A stretch of 64,000 nt of DNA from Actinomycetes bacterium. Its GTDB lineage: Bacteria; Actinomycetota; Acidimicrobiia; Acidimicrobiales; RAAP-2. Positions 1 through 64,000 of this stretch are shown one piece after another. A program made the position numbers and the translations under genes. The notes below the pieces were generated by a model, which saw nothing but the letters and a program-made list of their open reading frames with translations, was not told the origin of the DNA and searched no databases. Where the stretch lies: the NCBI GenBank assembly GCA_021827705.1, contig JAKAUQ010000005.1:33306-97305 (forward strand). Direction: 5' to 3'. Every line of letters starts with the position of its first letter. Within the stretch, counting starts at the first letter, position 1.

Positions 1-133
1 CGAGGCCCGCGAGGGCCTCGTCGGGCACGTCGCGGGCCAGCTCTACGGTGCTGACCACATCGGTCCAGTCGTCGTCGATGGCCTCGGCGCGATCGTTGCG
101 GATGAAGGCGATGGCCCGCACGCTGAACTCCAC
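1..133 (-). CDS. TrmO/TsaA-like tRNA (t6A37) methyltransferase, partial (C-terminal part beyond left edge)
   Basis: Reverse-strand translation from GTG at 133: MEFSVRAIAFIRNDRAEAIDDDWTDVVSTVELARDVPDEALAGL; resembles TsaA/TrmO N-terminus; TAGCAT -10 six nt upstream. Confidence 0.55.
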   Translation of the reverse strand, partial: MEFSVRAIAFIRNDRAEAIDDDWTDVVSTVELARDVPDEALAGL

Positions 134-195
134 GGCGTCATGCTAGCCAGGCCCCCCGACGCCTCCGGGCTGGACCGCTATCGTGGTCTGCGCAC

Positions 196-804
196 ATGGC
201 CGAGCTGACCTTCACCTACGGCACGATGGCGGCCGGCAAGTCGACCCTGGCCCTCCAGCTGTGCTGGCAGCTGCGCGAGAGCCGCACCGACGTCGTGCTG
301 TGGACCTTCGGCGACCGCGCCAGCGGGCTGGTGACCAGCCGCATCGGCATCGAAGCCTCCGCCGAGGCCATCGAGCCGGGTGCCGACCTGGCGCCCTGGC
401 GTGCATCGCTGCGCGAGCGCCAGGTCCGGGTCGTCGTGATCGACGAGGTCCAGTTCGCCAGCGTCGACCAGGTCGACGCGTTGGCCCACCTCGTCGACGA
501 GGACGGAATTGACGTGCACGCCTTCGGCCTGTCGGCCGACTTCCGCCTCGCGCTGTTTCCCGCCTCGGCGCGCCTGTTCGCCATTGCCGACTGGGCCCAC
601 GAGCTACCCCTGACCTCGACGTGCTGGTGCGGTCGGCGCGGGCGCTGCAACGCGCGCGTCGTCGACGGGGTGGTCGTGCGCGAGGGAGATCAGCTGGTCT
701 TCGGCGACGTGGCCCCGGGGGCCACGCACTACCAAGTGCTGTGCCGAACGCACTACTGGCGTGGGCAGTTAGGCCCGACCGGCTCGGGGAGCGTGGGGGA
801 CTAG
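196..804 (+). CDS. tdk: Thymidine kinase
   Basis: P-loop GTMAAGKST, VVVIDEVQF, CWCGRRGRCNARVVDG zinc-ribbon-like region, CRTHYW. Confidence 0.9.
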   Translation: MAELTFTYGTMAAGKSTLALQLCWQLRESRTDVVLWTFGDRASGLVTSRIGIEASAEAIEPGADLAPWRASLRERQVRVVVIDEVQFASVDQVDALAHLVDEDGIDVHAFGLSADFRLALFPASARLFAIADWAHELPLTSTCWCGRRGRCNARVVDGVVVREGDQLVFGDVAPGATHYQVLCRTHYWRGQLGPTGSGSVGD

Positions 805-1829
805 AAGAACCTCGCGCACAGGTCGTAGAGCTCGCGCGGGACGTGGCGCTGGCCCTCGGCCACGTCGCTCAGCGGCGCTAGCTCGATGCGCCCCTGGCGC
901 ACCAGAGGGATCGTGCCCCACCGCCCGGCCACGGCCGCCTCGTAGGCGGCGGCCCCCACCCGGGTGGCCCAGATGCGGTCGTAGGCCGTGGGGCTGCCCC
1001 CGCGCTGGAGGTGCCCGAGCACCGTGGTGCGGACCTCGAAGCCACCGTGGGCCTCGATGCGCGAGGCCACGAAGTGGCCGACGCCCCGCAGAGCCAGGCG
1101 GGTCCCGCGCACACCTTCGACGGGCAGCTCGCCGGCCTCCTGGCCACCCAGGCTGGTGAGGTTGACGCCTTCGGCGACCACCACGATGGAGAAGGCGTGG
1201 CCGCGCGCGCGGCGGCGCACGAGGTGGGAGAGGACGTCTTCCATGGTCAGGGGGAACTCGGGGATGACGACCAGGTCGGCGCCGCCGGCCAGGCCGCCCA
1301 GCGCCGCCACCCAGCCGGTGGACCGGCCCATGGTCTCGACCACCATGACGCGGTGGTGCGAGGCGGCAGTCGTGTAGAGGCGGTCGAGGGACTCGGCCAC
1401 GAGGGAGATTGCCGTGTCGAAGCCGATGCAGTAGTCGGTGCCGAGCAGGTCGTTGTCGAGCGTCTTGGGCACGCCCACGACCGGCGCGCCACGCTCGGCG
1501 AGCCAGTGCGAGATCCGCTGGGTCCCGTCGCCCCCGATGGCGACCAGGGCGTCGAGATGCTCGCCGATCGCGGCCAGGACCTGATCGCGTCCGCCCGCGG
1601 GCCGGTCCAAGTCGTAGCGCGCGGTGCCCAGGATCGTCCCGCCCAGCCCGATGATGCCGGCGAAGTCGCTGTCGCGTAGCTCGCGCGGCCGATAGGTGAC
1701 GAGTCCCGACCAGCCGTTGGCCACGCCCACCACGGTGTGGCCGTCGGCCAGGGCCATGCGGCCCACCGCTCGGATCGCCGCGTTGAGGCCCGGCGCGTCA
1801 CCGCCGGCAGTCAGGATCCCGATGCGCAT
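801..1829 (-). CDS. pfkA: 6-phosphofructokinase
   Basis: MRIGILTAGGDAPGLNAAIR, AIGGDGT, VPKTLDNDL; start trimmed from longer ORF. Confidence 0.93.
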   Translation of the reverse strand: MRIGILTAGGDAPGLNAAIRAVGRMALADGHTVVGVANGWSGLVTYRPRELRDSDFAGIIGLGGTILGTARYDLDRPAGGRDQVLAAIGEHLDALVAIGGDGTQRISHWLAERGAPVVGVPKTLDNDLLGTDYCIGFDTAISLVAESLDRLYTTAASHHRVMVVETMGRSTGWVAALGGLAGGADLVVIPEFPLTMEDVLSHLVRRRARGHAFSIVVVAEGVNLTSLGGQEAGELPVEGVRGTRLALRGVGHFVASRIEAHGGFEVRTTVLGHLQRGGSPTAYDRIWATRVGAAAYEAAVAGRWGTIPLVRQGRIELAPLSDVAEGQRHVPRELYDLCARFF

Positions 1830-1901
1830 CGGCCACCTTTCGTCGAGCCCACTGTAGGCGTCGGGTCCCGGATCTCCCGGTTCGACCCGCGGACGTCGCG
1901 G

Positions 1902-1945
1902 GTTCACCGGGCCGTCACGTGGGGTTCACCTGGCCCCCCTACGCT
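1902..1945 (+). promoter_or_regulatory. Pho-box-like promoter of pstB (three 11-bp units plus -10 TACGCT)
   Basis: GTTCACC(1902)/CGTCACG(1913)/GTTCACC(1924) at exact 11-bp spacing; TACGCT at 1940-1945. Confidence 0.8.
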
Positions 1946-1967
1946 GCGCCCAGCGAGGAGGTTCGCA

Positions 1968-2804
1968 GTGGACGAGATCACCGGGCGTTCCCCCGCCGAC
2001 GCGCACGTCGCATCCGTGCTGCGCACGCTGGACCCGGATCGAGACCGGCCCGCCGAGGTGCTCGCGGTCCAGCGCCTGAGCGTCGGCTTTGCCGGCCAGC
2101 GCGTGCTGCGCGACGTCACGGTGGCCCTGCCCCGGGGCACCGTGACGGCGATCATCGGGCCCACCGGATCGGGCAAGTCGACCTTCCTGCGCACCTTGAA
2201 CCGCATGAACGACCGGGTGCGCGGGTTCGAGCGTGACGGCGATGTGCTGCTGGACGGCGAGAGCATCTGGTCGCCCGCCCAGGACCTCCTGGCGGTGCGG
2301 CGCCGGGTGGGGATGCTCTTCCAGCGGCCCAATCCCTTCCCGATGTCGATCCGCGACAACGTGGTCGCGGGCGTGCGCGCCCACGGGATCGCGCGGGGCA
2401 AGCAGCTCGACGTCGTGGCCGAGATCCGCCTGCGCGAGGTGGGTCTGTGGGACGCGGTCAAGGACCGCCTGCACGGCTCGCCCTACCGGCTCTCCGGCGG
2501 GCAGCAGCAACTCCTGTGCCTGGCGCGCGCCCTGGCCGTGGGGCCCGAGGTGCTCCTGCTCGACGAGCCCACCTCAGCGCTCGACCCGATGTCCACCGAG
2601 GCCGTCGAGGCACTCTTCAAGACGCTCACGCCGGCCCTGACGCTGCTCGTCGTGACCCACAACCTGGGCCAGGCGCGGCGGCTGTCGGACGCCACCATCT
2701 TGTTCTACGACGGCCAGCTGGCCGAGCACGGCGCCACCGCGCAGGTCTTCGAGCAGCCCCAGGACCCGCGAACGGCGCGCTACGTGCAGGGTCTGGTCGG
2801 CTGA
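1968..2804 (+). CDS. pstB: Phosphate ABC transporter ATP-binding protein PstB
   Basis: Walker A GPTGSGKST, LSGGQQQLLCLARAL signature, LLLDEPTSALDP; GTG after gaggagg RBS. Confidence 0.9.
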   Translation: MDEITGRSPADAHVASVLRTLDPDRDRPAEVLAVQRLSVGFAGQRVLRDVTVALPRGTVTAIIGPTGSGKSTFLRTLNRMNDRVRGFERDGDVLLDGESIWSPAQDLLAVRRRVGMLFQRPNPFPMSIRDNVVAGVRAHGIARGKQLDVVAEIRLREVGLWDAVKDRLHGSPYRLSGGQQQLLCLARALAVGPEVLLLDEPTSALDPMSTEAVEALFKTLTPALTLLVVTHNLGQARRLSDATILFYDGQLAEHGATAQVFEQPQDPRTARYVQGLVG

Positions 2805-2826
2805 CCTCACCGAGAAATCCCCTCGG

Positions 2827-2870
2827 ACTCACCGGCCCGTCACGGGTGGTTCACCTCGCCTCCCTACGGT
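2827..2870 (+). promoter_or_regulatory. Pho-box-like promoter of pstSCA (three 11-bp units plus -10 TACGGT)
   Basis: ACTCACC(2827)/CGTCACG(2838)/GTTCACC(2849) at 11-bp spacing; TACGGT at 2865-2870. Confidence 0.8.
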
Positions 2871-2899
2871 GAGCGCGTCAACGAGAGAGAGGAATCCAC

Positions 2900-4039
2900 G
2901 TGAAGCAGATTGGACGTCCGCGCGGGCGGGCGGTCTCGATCCTGGCCCTGGCGGCCTCGGTGGCCCTGGTGGGCCTGTCGAGCGCTGCGGGGGCCGGGGC
3001 GCGACCCGCGGCCAAGAAGAAGGCGCCAGCCACGGCGGCGCTGAAGGTGGAGACGCCCCCCGCGGCCAACCTCAGCGAGACGGGCAGCACCCTGCTGTAT
3101 CCGCTGTGGAACCTGTGGGCTCCCGACTACCAGGCGATGTTCCCCAAGGTCACCCTGTCCACGGCGGGCACCGGCTCGGGCACCGGCATCGCCGACGCGA
3201 CGACGGGGACGGTCAACATCGGGTCGTCGGACGCCTACCTGTCGCCCACGACGCTGGCGTCGGCACCGTCGCTGCTCAACATCCCGCTGGCCATCTCCTA
3301 CCAGGTGATCATGTACGACATCCCGGGCCTGACCGCGCACCTGAAGCTGAACGGCACCATCCTGACGCGGATCTACTTGGGCAAGATCACCAACTGGTCC
3401 GACCCCCAGATCACGGCGCTCAACCCGGGGGTCAAGATCCCCTCGCTGCCCATCGTGGCCCTGCACCGCTCCGACGGCAGTGGCGACACATTCCTGTTCT
3501 CCCAGTACCTGGCGCGCCAGGACGGCGCGGAGTGGGGCGTGGGCAACTACGGCACCACGGTGACCTGGCCGGCCATCAAGAACCAGCTGGCCGAGCAGGG
3601 CAACGGCGGCATGGTCTCGGGCTGTGCGGCGACGCCGGGCTGTGTGGCCTACGTCGGCGTGTCGTTCCTGACCCAGGGACTCGGTGACGGCCTCGGCTAC
3701 GCCCAGCTGCGCAACGGCATGGGCCAGTACGTGATGCCGACCTCCCAGGCCGTGGCCCGCGAGGCGGCGGGCTACACGAGGATCACACCGGCCAACGGCA
3801 CGATCTCGATGATCAACGGGCGCGTCAAGGGCGGCTACCCGATCATCAACTACGAGTACGCCATCGTGAACGCCAAGCAGTCCTCCGCCTCGACGGCCAA
3901 GGCGGTGCGCTCGGTGCTCGAGTGGGCCATCAACCCCCGCTTCGGCAACAGTCACAAGTACCTGAGCCAGGTCCGCTTCCAGGCCCTGCCGCTCAAGGTC
4001 GTGCTGCAGTCCTACAAGCAGATCCAGAAGATCCAGTGA
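2900..4039 (+). CDS. pstS: Phosphate-binding protein PstS
   Basis: Signal peptide, [31 protein letters not shown] typical of PstS. Confidence 0.92.
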
Positions 4040-5103
4040 CGCTGCGCGCGCCCAGCACCCCTGGGGGAGCCCGCCGGGACGAGTCGTCCCGGCGGGCTCG
4101 CCGCGCCTGGGCGCGCCGGGAGGAGGCCGTCTGGCGGCTCGGGGGACGCGTGGCCACGCTGGTTCCGGTCGGCGCCCTCGTCTTCGTGCTGGCGGTGCTC
4201 GCCGTCAAGGCGTGGCCCGCGATCCGGGTCAGCGGCTGGGGCTACCTGACGGGGTCGTCCTGGCTGCCGGGCAGCACCTACGGCGGCGTCGAGAAGGTCC
4301 ACGGCGTCACGATCCCGGTTGGCGCGCACTACGGGGCCTGGCCCCTGGTCGCGGGCACGCTGCAGACCTCGGCCATCGCGCTGGTCTTCGCCGTCCCGGT
4401 GTCGATCCTGACCGCTTTCGCCCTCACCGAGGGCCTGCCCGGCCGCATCGCCCGACCGCTCGGCTTCGTGGTCGAGGTGGTCGCGGGCATCCCGAGCGTC
4501 ATCATCGGCCTGTGGGGGGTCCTGGTGCTCGGCCCGTTCTTGGCTCACGACGTCTACCCCCTGATTGCCACGCACGTGCCCAACGTCCCGGTGCTGAAGT
4601 ACCTCGGGGGATCGGTCGGCTACGGCGAGGGGCTCCTCACCTCGGGCCTGGTCCTGGGCCTGATGATCGTGCCCATCATCGCCTCGACCACGCGGGACCT
4701 CTTCTTGCAGGTCCCCGCGCTGCCCCAGGAGGGCGCGCGGGCCCTGGGCATGACCGACGCCGAGGTGGCCCGGCGCGTGACGCTGCCGTGGGTGCGCTCC
4801 GGGGTGATCGGCGCGGCGGTCCTCGGGCTCGGCCGGGCGCTCGGCGAGACGATCGCCGTGGCCATGGTCTCGGGCTCCGTGCTCGGCGTCGTCTCGCCGA
4901 ACCTCTACGGCACGATGACGACGATCGCGGCCACGATCGTCAGCCAGCTCGACTCGGCCGCCACCGACGGGACGGGATTCGCCGTGGCCAACCTGGCCGA
5001 GGCCGGACTGCTGCTCGCGGCCATCTCCATCGCCGTCAACCTGGCGGCCCGGGCCATCGTGCGGCGCTCGGGCGCCCTGAGAGCCCCCGTGGGGCGGGCC
5101 TGA
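4036..5103 (+). CDS. pstC: Phosphate ABC transporter permease PstC
   Basis: Permease motif [47 protein letters not shown] overlap with pstS. Confidence 0.92.
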
Positions 5104-5984
5104 TGGTCGAGATCGTCCCGTCCGGGCTCCCCTCGACCCGCTGGCGCCGGCTGCGCGCGCGCCTCTTCCACGTCCTCATGCTCGGGGCTCTGGCCCTCGT
5201 CGTGGGCCCAGCTCTGTGGCTGGTCGGGGGCGTCGTCGCGCGGGCGCTGCCCGGCTGGCGCTGGAGCGTGCTGACCACCCTGTCTGAGGGCACCAGCGGT
5301 GGGCTGGCCAACGCCATCGTCGGCACGCTGGTGCTGATGGCCGGGGTCCTGGTCCTGGCGGGCACCACGGGCATCTTGACCGGCATCTACCTGTCCGAGT
5401 TCGCCGCGGGGAGCCGAGGCGTCCACGTGGTGCGCATCGCCATCGACGTCCTGGCGGGCTTCCCCTCCATCGTGCTCGGCTACGTCGGCTACGTGGCGCT
5501 GTGCGTCGGCCTGGGCTGGGGCTTCTCCTTGCTCCCGGCCCTCATGATCCTGTCGTTCATGGTCGTGCCCTACATCGCCAAGTCGACCGAGTCGTCCCTC
5601 CACCAGGTGCCCACGGCCTACCGCGAGGGTGCCGAGGCGCTCGGGATGCCCGGCGGCCACGCCCTGCGCCGGGTCGTGGTGCGCACGGCGCTGCCCGGGA
5701 TCGTGACCGGGCTGCTCATCGCGCTCTCGATCGCCGGCGGCGAGACGGCGCCCCTGCTCTACACGGCCGGCGTCACCAACAACCTGCCGACGTGGAGCCT
5801 GCTGCACCACCCCATCGCCTACCTCACCTACTACGTCTGGACCGACTGGAACCAGCCCTCCACCGAGGCCCACGTCGTCTCCTACGACGCGAGCCTCATC
5901 TTGATGGTCCTGGTCCTCGTGATGCTGGTGGTCGCCCGGGTGATCGTGGCCCGCACGCAGCGCCACACCGAGTCGTCGGCGTAG
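5103..5984 (+). CDS. pstA: Phosphate ABC transporter permease PstA
   Basis: EGAEALGMPGGHALRRVVVRTALPGIVTGLLIALSIAGGETAPLL; TGATG overlap with pstC. Confidence 0.92.
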   Translation: MVEIVPSGLPSTRWRRLRARLFHVLMLGALALVVGPALWLVGGVVARALPGWRWSVLTTLSEGTSGGLANAIVGTLVLMAGVLVLAGTTGILTGIYLSEFAAGSRGVHVVRIAIDVLAGFPSIVLGYVGYVALCVGLGWGFSLLPALMILSFMVVPYIAKSTESSLHQVPTAYREGAEALGMPGGHALRRVVVRTALPGIVTGLLIALSIAGGETAPLLYTAGVTNNLPTWSLLHHPIAYLTYYVWTDWNQPSTEAHVVSYDASLILMVLVLVMLVVARVIVARTQRHTESSA

Positions 5985-6021
5985 CCCGTCGCCTTGCTAC
6001 CCTCGGCGCAGGAGGTGAGCA

Positions 6022-7419
6022 ATGGCAACCGAACTGTGGCAGGAGCCGGCCAGCCGGCTGGCCAAGATGATCCGGGGGGGACTGACGACCTCGCGCGAGG
6101 TGGTCGAGGCGCACCTCGAGCGCATCGAGGCCGTCAACCCCGCGATCAACGCGGTCGTCGAGGTCCGCGCCGACGAGGTGCTCGAGGAGGCCGACCGCGC
6201 TGACGAGGCCCGCCGGGAGGGGCGGCCGCTCGGCCCACTGCACGGGGTTCCCTTCACCGCCAAGACCAACATCGACGTCGCGGGCTACACCACGACCCAG
6301 GGCACCACGGCCCTGGCCGGGCTCGTGGCCAGCGCCGACGCCCCGGTCGTCGAGCGCCTGCGGGCCGCCGGCGCGGTGCTGCTGGCGCGCACCAACATGC
6401 CCGACCTCGGCCTGCGCATCAACACCGAGTCCTCGCTCTACGGTCCCGCCCACAACCCGTGGCGCCACGGGCGCACCACCGGGGGGTCCTCGGGCGGCGA
6501 GGCCGCAGCCCTGGCCACCGGCATGAGCCCCCTCGGGCTCGGCAACGACATCGGCGGCTCGCTGCGCAACCCCGCCTACGCGTGCGGGGTCTGCTCGATC
6601 AAGCCCTCGCGCGGGCGGGTGCCGATGGCCAACGTGACCGATCCGGTCGAGCGCCCCCTCAACGCGCAGCTGATGCTGGCCGAGGGCGTCCTGGCCCGTC
6701 ACATCGCCGACGTGCGCGCCGGCCTCTTCGCCATCATGGGCTCGCACCCCCGCGACCCCCAGGCCGTCGACGTCCCCCTGTCGGGCCCGCCGCTGGCGCG
6801 GCGGGTGGCCCTCGTGCCCGAGCCCGCCGGCGGCGCGACCGATCCCGGCGTCGCCGAGGGTGTGCGAGCCGCGGGCCGCGCCCTGGAGGCGGCCGGCTAC
6901 GAGGTCGAAGAGATCGCGCCCCCGCTGCTGGAGGAGACCTACGCCGCTTGGACCGAGCTCATGATGACCAGCCTCGCCGTGGCGGCCCCGCTGATCGTGC
7001 CCCTGCTCGGCGAGGACGGTCGGCGCTTCCTGGAGCTGTCCATGGTCGACTTCGCCGCGACGCCCGAGTCTCTCTACGCCATGCACCAGAAGCGCTTCGC
7101 CGTGGCGCGCTCCTGGCGCGCCTTCATGGAGGACCACCCCCTGGTGGTGGGGCCGACTTGGACCCAGCCGCCCTTCGAGCACGGGTTCGACATCCGCGAC
7201 GCCGCCTCGGCGCGGGCGGTCAATGAGCTGTTCCGCTTCGTGCTGCCGGCCAACCTCCTGGGCCTGCCCGCCGTGTGCGTGCCGACCGGGGTCGCCAACG
7301 GGCTCCCCGTGGGGGCGCAGATCATCGGTCCGCGCTTCCGCGACGACGTATGCCTGGACGCCGGCGAGGCGATCGAGCGCGCGCTGGGCGTGCTCACGCC
7401 GATCGACCCGCGCCCGTGA
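6022..7419 (+). CDS. Amidase signature family protein
   Basis: GVPFTAKTN, GRTTGGSSGGEAAALATGMSPLGLGNDIGGSLRNPA (Ser-cisSer-Lys triad). Confidence 0.92.
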   Translation: MATELWQEPASRLAKMIRGGLTTSREVVEAHLERIEAVNPAINAVVEVRADEVLEEADRADEARREGRPLGPLHGVPFTAKTNIDVAGYTTTQGTTALAGLVASADAPVVERLRAAGAVLLARTNMPDLGLRINTESSLYGPAHNPWRHGRTTGGSSGGEAAALATGMSPLGLGNDIGGSLRNPAYACGVCSIKPSRGRVPMANVTDPVERPLNAQLMLAEGVLARHIADVRAGLFAIMGSHPRDPQAVDVPLSGPPLARRVALVPEPAGGATDPGVAEGVRAAGRALEAAGYEVEEIAPPLLEETYAAWTELMMTSLAVAAPLIVPLLGEDGRRFLELSMVDFAATPESLYAMHQKRFAVARSWRAFMEDHPLVVGPTWTQPPFEHGFDIRDAASARAVNELFRFVLPANLLGLPAVCVPTGVANGLPVGAQIIGPRFRDDVCLDAGEAIERALGVLTPIDPRP

Positions 7420-7925
7420 CCTGGCCCGTCGGCCCGCTGAAGCGCGAGGAGGTGCCCGAGGCGGTGGCCGTGCTGCTGTCGGGGTCGCTCGCCCCGGCCG
7501 ACGAGCGCCCCGAAGAGCCCGAGCGCTACTGGGCGGCGACGCTGGCCACGCGCGCGCGTGGCGGCGAGGTGTTGGTGGCTCGCGACGCGTCAGGCGTCAT
7601 CGGCGTGGTTGAGTTGATGATCCTGCCGCACTTCCAGCACGCTGGGGGGTGGTGCGCCGAGCTGGAGAGCTTCTTCGTGCGCCCCGACCGCCGCTCCCAG
7701 GGCGTGGGCGCCGCGCTGCTGGCCGCGGCCGAGGAGCGCGCGGTGCGTGCGGGGTGCTACCGCATCCAGCTGACCAGCCGCAACGTGCGCACCGACGCCC
7801 ACCGCTTCTATCGGCGCCACGGCTTCGACCAGGGGAGCCAGGGCTTCAAGAAGCCGCTCGGCGCTGGGTCCGGCGAGGGCGGTGGCTACGCTGAGCCCGG
7901 AGGTGGCGATGAACAGCAACGATGA
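7416..7925 (+). CDS. GNAT family N-acetyltransferase
   Basis: FFVRPDRRSQGVGAALLAAAEERAVRAGCYRIQLTS ... FYRRHGF. Confidence 0.85.
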   Translation: MTWPVGPLKREEVPEAVAVLLSGSLAPADERPEEPERYWAATLATRARGGEVLVARDASGVIGVVELMILPHFQHAGGWCAELESFFVRPDRRSQGVGAALLAAAEERAVRAGCYRIQLTSRNVRTDAHRFYRRHGFDQGSQGFKKPLGAGSGEGGGYAEPGGGDEQQR

Positions 7926-8262
7926 GGTGCGCGCCGAACTGCGCCAGCCGGCCCTGGACCTGCGTGCGATGGTCCCCGAGGTCCTGAAGGGCTACTCGGC
8001 GATGTCCAAGGCGGCCATGGCCGAAGGCGAGTTGTCGGCGGGTGTCAAGGAGCTGCTGGCCCTGATGGTGGCGATCACCCGTCAGTGCGACGGCTGCGTG
8101 GTGTCCCACACCCGCGGCGCCGCCCGCCACGGCGTGACGCGCCAGCAGGTGGCCGAGGCCGTCGGGGTGGCCATCATGATGAACGGCGGGCCCGGCACGG
8201 TGTGGGGCCCCCGCGCGCTGCGCTCCTTTGACGAGGCGGTCGCTGCGTTGCGGGCCCCCTAG
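7909..8262 (+). CDS. Carboxymuconolactone decarboxylase / AhpD-like protein
   Basis: ELLALMVAITRQCDGCVVSHTRGAARHGVTRQQVAEAVGVAIMM with CxxC. Confidence 0.85.
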   Translation: MNSNDEVRAELRQPALDLRAMVPEVLKGYSAMSKAAMAEGELSAGVKELLALMVAITRQCDGCVVSHTRGAARHGVTRQQVAEAVGVAIMMNGGPGTVWGPRALRSFDEAVAALRAP

Positions 8263-8321
8263 GGCGGGGTCGTCTCGGGAGGCGGCGTCTCGCCGCCGTG
8301 GCGTCACGCGCCAGCGGCACC

Positions 8322-9587
8322 CTAGGCCCACGCGTAGGGCAGGTGGGCGATGCCGTTGACGAAGTTCGACACCACCCGGACCGGCTCTCCGGTCGCGCGC
8401 ACCTGGGGGGCCCGGGCCAGCAGGGTCTCGAGGGTCACGGCGATCTCGCGTCGGGCCAGGTGCGCTCCGAGGCAGAAGTGCGGGCCCGGGGCGCCGAAGC
8501 CGAAGTGATCGTTGGGCCGACGCCCGACGTCGAAGACCTCGGGGTGGTCGAAGGCCGTCTCGTCGCGGTTGGCCGACTGGTAGATCAGCAGGACCTTGTC
8601 GCCGGCAGCCAGCTCGACACCCGACAGCGTGGCGCGGGTCGCCAGCGTGCGTCGCATCCAGATCACCGGCGACGCCCAGCGCACGATCTCGTCGGTGGCC
8701 GTGCCCATCAGGCCCCCGACGTCGTCGAGTAGGCGCTGGCGTTGGTCGGGGTGCTCGCTCAGGGCCACCAGCGCGTGCGCGATGGCGCTGCGGGTCGTCT
8801 CGTTGCCCGCGATCACCAGGAGGATGAAGAAGGACGCCAGCTCCTGTTCGCTCAGGCGCTCGGACTCGATGGTCGCGTTGACCAGGGCGCTGGTGATGTC
8901 GTCGACGGGATGCTGGCGCCGGTAGCGACCCAGCTCCTCCATGAGGCCGCGCAGGGTGGCGCCCGCCTCGAGGAGGGCGACCACCGGATCGTGACCCTCG
9001 GGCACGAACGCCGGGTCACCGGCCGCGACGATGACGTCCGAGCAGCGCGCGATCGTCTCGTGCTCCGAGGCGGGCACGCCCATCATGTCGGCGATCACCT
9101 CGAGGGGCAGGGGAGCGGCGATGTCGGCGACGAAGTCGCCTGATCCGGCGTCGGCCGCGCGGGCCACCAGGCGCGTGGCGCGGTCCTGGATGCCCTGCTC
9201 GATGGCGCGCACCTGGCGCGGGCCGAAGGCGGTGGACACGATGCGGCGCAGGCGCGCGTGGCGCGGATTGTCGGTCGAGATCATGCCCGAGAAGTACTCG
9301 ACCATCTCGGGGGGCAGGTCGAGCTGGGAGACGGCACCCGGGCCCGACAGGAAGACCTCGGGGTGGCGCGAGACGTGCGCCACGTCGGCGTGCCGGGTCA
9401 CGGCCAGGTAGCCCCGCCCCGGGGGGAAGCGGAAGGCGGTGCTGGTGAAGGTCGGGTCGCGGAAGCGCGCTACCGGCCGGTGCGCCCGCAGCAGCGCGAA
9501 GGCCGCCTCACGCTCGGCCATCGGGCGACGCCAGAACGCGGAGGCGGAAAGGTCGATCTCGTCGATGCCGCCCGTCCACGCCGTCAC
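8322..9587 (-). CDS. Cytochrome P450
   Basis: I-helix AGNETTRSA, heme loop FGFGAPGPHFCLGAHLARREI; start trimmed to GTG 9587. Confidence 0.92.
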   Translation of the reverse strand: MTAWTGGIDEIDLSASAFWRRPMAEREAAFALLRAHRPVARFRDPTFTSTAFRFPPGRGYLAVTRHADVAHVSRHPEVFLSGPGAVSQLDLPPEMVEYFSGMISTDNPRHARLRRIVSTAFGPRQVRAIEQGIQDRATRLVARAADAGSGDFVADIAAPLPLEVIADMMGVPASEHETIARCSDVIVAAGDPAFVPEGHDPVVALLEAGATLRGLMEELGRYRRQHPVDDITSALVNATIESERLSEQELASFFILLVIAGNETTRSAIAHALVALSEHPDQRQRLLDDVGGLMGTATDEIVRWASPVIWMRRTLATRATLSGVELAAGDKVLLIYQSANRDETAFDHPEVFDVGRRPNDHFGFGAPGPHFCLGAHLARREIAVTLETLLARAPQVRATGEPVRVVSNFVNGIAHLPYAWA

Positions 9588-9644
9588 GGTGGGCAGCGTA
9601 GCCAGCCCCGTCACGCGCCGGTCGAATCCCGGCAGACTGGAGGG

Positions 9645-9977
9645 GTGCCCGAACTGACCGATGCCGAGCGCGAGAGCCGGCTGCGCGCGCTGCGCGACCT
9701 CATCGAGCTGATGCGCCCCGCGGTGCAAGCTGACGGTGGCGACCTGGTGCTGGTGCGCGCGGACGTCGAGTCGGGCGTGGTGGAAGTGGAGCTCCAAGGC
9801 GCCTGCTCGAGCTGTGCGATCTCGACCGACACGCTGCAGGGGGGCGTCACGCGCATCCTCCAGGACCGCCTCGCCTGGGTGACCGACGTGGTGGGCGGGG
9901 TGGACGACAGCTTCGACCTCGAGGCCTCGATGGCGCTGGGTACCGGCGGCTACGTCCCGCGCTACCGGCCGCGCTGA
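9645..9977 (+). CDS. NifU C-terminal-like Fe-S scaffold protein
   Basis: LRPAVQADGGDLVLV...VEVELQGACSSCAISTDTLQGGVTRIL. Confidence 0.88.
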   Translation: MPELTDAERESRLRALRDLIELMRPAVQADGGDLVLVRADVESGVVEVELQGACSSCAISTDTLQGGVTRILQDRLAWVTDVVGGVDDSFDLEASMALGTGGYVPRYRPR

Positions 9978-10027
9978 CCGGCTGGCTGGCGGGCCAACGC
10001 ACTACGCTCCGAGGCGAGGGAGGTGTC

Positions 10028-10285
10028 ATGGGCATTCTCGACAAGGTCAAGGGCCAAGCAGCCGCCGCGGCCAGTGCGGCGCGCGATGCGGCCCAGAAGG
10101 GCCAGTCCAAGGTCGACGAGTTCCAGGCCCGGCGCGCTGCCGATCAGACACTGCGCCAGCTGGGCCTGGCCGTCTACTTGAACCAGGCCGGTCGGGGCTC
10201 GGCGACCTACGAGCAGGACGTCGCGGGGTTCTTCGAGTCCCTGGCGCAGTACGAGGCCGAGCACGGGCCACTGACCGCGGAGTGA
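10028..10285 (+). CDS. Small hypothetical protein
   Basis: 85 aa ORF with good SD (gaggtgtc) and Actinobacteria-like composition. Confidence 0.6.
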   Translation: MGILDKVKGQAAAAASAARDAAQKGQSKVDEFQARRAADQTLRQLGLAVYLNQAGRGSATYEQDVAGFFESLAQYEAEHGPLTAE

Positions 10286-10310
10286 GCGACCCGTGGCGGT
10301 CACGCTCCCG

Positions 10311-10345
10311 AGTTCACGGGACTATTATTTAGTTACGTGAACTAA
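10311..10345. promoter_or_regulatory. Palindromic operator upstream of MarR-family gene
   Basis: TTAGTT-ACGTG-AACTAA (10329-10345) plus AGTTCACG/CGTGAACT inverted repeat (10311-10318 / 10336-10343). Confidence 0.7.
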
Positions 10346-10359
10346 CGGAGGTGCGACCG

Positions 10360-10791
10360 GTGACCGGGACGATAGACACGACCGACACTGCGGCACGGCT
10401 GCGACGGGCGGTGACGCACCTGCACCGGCGCCTGCGCCAGAGCGCCCTGGGCGGCATCTCGCCGGCCCAGGCCTCCGCGCTGGCGACCGTGGAGCGGCTC
10501 GGCCGGCCGTCGCTGGGCGAGTTGGCCACGGCCGAGCAGGTCCAGCCGCCGACCATCACGCGCGTCGTGCGCGACCTGGCGGCCCTCGGGATGCTGGACC
10601 GTCTCGGGGATCCCGACGACCGACGTTGCGTGCGCGTCACGCTGACCGCGCGGGGCCGACGCGAGTTGGCCGCCATCCGGCAGCGCAAGAACGCATCCCT
10701 CGAGCGCACGCTGGCCGCGCTGTCGCCGGCCGACAGAAGCCGTGCCACGCGACTCGTCGACTTGCTCGAGACCATCGTGGAGCGCGTGTGA
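10360..10791 (+). CDS. MarR family transcriptional regulator
   Basis: wHTH: LGELATAEQVQPPTITRVVRDLAALGMLDRLGDPDDRRCVRVTLTARG; exact start uncertain (10351 or 10360). Confidence 0.88.
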   Translation: MTGTIDTTDTAARLRRAVTHLHRRLRQSALGGISPAQASALATVERLGRPSLGELATAEQVQPPTITRVVRDLAALGMLDRLGDPDDRRCVRVTLTARGRRELAAIRQRKNASLERTLAALSPADRSRATRLVDLLETIVERV

Positions 10792-12029
10792 GCCGGCGGG
10801 CGCCGTCGCGGACCTTCGCCGCCCTGCGGGTCCGCAACTTCCGGCTCTACTTCATCGGCCAGTTGGTGTCGGTCTCGGGGACCTGGATGCAGTCGGTGGC
10901 CCAGGGCTGGCTCCTGTTGCAGCTGACCGGCTCATCGCTGGACCTCGGGATCGCCCTGGCCCTGGGCAACCTCCCGATGCTGGTGCTGGGCAGCTACGGC
11001 GGCCTGATCGTGGACCGCCTGGCCAAGCGCCGCATCTTGTACTTCACGCAGTCGGCGGCGGGTCTCCTAGCCCTGTTCCTCGGGATCCTCGTCACGACCG
11101 GCCACGCGACGGTGGACTGGGTCTACGTGATGGCGGGGCTCCTCGGCATCGTCAACCTCTTCGACCTGCCGGCCCGTCAGGCCTTCGTCCAAGAGATGGT
11201 GGGTCGCGACCTGGTGGCCAACGCGGTGAGCCTCAACAGCGTGCTGATGAACGCGGGCCGCCTGATCGGTCCCTCGGTGGCCGCGATCTTCATCGCGGTC
11301 ATCGGCACGGCCGGGTGCTTCTACGCCAACGCCATCTCGTATCTGGCGGTGCTGGTGGCCCTGGTCTTGATGGACGGCTCGGCCTTCCACCCACTGCACA
11401 CGGTGGCGCGCGAGCGGGGCCAGCTGCGTCGCGGACTGCGCTACGTCATGGAGACGCCCGTCTTGCGCACCACCATTCTCGCGGTCGCGGTGGTGGGAAC
11501 GTTCGCGTTCAACTTCACGGTGACCCTGCCGCTGCTCGTCCACACGACGTTCCACCAGCACTCGGCGGCCCACTACGGCCTGCTCCTGGGGGCCATGGGA
11601 CTGGGGGCGGTCATTGGCGGGCTGGCTGTGGCCCGTCGCTCGCGTCCCACGACCCCGCTGCTGGTCGGCCTGGCCGTTGGCTTCGGGGTGTTCATGACGG
11701 CAGCGTCGCTGGCCCCCACCCTGCTGCTGGCCGAGCTGGCCATGGTGCCCACGGGGGCCTTCTCGATCGCCTTCATGTCCACGGCCAACGCCCTGCTCCA
11801 GCTCAACTCCTCCCAGTCGATGCGCGGGCGGGTGATGGCGCTGTACGGCATCGCCTTCATGGGCACGACCCCCATCGGCGCACCGCTGATCGGCTACATC
11901 ATCTCGGTGACCAACCCGCGCATGGGGCTCTTCGTCGGGGCCGGCCTGACCCTGGTGACCGCCGGGGGACTGGCCTGGCGCCATCGGGCGTCGTCGCACG
12001 GTGCCGAGCTGGAGGCGGCCGTCTCGTGA
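10788..12029 (+). CDS. MFS transporter (MFS_3/EntS-like)
   Basis: FRLYFIGQLVSVSGTWMQSVAQGWLLLQLTGSSLDLGIALALGNLPMLVLGSYGGLIVDRLAKRR; overlaps MarR stop. Confidence 0.88.
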   Translation: MSRRAPSRTFAALRVRNFRLYFIGQLVSVSGTWMQSVAQGWLLLQLTGSSLDLGIALALGNLPMLVLGSYGGLIVDRLAKRRILYFTQSAAGLLALFLGILVTTGHATVDWVYVMAGLLGIVNLFDLPARQAFVQEMVGRDLVANAVSLNSVLMNAGRLIGPSVAAIFIAVIGTAGCFYANAISYLAVLVALVLMDGSAFHPLHTVARERGQLRRGLRYVMETPVLRTTILAVAVVGTFAFNFTVTLPLLVHTTFHQHSAAHYGLLLGAMGLGAVIGGLAVARRSRPTTPLLVGLAVGFGVFMTAASLAPTLLLAELAMVPTGAFSIAFMSTANALLQLNSSQSMRGRVMALYGIAFMGTTPIGAPLIGYIISVTNPRMGLFVGAGLTLVTAGGLAWRHRASSHGAELEAAVS

Positions 12030-12057
12030 GCGCGGGTCCGGCCGCCTGTACCCGGGC

Positions 12058-13281
12058 CTAGGCCGAGACGCGAGGCTCCTTGGGCAGGCCCAGCACGCGC
12101 TCGCCCACGATGTTGCGCTGGATCTCGGCGGTGCCGCCCCAGATCGTCTCGGAGCGCGAGAAGAAGAACGCGGCCTGCAGCTCGGAGACCGGATAGTCGG
12201 CGCGTCCCCGCTGACCGACCTCGGCGCCCTCGACGAAGGTCCCGGTGAGCACCTGGCCCGACGCACCCAGGATGTCGAGGCCGAGCTCGGTGGTGTCGCG
12301 GTGGCTCTCGGACCAGAACATCTTGTTGGTCGCGCCCAGGGCCACGGTCTCGTGGGTCCCGTGCAGCGCGTCGGTGAGGGTCCGCCAGCCATTGATCTCC
12401 ATGATCTTGACCTTGGACCACGAGCGGACCAGCCGGTCGCGGATCAGGGGATCTGACGCGCACCCGCGCGCCTGGGCGGCCGCGCGCAGCCCCTCCCACT
12501 CGCGCGCGAAGCGGCGGTACCCGGTGGTGGCCGACGCCCCGCGCTCGAAGGAGAGGGTGGTCATGGCCACCTTCCAGCCGTTGTTGACGCCGCCCACGAC
12601 GTTGGCGATCGGGCAGCGCGCGTCGGTGAAGAAGACCTCGTTGAACTCGGCGGTGCCGTCGACCTGGGTCAGGGGGCGCACCTCGATGCCCGGCTGCCTC
12701 ATCGGCACGAGGAGGTAGCTGATCCCGCCGTGGGGGGGTGCCGTGGGGTCGGTGCGCGCCAGGAGGAAGACGTAGTCGGCGAACTGCGCCTGGGTCGTCC
12801 AGACCTTCTGGCCGTTGATGACCCACTCGTCCCCGTCGCGCACGGCCGAGGTGGTCAGGCTGGCCAGGTCCGAGCCGGAGTTGGGCTCCGAGAAGCCCTG
12901 GCACCACGAGATCGTCCCGTTCAAGATGCCCGGGAGGAACTCCTGCTTCTGCTCCTCGGTACCCCACTGGAGGATCGTGGGCCCGACCAGGGTGTCACCG
13001 AAGAAGTCGGCGCGCATCGGGGCGTTGACCCGGGCGAACTCCTCGGCGAGCACCACCTGCTCGATCAGGCTGAGGCCCCGCCCCCCGTACTGGGTGGGCC
13101 AGCCCGCGCAGATCCAGCCGCCCTCGCGCAGCCGCTCGGTCCAGGCGGCGGCGAACGCGGCGCGCTCGCTGGCCTCGGCGGGCCGCTCCGGCGCATTCCA
13201 TCCCGGCGGGAGGTTCGCGCTCAGCCAGTCACGCACCGTGTGACGGAACTCCTCGGCTTCGGCTGGGTAGGTCAGATCCAT
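12058..13281 (-). CDS. Acyl-CoA dehydrogenase family protein
   Basis: CQGFSEPNSGSDLASLTTSAVRDGDEWVINGQKVWTT; TAEIQRNIVGERVLGLP. Confidence 0.92.
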   Translation of the reverse strand: MDLTYPAEAEEFRHTVRDWLSANLPPGWNAPERPAEASERAAFAAAWTERLREGGWICAGWPTQYGGRGLSLIEQVVLAEEFARVNAPMRADFFGDTLVGPTILQWGTEEQKQEFLPGILNGTISWCQGFSEPNSGSDLASLTTSAVRDGDEWVINGQKVWTTQAQFADYVFLLARTDPTAPPHGGISYLLVPMRQPGIEVRPLTQVDGTAEFNEVFFTDARCPIANVVGGVNNGWKVAMTTLSFERGASATTGYRRFAREWEGLRAAAQARGCASDPLIRDRLVRSWSKVKIMEINGWRTLTDALHGTHETVALGATNKMFWSESHRDTTELGLDILGASGQVLTGTFVEGAEVGQRGRADYPVSELQAAFFFSRSETIWGGTAEIQRNIVGERVLGLPKEPRVSA

Positions 13282-13339
13282 ACCCGAACTGTAGTCAGAG
13301 CGCCCGCGCGATTGGCTGGGTCCACCGCGATGGACCAGA

Positions 13340-14746
13340 ATGGTCCGAACGCCCCGCAACCGTCCAAGGTGGTTCGTGTCTCGCTCCGTCTCCCAAGTCA
13401 TCGCCGACACCCGGGAGTCCTGGGCGCGCTCGCGCGCCGAGATCCTGCCCCCGGTGCGGCCGGCCCGCCCGCCGTCGCCGGACGGCTGGCGCGTCGCCTT
13501 CCTGGTGTACCGGGGCAACCCGACCTGCGGGGGCCAGGGCGTCTACACGCGCCACCTGACCCGCGAGCTGGTGGCCCTGGGCCACAGCGTCGAGGTCTTC
13601 TCCGGGCCCCCGTGGCCCGAGCTCGACCCGGGAGTCGGCTTCACGCCGGTGCGCGGCCTGGACCTGTATCGCGAGCCCGACCCCTTCCGGATCCCGGCGC
13701 GCCGAGAGTTCACGTCCGGAATCGACGTCCAGGAGTTCGCCACCATGCTCGCGGGGGGCTTCGGGGAGCCACTGGCCTTCAGCCGCCGCGTTCGCTCGAT
13801 GCTGGCGGCCCGGCGCGCCGACTTCGACCTGGTCCACGACGACCAGTGCCTGGGTTGGGGCATCCGGGACCTGGCTCGTGACGGCTGGCCGCTGCTGGAG
13901 ACCATCCACCACCCCATCACCGTGGACCGCGCCATCGCCCTGGACCACGCGGAGGGCTGGTGGCGCCGCTACACCACGCGGCGGTGGTTCGGGTTCTTGC
14001 GCATGCAGGTGCGCGTGGCCCGCGCGCTGCCCGCGGTGCTGACCGTCTCGCACAACTCGCGGCGCGACATCCACGAGCAGCTCGGCGTCCCCCTGGAGCG
14101 CCTGACGGTCGTCCCCGTGGGCGTCGACCACACCGTCTTTGCGCCCCGGGCTAACACCACGCCGCGCCCGGGGCGCCTGATGGTGACCACCAGCTCGGAC
14201 GTTCCCATGAAGGGCCTGGTGCCGTTGCTCGAGGCGGTCGCCAAGCTGCGCGCCGAGCGCGCCGTGGACCTGGTGGTGGTCGGCCAGCCCCGCCCCGGCG
14301 GGCGCGTCGCCCAGGCGATCACGCGCCTCGGGCTCACCGACATCGTCACGACCATCAGCGCCGTGAGCGACGAGACCCTGGCCCGTTACTACGCCGAGGC
14401 GCAGGTGGCGATCGTGCCCAGCCTCTACGAGGGGTTCTCTCTGCCGGCGATCGAGGCGATGAGCTGCGGCGTGGCGGTCGTGGCCACGACCGGCGGGGCG
14501 CTGCCCGAGGTCGTGGGGCCCGACGGCGAGGCGGCGCTGCTGGTCGCGCCCAACGACCCCGAGGCGCTGGCCGCGGCCATCGCGCGCCTGCTCGACGACC
14601 CACCGCTGCGCGCGGCTCTCGGTGCGCGGGGGCGCCAGCGCGTGGTGGAGCGCTTCACCTGGCAGGTCACCGCGCGAGGGACGGCGGCCTGCTACGACGC
14701 CATCATGCGCCACGAGGCGCTGCCGGCCGCGATGCGGTTCGCCTGA
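13340..14746 (+). CDS. Glycosyltransferase family 4 protein
   Basis: GGQGVYTRHLTREL; YYAEAQVAIVPSLYEGFSLPAIEAMSCGVAVVATTGGALPEVVG. Confidence 0.9.
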   Translation: MVRTPRNRPRWFVSRSVSQVIADTRESWARSRAEILPPVRPARPPSPDGWRVAFLVYRGNPTCGGQGVYTRHLTRELVALGHSVEVFSGPPWPELDPGVGFTPVRGLDLYREPDPFRIPARREFTSGIDVQEFATMLAGGFGEPLAFSRRVRSMLAARRADFDLVHDDQCLGWGIRDLARDGWPLLETIHHPITVDRAIALDHAEGWWRRYTTRRWFGFLRMQVRVARALPAVLTVSHNSRRDIHEQLGVPLERLTVVPVGVDHTVFAPRANTTPRPGRLMVTTSSDVPMKGLVPLLEAVAKLRAERAVDLVVVGQPRPGGRVAQAITRLGLTDIVTTISAVSDETLARYYAEAQVAIVPSLYEGFSLPAIEAMSCGVAVVATTGGALPEVVGPDGEAALLVAPNDPEALAAAIARLLDDPPLRAALGARGRQRVVERFTWQVTARGTAACYDAIMRHEALPAAMRFA

Positions 14747-15462
14747 TGCTCACCGCCGACCTCGACCGCCTGGGCCTGCGCGCCGGCGACCGCGTCCTCG
14801 ACCTGGGCTGCGGGTTCGGTCGCCACGCCTTCGAGGTGGCCCGGCGGGGAGGACGCGTGGTGGCCCTGGACGCGGGGGCCGATGAGGTCCGCTCGGTCGT
14901 CGGGATCCTGGCGGCCATGGTGGCGGCGGGCGAGTTGCCCGACGAAGCAGGCCGCGCGGGGGCCGTTCGGGGTGACGCCTGGCACCTGCCCTTCGCCGAC
15001 GGCGCCTTCGACCGCGTCATCTGCGCCGAGGTCCTCGAGCACCTGCCCGACGACGTGGGCGCCATGGCCGAGATCGCCCGCGTCCTGCGACCGGGCGGCA
15101 CGCTGGCCGTGACGGTCCCGCGCTTCGCGCCCGAGCTGGTGAACTGGGCCCTGTCCGACGAGTACCACCTGGTTCCAGGAGGCCACGTGCGGATCTACCG
15201 GCGCCGGATCCTCGAGGCGCGCCTGGCCGCGTCGGGCCTGGCCGTGGACGGCCACGGCTTCGCCCACGGCCTGCACAGCCCCTACTGGGCGCTCAAGTGC
15301 CTGGTCGGCGTGGCCAACGACGACCACTGGCTGGTGCGCACCTACCACCGCCTGCTGGTGTGGGACATCGAGCGCCGTCCCGCGATCACGCGCGCGGCCG
15401 AGCGCGTTCTGGCTCCGGTGATGGGCAAGTCCCTCATCGTCTACGCCACCCGCCAGCCGTGA
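14746..15462 (+). CDS. Class I SAM-dependent methyltransferase
   Basis: RVLDLGCGFGRHAFEVARRGGRVVALDAG; CAEVLEHLPDDVGAMAEIARVLRPGGTLAVTVP. Confidence 0.9.
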   Translation: MLTADLDRLGLRAGDRVLDLGCGFGRHAFEVARRGGRVVALDAGADEVRSVVGILAAMVAAGELPDEAGRAGAVRGDAWHLPFADGAFDRVICAEVLEHLPDDVGAMAEIARVLRPGGTLAVTVPRFAPELVNWALSDEYHLVPGGHVRIYRRRILEARLAASGLAVDGHGFAHGLHSPYWALKCLVGVANDDHWLVRTYHRLLVWDIERRPAITRAAERVLAPVMGKSLIVYATRQP

Positions 15463-16547
15463 CCACCGCCGGTGTGCGACTGGGGGGCCTACCCGGGGTG
15501 GCGAGCGCCGACGAGCTGGATCGGACCGGTCAGTACCTGGCGGACCTGCAGCACGCCAGCGGCGAGATCCCCTGGTATCCCGGAGGCCACAGCGACCCCT
15601 GGAACCACGTGGAGGTCGCCATGGCTCTCACGGTGCTGGGTCGCGACGACGCCGCGCGCGCCGCCTACGACTGGCTGATCGCCCACCAGCTGGGCGACGG
15701 GAGCTGGTTCAACTACTACCGCGACGGGGCGGTCGAGGACGCGCGCCTGGACACCAACGTGTGCGCCTACTTGGCCACCGGGCTGTGCCACTACCTGCGC
15801 GCGACGGGGGACGTCGACTACGTGGCGGCGGCCTGGCCGGCCCTCGACGCGGCACTGGCCTTCGTGGTGGCCCACCAGGACGCCGACGGGCCGGTGCGCT
15901 GGTCGCGCGACCCGGCCGGGCGACTGGAGCCCGACGCCCTCTTGACGGGCTCGTCGTCGATCTACCTGTCCTTGCTCTGCGGTCTGGAGGTCGCCGCGCG
16001 CCTCGGCCACGCGCGGGGCGCCTGGTCGCGAGCAGCGGGGCGCCTCGGCCACGCCGTCGCGCACCACCCGGGCGCTTTCGCGCCCAAGAACGAGTACGCC
16101 ATGGACTGGTACTACCCGGTGCTCACCGGCGCCCTGGTGGACGCTGCGGCGCTGGAGCGCCTGGACCAGGGCTGGGAGCGCCACGTCCTGGTGGGACGGG
16201 GCGTGCGCTGCGTGTCCACCAGCGACTGGGTCACCGCCGCCGAGACCGCCGAGTGCGCCTTGGCCCTGGACGCGGCGGGGCGCCCGGCGCTCGCGGCCGA
16301 GCTGCTGGCCACGACGCGGCGGCACCGGCGCGCCGACGGCGCGTACCTGACCGGTCTGGTGTACCCGACCGGGGTGACGTTCCCCGGCGACGAGGTGAGC
16401 AGCTACACCGCGGCCGCGGTCGTGCTGGCCATCGATGCGGTGACCGGGCAGTCCGCCGCCGCGTCCCTCTTCCACCCCGACGCGCTCTCGCGCCCCGCCG
16501 ACCTACCCGAGGACGGCTGCGGGCGCGCTGCGCCGCAGCACCCGTAG
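15459..16547 (+). CDS. Prenyltransferase/squalene-cyclase-repeat-like (alpha/alpha toroid) protein
   Basis: AYDWLIAHQLGDGSWFNYYRDG, repeated helical hairpins; GTG start overlaps MT stop. Confidence 0.7.
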   Translation: MTTAGVRLGGLPGVASADELDRTGQYLADLQHASGEIPWYPGGHSDPWNHVEVAMALTVLGRDDAARAAYDWLIAHQLGDGSWFNYYRDGAVEDARLDTNVCAYLATGLCHYLRATGDVDYVAAAWPALDAALAFVVAHQDADGPVRWSRDPAGRLEPDALLTGSSSIYLSLLCGLEVAARLGHARGAWSRAAGRLGHAVAHHPGAFAPKNEYAMDWYYPVLTGALVDAAALERLDQGWERHVLVGRGVRCVSTSDWVTAAETAECALALDAAGRPALAAELLATTRRHRRADGAYLTGLVYPTGVTFPGDEVSSYTAAAVVLAIDAVTGQSAAASLFHPDALSRPADLPEDGCGRAAPQHP

Positions 16548-17150
16548 CGAGCCCACGGCGTCGTCTTCCACGAAGCCCGCGCCCAGTGCGGCTCGGTAGA
16601 TGTCGTAGGGCGGGCGACCCCCGTCGCGGGGATCGGGGAAGACGTCGTGGATCGCCAGCAGCCCCCCGGGCACCAGGTGCGGCACCCAGCCGTGGTAGTC
16701 GGCCCAGGCGACCTCCTCGCCGTGACCCCCATCCAAGAAGAGCAGGTCGAGGGGCTGGCTGAAGTGCGCGGCCACGACCGCTGACGGCCCCACCAGGCCC
16801 AGCACCACCGACTCGAGGCCGGCGTCGGCCACGGTGCGCTGCCAGGTCGGCAGCGTGTTGATGCGTCCGTCGGCCCCGTCGACCAGGTCGGCCTCGAAGT
16901 GCTCCCAGCCGGCCTGCTGCTCCTCGCTGCCGTGATGGTGGTCGAGGGAGTACAGGACCGAGCCGCTGTCGCGCGCGGCAGCGCCCAGGAACACCGTCGA
17001 GCGCCCGCACCAGGCGCCGACCTCCAGCCAGGTTCCCCCGGGCCGCTCGCGTCCTCGCCGCCGCCCGTGCGCGCTGAGGGCGAGCCCCTCGGGCACGGGC
17101 AGGAAGCCGCGCACCGACGCCGCGAAGTCCACCAGCTCCTCGAAGTTCAC
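16503..17150 (-). CDS. Class I SAM-dependent methyltransferase (Methyltransf_24-like)
   Basis: GTWLEVGAWCGRSTVFLG, LDHHHGSEEQQAGW, LDLLFLDGGHGEEVAWADYHGWVPHLVPGGLLAIHDVF. Confidence 0.82.
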   Translation of the reverse strand: MNFEELVDFAASVRGFLPVPEGLALSAHGRRRGRERPGGTWLEVGAWCGRSTVFLGAAARDSGSVLYSLDHHHGSEEQQAGWEHFEADLVDGADGRINTLPTWQRTVADAGLESVVLGLVGPSAVVAAHFSQPLDLLFLDGGHGEEVAWADYHGWVPHLVPGGLLAIHDVFPDPRDGGRPPYDIYRAALGAGFVEDDAVGSLRVLRRSAPAAVLG

Positions 17151-17740
17151 GCGCGCACCGCCTGGACCAGCGCGAGGATGCCGAGGATGGCGAAGACCGC
17201 GCCCCCGATGCGCCGGATGATCCGCGTGGGCACCCACCGCTGGAGCAGGCGGCCGCCGAAGGCGCCGAGGTAGGCCACGACGACCAGGGCCACGGACCCG
17301 GCGGCGAAGATCGCCACCGGGTCGTGGGTGCGGGCCGTCAGGCTGGCCGCCTGGATCTGGGTCAGATCGCCGAACTCGCCGAGAAAGATCACCCCGAAGG
17401 CGGCACCGATCTCGCGCGCGGGCGAGGCCGCGTGCTCGCGCACGGCCTCGTGCTGGCCGCGCTGCTCCACCTCGCGCTCCCGGGCCGCCAGCAGGAAGGC
17501 GGCCCCCCCGAGGAACAGCGCGGCCACGATCGCGTCGCGCACCCGGGGTGCCAGCAGGGTCAGCAGGCCCCCGGCGGTGACGGCGATGGCCATCTGGACG
17601 ACGAAGCCGGCGGCGGCGCCGAGCGCGACGTGGCGCGGGCGGGCCCGCGTCGACATGACGATGACCGCGACCATCGTCTTGTCGGGCAGCTCCAGGGCGA
17701 ACATCAGCGCCATGACGCCGAGGAAGGTGCCCGCGGCCAC
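17147..17740 (-). CDS. TMEM165/GDT1 (UPF0016) family membrane protein, putative Mn/Ca transporter
   Basis: Two signature motifs ELPDKT and EFGDLTQ in hydrophobic helices. Confidence 0.85.
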   Translation of the reverse strand: MAAGTFLGVMALMFALELPDKTMVAVIVMSTRARPRHVALGAAAGFVVQMAIAVTAGGLLTLLAPRVRDAIVAALFLGGAAFLLAAREREVEQRGQHEAVREHAASPAREIGAAFGVIFLGEFGDLTQIQAASLTARTHDPVAIFAAGSVALVVVAYLGAFGGRLLQRWVPTRIIRRIGGAVFAILGILALVQAVRA

Positions 17741-17744
17741 GGCC

Positions 17745-20246
17745 TTAGAACTGCGGGCGGATCGCCTCGGCGAAGGCCTGACCGACGCGCATGCGCTCGA
17801 CCCACTGTTCCACCGAGGCCGGGTAGCCTCCGACCACCGGATGCGCCTCGTGGAAGGCCGCCACCTCGTCGGCGAGCTCGGGATCGCGGATGAAGGTGGC
17901 GATGCCGGCGGCCAGGCGGGCGTGGAGGCTGGGCGAGAAGCGGGAGGTCGCCTCGTCCCAGCGGCTGGTCAAGAGGTGCCACACCGCCGGTCCGGTGGTC
18001 TCGTTGCGCATGAGGGTCGGCAAGATGATGGGCCCGTCCTGGGTGCGAAAGTCTCTCAGGCAGCGCTCGGCAGCGTCGAGGGCCACGGCGAGGTCGTTGA
18101 AGGACCCCAGGGCGAGCTGGTAGCGCAGGGCCTCCTGGGGTGTGGGCGCGGTGCGGTAGGCCTCCAGGAACCGCTCGTAGTCACCCGGGCGGTCGTGGTC
18201 GGCCACCAGGCGCAGGATCGGGGTCGCCAGATCGCCGCTGACCTCGCCGCGATCGAAGCGCGCGACGGCCTCGGCGCGCACCTGCGGGTCGCGCGCGACC
18301 TCGCCCAGCAGCTGCACCAGGGTGCCGCGCAGCTGGGCGCGCACCGGGCCCTCGTCGGGCTGGACGTCCCAGCCCAGGCGCGCGAACACCGGACCGGCTG
18401 CCTCGGCGACCTGGGTGGCCAGGAGCATGCGCGCGGGCTCGTCCAGGGCGCGACGCACCATGCCGGCCGCCGCCAGCACGAAGTCCCACGGCGTCGACTC
18501 GTCAATGGGCGTGAGGCCGCGAACCAAGGTGAGGAACTCGGACCAGGTGATGACGCGGGCCAGCAGCGTGGCCCAGCCGTCGCTGAGCAGCGTGGCGCGC
18601 TCGATCGCGGTGAGGCGACCGAGGTCGGCGGCCACGGCGGCCAGGTCATCGGGGCGGTAGTGGCTGCGGTACACGCCGGATCCCCCGGCGTTGAGCAGGG
18701 TGGGCGCGGCCAACTCGAGGGTCAGCGACTGCTCGCTCAGGAGGTGGCGGCGCTCCTCGCCGCCTCCCAGGGGCCGCGTCAGGACGGGCACGATCCAGTG
18801 GTCGCCGATGGCGCCCTTGTCCGCCGCGCCCAGGAACGCGAAGGGCTCCTGGCGCAGTTGGTCGCCGTCCAGGCTGATCAGCGGGTGGCCCCCCTGAAGG
18901 ATCCAGGTGTCCATCATCGCGTGGACCGGCGCGCCCGAGACCTCCTCGAGGGCGTCCCACAGGTCCGTGGTCACGGCGTTGGCGTAGCTGTGCTGGCGCA
19001 GGTAGTGGCGGATGCCGTCGCGGAAGGTCGTCTCGGTCAGGTACTGCTCGAGCATGCGCAGGACTGAGGAACCCTTCTGGTAGGTGAGCGCGTCGAACAT
19101 GCCCTGCGTGTCGTCGGGCGAGAGGACCTCGTACTCGATGGCTCGCGTGTGGGCCAGGCCGTCGATCTGCAGCGCCAGGTCCTTGTGGACCGCCTGCTCG
19201 GACCAGATGTGCCAGTCGGGCCGGAAGGCGTCGGAGCACTTGAGCTGCATGAACGTGGCGAAGGCCTCATTCAGCCAGATACCCTCCCACCACTCCATCG
19301 TCACCAGGTCGCCGAACCACATGTGGGCCAGCTCGTGGTGCACCACCTCGGCCACCCGGTAGGTCTCGGCCAGCGAGGCGGTCTGCGGGTCGACGAGCAG
19401 GGCCGTCTCGCGGAAGGTGACGCACCCCAGGTTCTCCATGGCCCCGAAGGCGAAGTCCGGGATGGCCACCATGTCGAGCTTCTCGCCGGGGTAGGCGATG
19501 GCGAAGTAGTCCGGGAAGTAGTTCAGGGCGAAGTCGGCCGCCTCCAGGGCCAGGGGGGCCAGGTGCACCTTGCCGATCGGGGTGATCACCCGTACCGGCA
19601 CGCCGCGCACCTCACGGATCGCGGTGGCCTCGAAGGGGCCCACGATGAAGGCCACCAGGTAGCTCGACATGACCATCGTGGGCGCGAAGCTGATGCTGCG
19701 CTGGCCGTTGCCGAGGTCGACGTTGGCGATCTCGGGCGCGTTGGAGACCGCGAGCAAGTCGCTCGGGACGGTCAAGTTGATCTGGAAGGTCGCCTTCAAG
19801 GACGGCTCGTCAAAGCACGGGAAGGCGCGGCGGGCGTCGGAGTGCTCGAACTGCGTGGTGGCGATGACGTGGGCGACGCCGGCGTCGTCGGTGTAGGTGG
19901 AGCGGTAGAAGCCGGCCAGCGCGTCACTGAGGATCCCGGTGAAGGCCAGCTCCAGGGTCGCGGGGCCCACGGGGATCTTCTGGTCGAAGGGGAAGGTCAC
20001 CGTCTGGTAGCGCTCGTCGGCCTCGTGGCTCCCGGCGTGGTGGGCCACCCCGGCGCTGGTCACCGTAGCCGGGCTCAGCTGGAGATCCTTGGCGTGCAAG
20101 GTGATGGCCGACACCGGCTCGACGACCTCGACGTCGATCTCGACGCGGCCCGAGAAGGTCGCGGCCTCCAGGTCGGGGGTCAGGAAGATGCGGTACGCCC
20201 GCGGCAGTACGTCACGGGACAGGCGATAGGGATTTGGCGTGCTCAT
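17745..20246 (-). CDS. pepN: Aminopeptidase N (M1 metallopeptidase)
   Basis: GAMENLG, VVHHELAHMWFGDLVTMEWWEGIWLNEAFATF; true start inside the 1460-aa ORF. Confidence 0.95.
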   Translation of the reverse strand: MSTPNPYRLSRDVLPRAYRIFLTPDLEAATFSGRVEIDVEVVEPVSAITLHAKDLQLSPATVTSAGVAHHAGSHEADERYQTVTFPFDQKIPVGPATLELAFTGILSDALAGFYRSTYTDDAGVAHVIATTQFEHSDARRAFPCFDEPSLKATFQINLTVPSDLLAVSNAPEIANVDLGNGQRSISFAPTMVMSSYLVAFIVGPFEATAIREVRGVPVRVITPIGKVHLAPLALEAADFALNYFPDYFAIAYPGEKLDMVAIPDFAFGAMENLGCVTFRETALLVDPQTASLAETYRVAEVVHHELAHMWFGDLVTMEWWEGIWLNEAFATFMQLKCSDAFRPDWHIWSEQAVHKDLALQIDGLAHTRAIEYEVLSPDDTQGMFDALTYQKGSSVLRMLEQYLTETTFRDGIRHYLRQHSYANAVTTDLWDALEEVSGAPVHAMMDTWILQGGHPLISLDGDQLRQEPFAFLGAADKGAIGDHWIVPVLTRPLGGGEERRHLLSEQSLTLELAAPTLLNAGGSGVYRSHYRPDDLAAVAADLGRLTAIERATLLSDGWATLLARVITWSEFLTLVRGLTPIDESTPWDFVLAAAGMVRRALDEPARMLLATQVAEAAGPVFARLGWDVQPDEGPVRAQLRGTLVQLLGEVARDPQVRAEAVARFDRGEVSGDLATPILRLVADHDRPGDYERFLEAYRTAPTPQEALRYQLALGSFNDLAVALDAAERCLRDFRTQDGPIILPTLMRNETTGPAVWHLLTSRWDEATSRFSPSLHARLAAGIATFIRDPELADEVAAFHEAHPVVGGYPASVEQWVERMRVGQAFAEAIRPQF

Positions 20247-20285
20247 CGCTGGCCACACTAGGGCGGAATCCTCTACGCTCGCTGG

Positions 20286-21323
20286 GTGACAAGTCGCCCG
20301 AGCCCGGTGTCGCTGCGCGTCAAGCCGGGGCCCACCCGGCTCGCCGTGACGGGCATCGGCAACGCCTTGCTGGACGTGATCAGCCAGGATCACCGCGAGG
20401 CCTACCGTGATCTGGGGCTGGTCAAGGCGGCCATGACGCTGATCGGGCCCGAGGATCTGGGGCGGTTCGTCGAGGCCATGGGGCCCACCGTCCAGATGTC
20501 GGGAGGGTCCGTCGCCAACTCGATCGCCGGCATCGCCGCCCTGGGGGGCGCGGCCGGATTCATCGGCAAGGTCGCCGACGACGACTTCGGCGACCGCTTC
20601 GCCCACGACCTGCGCTCCCTCGGCGTCGAGCTGGACCTGGCCGTCGCCGACGCGGCCGAGGGAGCCACGGGCCGCTGCCACGTGTTCATCAGCGACGACG
20701 CCCAGCGCACCATGGCCACGTACCTGGGCGCCTCGAACCGCCTGGGACCCCAGGACATTCGCGAGCCCCTGATCGCACGCTCCGAGATCACCTACGTCGA
20801 GGGGTACCTCTACGATCTGCCGCCCGCCAAGGCCGCCGTGCGCAAGGTCGTCGAGTTGGCGCACGTGCACGACTCGATGGTGGCGCTGTCGCTGTCGGAC
20901 ATGTTCTGCGTCGAGCGCCACCGCCACGACTTCTTGGAGCTGGTCACGAGCGACGTGGACGTGCTGCTGTGCAACGAGTCCGAGATCCTCTCCCTCTTCG
21001 AGGTGTCGAGCCTGCCGCGCGCCTACGAGCTGCTCGATGAGCTGGGCCTGCTGGCTGTGGTGACCCGGGGTCCCCGGGGTGCCGATGTCGTCACGGCGAG
21101 CGGGGTCGTGCCCGTGGCGGCTCACGATGTCGAAGAGGTGGTCGACCAGAATGGGGCGGGCGACCTGTTCGCCTCGGGATTCCTCTACGGCCTGGCCCTG
21201 GGGGCTGACCCGGTCGAGGCGGCCGAGCTGGGCTCCCTGTGCGCGGGCGAGATAATCCGCCACCTCGGGGCGCGTCCCGAGGTGGACCTCGCCGCGCTGG
21301 CCGTGGACGCGGGTCTCCTCTAG
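20286..21323 (+). CDS. PfkB family carbohydrate/adenosine kinase
   Basis: GGSVANSIAGIAALGGAAGFIGKVADDDFG; VVDQNGAGDLFASGFLYG. Confidence 0.9.
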   Translation: MTSRPSPVSLRVKPGPTRLAVTGIGNALLDVISQDHREAYRDLGLVKAAMTLIGPEDLGRFVEAMGPTVQMSGGSVANSIAGIAALGGAAGFIGKVADDDFGDRFAHDLRSLGVELDLAVADAAEGATGRCHVFISDDAQRTMATYLGASNRLGPQDIREPLIARSEITYVEGYLYDLPPAKAAVRKVVELAHVHDSMVALSLSDMFCVERHRHDFLELVTSDVDVLLCNESEILSLFEVSSLPRAYELLDELGLLAVVTRGPRGADVVTASGVVPVAAHDVEEVVDQNGAGDLFASGFLYGLALGADPVEAAELGSLCAGEIIRHLGARPEVDLAALAVDAGLL

Positions 21324-22153
21324 CGGCCCTCGGCGTCCAGTCGCGCGTCGAGCTCGACGGTGCGGCGGTCCTCCTCGCGCACCCAGGCCCAGGCGATGGG
21401 CACAGCCCACGCCAGCATCAGCGCGTCGCCGCCGATCCACATGATGGCGCCGCCCAGGTGCACGTTGGCCAGGATCGACGCCGGCGTCGACCCGGTGGGG
21501 GCCAGCGTGCGGTAGGCGGGGAAGGGGTTGAACGACGACATCGCCAGGGCCAGGCCGGTGAACGTGTCCACCGGCACCGCCGCCATCACGTAGACGAGGC
21601 GCAGTCCGGGGTGCAGGTGCTGACCGCTCTCGATGCCGAAGGCGCTGCGGAAGAACAGGTAGCCCACCGCGACGAAGGCCACGTGCTCGACCTCGTGGGC
21701 CACGGGGTGGGTGAGCACCACGTCGAAGAGCCCGGTGAGATGCGTGAGCGGGATGAAGACGAAGTACGCCGCGAAGGCGATCAGCGGGTGGGTCAGGGCG
21801 CGTCCGACCTTCGAGTCCAGGGCGGCCCGCACGGGCGCGGCGACGGCGGCGGCCAGGTCGAGGGGAGCCGACAGGGCCAGCAGCGGGCCGGCCACCATGA
21901 TCAGCGCGAGGTGCTGGATCATGTGATCGCTGAAGTACGCCCGGTCGTAGACGCCGAGCACCGACTGGGTCGCCAAGACCAGGGTCACCAGCGCGCCGAG
22001 GAACGCGACTCCGCGGCGGGCCGGCCAGCCGGGCACCCGGTGCTGGGCCCACGCGTAGGCCAGCGCCAGGACCACCAGGGCCGCCAGCACCCCGGGGACC
22101 ACCTGGACGTGCGTCAGGTCGCGCCACGCGAAGGGCGCGAGCCGGGGGGCCAT
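21320..22153 (-). CDS. CtaG-like (caa3_CtaG) cytochrome c oxidase assembly protein
   Basis: Polytopic; SDHMIQHLALIMVAGPLLALSAP, HPVAHEVEHVAFVAVGYLFF, HLGGAIMWIGGDALML. Confidence 0.85.
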   Translation of the reverse strand: MAPRLAPFAWRDLTHVQVVPGVLAALVVLALAYAWAQHRVPGWPARRGVAFLGALVTLVLATQSVLGVYDRAYFSDHMIQHLALIMVAGPLLALSAPLDLAAAVAAPVRAALDSKVGRALTHPLIAFAAYFVFIPLTHLTGLFDVVLTHPVAHEVEHVAFVAVGYLFFRSAFGIESGQHLHPGLRLVYVMAAVPVDTFTGLALAMSSFNPFPAYRTLAPTGSTPASILANVHLGGAIMWIGGDALMLAWAVPIAWAWVREEDRRTVELDARLDAEGR

Positions 22154-22204
22154 CGCTTCATCCTACGGGGACGCTGGCGGGCGGCTCGTCGTTAGGATGT
22201 CGCC

Positions 22205-22579
22205 GTGCATGCCAAGTGGTGGGGCGCTCGGGCCCTCGTCCTCCACCTGCTGCTGGGAGCCTGGCTGGTCCTGTGCGCCCTGGCGGCGTGGTGGCAGATC
22301 GGCCGGGCCGTGGGCGGGAACGCGCTCAGCTACCTCTACGCCATCGAGTGGCCGGTATTCGGCGTGCTCGGCGTCATCGGATGGTTCGCACTGATCAACC
22401 TGGAGAAGGTGTCTGCCCAGGACGAGGAGGCGCGCGCCGCCTACGAGCAGCACATGCGCGCCGCGGCGCGAGCCGCCCGCGAGCGCGAGTCCGAGGAGGA
22501 CCCGCTTCTGGCGGCCTACAACGACCACCTCGAGCAGTTGGCCACGCGCACCAAGCGCCGGCTGTGGGGCCACTCGTGA
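22205..22579 (+). CDS. Small membrane protein, unknown function
   Basis: Two TM segments; leaderless TAGGAT-N6-GTG promoter. Confidence 0.75.
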   Translation: MHAKWWGARALVLHLLLGAWLVLCALAAWWQIGRAVGGNALSYLYAIEWPVFGVLGVIGWFALINLEKVSAQDEEARAAYEQHMRAAARAARERESEEDPLLAAYNDHLEQLATRTKRRLWGHS

Positions 22580-22938
22580 GCGTGGCCTTCGCGCGCTACC
22601 GGCTGATGTCCTTCGTGACGGGGACGACACTGCTGGTGCTGACGGCGTTTCTCATCCTGCACAGCGCCGACCTGGCCCTGTGGGAGCGGCTGCGCGTGCT
22701 CGTGACCATCGTGGGCGTGGGTCACGGCGTGGTGCTCTACCCGATCTACATGGTGCTGTGCGTGCACCTCGCGCTGAAGGCGCGCCTGGGACTCGGGCTG
22801 GTGGTGCTGATGCTGCTGGCGGGCTTCGTCCCGGGCCTGGCCTTCTACATGGAGCACCGGGTGGCCAAGCGCATCGCGAGCCGCCGAGGCGCCGACGGCG
22901 CGCCCGAGTCGCTGGCCCCCACGACGCCGGGCCGGTGA
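22576..22938 (+). CDS. DUF3817-like membrane protein
   Basis: YRLMSFVTGTTLLVL...HGVVLYPIYMVLCVHL; GTG overlaps upstream stop. Confidence 0.75.
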   Translation: MSVAFARYRLMSFVTGTTLLVLTAFLILHSADLALWERLRVLVTIVGVGHGVVLYPIYMVLCVHLALKARLGLGLVVLMLLAGFVPGLAFYMEHRVAKRIASRRGADGAPESLAPTTPGR

Positions 22939-22956
22939 CTCACGGGGCCGGTCGGC

Positions 22957-23040
22957 TCAGCCGCGGCCGCAGTTCGGCTTCTTGCCGTGATTGGCCTTCT
23001 TCTTGGCGCGCAACTTCCGCTTGACGGTCCGCTTCGACAT
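22957..23040 (-). CDS. Actinobacterial small ribosomal protein bL37-like
   Basis: 27 aa MSKRTVKRKLRAKKKANHGKKPNCGRG; KANHGKxPN hallmark. Confidence 0.78.
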   Translation of the reverse strand: MSKRTVKRKLRAKKKANHGKKPNCGRG

Positions 23041-23080
23041 GGCTGACCATCCTAGTGCGTCGCGCGCGGTACGGTCTCGG

Positions 23081-23971
23081 GTGGTGGGCCCCCGTACGCA
23101 CGAAACGCCGTCGCCGGGAGCCCTGACGCTGGTGGCGACGCCCCTGGGGAACCTGGGCGACGTGAGCGACCGGGCCCGCGCGACGCTCGGCGCAGCCACC
23201 GTCATCTACTGCGAGGACACGCGACGCACCCGCGTCCTGCTCTCGGCTCTCGGCATCGCGGGTGGTGGTCGCCTGCGCAGCCTGCACCAGCACAACGAGG
23301 CGGCGCTGGCCGCAGCCGTGGTCGATGAGGTGGCCGCGGGGCGTCAGGTGGCACTGGTCTCTGACGCCGGCACGCCCACGATCTCGGATCCGGGACGGCG
23401 GGTCGTGCAAGCGGTCGCCGAGGCCGGACTGCGCGTCACGACGGTGCCCGGACCCAGCGCCGTCGTGGCCGCGCTGTCGGTCAGCGGTCTGGACACCGAT
23501 CGCTTCGTCATGGAGGGCTTCGTGCCCCGGCGCGGGCCCGAGCGCCGCGCGCGACTGGCCGCGTGGCGCAGCGAGCCGCGCACGATCGTGTTCTACGAGT
23601 CCCCCCAGCGCCTGCTCGCGACCCTGCGCGAGCTGCGCGAGGCGATCGGGGATCGGCGCGTGGCCATCGCCCGGGAGCTGACCAAGATCCACGAGGAGGT
23701 CGTGCGGGGGAGCGTGAGCGAGGTCCTCGAGCACTGGCCCGACGCCGAGGTGCGCGGCGAGGTGGTGGTGGTGGTGGCCGGCGCGGCGAGCTCGGAGATC
23801 GCCGCGTCCACGACCCCTGACGCGGCCGCCGTGCGCGCCGCTCTGGCCGCGCGCCTCGAGGCCGGGGACTCGGTGCGCGACGCCGCGGCGCGCGTGGCCG
23901 CTGAGCTCGGCGTGAGCCGGCGCGACGCCTACGGGGCCGCGCTGCTGCTCCGGCCGAGCTCACCTGCCTGA
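23081..23971 (+). CDS. rsmI: 16S rRNA (cytidine(1402)-2'-O)-methyltransferase
   Basis: LVATPLGNLGDVSDRAR, EDTRRTRVLL, LVSDAGTPTISDPG, PGPSAVVAALSVSGL; start choice supported by TACGGT just upstream. Confidence 0.92.
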   Translation: MVGPRTHETPSPGALTLVATPLGNLGDVSDRARATLGAATVIYCEDTRRTRVLLSALGIAGGGRLRSLHQHNEAALAAAVVDEVAAGRQVALVSDAGTPTISDPGRRVVQAVAEAGLRVTTVPGPSAVVAALSVSGLDTDRFVMEGFVPRRGPERRARLAAWRSEPRTIVFYESPQRLLATLRELREAIGDRRVAIARELTKIHEEVVRGSVSEVLEHWPDAEVRGEVVVVVAGAASSEIAASTTPDAAAVRAALAARLEAGDSVRDAAARVAAELGVSRRDAYGAALLLRPSSPA

Positions 23972-23988
23972 TTCGTTACGCTGGTCCG

Positions 23989-25518
23989 GTGGCGCGCTTC
24001 TACATCACCACGCCCATCTACTACGTCAACGACGCGCCGCACGTGGGCCACGCCTACACCACGGTGGTCGCCGACGCCCTGGCGCGCTGGCACCGCCTGG
24101 CCGGCGACGACGTCTTGTTCCTGACGGGCACCGACGAGCACGGCCAGAAGGTGGCCGAGGCCGCCGCGCGCCACGGGACCACCCCGCAGGCCTGGACCGA
24201 CCAGACGGCGGCGCGCTTCCACGACGCCTGGGACGCCCTCAACGTCGACTACGACGACTTCATCCGCACCACCGAGCCGCGCCACCACGAGACGGTCCAG
24301 CGCTTCTTGAGCACCATCTACGACAACGGCTACATCTACAAGGGCCTCTACCGGGGGCTGTACTGCGTGAGCTGCGAGGACTACTACACCCTGGAGGCCA
24401 GCGCCCAGGGGCGCTGCCCGGTTCACGGCCAGCTCCTGACCGAGATGGAGGAGGAGAATTGGTTCTTCCGCCTCTCAGCCTTCGAGGAGCGCCTGCGCGA
24501 CTACTACGACCAGCACCCCGACTTCGTGACGCCCGAGACCAAGCGCAACGAGGCCTACGCGTTCATCGCCGGTGGGCTGAAGGACATCTCCATCACGCGG
24601 ACCTCGATTGACTGGGGTATCCCGGTCCCCTGGGACCCGGCGCACGTCTTCTACGTGTGGTACGACGCGCTCATCAACTACCTCACCGCCATCGGCTACG
24701 GCCGTGAGGACTCGAGCGTGGCGACCTGGTGGCCCGTCTCCCACCACCTGATCGGCAAGGAGATCATCCGCTTCCACTGCGTGTGGTGGCCCGCCATGTG
24801 CCTGGCGGCGGGACTCGAGCCCCCCCACCACGTCCAGGTCCACGGCTGGCTGCTGGTCGGGGGGCAGAAGCTGTCCAAGACCATGGCCGCCGAGGGCGCG
24901 GTACGGCTGACCGACATCGCCCCGGTCACCTTGATCGAGGAGTTCGGCGTCGACCCCTTGCGCTACTACCTGTTGCGCGAGACGGCCCTCGGCAACGACG
25001 GCGAGTTCTCCTACGAGGGCATCATCCAGCGCTACAACGTGGATCTGGCCAACAATCTGGGTAACCTGCTAGCCCGCGTGGTGCGCGTCGTGGAGACCAA
25101 GTGCGCCGGGCTGGCCCCCGCGCCGCCCGCGCTAGCCGAGTTGCGGGCGCCGGCGGCCGACGCCGGGGCCCGAGCGCGCGAGGCTTGGGAGCGCTTCGCC
25201 CCCCACGCGGCCCTCGAGGCCACGTGGTCGCTGATCGGGGCGACCAATGCGTTCCTGGAGCGCCACGCCCCCTGGAAGATGGAGCCGGGAGGGGCCCTCG
25301 AGGCAGTCCTCGGCGAGGCCCTGGAGGCGCTGCGCATCGTGGCGATCCTGGTGAGCCCCGCCATGCCGGCCGTGTCCGACGAGATCTGGCGGCGCCTGGG
25401 TCTGGCCGGGTCCCCCACCGAGGCGGGGCTCGCCGGGCTGGCGTGGGGCCAGAGCCCGGGGGGAGCCCGCCTCGAGGCGGGTCCGGCACTGTTCCCGAGG
25501 ATCGTGAGCCCGTCGTGA
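23989..25518 (+). CDS. metG: Methionyl-tRNA synthetase
   Basis: YITTPIYYVNDAPHVGHAYTTV (HIGH), GGQKLSKTMA (KMSKS-like). Confidence 0.97.
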   Translation: MARFYITTPIYYVNDAPHVGHAYTTVVADALARWHRLAGDDVLFLTGTDEHGQKVAEAAARHGTTPQAWTDQTAARFHDAWDALNVDYDDFIRTTEPRHHETVQRFLSTIYDNGYIYKGLYRGLYCVSCEDYYTLEASAQGRCPVHGQLLTEMEEENWFFRLSAFEERLRDYYDQHPDFVTPETKRNEAYAFIAGGLKDISITRTSIDWGIPVPWDPAHVFYVWYDALINYLTAIGYGREDSSVATWWPVSHHLIGKEIIRFHCVWWPAMCLAAGLEPPHHVQVHGWLLVGGQKLSKTMAAEGAVRLTDIAPVTLIEEFGVDPLRYYLLRETALGNDGEFSYEGIIQRYNVDLANNLGNLLARVVRVVETKCAGLAPAPPALAELRAPAADAGARAREAWERFAPHAALEATWSLIGATNAFLERHAPWKMEPGGALEAVLGEALEALRIVAILVSPAMPAVSDEIWRRLGLAGSPTEAGLAGLAWGQSPGGARLEAGPALFPRIVSPS

Positions 25519-26297
25519 GCGCCTGGACCGACGCCCACTGCCACGTGCAAGACGCCTTCGCCGGGCCCGGCGACGCGACCACCGACGAGTTGCTGGCGCG
25601 GGCGGGCCAGGCGGGTGTGGACCGCGTGGTCGTCGTGGGCACGGACCTGAACACCTCGCGCCAGGCCCTGGACCTGGCGGCCCGGCCCCAGCCGGTCGAG
25701 GTGTACGCCGTCATCGGCCTGCACCCGCACGACTCGGCCCAGGATCGCCAGCCGCTGCGTGACCTGGTGGCCGCGAGGCCCGTCGGCCTGGTCGGGGTGG
25801 GTGAGACCGGCCTCGACTACTACTACGAGCACGCCCCGCGCGCGACCCAGCGGCGGGCCTTCGCCGAGCAGGTGAGCTGGGCCCACGAGTTCGACCTGGC
25901 ACTGGTGATCCACGCGCGCGAGGCCGTCGACGATATCGTGGACATCCTGGCCAGCGAGGGGACGCCCGCGCGCACCGTCATCCATTGCTTCACGGGCACC
26001 CCCGAGGAGGCCGAGCGCTACCTGGCGGCGGGCTGCGACATCTCGGTGGCCGGCATCGTGACCTTCAAGAATGCCGAGAGCCTGCGCGAGGCCGTGCGCC
26101 TGGTGCCTGCCGATCGCCTCCACGTCGAGACCGACAGCCCGTTCCTGGCCCCGGTGCCGCTCCGGGGCCGGCCCAACGAGCCGGCCAACGTCGCCGTGGT
26201 CGGCGCGTTCGTCGCCGAGTTGCGGGGCGAGGACGTTGACCAGCTGCGCCAGACCACCGCGGCCAACACCAGCCGCCTCTTCGCGCTCCATCGGTGA
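25515..26297 (+). CDS. tatD: TatD family hydrolase
   Basis: TDAHCHVQD, VIGLHPHDS, GETGLDYYYEH, VIHCFTGTPEEAERYLAAGCDISVAG, ETDSPFLAP. Confidence 0.95.
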   Translation: MSAWTDAHCHVQDAFAGPGDATTDELLARAGQAGVDRVVVVGTDLNTSRQALDLAARPQPVEVYAVIGLHPHDSAQDRQPLRDLVAARPVGLVGVGETGLDYYYEHAPRATQRRAFAEQVSWAHEFDLALVIHAREAVDDIVDILASEGTPARTVIHCFTGTPEEAERYLAAGCDISVAGIVTFKNAESLREAVRLVPADRLHVETDSPFLAPVPLRGRPNEPANVAVVGAFVAELRGEDVDQLRQTTAANTSRLFALHR

Positions 26298-26434
26298 TTT
26301 CCACCAGGTAAGATAGAAAAAAGGGGCGCGCGCCTTGCTCTGGCGGCGCCGCGTGCCTAGCGTTGTCCGGAGCGTGGCGACGCGCTGACCAATCGGAGGG
26401 TGGGCTACTGACGTCATCGAAAGGCCGGGCGCGA

Positions 26435-27649
26435 ATGCGTTGGGCGTGGCGAATGGCGGTCGGGGCGATCATGTGCCTCGGGCCACTTCTGGGCGCCACC
26501 GAGCTCTCGGGGGCGTCGTCCTCGCACGTCTCGGTGGCCATGCCCGACGTCGTGCACTTCGATCGCGCGAGCACCTTTGCTGCTATGGCTCGCGCCGGCC
26601 TGTACTTCCGCACCAGCGGCCCAGCCAACTGGAACGTCGCGGTGGGCGAGGTGCCCCGCGCGGGCACCCTCGTCCCGCGCGGGTCGACGGTCGTGGTCGA
26701 CACGGCGGTCGAGGCGCCCCGCACCGCGGGCACGACCGTGATGCCCGACCTGCTCTACCGCAGCCGCAGCGAGGTCTTCGCCGCCATGCGCCAGGCGGGT
26801 CTCTACTTCGTGACCAGGGGTCCGGCCACCTGGACCCTCGTCACCGCCCAGCACCCCAGACCCGGGACATCGCTCCCGGTGCACGCCACGGCCGTCTTGG
26901 GCGTGGCGCGGGTGGCGACCTCGTCGCCCTCGGGCGAGACGACGGTGCCCGACGTCGTGCACCTGAGTCGTTCTCGCGCCTTTGCCGCCATGGCCCGAGC
27001 CGGGCTGTACTTCAGCGTGCGCGGTCCCGCCAACTGGACGGTGGTGACCGGACAGGTGCCGGCCGCCGGCACCCGCGTGTCCTGGCACGGCTCGGTCGTG
27101 CTGGCCGTCGCCCACGTCGGGGCAGTCGAGCGTGCTCCCGCCGCGCCCCGCGCCCCCACCACCGCCCGCCCCGTCAGCGGGTCACGGGTTCCCGACCTGG
27201 TTGGCCTGAGCGCCCACGTCGCCGAGACGACCGCGGCACGCGCTCGCCTGCGGCTGCGGGTGCACGTAGCCGGGGGCGGGGACTGGAACACGGTCGCCGC
27301 CCAGAGCCTGCGTCCGGGCGCGCGGGTGCCCGCCGGCACCGTTCTGGTGGTGCGAGGGGTGCGGCGCGTGACCCCCGCGGCGGTCGCGACGACCACGGTC
27401 GTCCCCGCGCACGCGCGAGTTGGGATCGCCACGTGGTACTCGTACTACCCCGGCCAGTGCGCCACGTGGTATCTCCCGCGAGGCACGCGCATCACCGTCG
27501 AGGATCTGGCGACCGGGCGCACGGTCTCGTGCCTGGTCACCGACCGCCAGGACTACGCGCCCGGTCGTGTGGTGGACCTGTCCGAGACCCAGTTCAGCCT
27601 GCTCGCGCCGCTGTGGCGAGGGGTGGTCGAGGTGCGCGTCACGTGGTGA
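26435..27649 (+). CDS. Secreted protein with four PASTA-like repeats and a C-terminal RlpA-like double-psi beta-barrel domain
   Basis: Repeats at MPDVVHF.., MPDLLYR.., VPDVVHL.., VPDLVGL.. then GIATWYSYYPGQCATWYLPRGTRITVEDLATGRTVSCLVTDRQDYAPGRVVDLSETQFSLLAPL; start uncertain (26408 CTG to 26435 ATG). Confidence 0.85.
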   Translation: MRWAWRMAVGAIMCLGPLLGATELSGASSSHVSVAMPDVVHFDRASTFAAMARAGLYFRTSGPANWNVAVGEVPRAGTLVPRGSTVVVDTAVEAPRTAGTTVMPDLLYRSRSEVFAAMRQAGLYFVTRGPATWTLVTAQHPRPGTSLPVHATAVLGVARVATSSPSGETTVPDVVHLSRSRAFAAMARAGLYFSVRGPANWTVVTGQVPAAGTRVSWHGSVVLAVAHVGAVERAPAAPRAPTTARPVSGSRVPDLVGLSAHVAETTAARARLRLRVHVAGGGDWNTVAAQSLRPGARVPAGTVLVVRGVRRVTPAAVATTTVVPAHARVGIATWYSYYPGQCATWYLPRGTRITVEDLATGRTVSCLVTDRQDYAPGRVVDLSETQFSLLAPLWRGVVEVRVTW

Positions 27650-27661
27650 CGACCTAGCGCA

Positions 27662-28477
27662 GTGACCCACACGCGCGCGACCCTGAGCGCCCTGCTGCGC
27701 GACCACGACCTGCATCCGTCGCGCGCCCTGGGGCAGAACTTCGTTGTCGACCCCAACACCGTGCGCCGCATCGCGCGCCTGGCCGAGGTGGGCCCGGGCG
27801 ACCTGGTCGTCGAGATCGGTGCCGGGCTCGGGTCGCTGACGCTGGCGCTGGTCGATACGGGGGCCCAGATCGTGGCCGTCGAAGTCGATCGCCACCTCCT
27901 GGCCCCGCTGCGCGCCGTGGTCGAGCCGCGCGGCGTGGCAGTGCACGGGGGCGACGCCACCGTGCTGGACTTCGCTGCGCTCACCGCCGGGCGCCCGTGC
28001 GTGGTGGTGGCCAACCTGCCCTACAACGTCGCGACCCCCCTGGTGCTGCGCCTGCTCGAGACCCAGCCGGTGGTGCGCCGGCTCTTCGTCATGGTCCAGC
28101 GGGAGGTGGGCGAGCGCTGGGTCGCGGCGCCGGGCGATGCGGCTTACGGTGGGGTGTCACTGCGCGTGTCCTACTTCGCCGACGCGCACCTGGCTGGGCG
28201 CGTGCCGGCGACCGTCTTCCTGCCGCGCCCGCGCGTCGAGTCGGTCCTGGTGGCCCTGGAGCGTCGGGCGGCGGTGCGCATCGATCCGGCGCGCGTCAGC
28301 GAGGAGGACCTCTTCGAGGTGGTGCGTCGCGCCTTCGCGCACCGGCGCAAGATGCTGCGGCGCTCGCTGGCCGACTGGTCCGATCCGGCGGTCTTCGACC
28401 GCGCCGGGGTGGACCCCACCGCCCGGCCCGAGCAGCTCGGGCTTGAGGAGTTCGCCCGGCTAGCGTCGGCTCGGTGA
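27662..28477 (+). CDS. rsmA: 16S rRNA dimethyladenosine transferase
   Basis: ALGQNFVVDPNTVRRIARLA, VEIGAGLGSLTLAL, VVANLPYNVATPLVL. Confidence 0.96.
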   Translation: MTHTRATLSALLRDHDLHPSRALGQNFVVDPNTVRRIARLAEVGPGDLVVEIGAGLGSLTLALVDTGAQIVAVEVDRHLLAPLRAVVEPRGVAVHGGDATVLDFAALTAGRPCVVVANLPYNVATPLVLRLLETQPVVRRLFVMVQREVGERWVAAPGDAAYGGVSLRVSYFADAHLAGRVPATVFLPRPRVESVLVALERRAAVRIDPARVSEEDLFEVVRRAFAHRRKMLRRSLADWSDPAVFDRAGVDPTARPEQLGLEEFARLASAR

Positions 28478-29211
28478 CGATCCTGGAGGCACCGGCGAAG
28501 TTGACCTGGAGCCTCGCGGTTCGCGCTCGGTGCGACAACGGCTACCACGTGCTGCGTGCCGAGATGGTGACCCTGGGGCTGCGCGACGTGCTGCGCGTCC
28601 ACGAGGGCGGGAGGGGGGTGCGCTTCACCGGCCCCTACGCGACGTCGGTGGACCCCGGTCGCGGCGAGCTGGTGGGGCGTGCCCTGGCGATGGTCGGTCG
28701 CGCGGCCGGTGTCCGGGTCGACAAGCAGATCCCCGTGGGCGGGGGGCTCGGGGGAGGCAGTGCCGACGCGGGCGCGATCCTGCGCTGGGCGGGGGGCGTG
28801 GACCCGACGGTGGCGCTCCGGCTGGGGGCCGACGTGCCGTTCTGCCAGCTGGGCGGCCGGGCCCTGGTCGAGGGGTTCGGGGAGGAGCTGACCCCGCTGC
28901 CGTGGGTCGAGCGGGCGGTCACGCTGTTTCTCCCGGACTTCTCGGTGTCCACGGCGGCGTGCTACCAGGCCTTCGACGAGATGGTGGGGGAGGGATGGCG
29001 GGCCTCCGGGCGCAACCACCTGGAGGCGCCCGCCCGCCGGGTCGAGCCGCGCCTGGCGGCAACGCTGGACTGGCTACGCGCCCGCTACGGCGAGGTGCAC
29101 CTGGCCGGATCCGGGTCGACGCTCTACGTGGAGGGGCGCCTCGAGTCCTCCGAGGTGCTGACGGGGCCGGCGGGGCCGGTGCGGGTGGTGGCGACGGCGA
29201 CGGCGCGCTAG
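28474..29211 (+). CDS. ispE: 4-diphosphocytidyl-2-C-methyl-D-erythritol kinase
   Basis: APAKLTWSLAVRARCDNGYH, IPVGGGLGGGSADAGAILR, ADVPFCQLGGRALVEG. Confidence 0.94.
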   Translation: MTILEAPAKLTWSLAVRARCDNGYHVLRAEMVTLGLRDVLRVHEGGRGVRFTGPYATSVDPGRGELVGRALAMVGRAAGVRVDKQIPVGGGLGGGSADAGAILRWAGGVDPTVALRLGADVPFCQLGGRALVEGFGEELTPLPWVERAVTLFLPDFSVSTAACYQAFDEMVGEGWRASGRNHLEAPARRVEPRLAATLDWLRARYGEVHLAGSGSTLYVEGRLESSEVLTGPAGPVRVVATATAR

Positions 29212-29216
29212 CGCGC

Positions 29217-29318
29217 CTACTTGCCCGCCGCGCGGCGCTGGAAGCGCGTCCGCTTGAGCATCTTCTTGTGCTTCTTTTTGCGCATGCGCTTGCGGCGCTT
29301 CTTGATGAGAGATCCCAT
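29217..29318 (-). CDS. Actinobacterial small ribosomal protein bS22-like (AURKAIP1/COX24-type)
   Basis: 33 aa MGSLIKKRRKRMRKKKHKKMLKRTRFQRRAAGK. Confidence 0.88.
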   Translation of the reverse strand: MGSLIKKRRKRMRKKKHKKMLKRTRFQRRAAGK

Positions 29319-29331
29319 GGCCTGTAGAACA

Positions 29332-29604
29332 CTACTCGGTTCTCGCGCCGGACCGCGACGAGGCGGGGGCCGCCGGGTGCCGCTCGACGCGTAGGGCGCG
29401 CCGTGGGCAGTGGCGCACGGCCAGGCGCGCCGACTCATGCACGGCGCGCGCCGCCAGGGGCGTGGGTGCGGTCGCGAGGATCGGGTAGCCCCACTCGTCC
29501 AGGTGGACGAGCTCGGGGGCCAGCTCGGCGCAGTGGCCGTAGCCGTCGCACTGGACCGGGTTCACCACCAGGACGAAGGTGTCGGTGCGGGACCTCACTG
29601 CCAT
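29332..29604 (-). CDS. Ferredoxin (3Fe-4S-type cysteine pattern)
   Basis: VNPVQCDGYGHCAELAPELVHLDEWGYP ... RHCPRRAL. Confidence 0.88.
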   Translation of the reverse strand: MAVRSRTDTFVLVVNPVQCDGYGHCAELAPELVHLDEWGYPILATAPTPLAARAVHESARLAVRHCPRRALRVERHPAAPASSRSGARTE

Positions 29605-30872
29605 ACCAGATCCTCCTCGGGCTCCAGCTCGGGCACCGCGACCACGGGACGGCGCGCGCCGACGGCGCAGGGCCGTCCGCGCCGGTGGGTGTCCAGGTGC
29701 GCGGCGAAGACCTCGAGCGCCGAGCGCACCAGGCGGACCACGCCGTCGGGATGCCGGCACGCCCCCCGTCCCGCGATGGCGGCGCTGCGCTCGGTGAGTC
29801 GCGTGATGGCCGCGGGCGCGTCGGGCCCCCCGGCCACGATCGCCTGCAGGTCGCGGGCCAGGGCGGGCAGCCCGAAGGCGCAGGGCCCGCACTGGCGGGC
29901 ACTCTCGTGGGCCATCCAGCGCGTGATGCGCAGCGTCTCGCGCAGGCCGCAGGCGTCGGTGGGCACCACGACGATCACGCCGGCGCCGACGCTGGCCCCC
30001 AAGGGTCCGAGGGCCTCGTTGGCCAGGGGCGTGTCCAGGTGGGAGGCGGCGAGCCAGGTCCCGCCGTAGCCGCCCAGCAGGACCGCCTGGGGCTCGGGGT
30101 CCGCGCCCGCGGCTTGAAGCACGGCGCGCAGCGGCGTGCCCAGGGCCACCTCGACGACGATGGGACGCGCCACGGCCCCCGTGACCGACACCAGGGTGCT
30201 GCCGGGGCTCGCCGCGGTGCCCACAGCGCGGAACCACGTCGCGCCGTGGCGCGCGATCAGGGCAACGTGGGCACAGGTCTCGGCATTGTCGACCAGCGTC
30301 GGCGCGCCGGCGACGCGCAGGATGCTGGGCCGGCTCGGGCGGTACTGGGGCAGGGCCTGATGGTCGTTCAGCCAGTGCACCAGTGCCGACTCCTCGCCGG
30401 CCACGTAGCGCCACGGCGGTGTGTGCAGCTCCAGGGTCAGTCCCCGGTCCTGGCGCTCGCGCTCGCCCAGTGCCTGGCGCACGATGCGCGCGGTGGCCTG
30501 CTCGTCGCGGGCTACCGCGACCACGACGCGTGCCGCCCCGATCGCACGCGCCAGGGCCGCCGCGCCGTCGAGGACCAGGTGCGGGTTGGTGGCCAGCAAG
30601 GTGCGGTCCTTGTGGGCGGCGGGCTCACCTTCCATGGCGTTGATGACCAGGACCTTGGCGTGTCCTCGCTGGGCGCGCACGACCGCCGCCTTGCGCGCGG
30701 TCGGGAACGCCGCCCCGCCGCGCCCGGTCAGTCCCGCCGCCTCGAGCTCGTCGAGCAGGTGGGCCCCGGGGGGGGTCGCCCCGTAGCGGGCGCGGTGCTC
30801 AGCCAGGCTGGCTGGCTGGCCGAGCACCCCGGCGAGCAGGCGCGGGAGGGATCGTGCCTCATCCACGGGCAC
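29595..30872 (-). CDS. NuoF-like NADH-binding/Fe-S flavoprotein
   Basis: GLTGRGGAAFPTARKAAV, VINAMEGEPAAHKDRTLL, ESARQCGPCAFGLPALA. Confidence 0.88.
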   Translation of the reverse strand: MPVDEARSLPRLLAGVLGQPASLAEHRARYGATPPGAHLLDELEAAGLTGRGGAAFPTARKAAVVRAQRGHAKVLVINAMEGEPAAHKDRTLLATNPHLVLDGAAALARAIGAARVVVAVARDEQATARIVRQALGERERQDRGLTLELHTPPWRYVAGEESALVHWLNDHQALPQYRPSRPSILRVAGAPTLVDNAETCAHVALIARHGATWFRAVGTAASPGSTLVSVTGAVARPIVVEVALGTPLRAVLQAAGADPEPQAVLLGGYGGTWLAASHLDTPLANEALGPLGASVGAGVIVVVPTDACGLRETLRITRWMAHESARQCGPCAFGLPALARDLQAIVAGGPDAPAAITRLTERSAAIAGRGACRHPDGVVRLVRSALEVFAAHLDTHRRGRPCAVGARRPVVAVPELEPEEDLVWQ

Positions 30873-31488
30873 GACCTTCGATCTCGGTCGCTCTTTCGGG
30901 CCGTCGGGGGACCGGCGGGCTGGGCGGGGAGAGCGCGGTGCGACCCGCCGCCCGATCGGGGCGAGCGGTGATGCGCCACAGGGCCGCCCCGGCGACCGAC
31001 GCCAGGCTGACCACGACGACCGCCAGGCCCACGCCGTGGCGCGCGTCGGTGCCCGTGGCCAGGGCGTGGACCAGGGCGCTCGGGTAGCACAGCCAGCCCA
31101 GCCAGTGGATCGCGCGCCACGCGCCGTAGGAGAGGCGGGCCTGGAGCAGGCTCGAGAGCCAGACGGTGCCCAGGAGGTCGAGGGCCAGCGCGCCCAGTCC
31201 GACGCCGACGCGCCGGTAGGGCGAGGTCATGGGGACGACGATCGACAGCGGTCCGGTAGCCACGAAACTGTCCGCGACGGTCGTGATCACGTGGATCGCG
31301 AGGAACGCCACCGTGATCGCCGAGACCGCGCGATGGATCTGGGCCAGCTCGAAGCGGCCCACGCGCGTGCCTCCGGCGCGGTTGGCCACCAGGACCCCCA
31401 GGCAGACCATGACCGTGAGCAGGGCCAGGGTCACCAAGCCGGTCCCCCGAGTCGTGTACCACAGATACGGGGAGGTCAGCGCGGTCAC
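30859..31488 (-). CDS. Ferric-reductase-like transmembrane protein (putative diheme)
   Basis: Polytopic; IHRAVSAITVAFLAIH and AIHWLGWLCYPSALVH supply paired His residues ~13-14 apart on two helices. Confidence 0.85.
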   Translation of the reverse strand: MTALTSPYLWYTTRGTGLVTLALLTVMVCLGVLVANRAGGTRVGRFELAQIHRAVSAITVAFLAIHVITTVADSFVATGPLSIVVPMTSPYRRVGVGLGALALDLLGTVWLSSLLQARLSYGAWRAIHWLGWLCYPSALVHALATGTDARHGVGLAVVVVSLASVAGAALWRITARPDRAAGRTALSPPSPPVPRRPERATEIEGRARG

Positions 31489-32381
31489 GGCGACGCCTCC
31501 GGGGGCCAGCCCGCGACGCTCTCGACGAGGCCCTCGGCGCGGACCAGGCGCGCCGCCCATCCGGCGCTCGCCAGGCGGGCCGGGGCGTCGCCCCCCCACA
31601 CCAGGGCGGCCGTGGAGAAGGCGTTGGCCTGCCAGCACGTGGGTGCGGCGACGGTGGCGCTGGCGTAGGGTCCCGCGACGGGGGCTCCGGTGCGCGGGTC
31701 GATGATGTGGTGGACGCGGCCGTGGGCGAGCCGCCAGGCCCGGCGAGCGCTCGACGAGGTGGCGATGCCTCCGCCGTGGGCGAACACCCGCGGCGCCACG
31801 TTCGGCCTGGTAACGCCGTCGTCGACGCCCACGACCCACGGACCGGTCGGGCCGCGTCCCCGGACCGCGACGTCGCCGCCGATCTCGACGAGGACGCCGC
31901 CATCGGCGGCCAGCTCGTCGGCCACCACGTCGCAGGCCAGGGCCTTGGCCGTGGCGCCGAGGTCCAGCCGGCAGCCCGGAGCGAGGCGCACGGTGTGGCG
32001 CTCGCGATCCAGCTCCACGGCCCCGGGGCCCGCCGCCGGGACCGCGGCTCTCGCATCCCGGGGGCTCCGGGAGGTGACGACGTCGAAGTCGGCGTCGTAG
32101 CCCAGGGCGACGAGGGCCGGCTCGACGGTGGGATCGCAGGCGCCCGCGGTGGCCGCGGCGGCGGCCAGGGCCACGGCTACGGCCTGCTCGAGCACTGGCG
32201 ACACCCGGACCTCGACGTCCGGGCGCGCGTTGAGCTGGCAGAGCTCGCTGGCGGGATCGAAGCGGTTGCACGCCGCGTCGAGGGCGGCGAGCCAGCGCCA
32301 CAGCACGCGCCTGGCCCGCGAGCCGCTGGACGCGTCCTCGACCTCCAGGGTGCCCGTCAGGCCCCACACCGCGAAGCGCAT
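31485..32381 (-). CDS. apbE: FAD:protein FMN transferase
   Basis: ACNRFDPASELCQLN, LDLGATAKALACDVVADEL, LVEIGGDVAVRG, HHIIDPRTGAP. Confidence 0.92.
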   Translation of the reverse strand: MRFAVWGLTGTLEVEDASSGSRARRVLWRWLAALDAACNRFDPASELCQLNARPDVEVRVSPVLEQAVAVALAAAAATAGACDPTVEPALVALGYDADFDVVTSRSPRDARAAVPAAGPGAVELDRERHTVRLAPGCRLDLGATAKALACDVVADELAADGGVLVEIGGDVAVRGRGPTGPWVVGVDDGVTRPNVAPRVFAHGGGIATSSSARRAWRLAHGRVHHIIDPRTGAPVAGPYASATVAAPTCWQANAFSTAALVWGGDAPARLASAGWAARLVRAEGLVESVAGWPPEASP

Positions 32382-32383
32382 GC

Positions 32384-32683
32384 TCAAGAGCACACCGTCG
32401 AGCCCGACGGCGTGGTGTAGCACGCGGTCGTGGTGGTCACGGGTGCTGCGGTCGGGGGGTGGTAGGTGCCGGCGATTGAGGGGGGCGGCGCGGTGCCCGC
32501 GGCGGGCGTGGTCGTGGTGGTGGAGGGAATGGTTGCCCGGACCGCGACCGGGGCGGTCTGGGCCGCGTAGCCGACGAAGGCGGCGCTGGCCATCCCGGAT
32601 CCCAGCAGGATCATCTGGGCCACGCGCCGCGCGCGAGTCTGGCGCCGGTGGCGCTCGCGCGGGGAGTGGGCGTCGTGTCGCAT
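32384..32683 (-). CDS. Small membrane-anchored Thr/Pro-rich protein
   Basis: One TM segment then extracytoplasmic Thr/Pro-rich tail ending CYTTPSGSTVCS; 2 nt upstream of apbE. Confidence 0.6.
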   Translation of the reverse strand: MRHDAHSPRERHRRQTRARRVAQMILLGSGMASAAFVGYAAQTAPVAVRATIPSTTTTTPAAGTAPPPSIAGTYHPPTAAPVTTTTACYTTPSGSTVCS

Positions 32684-32731
32684 GTCCGAGCCCACTGTGC
32701 CAGGTGGCACTAAGGGAGGTCTGGAGGCCCG

Positions 32732-34108
32732 CTAAGAACTTTCCGAGAATCCCTCGAGCCCGCTGACGTCGACCACGGTGGGCAAGCGCAGCGTGAAGCG
32801 CGCGCCCCCCAGGGTGGCGTCCCGGTCCACCGAGACCGTCCCGCCGAACTCCTCGACCACCTGGGCCACGATCGACAGGCCCAGGCCCGAGCCGGGCAGG
32901 GAGCGCGCCGAGCGCGAGCGCCAGAAGCGGTCGAACACGTAGGGGCGGTCCGCCTCCTCGATGCCCGGGCCCGAGTCGGCGACAGTGACCGCGCCGCTGG
33001 CCGACGTGACGGCGATGCGCCCCGTCGGAGGAGTGAACTTGACGGCGTTGGTCAGCAGATTGCTGACCGCGCGCACCAGCCGGTCGCGGCGCCCGAGCAC
33101 CCAGGAGGGGGTCGCAGCGACCTCGATGGTCACGTCCTTGATGCGGGCGTAGGTGCGAGCGGTGTCCACGCACTCGTCGACGACCTCGTCGAGGCGCAGG
33201 GGGACGACGGCGCCCTCGGAGCGCTCACCGCGCGAGAGCTCGCCGAGGTCCCGCACCAGGGAGGCGAGCTCGTCGACCTGGGTGACGATGTCGACGGACA
33301 GCTGGTCGAGATCGTCGGTGCCCAGGTCGCTCGCGCGACGCAGCACCTGCGCGTTGGTGCGCAGGCTGGTCAGGGGCGTGCGCAGCTCGTGACTGGCGTC
33401 AGCCACCAACTGGCGCTGCAGGGACTGGCTCCGCTCCACCGAGTCCATCAGCCGATTGAACGCGCGGCGGAGGCGCCCGAGCTCGTCATTGGCGCCTTCG
33501 TCGAGGCGCCGGCTGACATCCGTCGTCTGGGCGACCGTCTCGACTTCGCTGGTCACGTTCTCCAGGGGGTGGAGGGCCGCTCGCGCGATGGCCAGGCCGA
33601 GGCCCAGCGCCACCGCGAGTCCGCCGGCTACCACGAGCACCAAGGTCCACACGAGGTGCCGCAGCTCGCCCACCTGGCCAGCGATGTTGACCACGAACAG
33701 CTCGGCCGACGTGGTCTTGACCTGGCACAGGCCGGTGGCGCAGTCCACGACCGAGTTGGCGGGCAGGGGGACGATGAGCTCGCGGTAGGGCTGGCCACCA
33801 AAGCTCACCGTTCGCAGCATCTGATGGCCGTGGCCCCGGGCGATGTTCCGGATCTGGGCGTCGATGGGCACGTTCGAGCTCGGCACGGTGCTGCCGTTGG
33901 CCAGCACCAGCTCGAAGTAGGCCCCGGTGATCAAGTTCTCGTCGCCCACCGGGTGGCTGGAGGGCGACTGCGAGGCCTGCACCAAGGACAGGTCCACGGC
34001 GTGCATGATCGCGTTGCGCGTGGTCCAGAACGACGCCAGGCTGCCCAGCACCACCGCGACGGCCGCCACGCCCAGCGTCGCGGTGATGACGCGGAGGCGG
34101 AAGGTCAC
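32732..34108 (-). CDS. HAMP-domain sensor histidine kinase
   Basis: LVADASHELRTPLTSLRTNAQVL (H-box), N-box LLTNAVKF, ADSGPGIEEADR, GSGLGLSIV. Confidence 0.93.
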   Translation of the reverse strand: MTFRLRVITATLGVAAVAVVLGSLASFWTTRNAIMHAVDLSLVQASQSPSSHPVGDENLITGAYFELVLANGSTVPSSNVPIDAQIRNIARGHGHQMLRTVSFGGQPYRELIVPLPANSVVDCATGLCQVKTTSAELFVVNIAGQVGELRHLVWTLVLVVAGGLAVALGLGLAIARAALHPLENVTSEVETVAQTTDVSRRLDEGANDELGRLRRAFNRLMDSVERSQSLQRQLVADASHELRTPLTSLRTNAQVLRRASDLGTDDLDQLSVDIVTQVDELASLVRDLGELSRGERSEGAVVPLRLDEVVDECVDTARTYARIKDVTIEVAATPSWVLGRRDRLVRAVSNLLTNAVKFTPPTGRIAVTSASGAVTVADSGPGIEEADRPYVFDRFWRSRSARSLPGSGLGLSIVAQVVEEFGGTVSVDRDATLGGARFTLRLPTVVDVSGLEGFSESS

Positions 34109-34824
34109 GAGGGGCGAAGCACGTAGCCCACGCCGCGGATCGTCTGGATGAGGCGGGGCTCGCCCCCCTCCTCGAGCTTGCGGCGCAGGTAGCCGATGTA
34201 GACCGCCAGGGAGTTGGTTCCCGAGTCGAAGGTGTAGCCCCACACCAGGTCCAGGATCTGGTCGCGCGTCAGCACCTGGCGGGGGTGGCGCATGAACAGC
34301 TCGAGGAGGTCGAACTCGATCTTGGTGAGCAAGATGGTGCGCTCACCGCGGGCCACCTCGCGGGTCAGAGGGTTCAGCGTCAGGTCCTCGAAGCGCACGG
34401 CGGCCTCGTCGCCCTCACCCAGGCTGTGGCGGCGCAGGAGGGCGCGCAGGCGCGCGAGCAGTTCGGCCAGGTCGAAGGGCTTGACCAGGTAGTCGTCGGC
34501 TCCCACGTCGAGCCCGGCCACGCGGTCGTTGACCGCGTCACGGGCCGTGAGCATCAGGATCGGCGTCGCGTCGCCGGCGCGGCGGATGCGACGGCACACC
34601 TCGAGACCGTCGATGTCGGGCAGCTGCAGGTCCAAGACGATCACGTCGGGGGCGCGCAGCTGGACCGCTCGCAGGGCCGACGAGCCGTCCTCGAACAGCT
34701 CGACGTCGTAGTCCTCCATGCGCAAGGCGCGTCCCAGGGCCGTGCGAATGGCCGCGTCGTCGTCGACGATCGCCACGTACGGGTTCGGGACTGGACCCAC
34801 ACCACCTCCTCCGGCACCGAGCAC
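34105..34824 (-). CDS. OmpR/PhoB-family response regulator
   Basis: YVAIVDDDAAIRTAL, DVIVLDLQLPDIDGLEV, LTARD, C-terminal wHTH IEFDLLELFMRHPRQVLTRDQILDLVWG. Confidence 0.93.
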   Translation of the reverse strand: MLGAGGGGVGPVPNPYVAIVDDDAAIRTALGRALRMEDYDVELFEDGSSALRAVQLRAPDVIVLDLQLPDIDGLEVCRRIRRAGDATPILMLTARDAVNDRVAGLDVGADDYLVKPFDLAELLARLRALLRRHSLGEGDEAAVRFEDLTLNPLTREVARGERTILLTKIEFDLLELFMRHPRQVLTRDQILDLVWGYTFDSGTNSLAVYIGYLRRKLEEGGEPRLIQTIRGVGYVLRPS

Positions 34825-34900
34825 CCTCTAGTGTGGTGGTCCGGTGTAAGCGGTCGCCGGGGATTGCCTAATAATCGCCGAAGACCGGTTCGTACTGTAG

Positions 34901-34973
34901 TGGCGGGTAGTTCAATCGGCAGAACAGCGGACTTTGGATCCGAAGGTTGGAGGTTCGAGCCCTCCCCCGCCAG
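34901..34973 (+). tRNA. tRNA-Gln (anticodon TTG)
   Basis: Acceptor TGGCGGG/CCCGCCA, anticodon loop CTTTGGA, T-arm GGAGG TTCGAGC CCTCC. Confidence 0.93.
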
Positions 34974-34988
34974 CCGCTCAGCGCGGCG

Positions 34989-35882
34989 TCAGCGCCCCGT
35001 CCAGGCGGCCGCCAGGATCTCGGCCAGCACCACGGGGGCGTCGCCCTGCACCGAGTGGCCGGATCCGGGAACCCCCACGACGCGCCCGTGGGGGAGCAGG
35101 CGCCGGAACTGCGCCTCGTCGGCGTCGTCGACGACCGAGCCCGGCCCGAGGGCCCGCACCAGGGTCACGGGCATGGTGAGGCGAGCCAGGCGCTCCCAGA
35201 GGTCTCCAGCGTCGGGGGCCTCGACGCTGGCGCGGGGATGGCGCTGGTGGCGCCAGACCCACGTCCCGTCGGGCCGCTGGATCGCGTTGTGGAGGATGCC
35301 GCGACGCAGCGAGCTCTCCGTGCGCGTCGGGTTGTGCTCGACGGTGCGCGCCAGGATCTCATCGAAGCTGGCGAAGGTGGCGGGCCCGTTGACGAAATCG
35401 GTGACGTGGCGGGACTTCTCGGGGGTGACGCCCGGCGTGATGTCGATGAGCGTGAGTGAGGCCACGAGGTCGGGTCGCCGGTCGCTGAGCGCAATGGCGA
35501 CCAGGCCCCCCAGCGACATCCCAACCAGGTGCCGGCCCGGCGGGGCCAGCGCCTCCCAGGCGGCGATCACGTCGCTGGCGTAGTCCTCGACGGCCACGGG
35601 GCCAAAGGGACTGGTGTCGGAGTGCCCGTGGCCGGGCAGGTCGAGCGCGAGGAGGGGGTGGCGCAGGGCCAGGGCCACCGTGTCGAAGGTGTGGGCGTTC
35701 TGGCCCACGCCGTGCAGGAAGATCGCCTCGGGCTCGCCCTCCCCGAACTGGAGACCGCTGAGCTGGCGCAGGCCGTCGACGGCCACGAAGCATCGCCGCA
35801 CCGTCGGCAGCGGACCGCTCAGGCCCCACTCGTCGAGGTTCTCTTGGAGGTAGGCGAACTCGTCGTAGGTGCCCGCGTTCAC
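34989..35882 (-). CDS. Alpha/beta hydrolase
   Basis: FLHGVGQNAHTFD, DLPGHGHSD, LVGMSLGGLVAI nucleophile elbow, GSGHSVQGDAP. Confidence 0.92.
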   Translation of the reverse strand: MNAGTYDEFAYLQENLDEWGLSGPLPTVRRCFVAVDGLRQLSGLQFGEGEPEAIFLHGVGQNAHTFDTVALALRHPLLALDLPGHGHSDTSPFGPVAVEDYASDVIAAWEALAPPGRHLVGMSLGGLVAIALSDRRPDLVASLTLIDITPGVTPEKSRHVTDFVNGPATFASFDEILARTVEHNPTRTESSLRRGILHNAIQRPDGTWVWRHQRHPRASVEAPDAGDLWERLARLTMPVTLVRALGPGSVVDDADEAQFRRLLPHGRVVGVPGSGHSVQGDAPVVLAEILAAAWTGR

Positions 35883-35898
35883 GCAGGCATCGTAGATG

Positions 35899-36291
35899 CT
35901 AGGCCTGGACCCCTTCGGCCTCGTTCTGGGCGGCCTGCTGCTTGGCGACCTCGGCGTGCACCTCGGCCATGTCCAGGGCCATCACCTTGGAGATGAGGTC
36001 CTCAAGCGCGCGCTCGGGCAGGGCGCCGGCCTCCGCGTACAAGACGACCTGCTCGCGGATGATCATCAGGGTGGGAATGGAGAAGATGTTGAAGGCCGCG
36101 GCCAGCTGCTGCTGGGCCTCGGTGTCGACCTTGCCGAAGACGATGTTGGGATGCGCCTCGGAGGACTTTTCGTACACCGGGGCGAACATCCGGCACGGGG
36201 CGCACCACGCGGCCCAGAAGTCGATGAGGACCACGTCGTGGGACGAGACGACCTCGTCGAAGGTCTCTGCGGTCAGCTGCACGGTTGCCAT
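35899..36291 (-). CDS. Thioredoxin family protein
   Basis: VVLIDFWAAWCAPCRMFAPVYEK, cis-Pro SIPTLMII. Confidence 0.93.
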   Translation of the reverse strand: MATVQLTAETFDEVVSSHDVVLIDFWAAWCAPCRMFAPVYEKSSEAHPNIVFGKVDTEAQQQLAAAFNIFSIPTLMIIREQVVLYAEAGALPERALEDLISKVMALDMAEVHAEVAKQQAAQNEAEGVQA

Positions 36292-36321
36292 CGGGCTCCC
36301 TCCTCGTGGCTCAGTGGAGCC

Positions 36322-36343
36322 AGTATACCCCCCTGGGTATAAC
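36322..36343 (-). promoter_or_regulatory. CsoR/CstR-like operator overlapping the thioredoxin promoter
   Basis: Perfect TATACCC-CCCT-GGGTATA palindrome (36324-36341) overlapping minus-strand -10 TATACT (36322-36327). Confidence 0.65.
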
Positions 36344-36389
36344 TCGTGACGGCCCGTCCCTGGCGCGCCTCGCGTGCTAGGAGAGGTGG

Positions 36390-37454
36390 GTGGAGCGAGC
36401 GACGGCGGCGGTGGTCCTGGCGGCGGGTGCCGGGACGCGCATGCGCTCGGCCCGGCCCAAGCCGCTCCAGCTGCTGTGCGGGCGCCCACTGACCGCCTAC
36501 GTCCTGGAGGCGCTCGCGTTACCCGAGATCTCGGCCACGGTGGTGGTCATCGGCCACCAGGCGGCCTGGGTCGAAAAGGAGCTGTCGGCCGACCTGGCCG
36601 CGCAGCGCGCGGTCGTCTTCGCCTACCAGGGTGAGCAGCTGGGTACGGGGCACGCAGTGGCGGTGGCCCGCGAGGCCCTGAGCGAGGTCGTCGGCGACGA
36701 CGGGGACGTCGTGATCGTGCCGGGCGACACCCCCCTGCTGGAAGGCCCCACGATTCGCGCGCTGCTGGCCGCCCACGCGTCCTCGGCGGCCGCGCTGACC
36801 TTGCTCACGGTGGAGCTCGACGATCCCGCAGGCTACGGCCGGGTCGAGCGGGCGCGCACCGGGCAGCCCGCTCGCATTGTCGAGGAGGCCGACGCGACCG
36901 CGGCCCAGCGCGCGATCCGCGAGGTGAACTCGGGCGTCCTGGTCGTGCGCGCCAGCGTCCTGTGGCCGGCGCTGCGGCGCATCGGCCGGGCCAACGCCCA
37001 AGGGGAGTACTACCTCACCGACCTGGTCGGGGTGCTCCACGAGGGCGGTCACGAGACGGCGGCGGTGCTGCTCGAGGACGCCGAGCAGGTGGCCGGGGTG
37101 AACGATCGCCGCCAGCTGGCGGCGGCCGAGGCCGTGGTGCGCCGGCGCATTCTCGAGGGCTGGCTCAGCCGCGGTGTGGATATCTGGGACCCGGCGACCA
37201 CCCACGTGGACGCCACGGTGCTGCTCGAGCCCGACGCGGCCATCCTGCCGGGCACGGTGCTGCGGGGACGCACGCGCGTGGGCGCGGGTGCCCGGGTCGG
37301 CCCCCACGCCCACTTGCGCGACGTCGTGGTGGGCGCCCGGGCGCGCGTGGGGACCGTCGAGGCGCGCAACGTGCGCATCGCGCCGGGTGCGCGCGTCGAC
37401 TCGTTCCAGGTCCTCGAGCCGGGTTCGTCCGTGGAGGCTGACGGCTCGGCGTGA
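36390..37454 (+). CDS. glmU: GlmU-like UDP-GlcNAc pyrophosphorylase with shortened C-terminal LbH region
   Basis: VLAAGAGTRMRSARPKPLQLLCGRPL, QLGTGHAV, PGDTPLL, EYYLTDLVGVL, AGVNDRRQLAAAE; 354 aa only. Confidence 0.9.
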   Translation: MERATAAVVLAAGAGTRMRSARPKPLQLLCGRPLTAYVLEALALPEISATVVVIGHQAAWVEKELSADLAAQRAVVFAYQGEQLGTGHAVAVAREALSEVVGDDGDVVIVPGDTPLLEGPTIRALLAAHASSAAALTLLTVELDDPAGYGRVERARTGQPARIVEEADATAAQRAIREVNSGVLVVRASVLWPALRRIGRANAQGEYYLTDLVGVLHEGGHETAAVLLEDAEQVAGVNDRRQLAAAEAVVRRRILEGWLSRGVDIWDPATTHVDATVLLEPDAAILPGTVLRGRTRVGAGARVGPHAHLRDVVVGARARVGTVEARNVRIAPGARVDSFQVLEPGSSVEADGSA

Positions 37455-37493
37455 CCCACCAGCGCCCCGCACCGGTCGCGGTACGCTACGACG

Positions 37494-38468
37494 GTGGAGT
37501 CCCTCGCCAAGAGGCGCCTGGTCATCGTGTCCGGGCGCGCGCACCCGGCCCTGGCGCGCGATATTGCCGACCGCCTCGGCGTCGAGGTCAGCGAGGCCAA
37601 CGTCCGGGAGTTCGCCAACGGCGAGATCCACTGCCGCTACGACGAGTCGATCCGCGGCGCCCACGTCTTCATCATCCAGACCCACGCCTCACCGGTGAAC
37701 GACGCCGTGATGGAGCAGCTGATCATGATCGACGCGGCCAAGCGGGCCTCGGCCAAGAGCATCACGGCGGTCGCCCCCAACTACGGCTACGCGCGTCAGG
37801 ACCGCAAGAGCACCGGACGCGAGCCCATCAGCGCCAAGCTCATCGCCAACATGCTCCAGACGGCCGGGGCCGACCGGGTGCTGTCGGTCGACTTCCACTC
37901 CGGGCAGATCCAGGGATTCTTCGACATACCCGTCGACCACCTGGTGGCCGCACCGGTGCTCGAGACCTACTTGCGGGCCCACGTCGACCCGCACAGCATC
38001 GTCGTGGTCGCTCCCGACGCCGGGCGCGTCAAGGTGGCCGAGCGCTACGCCCAGCACCTGGGGTGCGACCTGGCGCTGGTGCACAAGACCCGGCCCCACG
38101 GCATGGCTAACGTCGCCGAGGCGCGCCACGTGGTGGGATCCGTGCGCGGGCGCCACTGCGTGGTGATCGACGACATGATCGACACTGCGGGCACCATCGT
38201 GGCCGCGTGCGACCTGCTGAGGGCCCACGGCGCCGAGGACATCTGGGTCATGGCTACCCACGCGGTCTTCTCACCCCCGGCCGCCGAGCGGCTCTTCAAC
38301 GCCCCGGTCGGCCGGGTGATCGTCACCGACACCCTCCCGCTGCGCCCCGAGCAGCGCTTCGAGAAGCTCGAGGTCCTCTCCATCGCCACCATCATCGCCA
38401 ACGCCATCGCGGCGATCTTCGAGGAGTCGTCGGTCTCGTCGATCTTTGGCGGGGAGAACCAGGTCTGA
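37494..38468 (+). CDS. prs: Ribose-phosphate pyrophosphokinase
   Basis: SEANVREFANGEIHCRYDESIRGAHVFIIQ, PYGYARQDRK-like, VVIDDMIDTAGTI. Confidence 0.96.
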   Translation: MESLAKRRLVIVSGRAHPALARDIADRLGVEVSEANVREFANGEIHCRYDESIRGAHVFIIQTHASPVNDAVMEQLIMIDAAKRASAKSITAVAPNYGYARQDRKSTGREPISAKLIANMLQTAGADRVLSVDFHSGQIQGFFDIPVDHLVAAPVLETYLRAHVDPHSIVVVAPDAGRVKVAERYAQHLGCDLALVHKTRPHGMANVAEARHVVGSVRGRHCVVIDDMIDTAGTIVAACDLLRAHGAEDIWVMATHAVFSPPAAERLFNAPVGRVIVTDTLPLRPEQRFEKLEVLSIATIIANAIAAIFEESSVSSIFGGENQV

Positions 38469-38549
38469 GTTTCCCCCGGGGCGCGCAGCCGGTAGACTTG
38501 CCTCCCTGTGTGCGGCTGCCGGCGGCGGCTGCCGGGTGAAGGAGTCCAG

Positions 38550-39131
38550 ATGTCGCGGGTCACGTTGCAGGCGTCCACCGATCGGGAGGCGGGGTCGCGC
38601 GCGTCCCGTCGGCTGCGGCGCGCGGGTGACATCCCGGGCATCGTCTACGGTGCCGGGGTGTCCGCGCTCGCCGTGGCGGTGGACGCGCGGGCCTTTCGCC
38701 AGGCCGTTTCGGGCGAGCGGGGTCTGAACACCCTGATCGAGCTGAGCGCCGATGGCCGATCCTTCGTGGTCATGGCGCGCGAGGTCCAGCGCCATCCGGT
38801 GCGCGGCACGGTGGCCCACATCGACTTCCAGGTCGTGGACCCCGACGCTCCCGTCGTCGTCGAGGTGCCCCTGCACCTGGTCGGTGACGCCGTCGAGGTG
38901 CGCCACGCGGACTGGGAGGTCGACCAGCAGATCTTCGCCATCGAGCTGCGCACCCGGCCCGAGAGGATCCCCACCCACGTCGACGTGGACGTGTCGGCCC
39001 TGCACGCTGGCGCGTCGATCCGCCTGGGCGACGTGGTCCTGCCCGAGGGCGTCGACGCGATGGGCGACCCGAACGTCACGGTCGTGGCCACCCACGCAGG
39101 ACGGGCGACCAAGACCGGCGCACCGGCGTAA
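38550..39131 (+). CDS. rplY: 50S ribosomal protein L25/general stress protein Ctc
   Basis: GSRASRRLRRAGDIPGIVYGAG, HIDFQVVDPDAPVVVEVPLHLVGDA. Confidence 0.93.
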   Translation: MSRVTLQASTDREAGSRASRRLRRAGDIPGIVYGAGVSALAVAVDARAFRQAVSGERGLNTLIELSADGRSFVVMAREVQRHPVRGTVAHIDFQVVDPDAPVVVEVPLHLVGDAVEVRHADWEVDQQIFAIELRTRPERIPTHVDVDVSALHAGASIRLGDVVLPEGVDAMGDPNVTVVATHAGRATKTGAPA

Positions 39132-39135
39132 CGCC

Positions 39136-39750
39136 GTGGCGCCGGGGCGCGCCGACGGCGAGCGGCGGGGCGCTGCGAGCGCGTGGCTCCTGGTCGGCCT
39201 GGGCAATCCCGGCTCCCAGTACGCGGGGACGCGCCACAACGTGGGCGGTGACGCCGTGCGCCTGCTGGCCGAGCGCTGGGCGGTGCGCCTGCGGCGCGAG
39301 CGACGCCTCCTGGCCGAGATCGGGACCGCGCCCGCCGGCGACGGCGTGGTCCTGCTGGCGGTCCCCACGACGTACATGAACGAGTCGGGTGCTTCTGTCG
39401 CACCCCTGGTGCGCCGGGCGTCGCTGGCCAGCCTCGATCACCTGGTCATCGTGCACGACGAGCTGGACCTCGAGCCGGGTCGCCTCCGCCTCAAGGTGGA
39501 CGGGGGGCTGGCCGGGCACCACGGCCTGGAGTCGATCGCCCGCACGCTGGGAACGACGGCATTCACGCGGCTGCGCATCGGCATCGGCAAGCCTCCGCGC
39601 AAGGAGATGGGCGCCGACTACGTGCTGGCCCGCCTGAGCGGTGGGCGCCAGCGTGCCCGAGACGAGGACGTCGCGCGCGCTGCGGACATCCTGGAGATCC
39701 TGGTTACCCAGGGCGTCGACGAGGCCCAGCGCCAGGTGACGGCGCGGTGA
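39136..39750 (+). CDS. pth: Peptidyl-tRNA hydrolase
   Basis: LLVGLGNPGSQYAGTRHNVGGDAVRLLA, PTTYMNESGASV, IVHDELDLEPG, GLAGHHGLESI. Confidence 0.95.
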   Translation: MAPGRADGERRGAASAWLLVGLGNPGSQYAGTRHNVGGDAVRLLAERWAVRLRRERRLLAEIGTAPAGDGVVLLAVPTTYMNESGASVAPLVRRASLASLDHLVIVHDELDLEPGRLRLKVDGGLAGHHGLESIARTLGTTAFTRLRIGIGKPPRKEMGADYVLARLSGGRQRARDEDVARAADILEILVTQGVDEAQRQVTAR

Positions 39751-42700
39751 GCGCCAGCGCCGGGCTGCGGCGCGTCCTGGAGCGCCTGGCCCCGTCGCTG
39801 CGCGCGGCGGCGGCCCGGGGCACGGTGGCGCCCTCGACCTTTGCGACACCCGCGCTGGTGGCCGCGATGGCTCTGGAGGGGCCGGTGGCCGTGATGGTGG
39901 CGACCTCCCAGGACGCCCACCTGGTCGCTGAGGGGGTGGCGGCCTGGCTCGAGGATCCCCCGGCGGTCACTCTGGTGAGCGCCTGGGACATCCATCCCCT
40001 CGAGCGCGTGTCACCCGACGCGGCCGTCATGGCCGAGCGAACTCGCCTGCGCGCCGCGCTGGCCGATGGTACGGGTCCGCGCGTCGTCGTGGGAGCCGCA
40101 CGCGCCCTGGTGCAGATCGTTCCCCCCGAGCCGCCCGAGCTCCAGTGGGTGCGCCGGGGCCAGGCCATCGACCGTGACCAGCTGCTCGAGCGGCTGGTCG
40201 GGTGGGGGTATCGCCGCGAGTCCCAGGTCGAGCATCGCGGCGAGCTCGCGGTGCGCGGCGGGATCGTGGACCTGTGGTCGCCCGACCACGACCAGCCCGT
40301 GCGGCTCGACCTGTTCGGCGACGAGGTCGACCGGCTGACGGTCTTTGACCTGGCCAGCCAGCGCTCGGTGGGAGATCGCGACGTGGTGGTGCTGGCTCCG
40401 GCGCGCGAGTGGCTCCCCGGGCCGGCGGGCCGTGCGCGGGCGCGGGCCACCGCGACCACCCAGCCCTGGGCCGCCCCGGTGCTCGAGCGCATCGGGGCGG
40501 GCGAGCTCTTCGACGGCATGGAGGGGTGGCTGCCCCTGGTTACCGAGTCACGGCGGACGCTGCTCGACGAACTGGGGTCCTACACGATCGTGGTCATCGA
40601 ACCCGAGCGGATCGCGCTGCGCCTCGACGACGTGCTGGACGAGGAGAGCGAGCTGGCCAGTGTGGTGGCGGCCACGTGGCACGCACCGGGTCCGGTGCCC
40701 CTGCTCCACGAGGGGCGGGCGGCCCTGGAGGCGCACGCCGCCCTCTCCCTGGCGGCCGACCCTGCCCTGGCCGAGCCGGGGCTGGCCCCGCCCCCCGTCG
40801 TCCAGGGCGACCCGGCACGCATCGCCGCCCACGTGCGCGCGTGGCCGCGAGGGCGCCGGGGCGTCGTGTTGACCTCCAACCCCGCAGCCGTCGAGCGCAT
40901 GGCCGGCCAGCTGCGCGAGGAGGGGCTCAGCGTGACCACGGATCCGGCCGCGATCCTCGACACGCGTCTGAGCGTCGCCGTCAGCCACCTGCCGGCGGGA
41001 TTCTTTGCTCCCGAAGCCGACATCGTCGTGTGGAGCGAGTCCGACTTGACGGGACGGCGCAGTGCCCACCGGGCCGTGCGCACGCGCACGCGGGCCGTCG
41101 AGGGGTTCTTCGACGACTTCGCCGTCGGTGGGTACGTCGTCCACCGTCACCACGGCATCGCGCGCTTCGCGGGCACGACGGCGCGCGCCATCGCGGGCAC
41201 GGTGCGCGACTACCTGGTCCTGGAGTTCAAGGACGGGCGCAGCTACTGGCCCGCCGACCAGATGGAGGTCCTGACGCCCTACACGGGCGGCGACGCCCCC
41301 AGCCTGTCGCGCCTCGGCGGCGTGGACTGGCAGCGCACGCGGGCTCGGGCCCGGGCGGCGGCCTACCTGGTGGCTCAGGACCTCGTCGACCTGTACCGCC
41401 AGCGCTCCACGGCCAGTGGCCACGCCTTCGGTGCCGACACCACCTGGCAGCACGAGATGGAGGACCAGTTCGCCTACGACCTCACCGCGGACCAGGCCGT
41501 CGCGGTCGAGGCCGTCAAGGCCGACATGGAGGCGCCGCGCCCAATGGACCGGCTGGTCTGTGCCGACGTGGGCTTCGGCAAGACCGAGATCGCGGTGCGG
41601 GCGATCTTTAAGGCCGTCCAGGACGGCCGCCAGGCGGCCCTCCTGGTGCCGACGACGCTGCTGGCCAGCCAGCACCTGGCCACGTTGAGCGAGCGTTTCG
41701 CGGGCTTCCCGGTCCGCGTCGCGCTGCTCAGCCGATTCGTCGACGACGCCGCGACGCGCGAGACGCTGCGCGCCCTCGCCGAGGGCACCGTCGACGTCGT
41801 CGTGGGCACGCACCGCCTGCTCGGCGAGGACGTGCGGTTCGGCCAGCTCGGGCTGCTCATCGTGGACGAGGAGCAGCGCTTCGGTGTGGCCGACAAGGAG
41901 GCGATCAAGCGCCGCTGGGTGGGCATCGACGTGCTCACGCTCTCGGCCAGCCCGATCCCGCGAACGCTGGAGATGGCCCTGTCGGGCATCCGCGACCTGT
42001 CGATGGTGACGACCCCGCCAGCCGACCGGCGCCCCATCCTCACCCACGTGGGGCCCTACGACGAGGCGGCGGTCGTCGAGGCGGTGCGCCGCGAGCTCCT
42101 GCGCGAAGGCCAGGTCTTCTTCGTCCACAACCGGGTGGCCGACATCGAGCTGGTGGCCCAGCGCCTGGGTCGCCTGGTGCCCGACGCGCGTGTGGCGATC
42201 GCTCACGGGCAGATGGACGAGGGGACGCTCGAGCGCGTGATGATCGACTTCTGGGAGCGGCGCACCGACCTCCTGGTGTGCACCACCATCGTTGAGTCGG
42301 GCATCGACCTGCCTTCGGTCAACACCTTGATCGTGGACCGCGCCGAGCGCCTCGGCCTGGGCCAGCTGCACCAGTTGCGCGGCCGAGTGGGTCGCTCGGG
42401 CCAGCGCGCCTACGCGTACCTGTTCCACGCCGACGAGCACGCCCTCTCGGAGGCCGCCTACGAGCGCCTGCGGACCATCGGGGACAACACGGCGCTCGGC
42501 AGCGGCTTCAAGATCGCGATGCGCGACCTGGAGATCCGCGGTGCGGGCAACCTGCTGGGCCACGACCAGTCGGGCCCGGTGGCCGCCGTGGGCTACGACC
42601 TCTACGTCCAGCTCGTCGCCGAGGCTGTCGCCGAGGCCAAGGGCATCGCGCCCGCCGAGGTGGCCACCGTCAGCCTGGACGTCCCGGGCGAGGCCCACCT

Positions 42701-43130
42701 GCCGACGGACTACGTCGTGGGCGACGACGCCCGCCTCGAGGCGTATCGCCGACTGGCGGCCATCGAAGACGACGCCGCGCTGGCCGACCTGCGCGACGAG
42801 TGGCTCGACCGCTACGGACCGCTGCCGGCACCGGCGGTCGGGCTCATCGAGCTGGCGGCACTCCGCCTGGCGTGCTTGGCGGCGGGCATCACCGCGCTGA
42901 GCGCCCGCCCGCGCCCCGGGCGACGGGACCGGGTGGCGGTGCATCTGAGCCCGGTGACGCTGCCCTACAGCGTCCAGGTGCGCTTGCGGCGACGCTACGG
43001 CGCGCGCAGCTACGACGAGGCGGCACGCGAGGTGCGCGTGGAGCTAGCCGCGCGCGAGGTGTCCGCGTCGCGCCTGCGCGACCTGGTCCTCGAGGTGGCC
43101 GGACCCCAGGAGTCCGGCACGCCTGGGTAG
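39747..43130 (+). CDS. mfd: Transcription-repair coupling factor
   Basis: VCADVGFGKTEIAVRAIFKAV, VDEEQRFGVADKE, HHGIARFAG, QLRGRVGRSGQRAYAYL. Confidence 0.97.
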   Translation: MSASAGLRRVLERLAPSLRAAAARGTVAPSTFATPALVAAMALEGPVAVMVATSQDAHLVAEGVAAWLEDPPAVTLVSAWDIHPLERVSPDAAVMAERTRLRAALADGTGPRVVVGAARALVQIVPPEPPELQWVRRGQAIDRDQLLERLVGWGYRRESQVEHRGELAVRGGIVDLWSPDHDQPVRLDLFGDEVDRLTVFDLASQRSVGDRDVVVLAPAREWLPGPAGRARARATATTQPWAAPVLERIGAGELFDGMEGWLPLVTESRRTLLDELGSYTIVVIEPERIALRLDDVLDEESELASVVAATWHAPGPVPLLHEGRAALEAHAALSLAADPALAEPGLAPPPVVQGDPARIAAHVRAWPRGRRGVVLTSNPAAVERMAGQLREEGLSVTTDPAAILDTRLSVAVSHLPAGFFAPEADIVVWSESDLTGRRSAHRAVRTRTRAVEGFFDDFAVGGYVVHRHHGIARFAGTTARAIAGTVRDYLVLEFKDGRSYWPADQMEVLTPYTGGDAPSLSRLGGVDWQRTRARARAAAYLVAQDLVDLYRQRSTASGHAFGADTTWQHEMEDQFAYDLTADQAVAVEAVKADMEAPRPMDRLVCADVGFGKTEIAVRAIFKAVQDGRQAALLVPTTLLASQHLATLSERFAGFPVRVALLSRFVDDAATRETLRALAEGTVDVVVGTHRLLGEDVRFGQLGLLIVDEEQRFGVADKEAIKRRWVGIDVLTLSASPIPRTLEMALSGIRDLSMVTTPPADRRPILTHVGPYDEAAVVEAVRRELLREGQVFFVHNRVADIELVAQRLGRLVPDARVAIAHGQMDEGTLERVMIDFWERRTDLLVCTTIVESGIDLPSVNTLIVDRAERLGLGQLHQLRGRVGRSGQRAYAYLFHADEHALSEAAYERLRTIGDNTALGSGFKIAMRDLEIRGAGNLLGHDQSGPVAAVGYDLYVQLVAEAVAEAKGIAPAEVATVSLDVPGEAHLPTDYVVGDDARLEAYRRLAAIEDDAALADLRDEWLDRYGPLPAPAVGLIELAALRLACLAAGITALSARPRPGRRDRVAVHLSPVTLPYSVQVRLRRRYGARSYDEAAREVRVELAAREVSASRLRDLVLEVAGPQESGTPG

Positions 43131-43139
43131 GCTGGGCTG

Positions 43140-44218
43140 GTGCGTCGCGTCGTCACCGCTCTCATTGCCGCCCTGGTCCTCGCCGTGCTGGTGGGCCGCT
43201 TCAGCGCCTCGTCCGGGCTCCGCGTCAACGGCCAGGTCGCCTCGGCCGCGCAGGTGCGCGGTGAGCTGAGCGCCATCGCCAACTCGACCGCCCTGCAGTG
43301 CTACCTGACCGCGATCGACCCGGCCAGCTACGGTGCCGGTGCTGGCACCTCGACCATGGCGGCCAGTGGCGCGGCCGCGTGGTCGGACCTGCGCATCCAG
43401 GCCATGGCGATCAACCAGTACGTGCGCTCGAGCCTGCACTACCATCCCGGGGCCGATCTGGCCAAGGCGAAGGCCTCGTTAGAGTTGGAGATGACCCAGG
43501 CCGCAGCCACCGACTCCTTTACCTGCCCGGGCAGCGCGAGTACGGCTCTGGCCGCCATGACGCCGGCCATGCGCTCCCTCGAGGTGACCGCCCAGGCCGA
43601 TTCGCTCTACCTCGTCAACCGCCTGAACTCGACCATCCCCCTGACGACCGCGTCGCTGCACGCCTACTACGCGCACCACCGCTCGCAGTACGTGAGGATC
43701 TGCGTCAGCGTGGCTCTGGTGCCGGTGGCGAAGGTCTCGGCCTTCGCCCGGGCCCAGGCCGCGGGGGCCTCGGTGGCGACTCTGGCCAAGCACTTCTCCC
43801 TCGACCCCTCGGGGGCGCGGGGAGGCACCTACGGGTGCTACGGGCCGTCCTCGCCGTACTACGCCAGTGTGCGCGCCGACGTGGCGGGTCACCCCGTGGG
43901 CCACTTCCCCACGACCCCCTCGAGCACCACGCAGAACGGCACTACCTACGCGCTCTACGTGGCGGCGACCTCCGAGAGTCCGGCCACGTTCGCCGCCTCG
44001 GCGGCCCGCGTGCTGTCCGACGTCCGCAGCCTGAACACCCTCGGAGCTGATCAGGTGCGCAGCCGGGTGGTGGACCAGGCCACCGTGGCCGTCGACCCCG
44101 CGCTGGGCCAGTGGGTCCTGGGCTCGAACGGTCTGACGGTGAGTGCCCCGAGCGTGCCGGCGGCCTCGGCGGTCACGGGCGCGTCCGTGCTCGGCGCGCC
44201 GAGCGCTCTGACGTATCG

Positions 44219-44222
<4 letters not shown>
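43140..44222 (+). CDS. SurA/PpiC-like secreted foldase
   Basis: N-terminal signal/TM, SurA_N-like region, PpiC-like ALVPVAKVSAFARAQ...ARGGTYGCYGP; between mfd and mazG. Confidence 0.7.
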
Positions 44223-47262
<3,040 letters not shown>

Positions 47263-47266
<4 letters not shown>

Positions 47267-48687
47267 GTGACCGCCCCGAGGTGCCCGCCGAGGACCGGCG
47301 GGCCGTCGAGGCCCGGCTGGGGCGTGCGGCGCGCGCCTGGTTCCGCGTGGTCGTGCGGCGCGCGACGGGCGAGCCCGTCGTCATCGAGAACGCCCCCCAC
47401 CTGGACGACGGGACGCCCCTGGCGACCCTGTACTGGCTCGTGGACCCCCCGCTGGTCGAGGCCGTCAGCCGGGTCGAGGCCGCCGGCGGCGTCCACCGCT
47501 ACGAGGACCTCGTGTCCGCCAGCGACCTGGCGGCGGCCCACGCGCGCTACGCGGCGCGCCGGGACGCTCGCGTGCGCCGGGTCGACGCGCCCCGGCCGAG
47601 CGGAGGCGTGGGCGGCACGCGCACCGGGGTCAAGTGCCTCCACGCGCACCTGGCCAACTATCTGGCGGGCGACGATGACCCCGTGGGGGCTCTCGTCGCC
47701 ACCGAGGTGGGGGCGGTGGCGCTGCGGCGCCCAGCGGTGGCCGGCGAGCCGGTAGCCGTCATCGACTGCGGGAGCAACTCGACGCGCCTGCTCGTGACCG
47801 ACGGCGAGGGACGCGCGCTGGTGCGCGACATGCACATCACCCGCCTAGCGGCGGGGGTGGACGCCGCGGGACGTCTGGCGCCCGACGCCCGGGCGCGCAC
47901 GATGCGGGTGCTGGCCCAGTACCGCGAGCGCTTCGCGGCCGCCGGCGCGCGCCAGGGGCTGGTCGTGGCGACCTCGGCCGTGCGCGACGCCAGCAACGCG
48001 GAGCAGTTCGTCCAGGAGGCCCGCGCTGTCACCGGACTGGCCGTGCGGGTGCTCAGCGGAGGTGAGGAAGCCGACCTCTCCTACCGGGGGGCCGTCGCCG
48101 GCCTGGAGCCCGGCGAGGCACCGCCCCTGGTCGTGGACGTCGGTGGCGGCTCGACCGAGCTGGCGCTGACCTGGGAGGGGGAGTTCCACTGGGCATCCTT
48201 GCAGCTGGGCTGCGTGCGGCTCACCGAGCGCGTCACGGGCTCGGGGACGCTGGACGAGGCGACACGCCGCGCGGCCCGCCGCCTGGTCGACGAAACGCTG
48301 GATGCCGAGCTCACCGACCCGGCGTGGCGCGCGGCCGTGGGGCGGGTCCAGGTGGTGGGCCTCGCCGGCACCGCGGCCACGCTGGCCCAGCTGCAGGCGG
48401 GCCAGCGCGAGTACCGGCGCGAGGACGTGCACCACCAGCGGGTGGGCATCGCTGACGTGGCCGCCTGGCTGGATCGTCTGGCCTCCGAGACGCCCGCCCA
48501 GCGCTTGGAGCACGCCGGGATGGCCCCCGGGCGCCAAGACGTGCTCGTTGCCGGGCTCGTCGTGCTGCACGCGATCCTGGAGCGCTTCGCGGCGCCCGAC
48601 GTGCTCACCTCGGAAGACGACATCCTCGATGGCACCGCTGCGTGGCTGCGCTCGGATGCGAGCACGGGGCCAGACCTGGCACGATAG
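47263..48687 (+). CDS. DUF501-like domain fused to Ppx/GppA exopolyphosphatase
   Basis: N-terminal PLATLYWLVDPPLVEAVSRVEAAGGVHRYED...GVKCLHAHLANYLAGDDDPVG; C-terminal VAVIDCGSNSTRLLV, VVDVGGGSTELAL; one uninterrupted frame. Confidence 0.9.
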
Positions 48688-48704
48688 GCGGGGGAGGAAA
48701 CCTC

Positions 48705-49325
48705 GTGATCAGCCGTGCCACTAGCTCGACGATGACGCTCTACGGGTCGCGGGTCATGCTGCGCCCCCTCAGCGAAGCCGACTGGGAGGCCTGGCACGAG
48801 GTCCGTGTGCGCTGCCGGGACTGGCTGGTCAAGTGGGAGCCGCGCTCGGCCCACGCCAGCTACGCCGCCGAGGATCGCCGCAGCTTCGCCAGCCGGTGCG
48901 CCATCCGCGAGCGCGAGCGGCACCTCGGGACCGGCTACGGCTTCGGGATCTTCTACGAGGGCCGCTTCGTCGGGGAGCTGACGCTGTCGGGGATCCAGCG
49001 CGGGCCCATGCAGGTGGGCTTCATCGGCTACTGGATCGACGAGGCCGTCGCGGGTCGGGGCCTGATGCCCGAGGCCGTGGTGGTGACCATCCAGTTCGCG
49101 CTCGAGACGCTGCGCCTGCACCGGATCGAGATCAACATCATCCCCCGCAACCACGCGTCGCGGCGCGTGGTGGAGAAGCTGGGCCTGCGCTGCGAGGGCG
49201 TGGCCGAGCGCTACCTCGAGATCGACGGCGCCTGGGAGGACCACGCCCGCTACGCGATGACCGCCGAGGAGTGGGCCGACCGCGCACCTCAGCTGGTGGC
49301 GGACTGGCTCCTGCCGCGGGGCTAG
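48705..49325 (+). CDS. GNAT acetyltransferase (RimJ/RimL-like)
   Basis: VMLRPLSEADWEAW, GYWIDEAVAGRGLMPEAVVVTIQFALETLRLHRIEINIIPRNHASRRVVEKLG. Confidence 0.9.
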   Translation: MISRATSSTMTLYGSRVMLRPLSEADWEAWHEVRVRCRDWLVKWEPRSAHASYAAEDRRSFASRCAIRERERHLGTGYGFGIFYEGRFVGELTLSGIQRGPMQVGFIGYWIDEAVAGRGLMPEAVVVTIQFALETLRLHRIEINIIPRNHASRRVVEKLGLRCEGVAERYLEIDGAWEDHARYAMTAEEWADRAPQLVADWLLPRG

Positions 49326-50260
49326 GCGAGAGCCTCGGCCTGCCGGTGCACCAGCGCGGCCAGGCCCACGGCCCCCAGGGTGCCACCGGCGGCGGCGGCC
49401 ACGGCGGCGGCGGCGGGCCCGTCGTGGCGGCCCACCACCACGAGATCGTTGTTCGGCCCGTGGGCGATCACGGCGCCCAGGGCGCCGTGGTGGCTTAGCG
49501 TCGCCGCGAGCGACGCGGGTGCCGGGGCCGCGAGGATGACGCCGGGCAGCTGGTAGGTGGCGTGTCGCAGCCGGCGCAGGTCGTTGAGCATGGCCAGGGG
49601 GGCGCGCGACAGCCGCACGGTCGACCCGCTGACGTCACGCCAGCTCACCGGGTACGCCTCGACGCGCAGGCCCAGGCGCGCGGCCAGGTGGAGGTACTCG
49701 ACGTCGTAGGCGAACCCCTCGATGGTGCCCAGGAGCGCGAGCAGCCGGGCGGGCCCGCGCCGCAGGGCCTTGGCGCCGCACTGGGTGTCGGCCAGGCGCA
49801 CGCCGGTGTAGTGGCGCACCACGAGGTGGAAGGCCCGGGCGGCCCAGGTGCGCGCTCGGCTGGCGTAGTGGATGGCCCCGGTCGCGGCACGCGACCCGGC
49901 CACGACGTCGGCGTGGTCGAGCCCGGCCACCAGCGCGGGATAGTGCACCGGGTCGATGGCCATGTCGGCGTCCACGACGAGCAGGCGCGCGCCGCGGGCC
50001 TGCGCGATACCCGTGGCGACCGCGGCGCCCTTGCCGCGATTGTGGGGGTGGCGCACGACCACCGGGTCGAGCGCGCCGTAGACGGTGGCCGCGGTGGCCG
50101 CGGTGGCGTCGCGCGAGCCGTCGTCGACGATCACGATCTCGACGTCGGCGCCCAGGGAGGCCAGGACCGGGGCGAGGCGCGCGTACCCCGCAGCCAGGCG
50201 GTGGGCCTCGTTGTAGGCCGGGATGATCACGGAGACGGCGGGCTCAGGGTCGGGCGGCAC
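49322..50260 (-). CDS. Glycosyltransferase family 2 (dolichyl-phosphate sugar synthase-like)
   Basis: VSVIIPAYNEAHRLAAGYARL, IVIVDDGSRDATA, HNRGKGAAVATGIAQARG, VVDADMAIDPVHYP. Confidence 0.9.
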   Translation of the reverse strand: MPPDPEPAVSVIIPAYNEAHRLAAGYARLAPVLASLGADVEIVIVDDGSRDATAATAATVYGALDPVVVRHPHNRGKGAAVATGIAQARGARLLVVDADMAIDPVHYPALVAGLDHADVVAGSRAATGAIHYASRARTWAARAFHLVVRHYTGVRLADTQCGAKALRRGPARLLALLGTIEGFAYDVEYLHLAARLGLRVEAYPVSWRDVSGSTVRLSRAPLAMLNDLRRLRHATYQLPGVILAAPAPASLAATLSHHGALGAVIAHGPNNDLVVVGRHDGPAAAAVAAAAGGTLGAVGLAALVHRQAEALA

Positions 50261-51416
50261 CGATGAGTCCGAAGGTGAAGAGGGGGGCGTAGTTGATACG
50301 GGTCCCAGGGTACGCGGCCGCGATGATGGTGTCGGTGCCGTAGGGTCCGCTGCCCACGTACATGACCACGTGGTCGACGAGGTGGTCGCCGTCGAGGTTG
50401 TAGTAGAAGAGCAAGTCCCCGGGCTGGAGGGCGTGGAGCGACACGTGGCGCAGGCCCGGCCACTGCACCTCGGTGGTGCGCGGGATGGTGTAGCCGGCCT
50501 GGGCCCAGGCCCACTGGACCAGACCCGAGCAGTCGAAGCCCTGGCCCGGTGTCTCGCCGCCCCACACGTAGGGAACGCCAATCTGGGACTCGGCCGCGGC
50601 CACTGCGGCGTGGCCGGCCGCGGACCCGGCCGGCGACCCGCTGACCGTGCCGGTGACCTGCGGTGGCGTAGCGGCGCGGATGGCGGCCAGCACCAGGTTG
50701 GCCGCGGTCTGCCCGCCCACGGCCGAGGCGGCGGCGACGGCCTCCTGCTCGCCGGACACGTCACCGATGCGCGCGGCGGCGGCGCCTGCGGCCACCTCGT
50801 AGGTGATGATCTCGCTCTTCAGGGTCTTGGTGACCACGGTCAGCGTCGCGCGCGTGGCCGCCTCGTTGCGGGCGTTCTGGGCCAGCAGGCTGGCCATGGT
50901 GCGCTCCTGGGCCTGCTTGAGCGCGCGCTGGGCGGCCACCTGGGCCAGCGTCGAGTCGAGGGAGCGCTTCTCGGTCTCGTAGCGGTGGCGGATGGCCGTC
51001 AGGTCGCCGATGGCGCGATCCTGGTAGACGGTGCGTGCGTCGCTGGAGGTGACCGACTGGTTGAACAGCGCCAGGATCTGGGCGTCCGCGGACCCCAAGA
51101 CGTAGGCCCGCACGACCGCGGCGACCAGCTGGTGTGAGGTCGCGGCGATGGCGCGCCGCTTGATGGTCTCGCGACCGCGCAGCCGATGGATGTTGGCGGT
51201 GATCTGGGTGAAGGCCACCTGGGCGGCGTCGAAGGCGTTGGCGGTCGTCTCGGCGAGGCGCTGCTGGCTGGCCAGGCGAGAGGTCAGGTTGGCGATCTCA
51301 GCGCGCATCTGGGCGATGGAGCCGGCGTCGGCGGGTGGCGCCGTCGCCACCACGAGCGCCATGGCCGCCGTGCTGGCCGCAAGGGTGCGGGCCAGCCGGG
51401 GCCGCCGAAGCCTCAT
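50244..51416 (-). CDS. NlpC/P60 family peptidoglycan hydrolase with N-terminal coiled coil
   Basis: Signal peptide; IGVPYVWGGETPGQGFDCSGLVQWAWAQAGYTIPRTTEVQW; HLVDHVVMYVG. Confidence 0.93.
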   Translation of the reverse strand: MRLRRPRLARTLAASTAAMALVVATAPPADAGSIAQMRAEIANLTSRLASQQRLAETTANAFDAAQVAFTQITANIHRLRGRETIKRRAIAATSHQLVAAVVRAYVLGSADAQILALFNQSVTSSDARTVYQDRAIGDLTAIRHRYETEKRSLDSTLAQVAAQRALKQAQERTMASLLAQNARNEAATRATLTVVTKTLKSEIITYEVAAGAAAARIGDVSGEQEAVAAASAVGGQTAANLVLAAIRAATPPQVTGTVSGSPAGSAAGHAAVAAAESQIGVPYVWGGETPGQGFDCSGLVQWAWAQAGYTIPRTTEVQWPGLRHVSLHALQPGDLLFYYNLDGDHLVDHVVMYVGSGPYGTDTIIAAAYPGTRINYAPLFTFGLIGAARP

Positions 51417-51488
51417 TGACCTAGCCTAACGAGAGCGTTACTGCCGGCTGGGGCGCCCTGCTCCCGTGTTACGGTCGAGGGGCTGTCG

Positions 51489-51562
51489 GGGGGCGTAGCC
51501 CAAGTGGCAGAGGCAGGGCGCTTAAACCGCCTTCAGTGAGGGTTCGAGTCCCTCCGCCCCTA
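51489..51562 (+). tRNA. tRNA-Leu (anticodon TAA), short variable arm
   Basis: GGGGGCG/CGCCCCT acceptor (G1.U72), anticodon stem-loop GGGCG-CTTAAAC-CGCCT, 5-nt variable loop TCAGT, T-arm GAGGG TTCGAGT CCCTC. Confidence 0.8.
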
Positions 51563-51593
51563 CGCGGCCGGGCGACGGGGGATTTTTAGTAGC

Positions 51594-52427
51594 GTGGCCC
51601 CCGTGGCCAAAAGCACTACGGGCAAGTGGGTCAGTCGCGTCGGCGCCGCCGGCGGCGGACGGTCCTACCGGCGATCACGACCGGTGAACTACTACGGGGT
51701 TATCGGCGTCGTCGTTATCCTGGGTCTGGCCAGCGTCGTCCTGGCGCGCTACGACTACCAGCATCCCCATCACCACCACTCGGCCCCGGCGGTCGCACCC
51801 AAGATCGGAACCACCTGGTATGCCGCGCTCGGTGTGGACAACTGCGGGGCCCGCGTCGCCGACCTGCCCACGGGCACCTCGACCGGCGGGCTCAGCCTGC
51901 TCGCGTCCAACGTGATCAAGGTCACGCCGCTCTCGAGCGCCGACGCCGGCCACAATGCGACGCTGGCCCAGTTCTCGCGCGAGAACGCTGGCGTGACCGC
52001 CACGGCGACGCAACTCGACCTCACCACTGCTCACGGGCACCTGCGCCTGACGACCGGCCAGCGCTGTGCGGCCGGGACGCCCGACGCGGGCCGGACCGGA
52101 CGCGTCGTCTACGCCTACTGGCCCACGTTGAGCACGACCGCGCCGACGCTGACGACCAAGCCCGGCGACATCAAGTTCGCGCAGTACCTGCGCGTCACGC
52201 TGGCCTTCGTCCCCCAGGGGGTCACCCCGCTGGCGCCGACCAAGGCGACAGTCAACGCGATGGTCCAAGACAACGTGACTCCGACGACCACCACGACCAC
52301 GGCACCCGTGACCACCACGACTGCTGGGCCGACCACGACGGTGCCGGGATCCTCCTCCACGACCACCACGACTGCTGGGCCGACCACGACGGTGCCGGGG
52401 TCCACCACCACCACGTCGAAGGGCTGA
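51594..52427 (+). CDS. Membrane-anchored secreted protein with Thr-rich C-terminal repeats
   Basis: Single N-terminal TM; C-term TTTTAGPTTTVPGS repeated; function unknown. Confidence 0.75.
   Translation: MAPVAKSTTGKWVSRVGAAGGGRSYRRSRPVNYYGVIGVVVILGLASVVLARYDYQHPHHHHSAPAVAPKIGTTWYAALGVDNCGARVADLPTGTSTGGLSLLASNVIKVTPLSSADAGHNATLAQFSRENAGVTATATQLDLTTAHGHLRLTTGQRCAAGTPDAGRTGRVVYAYWPTLSTTAPTLTTKPGDIKFAQYLRVTLAFVPQGVTPLAPTKATVNAMVQDNVTPTTTTTTAPVTTTTAGPTTTVPGSSSTTTTTAGPTTTVPGSTTTTSKG
52310..52399 (+). repeat. 39-bp exact direct repeat, two copies at 51-bp period
   Basis: gaccaccacgactgctgggccgaccacgacggtgccggg at 52310-52348 and 52361-52399. Confidence 0.95.
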
Positions 52428-53443
52428 TGCGCGCGGTCATCCTCGTGGGGGGGATGGGGACGCGTCTGCGTCCCCTCACCTACGAGACGCCCAAGCAGCT
52501 CTTGCCGGTCGTGGGCGTCCCGCTGATCGAGCGGTCGCTGGCGAATCTGGCGCGCCACGGGGTCACCGAGGCCGTCTTGGCACTGGGCTACCTGCCCGAG
52601 CAGTTCGTGGCGGCGTATCCGGAGGGCCGGATCGCCGGGGTCTTGGTGTCCTACGCCGTCGAGGACGAGCCCCTGGACACTGCCGGGGCCATCGGCTTCG
52701 CCGCGCGCCAGGCCGGGATCGACGACACGTTCGTCGTGCTGAACGGCGATGTCGTCACCGACCTCGATCTGACCGCCCTGATCGCGTTCCATCGCGAGCG
52801 CGAGGCCGTCGCCACGATCGCGCTGCACCCCGTCGAGGACCCCTCACGCTACGGGGTGGTCACGACCGACGCTGACGGCCGTGTCGTGAGCTTCATCGAG
52901 AAGCCGCCGGGCGTCGCTCCCACCAACCTCATCAATGCCGGCATCTACGTCATGGAGCCCGGCGTGCTCGCGCGCATCGCGCCCACGGGGCGCGTCAGCG
53001 TCGAGCGCGAGGTCTTCCCCGCGCTGGCGGCGGCGGGCGCGCTGTACGCGCGCGCCGACCACGCCTACTGGCTCGACACGGGCACGCCGGCCACGTACCT
53101 TCAGGCCAACGTCGACATCCTGGCGGGCAAGGATGGGCCCGTCGTCGGTGCTGGTCAGGGATCGTGGCAGCACCCGGGAAGCCGGGTCCACCCCACGGCC
53201 ACGCTGGTCCACGCGGTCGTGGACGCCAACTGCGTCGTGGGCCCCGGGGCCTGGCTGGAGCAGTCGGTCCTGCTGCCGGGGGCCATCATCGAGGAGGGCG
53301 CCGTGGTGCGCTCCTCGATCGTGGGCCCCGAGGCGGTCATCGGCGCGTACGCCCAGTTGGGCCCGACGTGCGTCGTGGGCGCGCACGAGCGAGTGGCCGC
53401 AGGCTCGTGGCTGCACGGTGACGTCCGCCTGGGCGGCGTCTAG
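52427..53443 (+). CDS. Sugar-1-phosphate nucleotidyltransferase (mannose-1-phosphate guanylyltransferase-like) with LbH C-terminus
   Basis: MRAVILVGGMGTRLRPLTYETPKQLLPVVGVPLIER, VLNGDVVTD, FIEKP. Confidence 0.9.
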   Translation: MRAVILVGGMGTRLRPLTYETPKQLLPVVGVPLIERSLANLARHGVTEAVLALGYLPEQFVAAYPEGRIAGVLVSYAVEDEPLDTAGAIGFAARQAGIDDTFVVLNGDVVTDLDLTALIAFHREREAVATIALHPVEDPSRYGVVTTDADGRVVSFIEKPPGVAPTNLINAGIYVMEPGVLARIAPTGRVSVEREVFPALAAAGALYARADHAYWLDTGTPATYLQANVDILAGKDGPVVGAGQGSWQHPGSRVHPTATLVHAVVDANCVVGPGAWLEQSVLLPGAIIEEGAVVRSSIVGPEAVIGAYAQLGPTCVVGAHERVAAGSWLHGDVRLGGV

Positions 53444-53464
53444 CGGTCCTGGCCACCAGGCGCG

Positions 53465-54175
53465 TCAGCGGAAGAGGTCGTCGTCGGGATCGCGGATCAG
53501 GTCACGGCGCACCGAGCCGGTGCCGCGCCAGTCGGGGCTGCCCCCGCGCAGGATCGCGAAGGGCGTGCCCGCGGCCTTGTGGAGAACGAGATTGGCGGCG
53601 CCCGCGATCTCGTCGGCGATGGCGATCACGGTGGCCTCGAGCCGGCGGCCGTGGGCATCGACGGTGCCGCGCAGGTCGAGCGCGGGGCGCAGCCCGGCGG
53701 CGCCAATGGCCACGTCGGTCACGCCCTGGCGCCAGGCGCGCCCGAAGGTGTCGGTGATCACCACGGCGACGTCGACCCCGTGGCGATGGCGCAGGGCGGC
53801 CCGCAGCGCGCGCGCCGAGCGATCGGGGTCGAGTGGCAGCAGCACCGCCGTGTGGGCAGCGGTGTTGGACAGGTCCACGCCGGCGTTGGCGTTGACGAAC
53901 CCGTGGCGGGTCTCGGTGATCAGGAGCGCACCGCGTCGTCGCAGCACCCGGCGGGACTCGGCGAGCACCAGGGCCTCCTTGTGCTCGGGCGTCCCGTCCC
54001 AGGGGACCACGCGGCCCTCGGCCTTGGAGACGACCTTGCTCGTCACGACCACGACGTCCCCGCTGATCAGGTCGACGTTCGCGTCGGCCAGGGCGGTCGC
54101 CAGCAGTACGGCCAGGTCGTCGCCCTCGCGCACCTCGGCCGCGAGGCGCAGGGGGAGCAGCTGGATCGCGTTCAC
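53465..54175 (-). CDS. cofE: Coenzyme F420-0:L-glutamate ligase
   Basis: GDVVVVTSKVVSKAEGRVV, VVITDTFGRAWRQGVTDVAIGAAGL, ADEIAGAANLVLHKAAGTP. Confidence 0.92.
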   Translation of the reverse strand: MNAIQLLPLRLAAEVREGDDLAVLLATALADANVDLISGDVVVVTSKVVSKAEGRVVPWDGTPEHKEALVLAESRRVLRRRGALLITETRHGFVNANAGVDLSNTAAHTAVLLPLDPDRSARALRAALRHRHGVDVAVVITDTFGRAWRQGVTDVAIGAAGLRPALDLRGTVDAHGRRLEATVIAIADEIAGAANLVLHKAAGTPFAILRGGSPDWRGTGSVRRDLIRDPDDDLFR

Positions 54176-55086
54176 GCCAGCACCGCGGCGGCCAGGCGGG
54201 CGTCGCGGCCGGGCTCGCCCATCACCGTGGTCGTGACGCGGACCTCGAAGCCCCGGGCGCGCAGATCGCCCGCGTCGCCGGCGTCGGCCTCGTCGATCAC
54301 CCAGATGTCTACGAGGTCACCGTAGAGGGCCGCCACGCCCCGGCTGCCCGAGTCGTGGCCCAGTTCGGCGAGGAGGCGATCGGCCGGTCCCTTGAGGGCC
54401 CGCCCGCCCACCAGGGGGCTGACGGCGACGCTGGGGCCGCGTCGTTGCGCCAGGGCGGCGCGCACGCCGGGCACCGCCAGGATGGGGGCCAGCGAGAGCA
54501 GGGGGTTGGAGGGGGCCAGGACCACGCGGTCCGCGTGGGCGATGGCGTCAGCCACTCCGGGCCCGGGCGCGGCGCGTCGCGCTCCCCGGTACGTGATCGC
54601 GCTCACCGGGACCTGGTGGTGGTGCTGGACGAAGTACTCCTGAAACCCCAGCTCGCCCTGTGCGGTTGACAGGGTCGTGGCGATGGGGTCGTCACTCGCG
54701 GGCAGCACGCGCACCGCCACGCCGAGGGCGCGGGCGATCTCGGCGCTCACCGCAGACTTGGTGGCCCCCTGGGCGAGGCGCTGGCTGCGGTACAGGTGGG
54801 TGGCCAGGTCGCGGTCGCCCAGGCGGAACCAGGTGGGGCCGCCGAGGTGGGCCAGCTCGTCCATGACGCGCCAGCTCTCGTCGCGCAGCCCCCAGCCCTG
54901 GGCCACGTCGTGGCGACCGGCCAGGGTGTAGGTCACGGTGTCCAGATCCGGGCAGATCGTTAGGCCGTGGAGGCAGAAGTCGTCACCGACGTTGACGACG
55001 GCGGTCAGGTCCGTGGCCGGGACGCGCGCCGCCAGCACCCCCAACAGGCGGGCCGCACCCACCCCGCCGCTCAGGACCGTGATCAC
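54172..55086 (-). CDS. cofD: 2-phospho-L-lactate transferase CofD/FbiA
   Basis: VLSGGVGAARLLGVL, VVNVGDDFCLHGLTICPDLDTVTYTLAG, LAPSNPLLSLAPIL. Confidence 0.93.
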   Translation of the reverse strand: MITVLSGGVGAARLLGVLAARVPATDLTAVVNVGDDFCLHGLTICPDLDTVTYTLAGRHDVAQGWGLRDESWRVMDELAHLGGPTWFRLGDRDLATHLYRSQRLAQGATKSAVSAEIARALGVAVRVLPASDDPIATTLSTAQGELGFQEYFVQHHHQVPVSAITYRGARRAAPGPGVADAIAHADRVVLAPSNPLLSLAPILAVPGVRAALAQRRGPSVAVSPLVGGRALKGPADRLLAELGHDSGSRGVAALYGDLVDIWVIDEADAGDAGDLRARGFEVRVTTTVMGEPGRDARLAAAVLA

Positions 55087-55122
55087 GGGCAAGACCTTAG
55101 AGCCCCGGTAGGGTGACCCCTC

Positions 55123-55935
55123 ATGGACCTCGCGCGCCTCGTGGCTGGATGGCCCGGCGACCCGGCGCTCGTCGTCCTGCGCGCTGGGGAGGGGCCGGCC
55201 CAGGTCGTCGCGACGCTCGGTGACCTCGAGGCCCAGCGACCGTGGGCCTCGGTGTCCAAGTTGGCGGTGGCCCTCGCCGTGGGGGCCGAGGTCGATGCGG
55301 GCCGGGTCCGCTACGAGGATGCGGCCGGCCCGCCGGGGGCCACGGTGGCCCACCTGCTCTCGCACAGCTCGGGCCTCGGGCTCGAGGCGGGCGATCACCG
55401 GCGCCCCGTGGGGACCCGCCGGGTCTACTCCAACGTCGGCATCGACCTGGTGGCCGAGGCCCTGGCCCCCGCCGAGGGTCCGGCGCGCTGGATCGCCGAC
55501 CGCGTGCTGGGTCCCCTGGGCCTCGGCACGTCGGGCCTCGTCGGCCGGCCGGCGGCCGGGATCCGGGGCTCCACCCGGGACCTGGCGCGTCTCGCGGCGG
55601 CCTTCGTCGACCAGTCGCTGCTGGCGCCCGCAACGCACGCGCGGATCGCAGCCCCGTACCTGCCGGAGCTCGACGGGGTGGTCCCCGGCTTCGGGCGCTT
55701 CGTGCCGTGCCCGTGGGGCCTGGGACCCGAGCTGCACGGCGACAAGCAGCACTGGATGGCCGGCTGGCCCGCGCGCGCGCTCGGCCACTTCGGTCGCAGC
55801 GGCGCGCTCGTGCTGGTGGACCCGGTCCACCAGGTGGCCGTCGCGGCGACCTCGACAGTGCCTTTTGGCTCCTGGGCGGTCGCGGGCTGGCCGGCGTGGC
55901 TGGGCCAGATCCGCTCTGGGGCTCTGGAGGCCTAG
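55123..55935 (+). CDS. Serine hydrolase (beta-lactamase/class C-like)
   Basis: WASVSKLAVALA (SxxK), HLLSHSSGLGLEAGD, RRVYSNVGIDLV, HFGRSGALVLVDP. Confidence 0.85.
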   Translation: MDLARLVAGWPGDPALVVLRAGEGPAQVVATLGDLEAQRPWASVSKLAVALAVGAEVDAGRVRYEDAAGPPGATVAHLLSHSSGLGLEAGDHRRPVGTRRVYSNVGIDLVAEALAPAEGPARWIADRVLGPLGLGTSGLVGRPAAGIRGSTRDLARLAAAFVDQSLLAPATHARIAAPYLPELDGVVPGFGRFVPCPWGLGPELHGDKQHWMAGWPARALGHFGRSGALVLVDPVHQVAVAATSTVPFGSWAVAGWPAWLGQIRSGALEA

Positions 55936-56933
55936 TGCTGCGCGTCGCGCTCGATCTGGACGGCGCGCTCGAGCCGTTCGGCGAGACCATGGTGGACCTG
56001 GCCAGCGCCCTGGCGGCGGCGGGGGACTGCGAGCTGGTGCGCTTCCGTAGCTGGTCGACTCCGACCGACGCCGAGGTTCGCCTGGGTGGCCGGTGGTGGT
56101 GGCGGCGCTGGTGGCGGGCCGGGCGGGGATGGCCCCTAGACCGCTGGCTGGCCGGCGCCGACGTGGTGCACGTGGCGGGGCCGACGGTTCCCCCCACGCG
56201 CGAGATCCCCCTCGTGATCTCGGTCGAGGACCTGCGACCCTTGCGCGAGGAAGGGGCGCGCGGAGACCGCGGCGAGCGCCTGCGCCGAGCGCTCAGTCGT
56301 GGCGCGCTGATCGCGACCTCCAACAGCACCGCTCGTCTGGAGGTCGCCCAGGTGCTCGGGGTGTCGCTCGACCGGGTGGTTGCGGTGCCGCCACCCGTGC
56401 CCGCGCTGCCGGTGAGCGGGGAGGCGGCGGGCTGGCCCGCCCTGGTCGTCCACGTGGCCGGCGCCACCCGCCAGTACCTCGCGGTGGCCGATGGCCTGCT
56501 GGCCCTGGCCCGCGACCGCGGACTGCCCATGGTGGTGCTGTCGAGCGCCGAGGTCGCCGAACGCGTGGGGGGCGGCCCGGTCCTGGTGCGCAATCGGCGC
56601 GAAGGGACGGTTCAGCTGGCCGCGGCGCGCGTCCTGGTGCACCTGGCCGATGGGGCGCGCTTCCCCTCGCTGCCCCTCGCGGCGCTCGGCGCGGGCATCC
56701 CCGTGGTGACGCCAGCCGATCCGGTCACCCGCGAGCTGCTCGGCGGCGCCGCCTTCCTCACATCGTCTCTCGAAGAGATCGTGCCGGCCACGGCCGCCGC
56801 CCTCGACGACCCGGCTCAGCGGGCCATCGCCCGCGCCGCGGGTCCGGTGCGGGCCGCCGACTTCCATCCCACGCGTGCGGCGAGCGCCTACCTCGAGCTC
56901 TACGCGCAGGTCGTGCGAGACTGGACGCCGTGA
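55935..56933 (+). CDS. GT-B-like glycosyltransferase
   Basis: C-terminal half FPSLPLAALGAGIPVVTPADPVTRELLGGAAFL resembles GT4 donor-site region; in GT cluster. Confidence 0.7.
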   Translation: MLRVALDLDGALEPFGETMVDLASALAAAGDCELVRFRSWSTPTDAEVRLGGRWWWRRWWRAGRGWPLDRWLAGADVVHVAGPTVPPTREIPLVISVEDLRPLREEGARGDRGERLRRALSRGALIATSNSTARLEVAQVLGVSLDRVVAVPPPVPALPVSGEAAGWPALVVHVAGATRQYLAVADGLLALARDRGLPMVVLSSAEVAERVGGGPVLVRNRREGTVQLAAARVLVHLADGARFPSLPLAALGAGIPVVTPADPVTRELLGGAAFLTSSLEEIVPATAAALDDPAQRAIARAAGPVRAADFHPTRAASAYLELYAQVVRDWTP

Positions 56934-57955
56934 GGACCGTGGCCGTCGCGACCGATCAGCTGGCGCGGCGGCAGCCCGGGGGGATCGGGACCTACGTGCG
57001 CGGCTTGCTGCGCGGCCTGGCGGGCATCGAGGGGCTCCAGGTGCGCCCGGTCGGCCCGCGCCCCGGTCCGACGGCTCGCCTGCGGGTCGGCCTGGTCACC
57101 ACCGCCTGGGCGAGTGGGTCCTGGGGCGTGCCGCGCGAGGCGGACGTGGTGCACGCGCCGTCGCTGGCCGGCCCGATGGGTGGCGGCCGGGCGAGCGCCG
57201 TGCACTCGGTGGCCGTGCACGACCTGCTGTGGCGCGACCTGGCCCAGGCCTCAACCGTGCGCGGCCGGCGTTTCCACGAGGCGCGCCTGCGCCGTCTGAT
57301 CGCGCGCGAGGACGTGCGGATCGTGACGACCTCGCCGCGGCTCGGCGACCGCCTGGTCGCCGAGGGGGTCGCGGCCGAGCGGTTGATTCCGGTGCGCCTG
57401 GGTGCCGACGAGGAGACCGTGCCCGCATCCTCGACCCAGGTGCGGGCCTACCTGGCCGAGCGCGGTGTCTTAGGCCCCTTCACCCTGGCCGTCGGCACGC
57501 GCGAGCCGCGCAAGAACCTCGAGCGCCTGGCGCGCGCCCACGCCGCCGCGCTGGCCGCCCCGGCGGACGTCGGCCCGCTGGTGCTGGTGGGACCAGCGGG
57601 CTGGGGTGCGGTGGACACTGGTGACGCCCGCGTGCTGGGCGAGCTGCCTCGGTCCTGGGTCCTCGGGCTGCTCGCCGAGGCGACCGTCGTCGCCTATGTC
57701 CCCCTCGACGAGGGTTGGGGGCTCCCGCCGATCGAGGCCCTACGGGCGGGCGCGGCGGTGGTGGCCTCGGCGACGACGCCGTCGGTGGCCGCCAATCCCG
57801 AGGTAGTGCTCGTCGACCCGCTCGACGTCGACGCCATTGCGGCCGGACTGGTGGTGGCCGCCGAGCGCGCCGCGGTGGGTCGGCAGGCCCGCCAGGCCTC
57901 GGTGGCCGACCTGACGTGGCACCAGTGCGCCCTGGACCACCTGGCGGGATGGTGA
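56930..57955 (+). CDS. Glycosyltransferase (GT4-like)
   Basis: RRQPGGIGTYVRGLLRGL, AVGTREPRKNLERLARA, VAYVPLDEGWGLPPIEALRAGAAVVASATT. Confidence 0.85.
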   Translation: MRTVAVATDQLARRQPGGIGTYVRGLLRGLAGIEGLQVRPVGPRPGPTARLRVGLVTTAWASGSWGVPREADVVHAPSLAGPMGGGRASAVHSVAVHDLLWRDLAQASTVRGRRFHEARLRRLIAREDVRIVTTSPRLGDRLVAEGVAAERLIPVRLGADEETVPASSTQVRAYLAERGVLGPFTLAVGTREPRKNLERLARAHAAALAAPADVGPLVLVGPAGWGAVDTGDARVLGELPRSWVLGLLAEATVVAYVPLDEGWGLPPIEALRAGAAVVASATTPSVAANPEVVLVDPLDVDAIAAGLVVAAERAAVGRQARQASVADLTWHQCALDHLAGW

Positions 57956-59073
57956 TGCGCCTCGGCCTGGACGTCTCGGCGGTGCCCGACCGCGTCGCGG
58001 GCGCGGGCCGCTACATCGTCGAGCTGGCCCGGCGCCTGCCCGAGGACGGGACCGAGGTGACGCTGGCCGCGCGCCGCGGCGACGGTGAGCGCTGGCGCTC
58101 CTGGTCGAGCGCCAGCGTGCGCGACGTGGTGCCGGCGCACCGCCCGCTGCGCCTGGCCTACGAGGCGACGCTGCTCGGCCGCGCGCCGCTGCTGCGCGGC
58201 CTCGACGTGTGGCACGGGCCCCACTACACGATGCCGCGAGGCGCGCCCGTCCCGGTGGTGGTGACCATTCACGACCTGACCCTGTTCACGCACCCGCAGT
58301 ACCACGAGCGGGCCAAGGTGCGGTTCTTCCAGCACGCCATCGCGTACGCCGCGCGCCACGCGGCCGTCCTGATCGCGGTCAGCGACTGGACTGCCGCGCG
58401 CTTGGACGAGGTCGTGGGCGAACACGCCCCCGTCGTGGTGGCCCCGCACGGCGTGGACCTCGACCGGTTCAGCCCTCAGGGCGACGACGAGGCGGCGTGG
58501 GCGGCCAGCCACCTGGACCGGCGGCGGCCCTACGTGCTGTTCGTGGGGACCCTGGAGCCGCGCAAGGGGGTCGACGTGCTGCTCGCGGCCTTCGCTGAGG
58601 TGGGGCGCGCCAACCCTGATCTCGAGCTGTGGCTGGCGGGCCAGCGGGGCTGGCACGCCGATGCGCTGGAGGCCGCGGTGGCGTCGCATCCGCTGCGTGA
58701 GCGCATCGTCCCTCTGGGCTACGTGGCCGATGACCTGCTGCCGGCACTGCTGCGCGGTGCGCGCGCCGTGGCCTACCCCTCGCGGGTCGAGGGGTTCGGC
58801 CTGCCCGTGCTCGAGGCGCTGGCCTGCGGAGCACCGGTCGCGACCACGGCGGGCACGGTGATGGCCGAGGTGGCCGGTTCGGCGGCCGCCCTCAGCCCGG
58901 TGGGTGATGCGGCGGCGCTCGCGACGTCCCTCGAGTACCTGACGCGCCTCGAGGGCACTCAGCGCGCGCACGTGGCCGCGCGCGCGGTGGCCCAGGCGCA
59001 GACGTACACCTGGGAGCGCTCGCTGCGCGCGCACCGGCGGGCGTACCAGATGGCCGAGGCGCGTGGCGCGTGA
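57955..59073 (+). CDS. Glycosyltransferase family 4
   Basis: VLFVGTLEPRKGVDVLLAAFAEV, RAVAYPSRVEGFGLPVLEALACGAPVATTAGTVMAEVAG. Confidence 0.92.
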   Translation: MRLGLDVSAVPDRVAGAGRYIVELARRLPEDGTEVTLAARRGDGERWRSWSSASVRDVVPAHRPLRLAYEATLLGRAPLLRGLDVWHGPHYTMPRGAPVPVVVTIHDLTLFTHPQYHERAKVRFFQHAIAYAARHAAVLIAVSDWTAARLDEVVGEHAPVVVAPHGVDLDRFSPQGDDEAAWAASHLDRRRPYVLFVGTLEPRKGVDVLLAAFAEVGRANPDLELWLAGQRGWHADALEAAVASHPLRERIVPLGYVADDLLPALLRGARAVAYPSRVEGFGLPVLEALACGAPVATTAGTVMAEVAGSAAALSPVGDAAALATSLEYLTRLEGTQRAHVAARAVAQAQTYTWERSLRAHRRAYQMAEARGA

Positions 59074-59981
59074 GAGCACTGGTCACGGGAGCCGGCGGCT
59101 TCGCCGGCCGTCACCTGGTGGAGCACCTGCGCGCCGCGGGCGACGAGGTGACGGCGCTGGGACGGGAGGTCGACGTCACCCAACGCGCCGCCCTCGTGAA
59201 GGTCCTCGCCGCCCAGCGCCCCGAGGCCGTCTACCACCTGGCCGCGCGTACGCACGTGGGGGAGTCGTGGCGCCGGCCCGCTGCCTTCACGCGGGCCAAT
59301 GTCGTGGGCACGGCCAGCGTCCTGGCGGCCGTCGAGCGCGGGGCGCCCACCGCCACGGTCGTCCTAGTCAGCTCGGGCGAGGTCTACGGAGCGGTCCCCG
59401 AGGCCGAGCTGCCGAGCCGCGAGGGTCGCGCGCTCGCCCCCCAGACGCCCTACGCGCGCTCCAAGGTGGAGGCCGAACGCCTCGGCCGGGAGGCGGCTGG
59501 CCGCGGCCTGCGGGTGGTCGTCGTGCGGCCCTTCACCCACGTGGGCCCGGGCCAGTCGCTGGACTTCGTCGTGGCGGCGCTGAGCGCACGGTTGCTGCGG
59601 GCCCGCGCCGCGGGGCGACCGGAGGTTGCCGTCGGGGACCTGTCGGCGCGCCGCGACGTCAGCGACGTGCGCGACGTGGTGCGGGCCTACCGACTGGCGG
59701 CGCTCCTGGGCCAGAGCGGCGAGGCCTACAACGTCGCGGCGGGCCGCGACGTGGCCATCGCCGACGTGGCCGGCTGGCTGGCCGAGCAGATCTACCCAGC
59801 GGCGCGCTTCGTGCGCGACCCCGGGCTGGTGCGACCGCTCGAGATCCCGGTGACGCGGGGAGATCCCCGCCGCCTCCACGAAACCACCGGCTGGGAGCCG
59901 CGCATCACCCTGGCCGCGACGCTGTCCGACGTGGTCGCCGACATCGCCGCTCGCCTCGGTCCTGACGGGGCGACCAACTAG
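59070..59981 (+). CDS. NAD-dependent epimerase/dehydratase (extended SDR)
   Basis: ALVTGAGGFAGRHLVEHL, VSSGEVYG, PYARSKVEAERL (YxxxK), NVAAGRDVAI. Confidence 0.9.
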   Translation: MRALVTGAGGFAGRHLVEHLRAAGDEVTALGREVDVTQRAALVKVLAAQRPEAVYHLAARTHVGESWRRPAAFTRANVVGTASVLAAVERGAPTATVVLVSSGEVYGAVPEAELPSREGRALAPQTPYARSKVEAERLGREAAGRGLRVVVVRPFTHVGPGQSLDFVVAALSARLLRARAAGRPEVAVGDLSARRDVSDVRDVVRAYRLAALLGQSGEAYNVAAGRDVAIADVAGWLAEQIYPAARFVRDPGLVRPLEIPVTRGDPRRLHETTGWEPRITLAATLSDVVADIAARLGPDGATN

Positions 59982-59991
59982 CCTGGCAACA

Positions 59992-62900
59992 ATGGAAACG
60001 CGAGCGCCGGCGGTCGTGGCCGTCGTCGTGGCCACCGCTCCGAGCCCACTCCTCGAGGAGACCCTGGCCTCCCTCGTCGGCCAGGACTACGGCGAACTCA
60101 GCATCCTGGTCGTGACCCACGAGGACGTCGGCGGCGTCGCCGCCCGGGTAGCCGCCGTGGCCCCGATGGCGTTCGTCCGGGCCCTGCCGGAGAATCGCGG
60201 CTTCGCCGCCGCCTGCAACGACGGGGTGCTGGCGGTGGAGGGGGCCACCTTCTACCTGTTCTGCCACGATGACGTGCGCCTCGACCCCGATGCCGTGCGC
60301 CAGCTGGTCGAGGCGGCGTTTCGCACCAACGCCGGTGTGGTGACGCCCAAGGTCGTGGTCTACGACGACCCGGTGACGCTGCTGCACGTGGGCCAGACCA
60401 GTGACCGCTACGGCGTGGTGCGCGAGCGGGTCCAGCCCGGGGAGATCGACGACGGCCAGCAGGACCTCGAGCGCGACGTCTTCGTGGCTCCCGGGGGCGT
60501 GACGCTGGTGCGCGCCGACCTGTTCGTGGCGCTGCAGGGCTTCGACCCCCTGATCCCCGCCCTGGGGGAGGACCTCGACTTCTGCTGGCGCGCCCAGCTC
60601 GCCGGGGCGCGCATCATCGTGGCCCCCGCGGCCCGCGTCGCGCATCGCGAGTCCCTCGCGGCCGGCGAGCGGGCGGTCAGCGCCGTGGGCACGCGCCGCG
60701 CGTCGCGCCAGGATCTCCAGCGGCGCCACCGCCTGCTGGTCGCCGCCACCGGCTGGGGGCTGTTCGAGACCGTCGTGACGCTGGCCACCCAGCTGGTCTT
60801 CGATGTCGCCGAGCTGGTGATCGCCGCCCTGGGGCGCGACGGCGACCGGGTCGGCGCAATCGTGGGCTCGTGGCGCTGGATCCTGCGCAACGGTCGCCGG
60901 GTGCGCGAGCGCCGGCGTCGGCGCTCCTCCTACGTCGTGCTGAGCGATCGAGACCTGCGGCGTCTGCAGGTCGGCGGGGCCAACCGGGCGCGGCGCTTCG
61001 TCAGCACCCTCGTGCGCGACGGCTTCGACCGGGCGCGGGGGATCCTGCCGCTGGAGGAGCCCCCCGAGGAGGGCGGGGAGGTCGACGGCGTCGGTTTCGC
61101 GGCGGCCTTCGCCGAAGAGGAGGCCTTCGACGAGTACGTGGAGTCCCACGTCCCTGGGGCCCGGGGCCCCGCCACGTGGCTGACGGGCTACCGCGCGCAG
61201 ATGGCCCTCCTCGTGGTGCTGGTCCTGGCCTGGGTGATCGGGGTGCGCAACCTGGTGGCGATGCACCTGCCGCTGGTGGGGCGTCTGGCGCCCCTGGACT
61301 CGTGGTGGACGACCTGGCGGCACTTCTTCGCGTCGTGGTCGCCGGCCGGCGTGGGCACGGGGACGCCCGGGATGCCTGGCTACGGGGTGCTGGCCGTGGC
61401 CGGCACCTTCGTCCTGGGCCGGATGGGCATCTTGCCGCGGCTCGCCCTGGTCGCGGCCGTGCCGCTGGCCGCGTACGGCACGAGCCGACTGGTGCGCGGG
61501 GTGGTCTCCAACCGGGCCCGCCTGGTGGCCGCCTTCGTCGCCCTGGTCAGCCCGATCGGCCTGACCATGATCGGGCAGGGCCGCATTGACGTCCTGACCG
61601 CCGTGGCCGGACTGCCCTTCCTCGTGCGACGGGTGCTCGAGGTGCTCGACGTCCCGGGCGTGCGCACGGCACCCTACGGCGAGGCGGTGGCCTTCGGCTA
61701 CCCCGGCTGGCGTCAGACCCGCGCGGGACAGCGCACCATCCTGGTGATGCTGACGGCTATCGTGGGCGCTCTGGCGCCGGCCACGATCGTGGCGGTGGTG
61801 GTCGTGTTCGTCGGCGTGTTCGTGGCGCGCTGGCTTTCCCCCGACGACGGGCGCGTCCGCCCGTGGCGGCAGCTGGGCGCCGTGGTGGGCTCGGTCGCGG
61901 TGTTCCTGCTCCCCCTCACCGTCGACACCGTGCTGGCGGGTCGTCGCGCCCTGGGCGTCTTTGGCGCCGCGCGCGGTCCCTGGTCGGTGCCCTCGTTCGC
62001 CGACCTGGCGCGCGCGACCGACGGGGGTTTCGGCCAGGGCTGGTGGGGCTGGCTCCTGCCGGCCGCTGCGCTGCTCGGCCTGGCCCTGACGCGAGGTCCG
62101 CGCCGGGTGGTCGCCAGTCGGCTGGCCACCGTCGGTGCGCTGGCCCTGGTGCTGGCGACCCTGACGTCACGTCATTGGCTGGGGTCCTTCACGCCGAACC
62201 TGGACGTGATCGAGGCGCTCTACGCCCTGGTGCTGGCGGCGCTGGCCGCCCTCGGGGTGGCGGCCCTGGAAGAGGATTTGCGCACGACGGGCTTCGGCTG
62301 GCGCCAGTGGTCGGCGGGCGCGCTGGTCGTGGCGATCCTGGCGCTCGCGCTGCCCTTCGTGGGCGCGCTGGGCGGTGGGCGCTTCGACCTGCCGCCCACC
62401 GGCGTCGCCGAGTCGATGAACGCCTTGGCGCCGGTGGGCGCTGGGGGCTTCCGGGTGCTCTGGCTCGGCGACCCGTCGATCCTGCCCATCGCGGGCTGGA
62501 CGGTCGAGCCGGGGCTCGCCGCGGCCACCTCCACCAACGGGCTACCCGGCGGCAGCACGCTGTTCACGCCGCCGGACTCGGGGACCTCCGACGTGATCTT
62601 GCAGGCCGTGTCCCTGGCCGTGCACCAGCGCACCGTGCGACTGGGGGCCCTGCTGGCGACGGCCGGGATCTCCACGATCGTCGTCATGGACGCGGCGGCT
62701 CCCGGTGCGCCGGGACAGCGGGCCCCGGTGCGACCCGTCCCGGCGGCGCTGACGGCGGCGCTGCTGCGTCAGACGGACCTCGCCCTGACGTTGCGCACGC
62801 GGGTCGTGGCGATCTACACCAACCAGGACTTCCACGGGCTGGTGTCAGTCGCCGATCCGAGATCGCCCTCGGGCTACCGTCCCCTGACGGGCCCGACCTT

Positions 62901-63222
62901 CGGGGTCGGCACGGTTCCCGCGGGCGCGACCGTCGTCGCGGGTCTGGCCCCGGCGGGGGCCTTCGCCCTGGAGGCCAACGGGCGGCCCGCCACGCGGGGC
63001 ACGATCGACGGCTGGGCACCGCGCTACACGGTCAACCGGTACGGGCGACCAGTCACGACCCAGCTCGTCGTGCGCCAGTTCCCCCTCAACGGCATCCTGG
63101 CCCTGTTCACCCTGGCCTTGTGGGCCGTCGTGTGGCTCGGCTTCGGCTGGGCCAGTCGCCTGGAGCGGCTCGTCGGCTGGCGCCGGCCGGGCCACCGGGC
63201 CGGACGGGGGACGCGTGACTAG
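59992..63222 (+). CDS. Large glycosyltransferase family 2 protein with multi-TM C-terminal region
   Basis: N-term VAVVVATAPSPLLEETLASLVGQDYGELSILVV, FCHDDVRLDPDAV; followed by many TM segments. Confidence 0.9.
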   Translation: METRAPAVVAVVVATAPSPLLEETLASLVGQDYGELSILVVTHEDVGGVAARVAAVAPMAFVRALPENRGFAAACNDGVLAVEGATFYLFCHDDVRLDPDAVRQLVEAAFRTNAGVVTPKVVVYDDPVTLLHVGQTSDRYGVVRERVQPGEIDDGQQDLERDVFVAPGGVTLVRADLFVALQGFDPLIPALGEDLDFCWRAQLAGARIIVAPAARVAHRESLAAGERAVSAVGTRRASRQDLQRRHRLLVAATGWGLFETVVTLATQLVFDVAELVIAALGRDGDRVGAIVGSWRWILRNGRRVRERRRRRSSYVVLSDRDLRRLQVGGANRARRFVSTLVRDGFDRARGILPLEEPPEEGGEVDGVGFAAAFAEEEAFDEYVESHVPGARGPATWLTGYRAQMALLVVLVLAWVIGVRNLVAMHLPLVGRLAPLDSWWTTWRHFFASWSPAGVGTGTPGMPGYGVLAVAGTFVLGRMGILPRLALVAAVPLAAYGTSRLVRGVVSNRARLVAAFVALVSPIGLTMIGQGRIDVLTAVAGLPFLVRRVLEVLDVPGVRTAPYGEAVAFGYPGWRQTRAGQRTILVMLTAIVGALAPATIVAVVVVFVGVFVARWLSPDDGRVRPWRQLGAVVGSVAVFLLPLTVDTVLAGRRALGVFGAARGPWSVPSFADLARATDGGFGQGWWGWLLPAAALLGLALTRGPRRVVASRLATVGALALVLATLTSRHWLGSFTPNLDVIEALYALVLAALAALGVAALEEDLRTTGFGWRQWSAGALVVAILALALPFVGALGGGRFDLPPTGVAESMNALAPVGAGGFRVLWLGDPSILPIAGWTVEPGLAAATSTNGLPGGSTLFTPPDSGTSDVILQAVSLAVHQRTVRLGALLATAGISTIVVMDAAAPGAPGQRAPVRPVPAALTAALLRQTDLALTLRTRVVAIYTNQDFHGLVSVADPRSPSGYRPLTGPTFGVGTVPAGATVVAGLAPAGAFALEANGRPATRGTIDGWAPRYTVNRYGRPVTTQLVVRQFPLNGILALFTLALWAVVWLGFGWASRLERLVGWRRPGHRAGRGTRD

Positions 63223-64000
63223 GCGGTGGCTGGCCCCCGTCGTGGCGGTGGTGGTAGCGGCCACCGGCACCGCGGCCACCCTGATTCGGCCCACCAATGC
63301 GCGGCCCAGCACCAACGGCATCACGGTGACCGGTGTGGAGTCCACCGCGACCTTCTGCGGGGGGCTGGGCACGGGTCCCGGTCAGGCGTGGGTGACCCTG
63401 ACCAACGCGGCCGACGTCGCGCGCACCGTGGCGGTGCGGGAGGACTCGACGATCCCGGGTCGTCATCGCGAGCTCACCTTGCGCGTGGGCGCCCACCGGA
63501 CCCAGACGGTGCACCCGAACGTGGCCGGGTCGTGGTTCGGCCTGACCGCGATCATCGACGGCGGGGGCGTGACGGCCTCGACGGTGGCCCCCGATGGGGC
63601 CAGCGCCCCGTGCGCCTCGAGCGGCGTCACCTCGTGGGACGCGACGGGCCTGGCCACGACCGTCGGGTCGTACGCCACGCTCGTCCTGTACAACCCGCTG
63701 CCCACCGAGGCGGTGGCCAACCTCACCGCCCAGACGGCCTCGGGCTTCTTGGCGCCCGCGGCCTACCAGGGCCTGTCGATCCCGGGCCAGTCGGTGCTGG
63801 CCCTCCCGCTGGCCAAGCGCATCGTGGACCAGGCCAGCGTCGGTCTGCGCCTGCGCGTGCTGCGCGGCGCCCTGAGCGTGGTCGCCGTCGAGCGCGTGGG
63901 TGCCCTGGTCTCCTACGACACCGGGGCCAGCGCGCTACGCCCGGCGTGGGCTCTGCCGCTGGTGACGACGGTGCGCGACGCGGCGTCAGCGATCGTGGTC
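63215..64000 (+). CDS. Secreted protein, DUF5719-like, truncated by window end
   Basis: Open frame from GTG 63215: VTRRWLAPVVAVVVAATGTAATL... no stop to 64000; missing from ORF track because unclosed. Confidence 0.7.
   Translation, partial: MTRRWLAPVVAVVVAATGTAATLIRPTNARPSTNGITVTGVESTATFCGGLGTGPGQAWVTLTNAADVARTVAVREDSTIPGRHRELTLRVGAHRTQTVHPNVAGSWFGLTAIIDGGGVTASTVAPDGASAPCASSGVTSWDATGLATTVGSYATLVLYNPLPTEAVANLTAQTASGFLAPAAYQGLSIPGQSVLALPLAKRIVDQASVGLRLRVLRGALSVVAVERVGALVSYDTGASALRPAWALPLVTTVRDAASAIVV

Follow-up and report, generated by a model that had tools for sequence, protein, structure and literature searches.

PASTA repeats joined to an RlpA-type barrel: a predicted wall enzyme at the rpfB/yabE locus in one genus of Acidimicrobiales

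Many Actinobacteria encode RpfB, their "wake-up" cell-wall enzyme, at one chromosomal spot, between tatD and rsmA. The Mycobacterium protein is built of DUF348, G5 and Rpf domains, and the YabE/SpsB proteins of Firmicutes, encoded at the same locus, of DUF348, G5 and 3D. In the window studied here, which is the whole analysed stretch of 64,000 nucleotides, this place is held by a gene that we call X. Its product resembles RpfB in its tatD-X-rsmA-ispE locus, in being exported and in being, by prediction, a wall enzyme, but lacks Rpf, DUF348 and G5 and carries four PASTA repeats and a C-terminal double-psi beta-barrel (DPBB). Which parts of X are new to the locus, where did they come from, and what does the protein do in the wall?

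The gene order metG-tatD-X-rsmA-ispE, by which the preliminary description recognised the rpfB/yabE locus, was found in the window and in its relatives (Table 1). Gene X is a single copy in its own genome, and its seven close relatives in GTDB MAGs have the same locus and architecture. Within the order, 49 of 198 genomes gave matches to X, mostly confined to the last 80-90 residues. All 29 loci fetched from that search adjoin rsmA, and all adjoin tatD as well except two that are cut by contig ends. The proteins of these relatives have a hydrophobic N-terminus, a low-complexity linker and then the barrel, with PASTA repeats only in genome G142, which belongs to the same genus. An origin of X as part of a horizontal island was rejected, because X matches its surroundings in base composition and the genus conserves the locus. 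At one locus (L086 2626-3447, genome G143) the gene between tatD and rsmA appears by eye to be replaced by an alpha/beta-hydrolase-like gene.

Table 1. Gene X, its parts and neighbours in the window, and the PASTA pseudokinase of the same genome
Feature	Position	Strand	Basis or remark
metG	23989..25518	+	identified in the preliminary description; conserved neighbour
tatD (start approximate)	25515..26297	+	conserved neighbour
Shine-Dalgarno GGAGG (26395-26399) and in-frame CTG (26408-26410), probable true start	26395..26410	+	
Gene X, PASTAx4-DPBB protein	26435..27649	+	404 aa from ATG 26435; 413 aa with CTG 26408 start
Basic N-region and hydrophobic segment (Sec signal peptide or membrane anchor)	26411..26521	+	sequence; helix 2-13 in AlphaFold model
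PASTA repeat 1	26531..26707	+	HMM 3e-25; AlphaFold model
PASTA repeat 2	26729..26908	+	HMM 1e-25
PASTA repeat 3	26933..27112	+	HMM 3e-26
PASTA repeat 4, more diverged	27185..27352	+	HMM 4e-7; best Pfam PASTA stretch 251-305
Two-cysteine RlpA-type double-psi beta-barrel, terminal Trp	27410..27646	+	Pfam, genome scan, order alignment, fold match
Cys342 (27458-27460) and Cys366 (27530-27532)	27458..27532	+	invariant in 29 order members
Asp370 (27542-27544) and Asp381 (27575-27577), 11 residues apart	27542..27577	+	order alignment, E. coli RlpA alignment
rsmA (ksgA)	27662..28477	+	conserved neighbour
ispE	28474..29211	+	conserved neighbour
Genus-specific PASTA pseudokinase, next to ligA, mnmA further on	L177:5733-7565, own contig C1	-	

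The four PASTA repeats had been placed at starts near 26540, 26741, 26946 and 27187, each of which lies within one base of a PxV motif, and Pfam PASTA (PF03793) matches X in four stretches (E 1.9e-20, 73 bits against a gathering threshold of 23.2). In the AlphaFold model four PASTA folds are seen with fair confidence (pLDDT about 70-88 in most blocks), and the model matches the PASTA domains of PknB by fold (Foldseek E 7e-11). X has the array fold of the PknB/PrkC receptor kinases, but it has no kinase domain by Pfam, and its repeats belong to a subtype represented by the last repeat of a pseudokinase, considered below. Pfam gave no match in X beyond PASTA and DPBB_1, and in particular none to SPOR, DUF348 or G5.

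The assignment of the C-terminal domain to the RlpA-type barrels holds, on a borderline profile match and a fold match. With the protein alone, hmmscan places DPBB_1 (PF03330) at residues 342-402 with E 3.8e-6 and 27.5 bits, below the cut-off of 28.8, which is passed with 30 bits in a six-frame scan of the genome; in that scan X is the sole DPBB protein. The RlpA whole-protein model (NCBIfam TIGR00413) scored X at 15.9 bits, far under its cut-off of 82.15. AlphaFold, with a shallow alignment, gives the barrel low confidence. When the barrel was folded by itself, its best match in the PDB was the RlpA-like barrel PA4485 (4avr; Foldseek probability 1.00, E 1.6e-3), and expansin 7wvr and loosenin 9ce9 are among the next high-probability structural matches.

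An alignment of the barrels of 29 order members shows as invariant two cysteines, Cys342 and Cys366 in X, which are predicted to form a disulfide, the Asp of a DLS motif (Asp381) and the terminal Trp. The position of Asp370 is nearly invariant, and Ser or Thr precedes a Trp/Tyr pair. E. coli RlpA aligns a Ser opposite Asp381; this Ser in place of the catalytic Asp accounts for its inactivity, and the RlpA of P. aeruginosa, which has the Asp, is active (PMC9712689). The spacing of Asp370 and Asp381 equals that of the Asp pairs D151/D162 of YuiC and D297/D308 of MltA (PMC4499186). Judged by these alignments, Asp381 corresponds to the catalytic Asp of RlpA, MltA and YuiC (PMC9712689, PMC4499186). 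X has the DPBB_1 barrel with catalytic Asp of the P. aeruginosa-type RlpA lytic transglycosylase, but differs from it in the absence of SPOR and of an evident lipobox, in a Thr that replaces RlpA's conserved His throughout the window's clade, and in its cysteine pair and PASTA repeats. With YabE/SpsB it shares the locus, the DPBB fold class and the Asp spacing, but it has DPBB_1 instead of 3D and PASTA instead of DUF348-G5, and only two of the three Asp of the 3D domain have an evident counterpart in its barrel.

We consider it fairly likely that X fills the RpfB/SpsB niche between tatD and rsmA as a lytic transglycosylase targeted by its PASTA repeats. The protein would be exported and then retained in the wall through its PASTA array, and its barrel would cut glycan strands as YuiC, MltA and active RlpA do: Asp381 would serve as the acid/base, and Asp370 would hold the N-acetyl sugar. 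Both the activity and the wall targeting, as well as the ligand discussed below, are predictions from sequence.

DPBB folds also occur as non-catalytic expansins and protease inhibitors. The barrel of X might accordingly be no enzyme, and might loosen glycan in the manner of expansins and loosenins or place a hydrolase, with the PASTA array as its targeting part. Expansin 7wvr and loosenin 9ce9 among the structural matches and the Thr at the position of RlpA's His favour this reading, E. coli RlpA is a non-catalytic precedent (PMC9712689), and in one family of the order, f7, a locus (L075, genome G006) has a degenerate barrel that has by eye lost the catalytic Asp while the gene is retained. 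But all 29 aligned order members have the Asp, as does each genus member that was read, and the own genome has few other lytic transglycosylase families, so that we regard a non-enzymatic barrel as rather unlikely. The other f7 genomes gave only weak matches to the barrel profile.

The search of the own genome for other wall enzymes found MltG, and no SLT domain, no 3D domain (PF06725) and no DUF348. A genuine Rpf protein elsewhere in the genome, which the preliminary description had set against its own proposal, was looked for, and the Rpf domain (PF06737) is absent from X and from the whole genome. This absence is robust, since the assembly is 97% complete and Rpf is absent from all five genus members searched. 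It agrees with a stronger reading of X as a true substitute for RpfB, waking dormant cells through muropeptides sensed by PASTA kinases, as do the 5' end that X apparently has in common with the Rpf-type genes of the order and its operon position, which is that of the rpfB-ksgA-ispE operon (PMC6009663). Many genomes of the order, however, have the DPBB form at the locus and Rpf elsewhere; the two are thus not strict substitutes, and we think this reading quite improbable. X is presumably co-expressed with rsmA and ispE, as is rpfB (PMC6009663), and by analogy of locus a growth-restart (resuscitation-like) role is possible. We think it very improbable that the barrel works as a secreted inhibitor of proteases, on the pattern of the Streptomyces papain inhibitor (SPI): SPI 5ntb matches weakly in sequence, including the TW end (E 0.017), and Foldseek with the whole model also lists SPI (probability 0.75), but PA4485 outscores it by sequence and fold, the PASTA array is of the wall-binding type, and the place of X in the rpfB/yabE locus is conserved beside DUF348-G5-DPBB and Rpf proteins.

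The 5' end of the gene bears on its history. The in-frame CTG that follows the Shine-Dalgarno sequence lies 9 codons upstream of ATG 26435. This pair is kept in the 18 DPBB-type loci listed, and the ATG is not kept in L004-L008. The conserved pair was noticed across L004-L037, L077, L088, L099, L105 and L106, where most members have no ATG, GTG or TTG at the site. From this conservation, X probably starts at CTG 26408, a non-canonical start kept across the order. By eye, many order members have a TAGCGT/TAGGTT-like -10 element upstream of X (TAGCGT at 26357-26362 in the window). A consensus scan for a sigma-70 promoter or a terminator found none and missed this element too, and Rfam gave no leader RNA or riboswitch match between 22000 and 30000 at E up to 1.

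Elsewhere in the order, the gene at the locus ends in a true Rpf domain (PF06737), or is absent; Rpf stands in place of DPBB between tatD and rsmA in L074, L077, L079, L080, L088, L092, L096, L099 and L104-L107. The gene of L107 has two Rpf-like stretches. A Shine-Dalgarno sequence with an in-frame CTG just before the basic N-terminus is common to the DPBB type and at least five of the 12 Rpf-type genes, several scores of the comparison being only near the 95% shuffle level. This common 5' context suggests that the Rpf- and DPBB-type genes may be one gene in which the C-terminal domain was swapped. In a tree of TatD, most Rpf forms are found in a single part of the order (25 rows, 99/83), and one DPBB clade (97/98) unites the window's family; the non-DPBB genomes were hand-picked, so these counts are not frequencies.

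Outside the order, a profile of the barrel finds DUF348-G5-DPBB proteins at the same locus. Two are from the same class (L160, L123), both with the cysteine pair, and several are from other classes (among them L119, L124 and L130), without it. Of the weaker matches in the phylum (E about 1e-8 to 1e-17), those fetched were for the most part ordinary RlpA-like proteins encoded outside the locus. Within the order, DUF348 was found in 3 of 198 genomes, weakly. Given same-locus DUF348-G5-DPBB proteins in the same and in other classes, RlpA-type barrels at tatD-rsmA are widespread and very probably predate the order. The architecture itself was reported in 2010 for the secreted Cutibacterium acnes protein PPA2239 (PMC3224659; also PMC3848858). 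Like X, PPA2239 is a secreted actinobacterial protein with a C-terminal RlpA-like barrel, and relatives of its architecture occupy the tatD-rsmA locus in other lineages; in contrast to it, X lacks DUF348 and G5 and has PASTA and the barrel cysteine pair.

The proposal that the enzyme domain of X is a novel replacement in this lineage finds no support, since RlpA-type barrels already stand at the locus behind DUF348-G5 in many actinobacterial lineages. Of the proposed non-orthologous replacement, two steps alone stand as lineage specific, namely that DUF348-G5 was lost and that PASTA was gained; the new element in X is the PASTA array. Non-orthologous domain displacement at the RpfB/YabE locus was published in 2005 (PMC1084345), and the domain exchanges within the order extend it.

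The PASTA array in X is confined to the window's genus, where the locus gene has 0, 1, 2, 3 or 4 repeats. It is present in 19 of the 27 genus genomes searched (17 read, the window and G142); of the other eight, three were read and have no PASTA, one has the locus cut by a contig end and four have no clear X-type match. In the TatD tree the PASTA-bearing members form one clade (98/93) with the PASTA-less ones as sister group, on a sample of four and three members. A single gain is the simplest reading of this branching, and PASTA was probably gained once in the genus.

Three PASTA proteins are encoded in the own genome: X, a kinase of the PknB type, and a kinase-like protein that carries three PASTA domains (Table 1). 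In the last, HRD is changed to HGG and DFG to DVA by eye, and by eye the catalytic Asp is missing from the corresponding proteins of four other genus members, too. A position of this pseudokinase beside murJ, as in mycobacterial MviN, was considered and rejected, the neighbour being ligA. Compared pairwise with the last PASTA of the pseudokinase, repeats 1-3 of X and the three repeats of G142 reach z 14-27. With the PknB PASTAs, the window's repeats score below z 8 and those of G142 at most 13.6. In a tree with 14 other PASTAs, all X repeats and the last PASTA of the pseudokinase form one clade (100/99.6). Pairwise scores and tree together rule out PknB as the source. The subtype occurs in all 27 genus genomes, with marginal matches only outside the genus, and members without PASTA in X keep it in the pseudokinase. 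Transfer from pseudokinase to X is for that reason the simpler direction, which we infer from this distribution, the tree being unrooted.

A history in which DUF348-G5 was lost and PASTA then taken up is well supported. An ancestral DUF348-G5-DPBB protein would have lost DUF348-G5 in the order, leaving the barrel behind a short linker, and in one branch of the genus the linker would have taken up the terminal PASTA of the genus-specific pseudokinase, which multiplied to as many as four. We found no report of a PASTA-RlpA fusion in the literature searched. The repeats of X and of the pseudokinase would bind a common wall ligand, which would direct cutting to the sites that the pseudokinase senses or set the two proteins in competition for the ligand; the common PASTA suggests a tie between wall cutting and wall sensing. 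That X and the pseudokinase form one circuit, reading the same ligand through their shared subtype and replacing an Rpf/PknB pair, is unlikely. If true, a glycan-cutting enzyme and a non-catalytic receptor would have in common a sensor subtype built for the purpose, in a lineage that lacks Rpf. The link gives a testable route into the role of bacterial PASTA pseudokinases.

The tatD-rsmA locus is a natural experiment in module swapping of one wall enzyme whose gene place is kept. The swapped binding parts are DUF348-G5, linker and PASTA, and the swapped cutting parts are Rpf, 3D and the RlpA-type barrel; the locus offers a direct way to test if enzymes of the Rpf and RlpA types can stand in for each other. 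The preliminary description spoke of a third architecture, which understates the variety, as the locus has at least six. In other classes, the metG-rsmA locus was also seen with a PcsB-type coiled coil fused to DPBB (L140) and with two tandem DPBB genes (L161 2053-3658).
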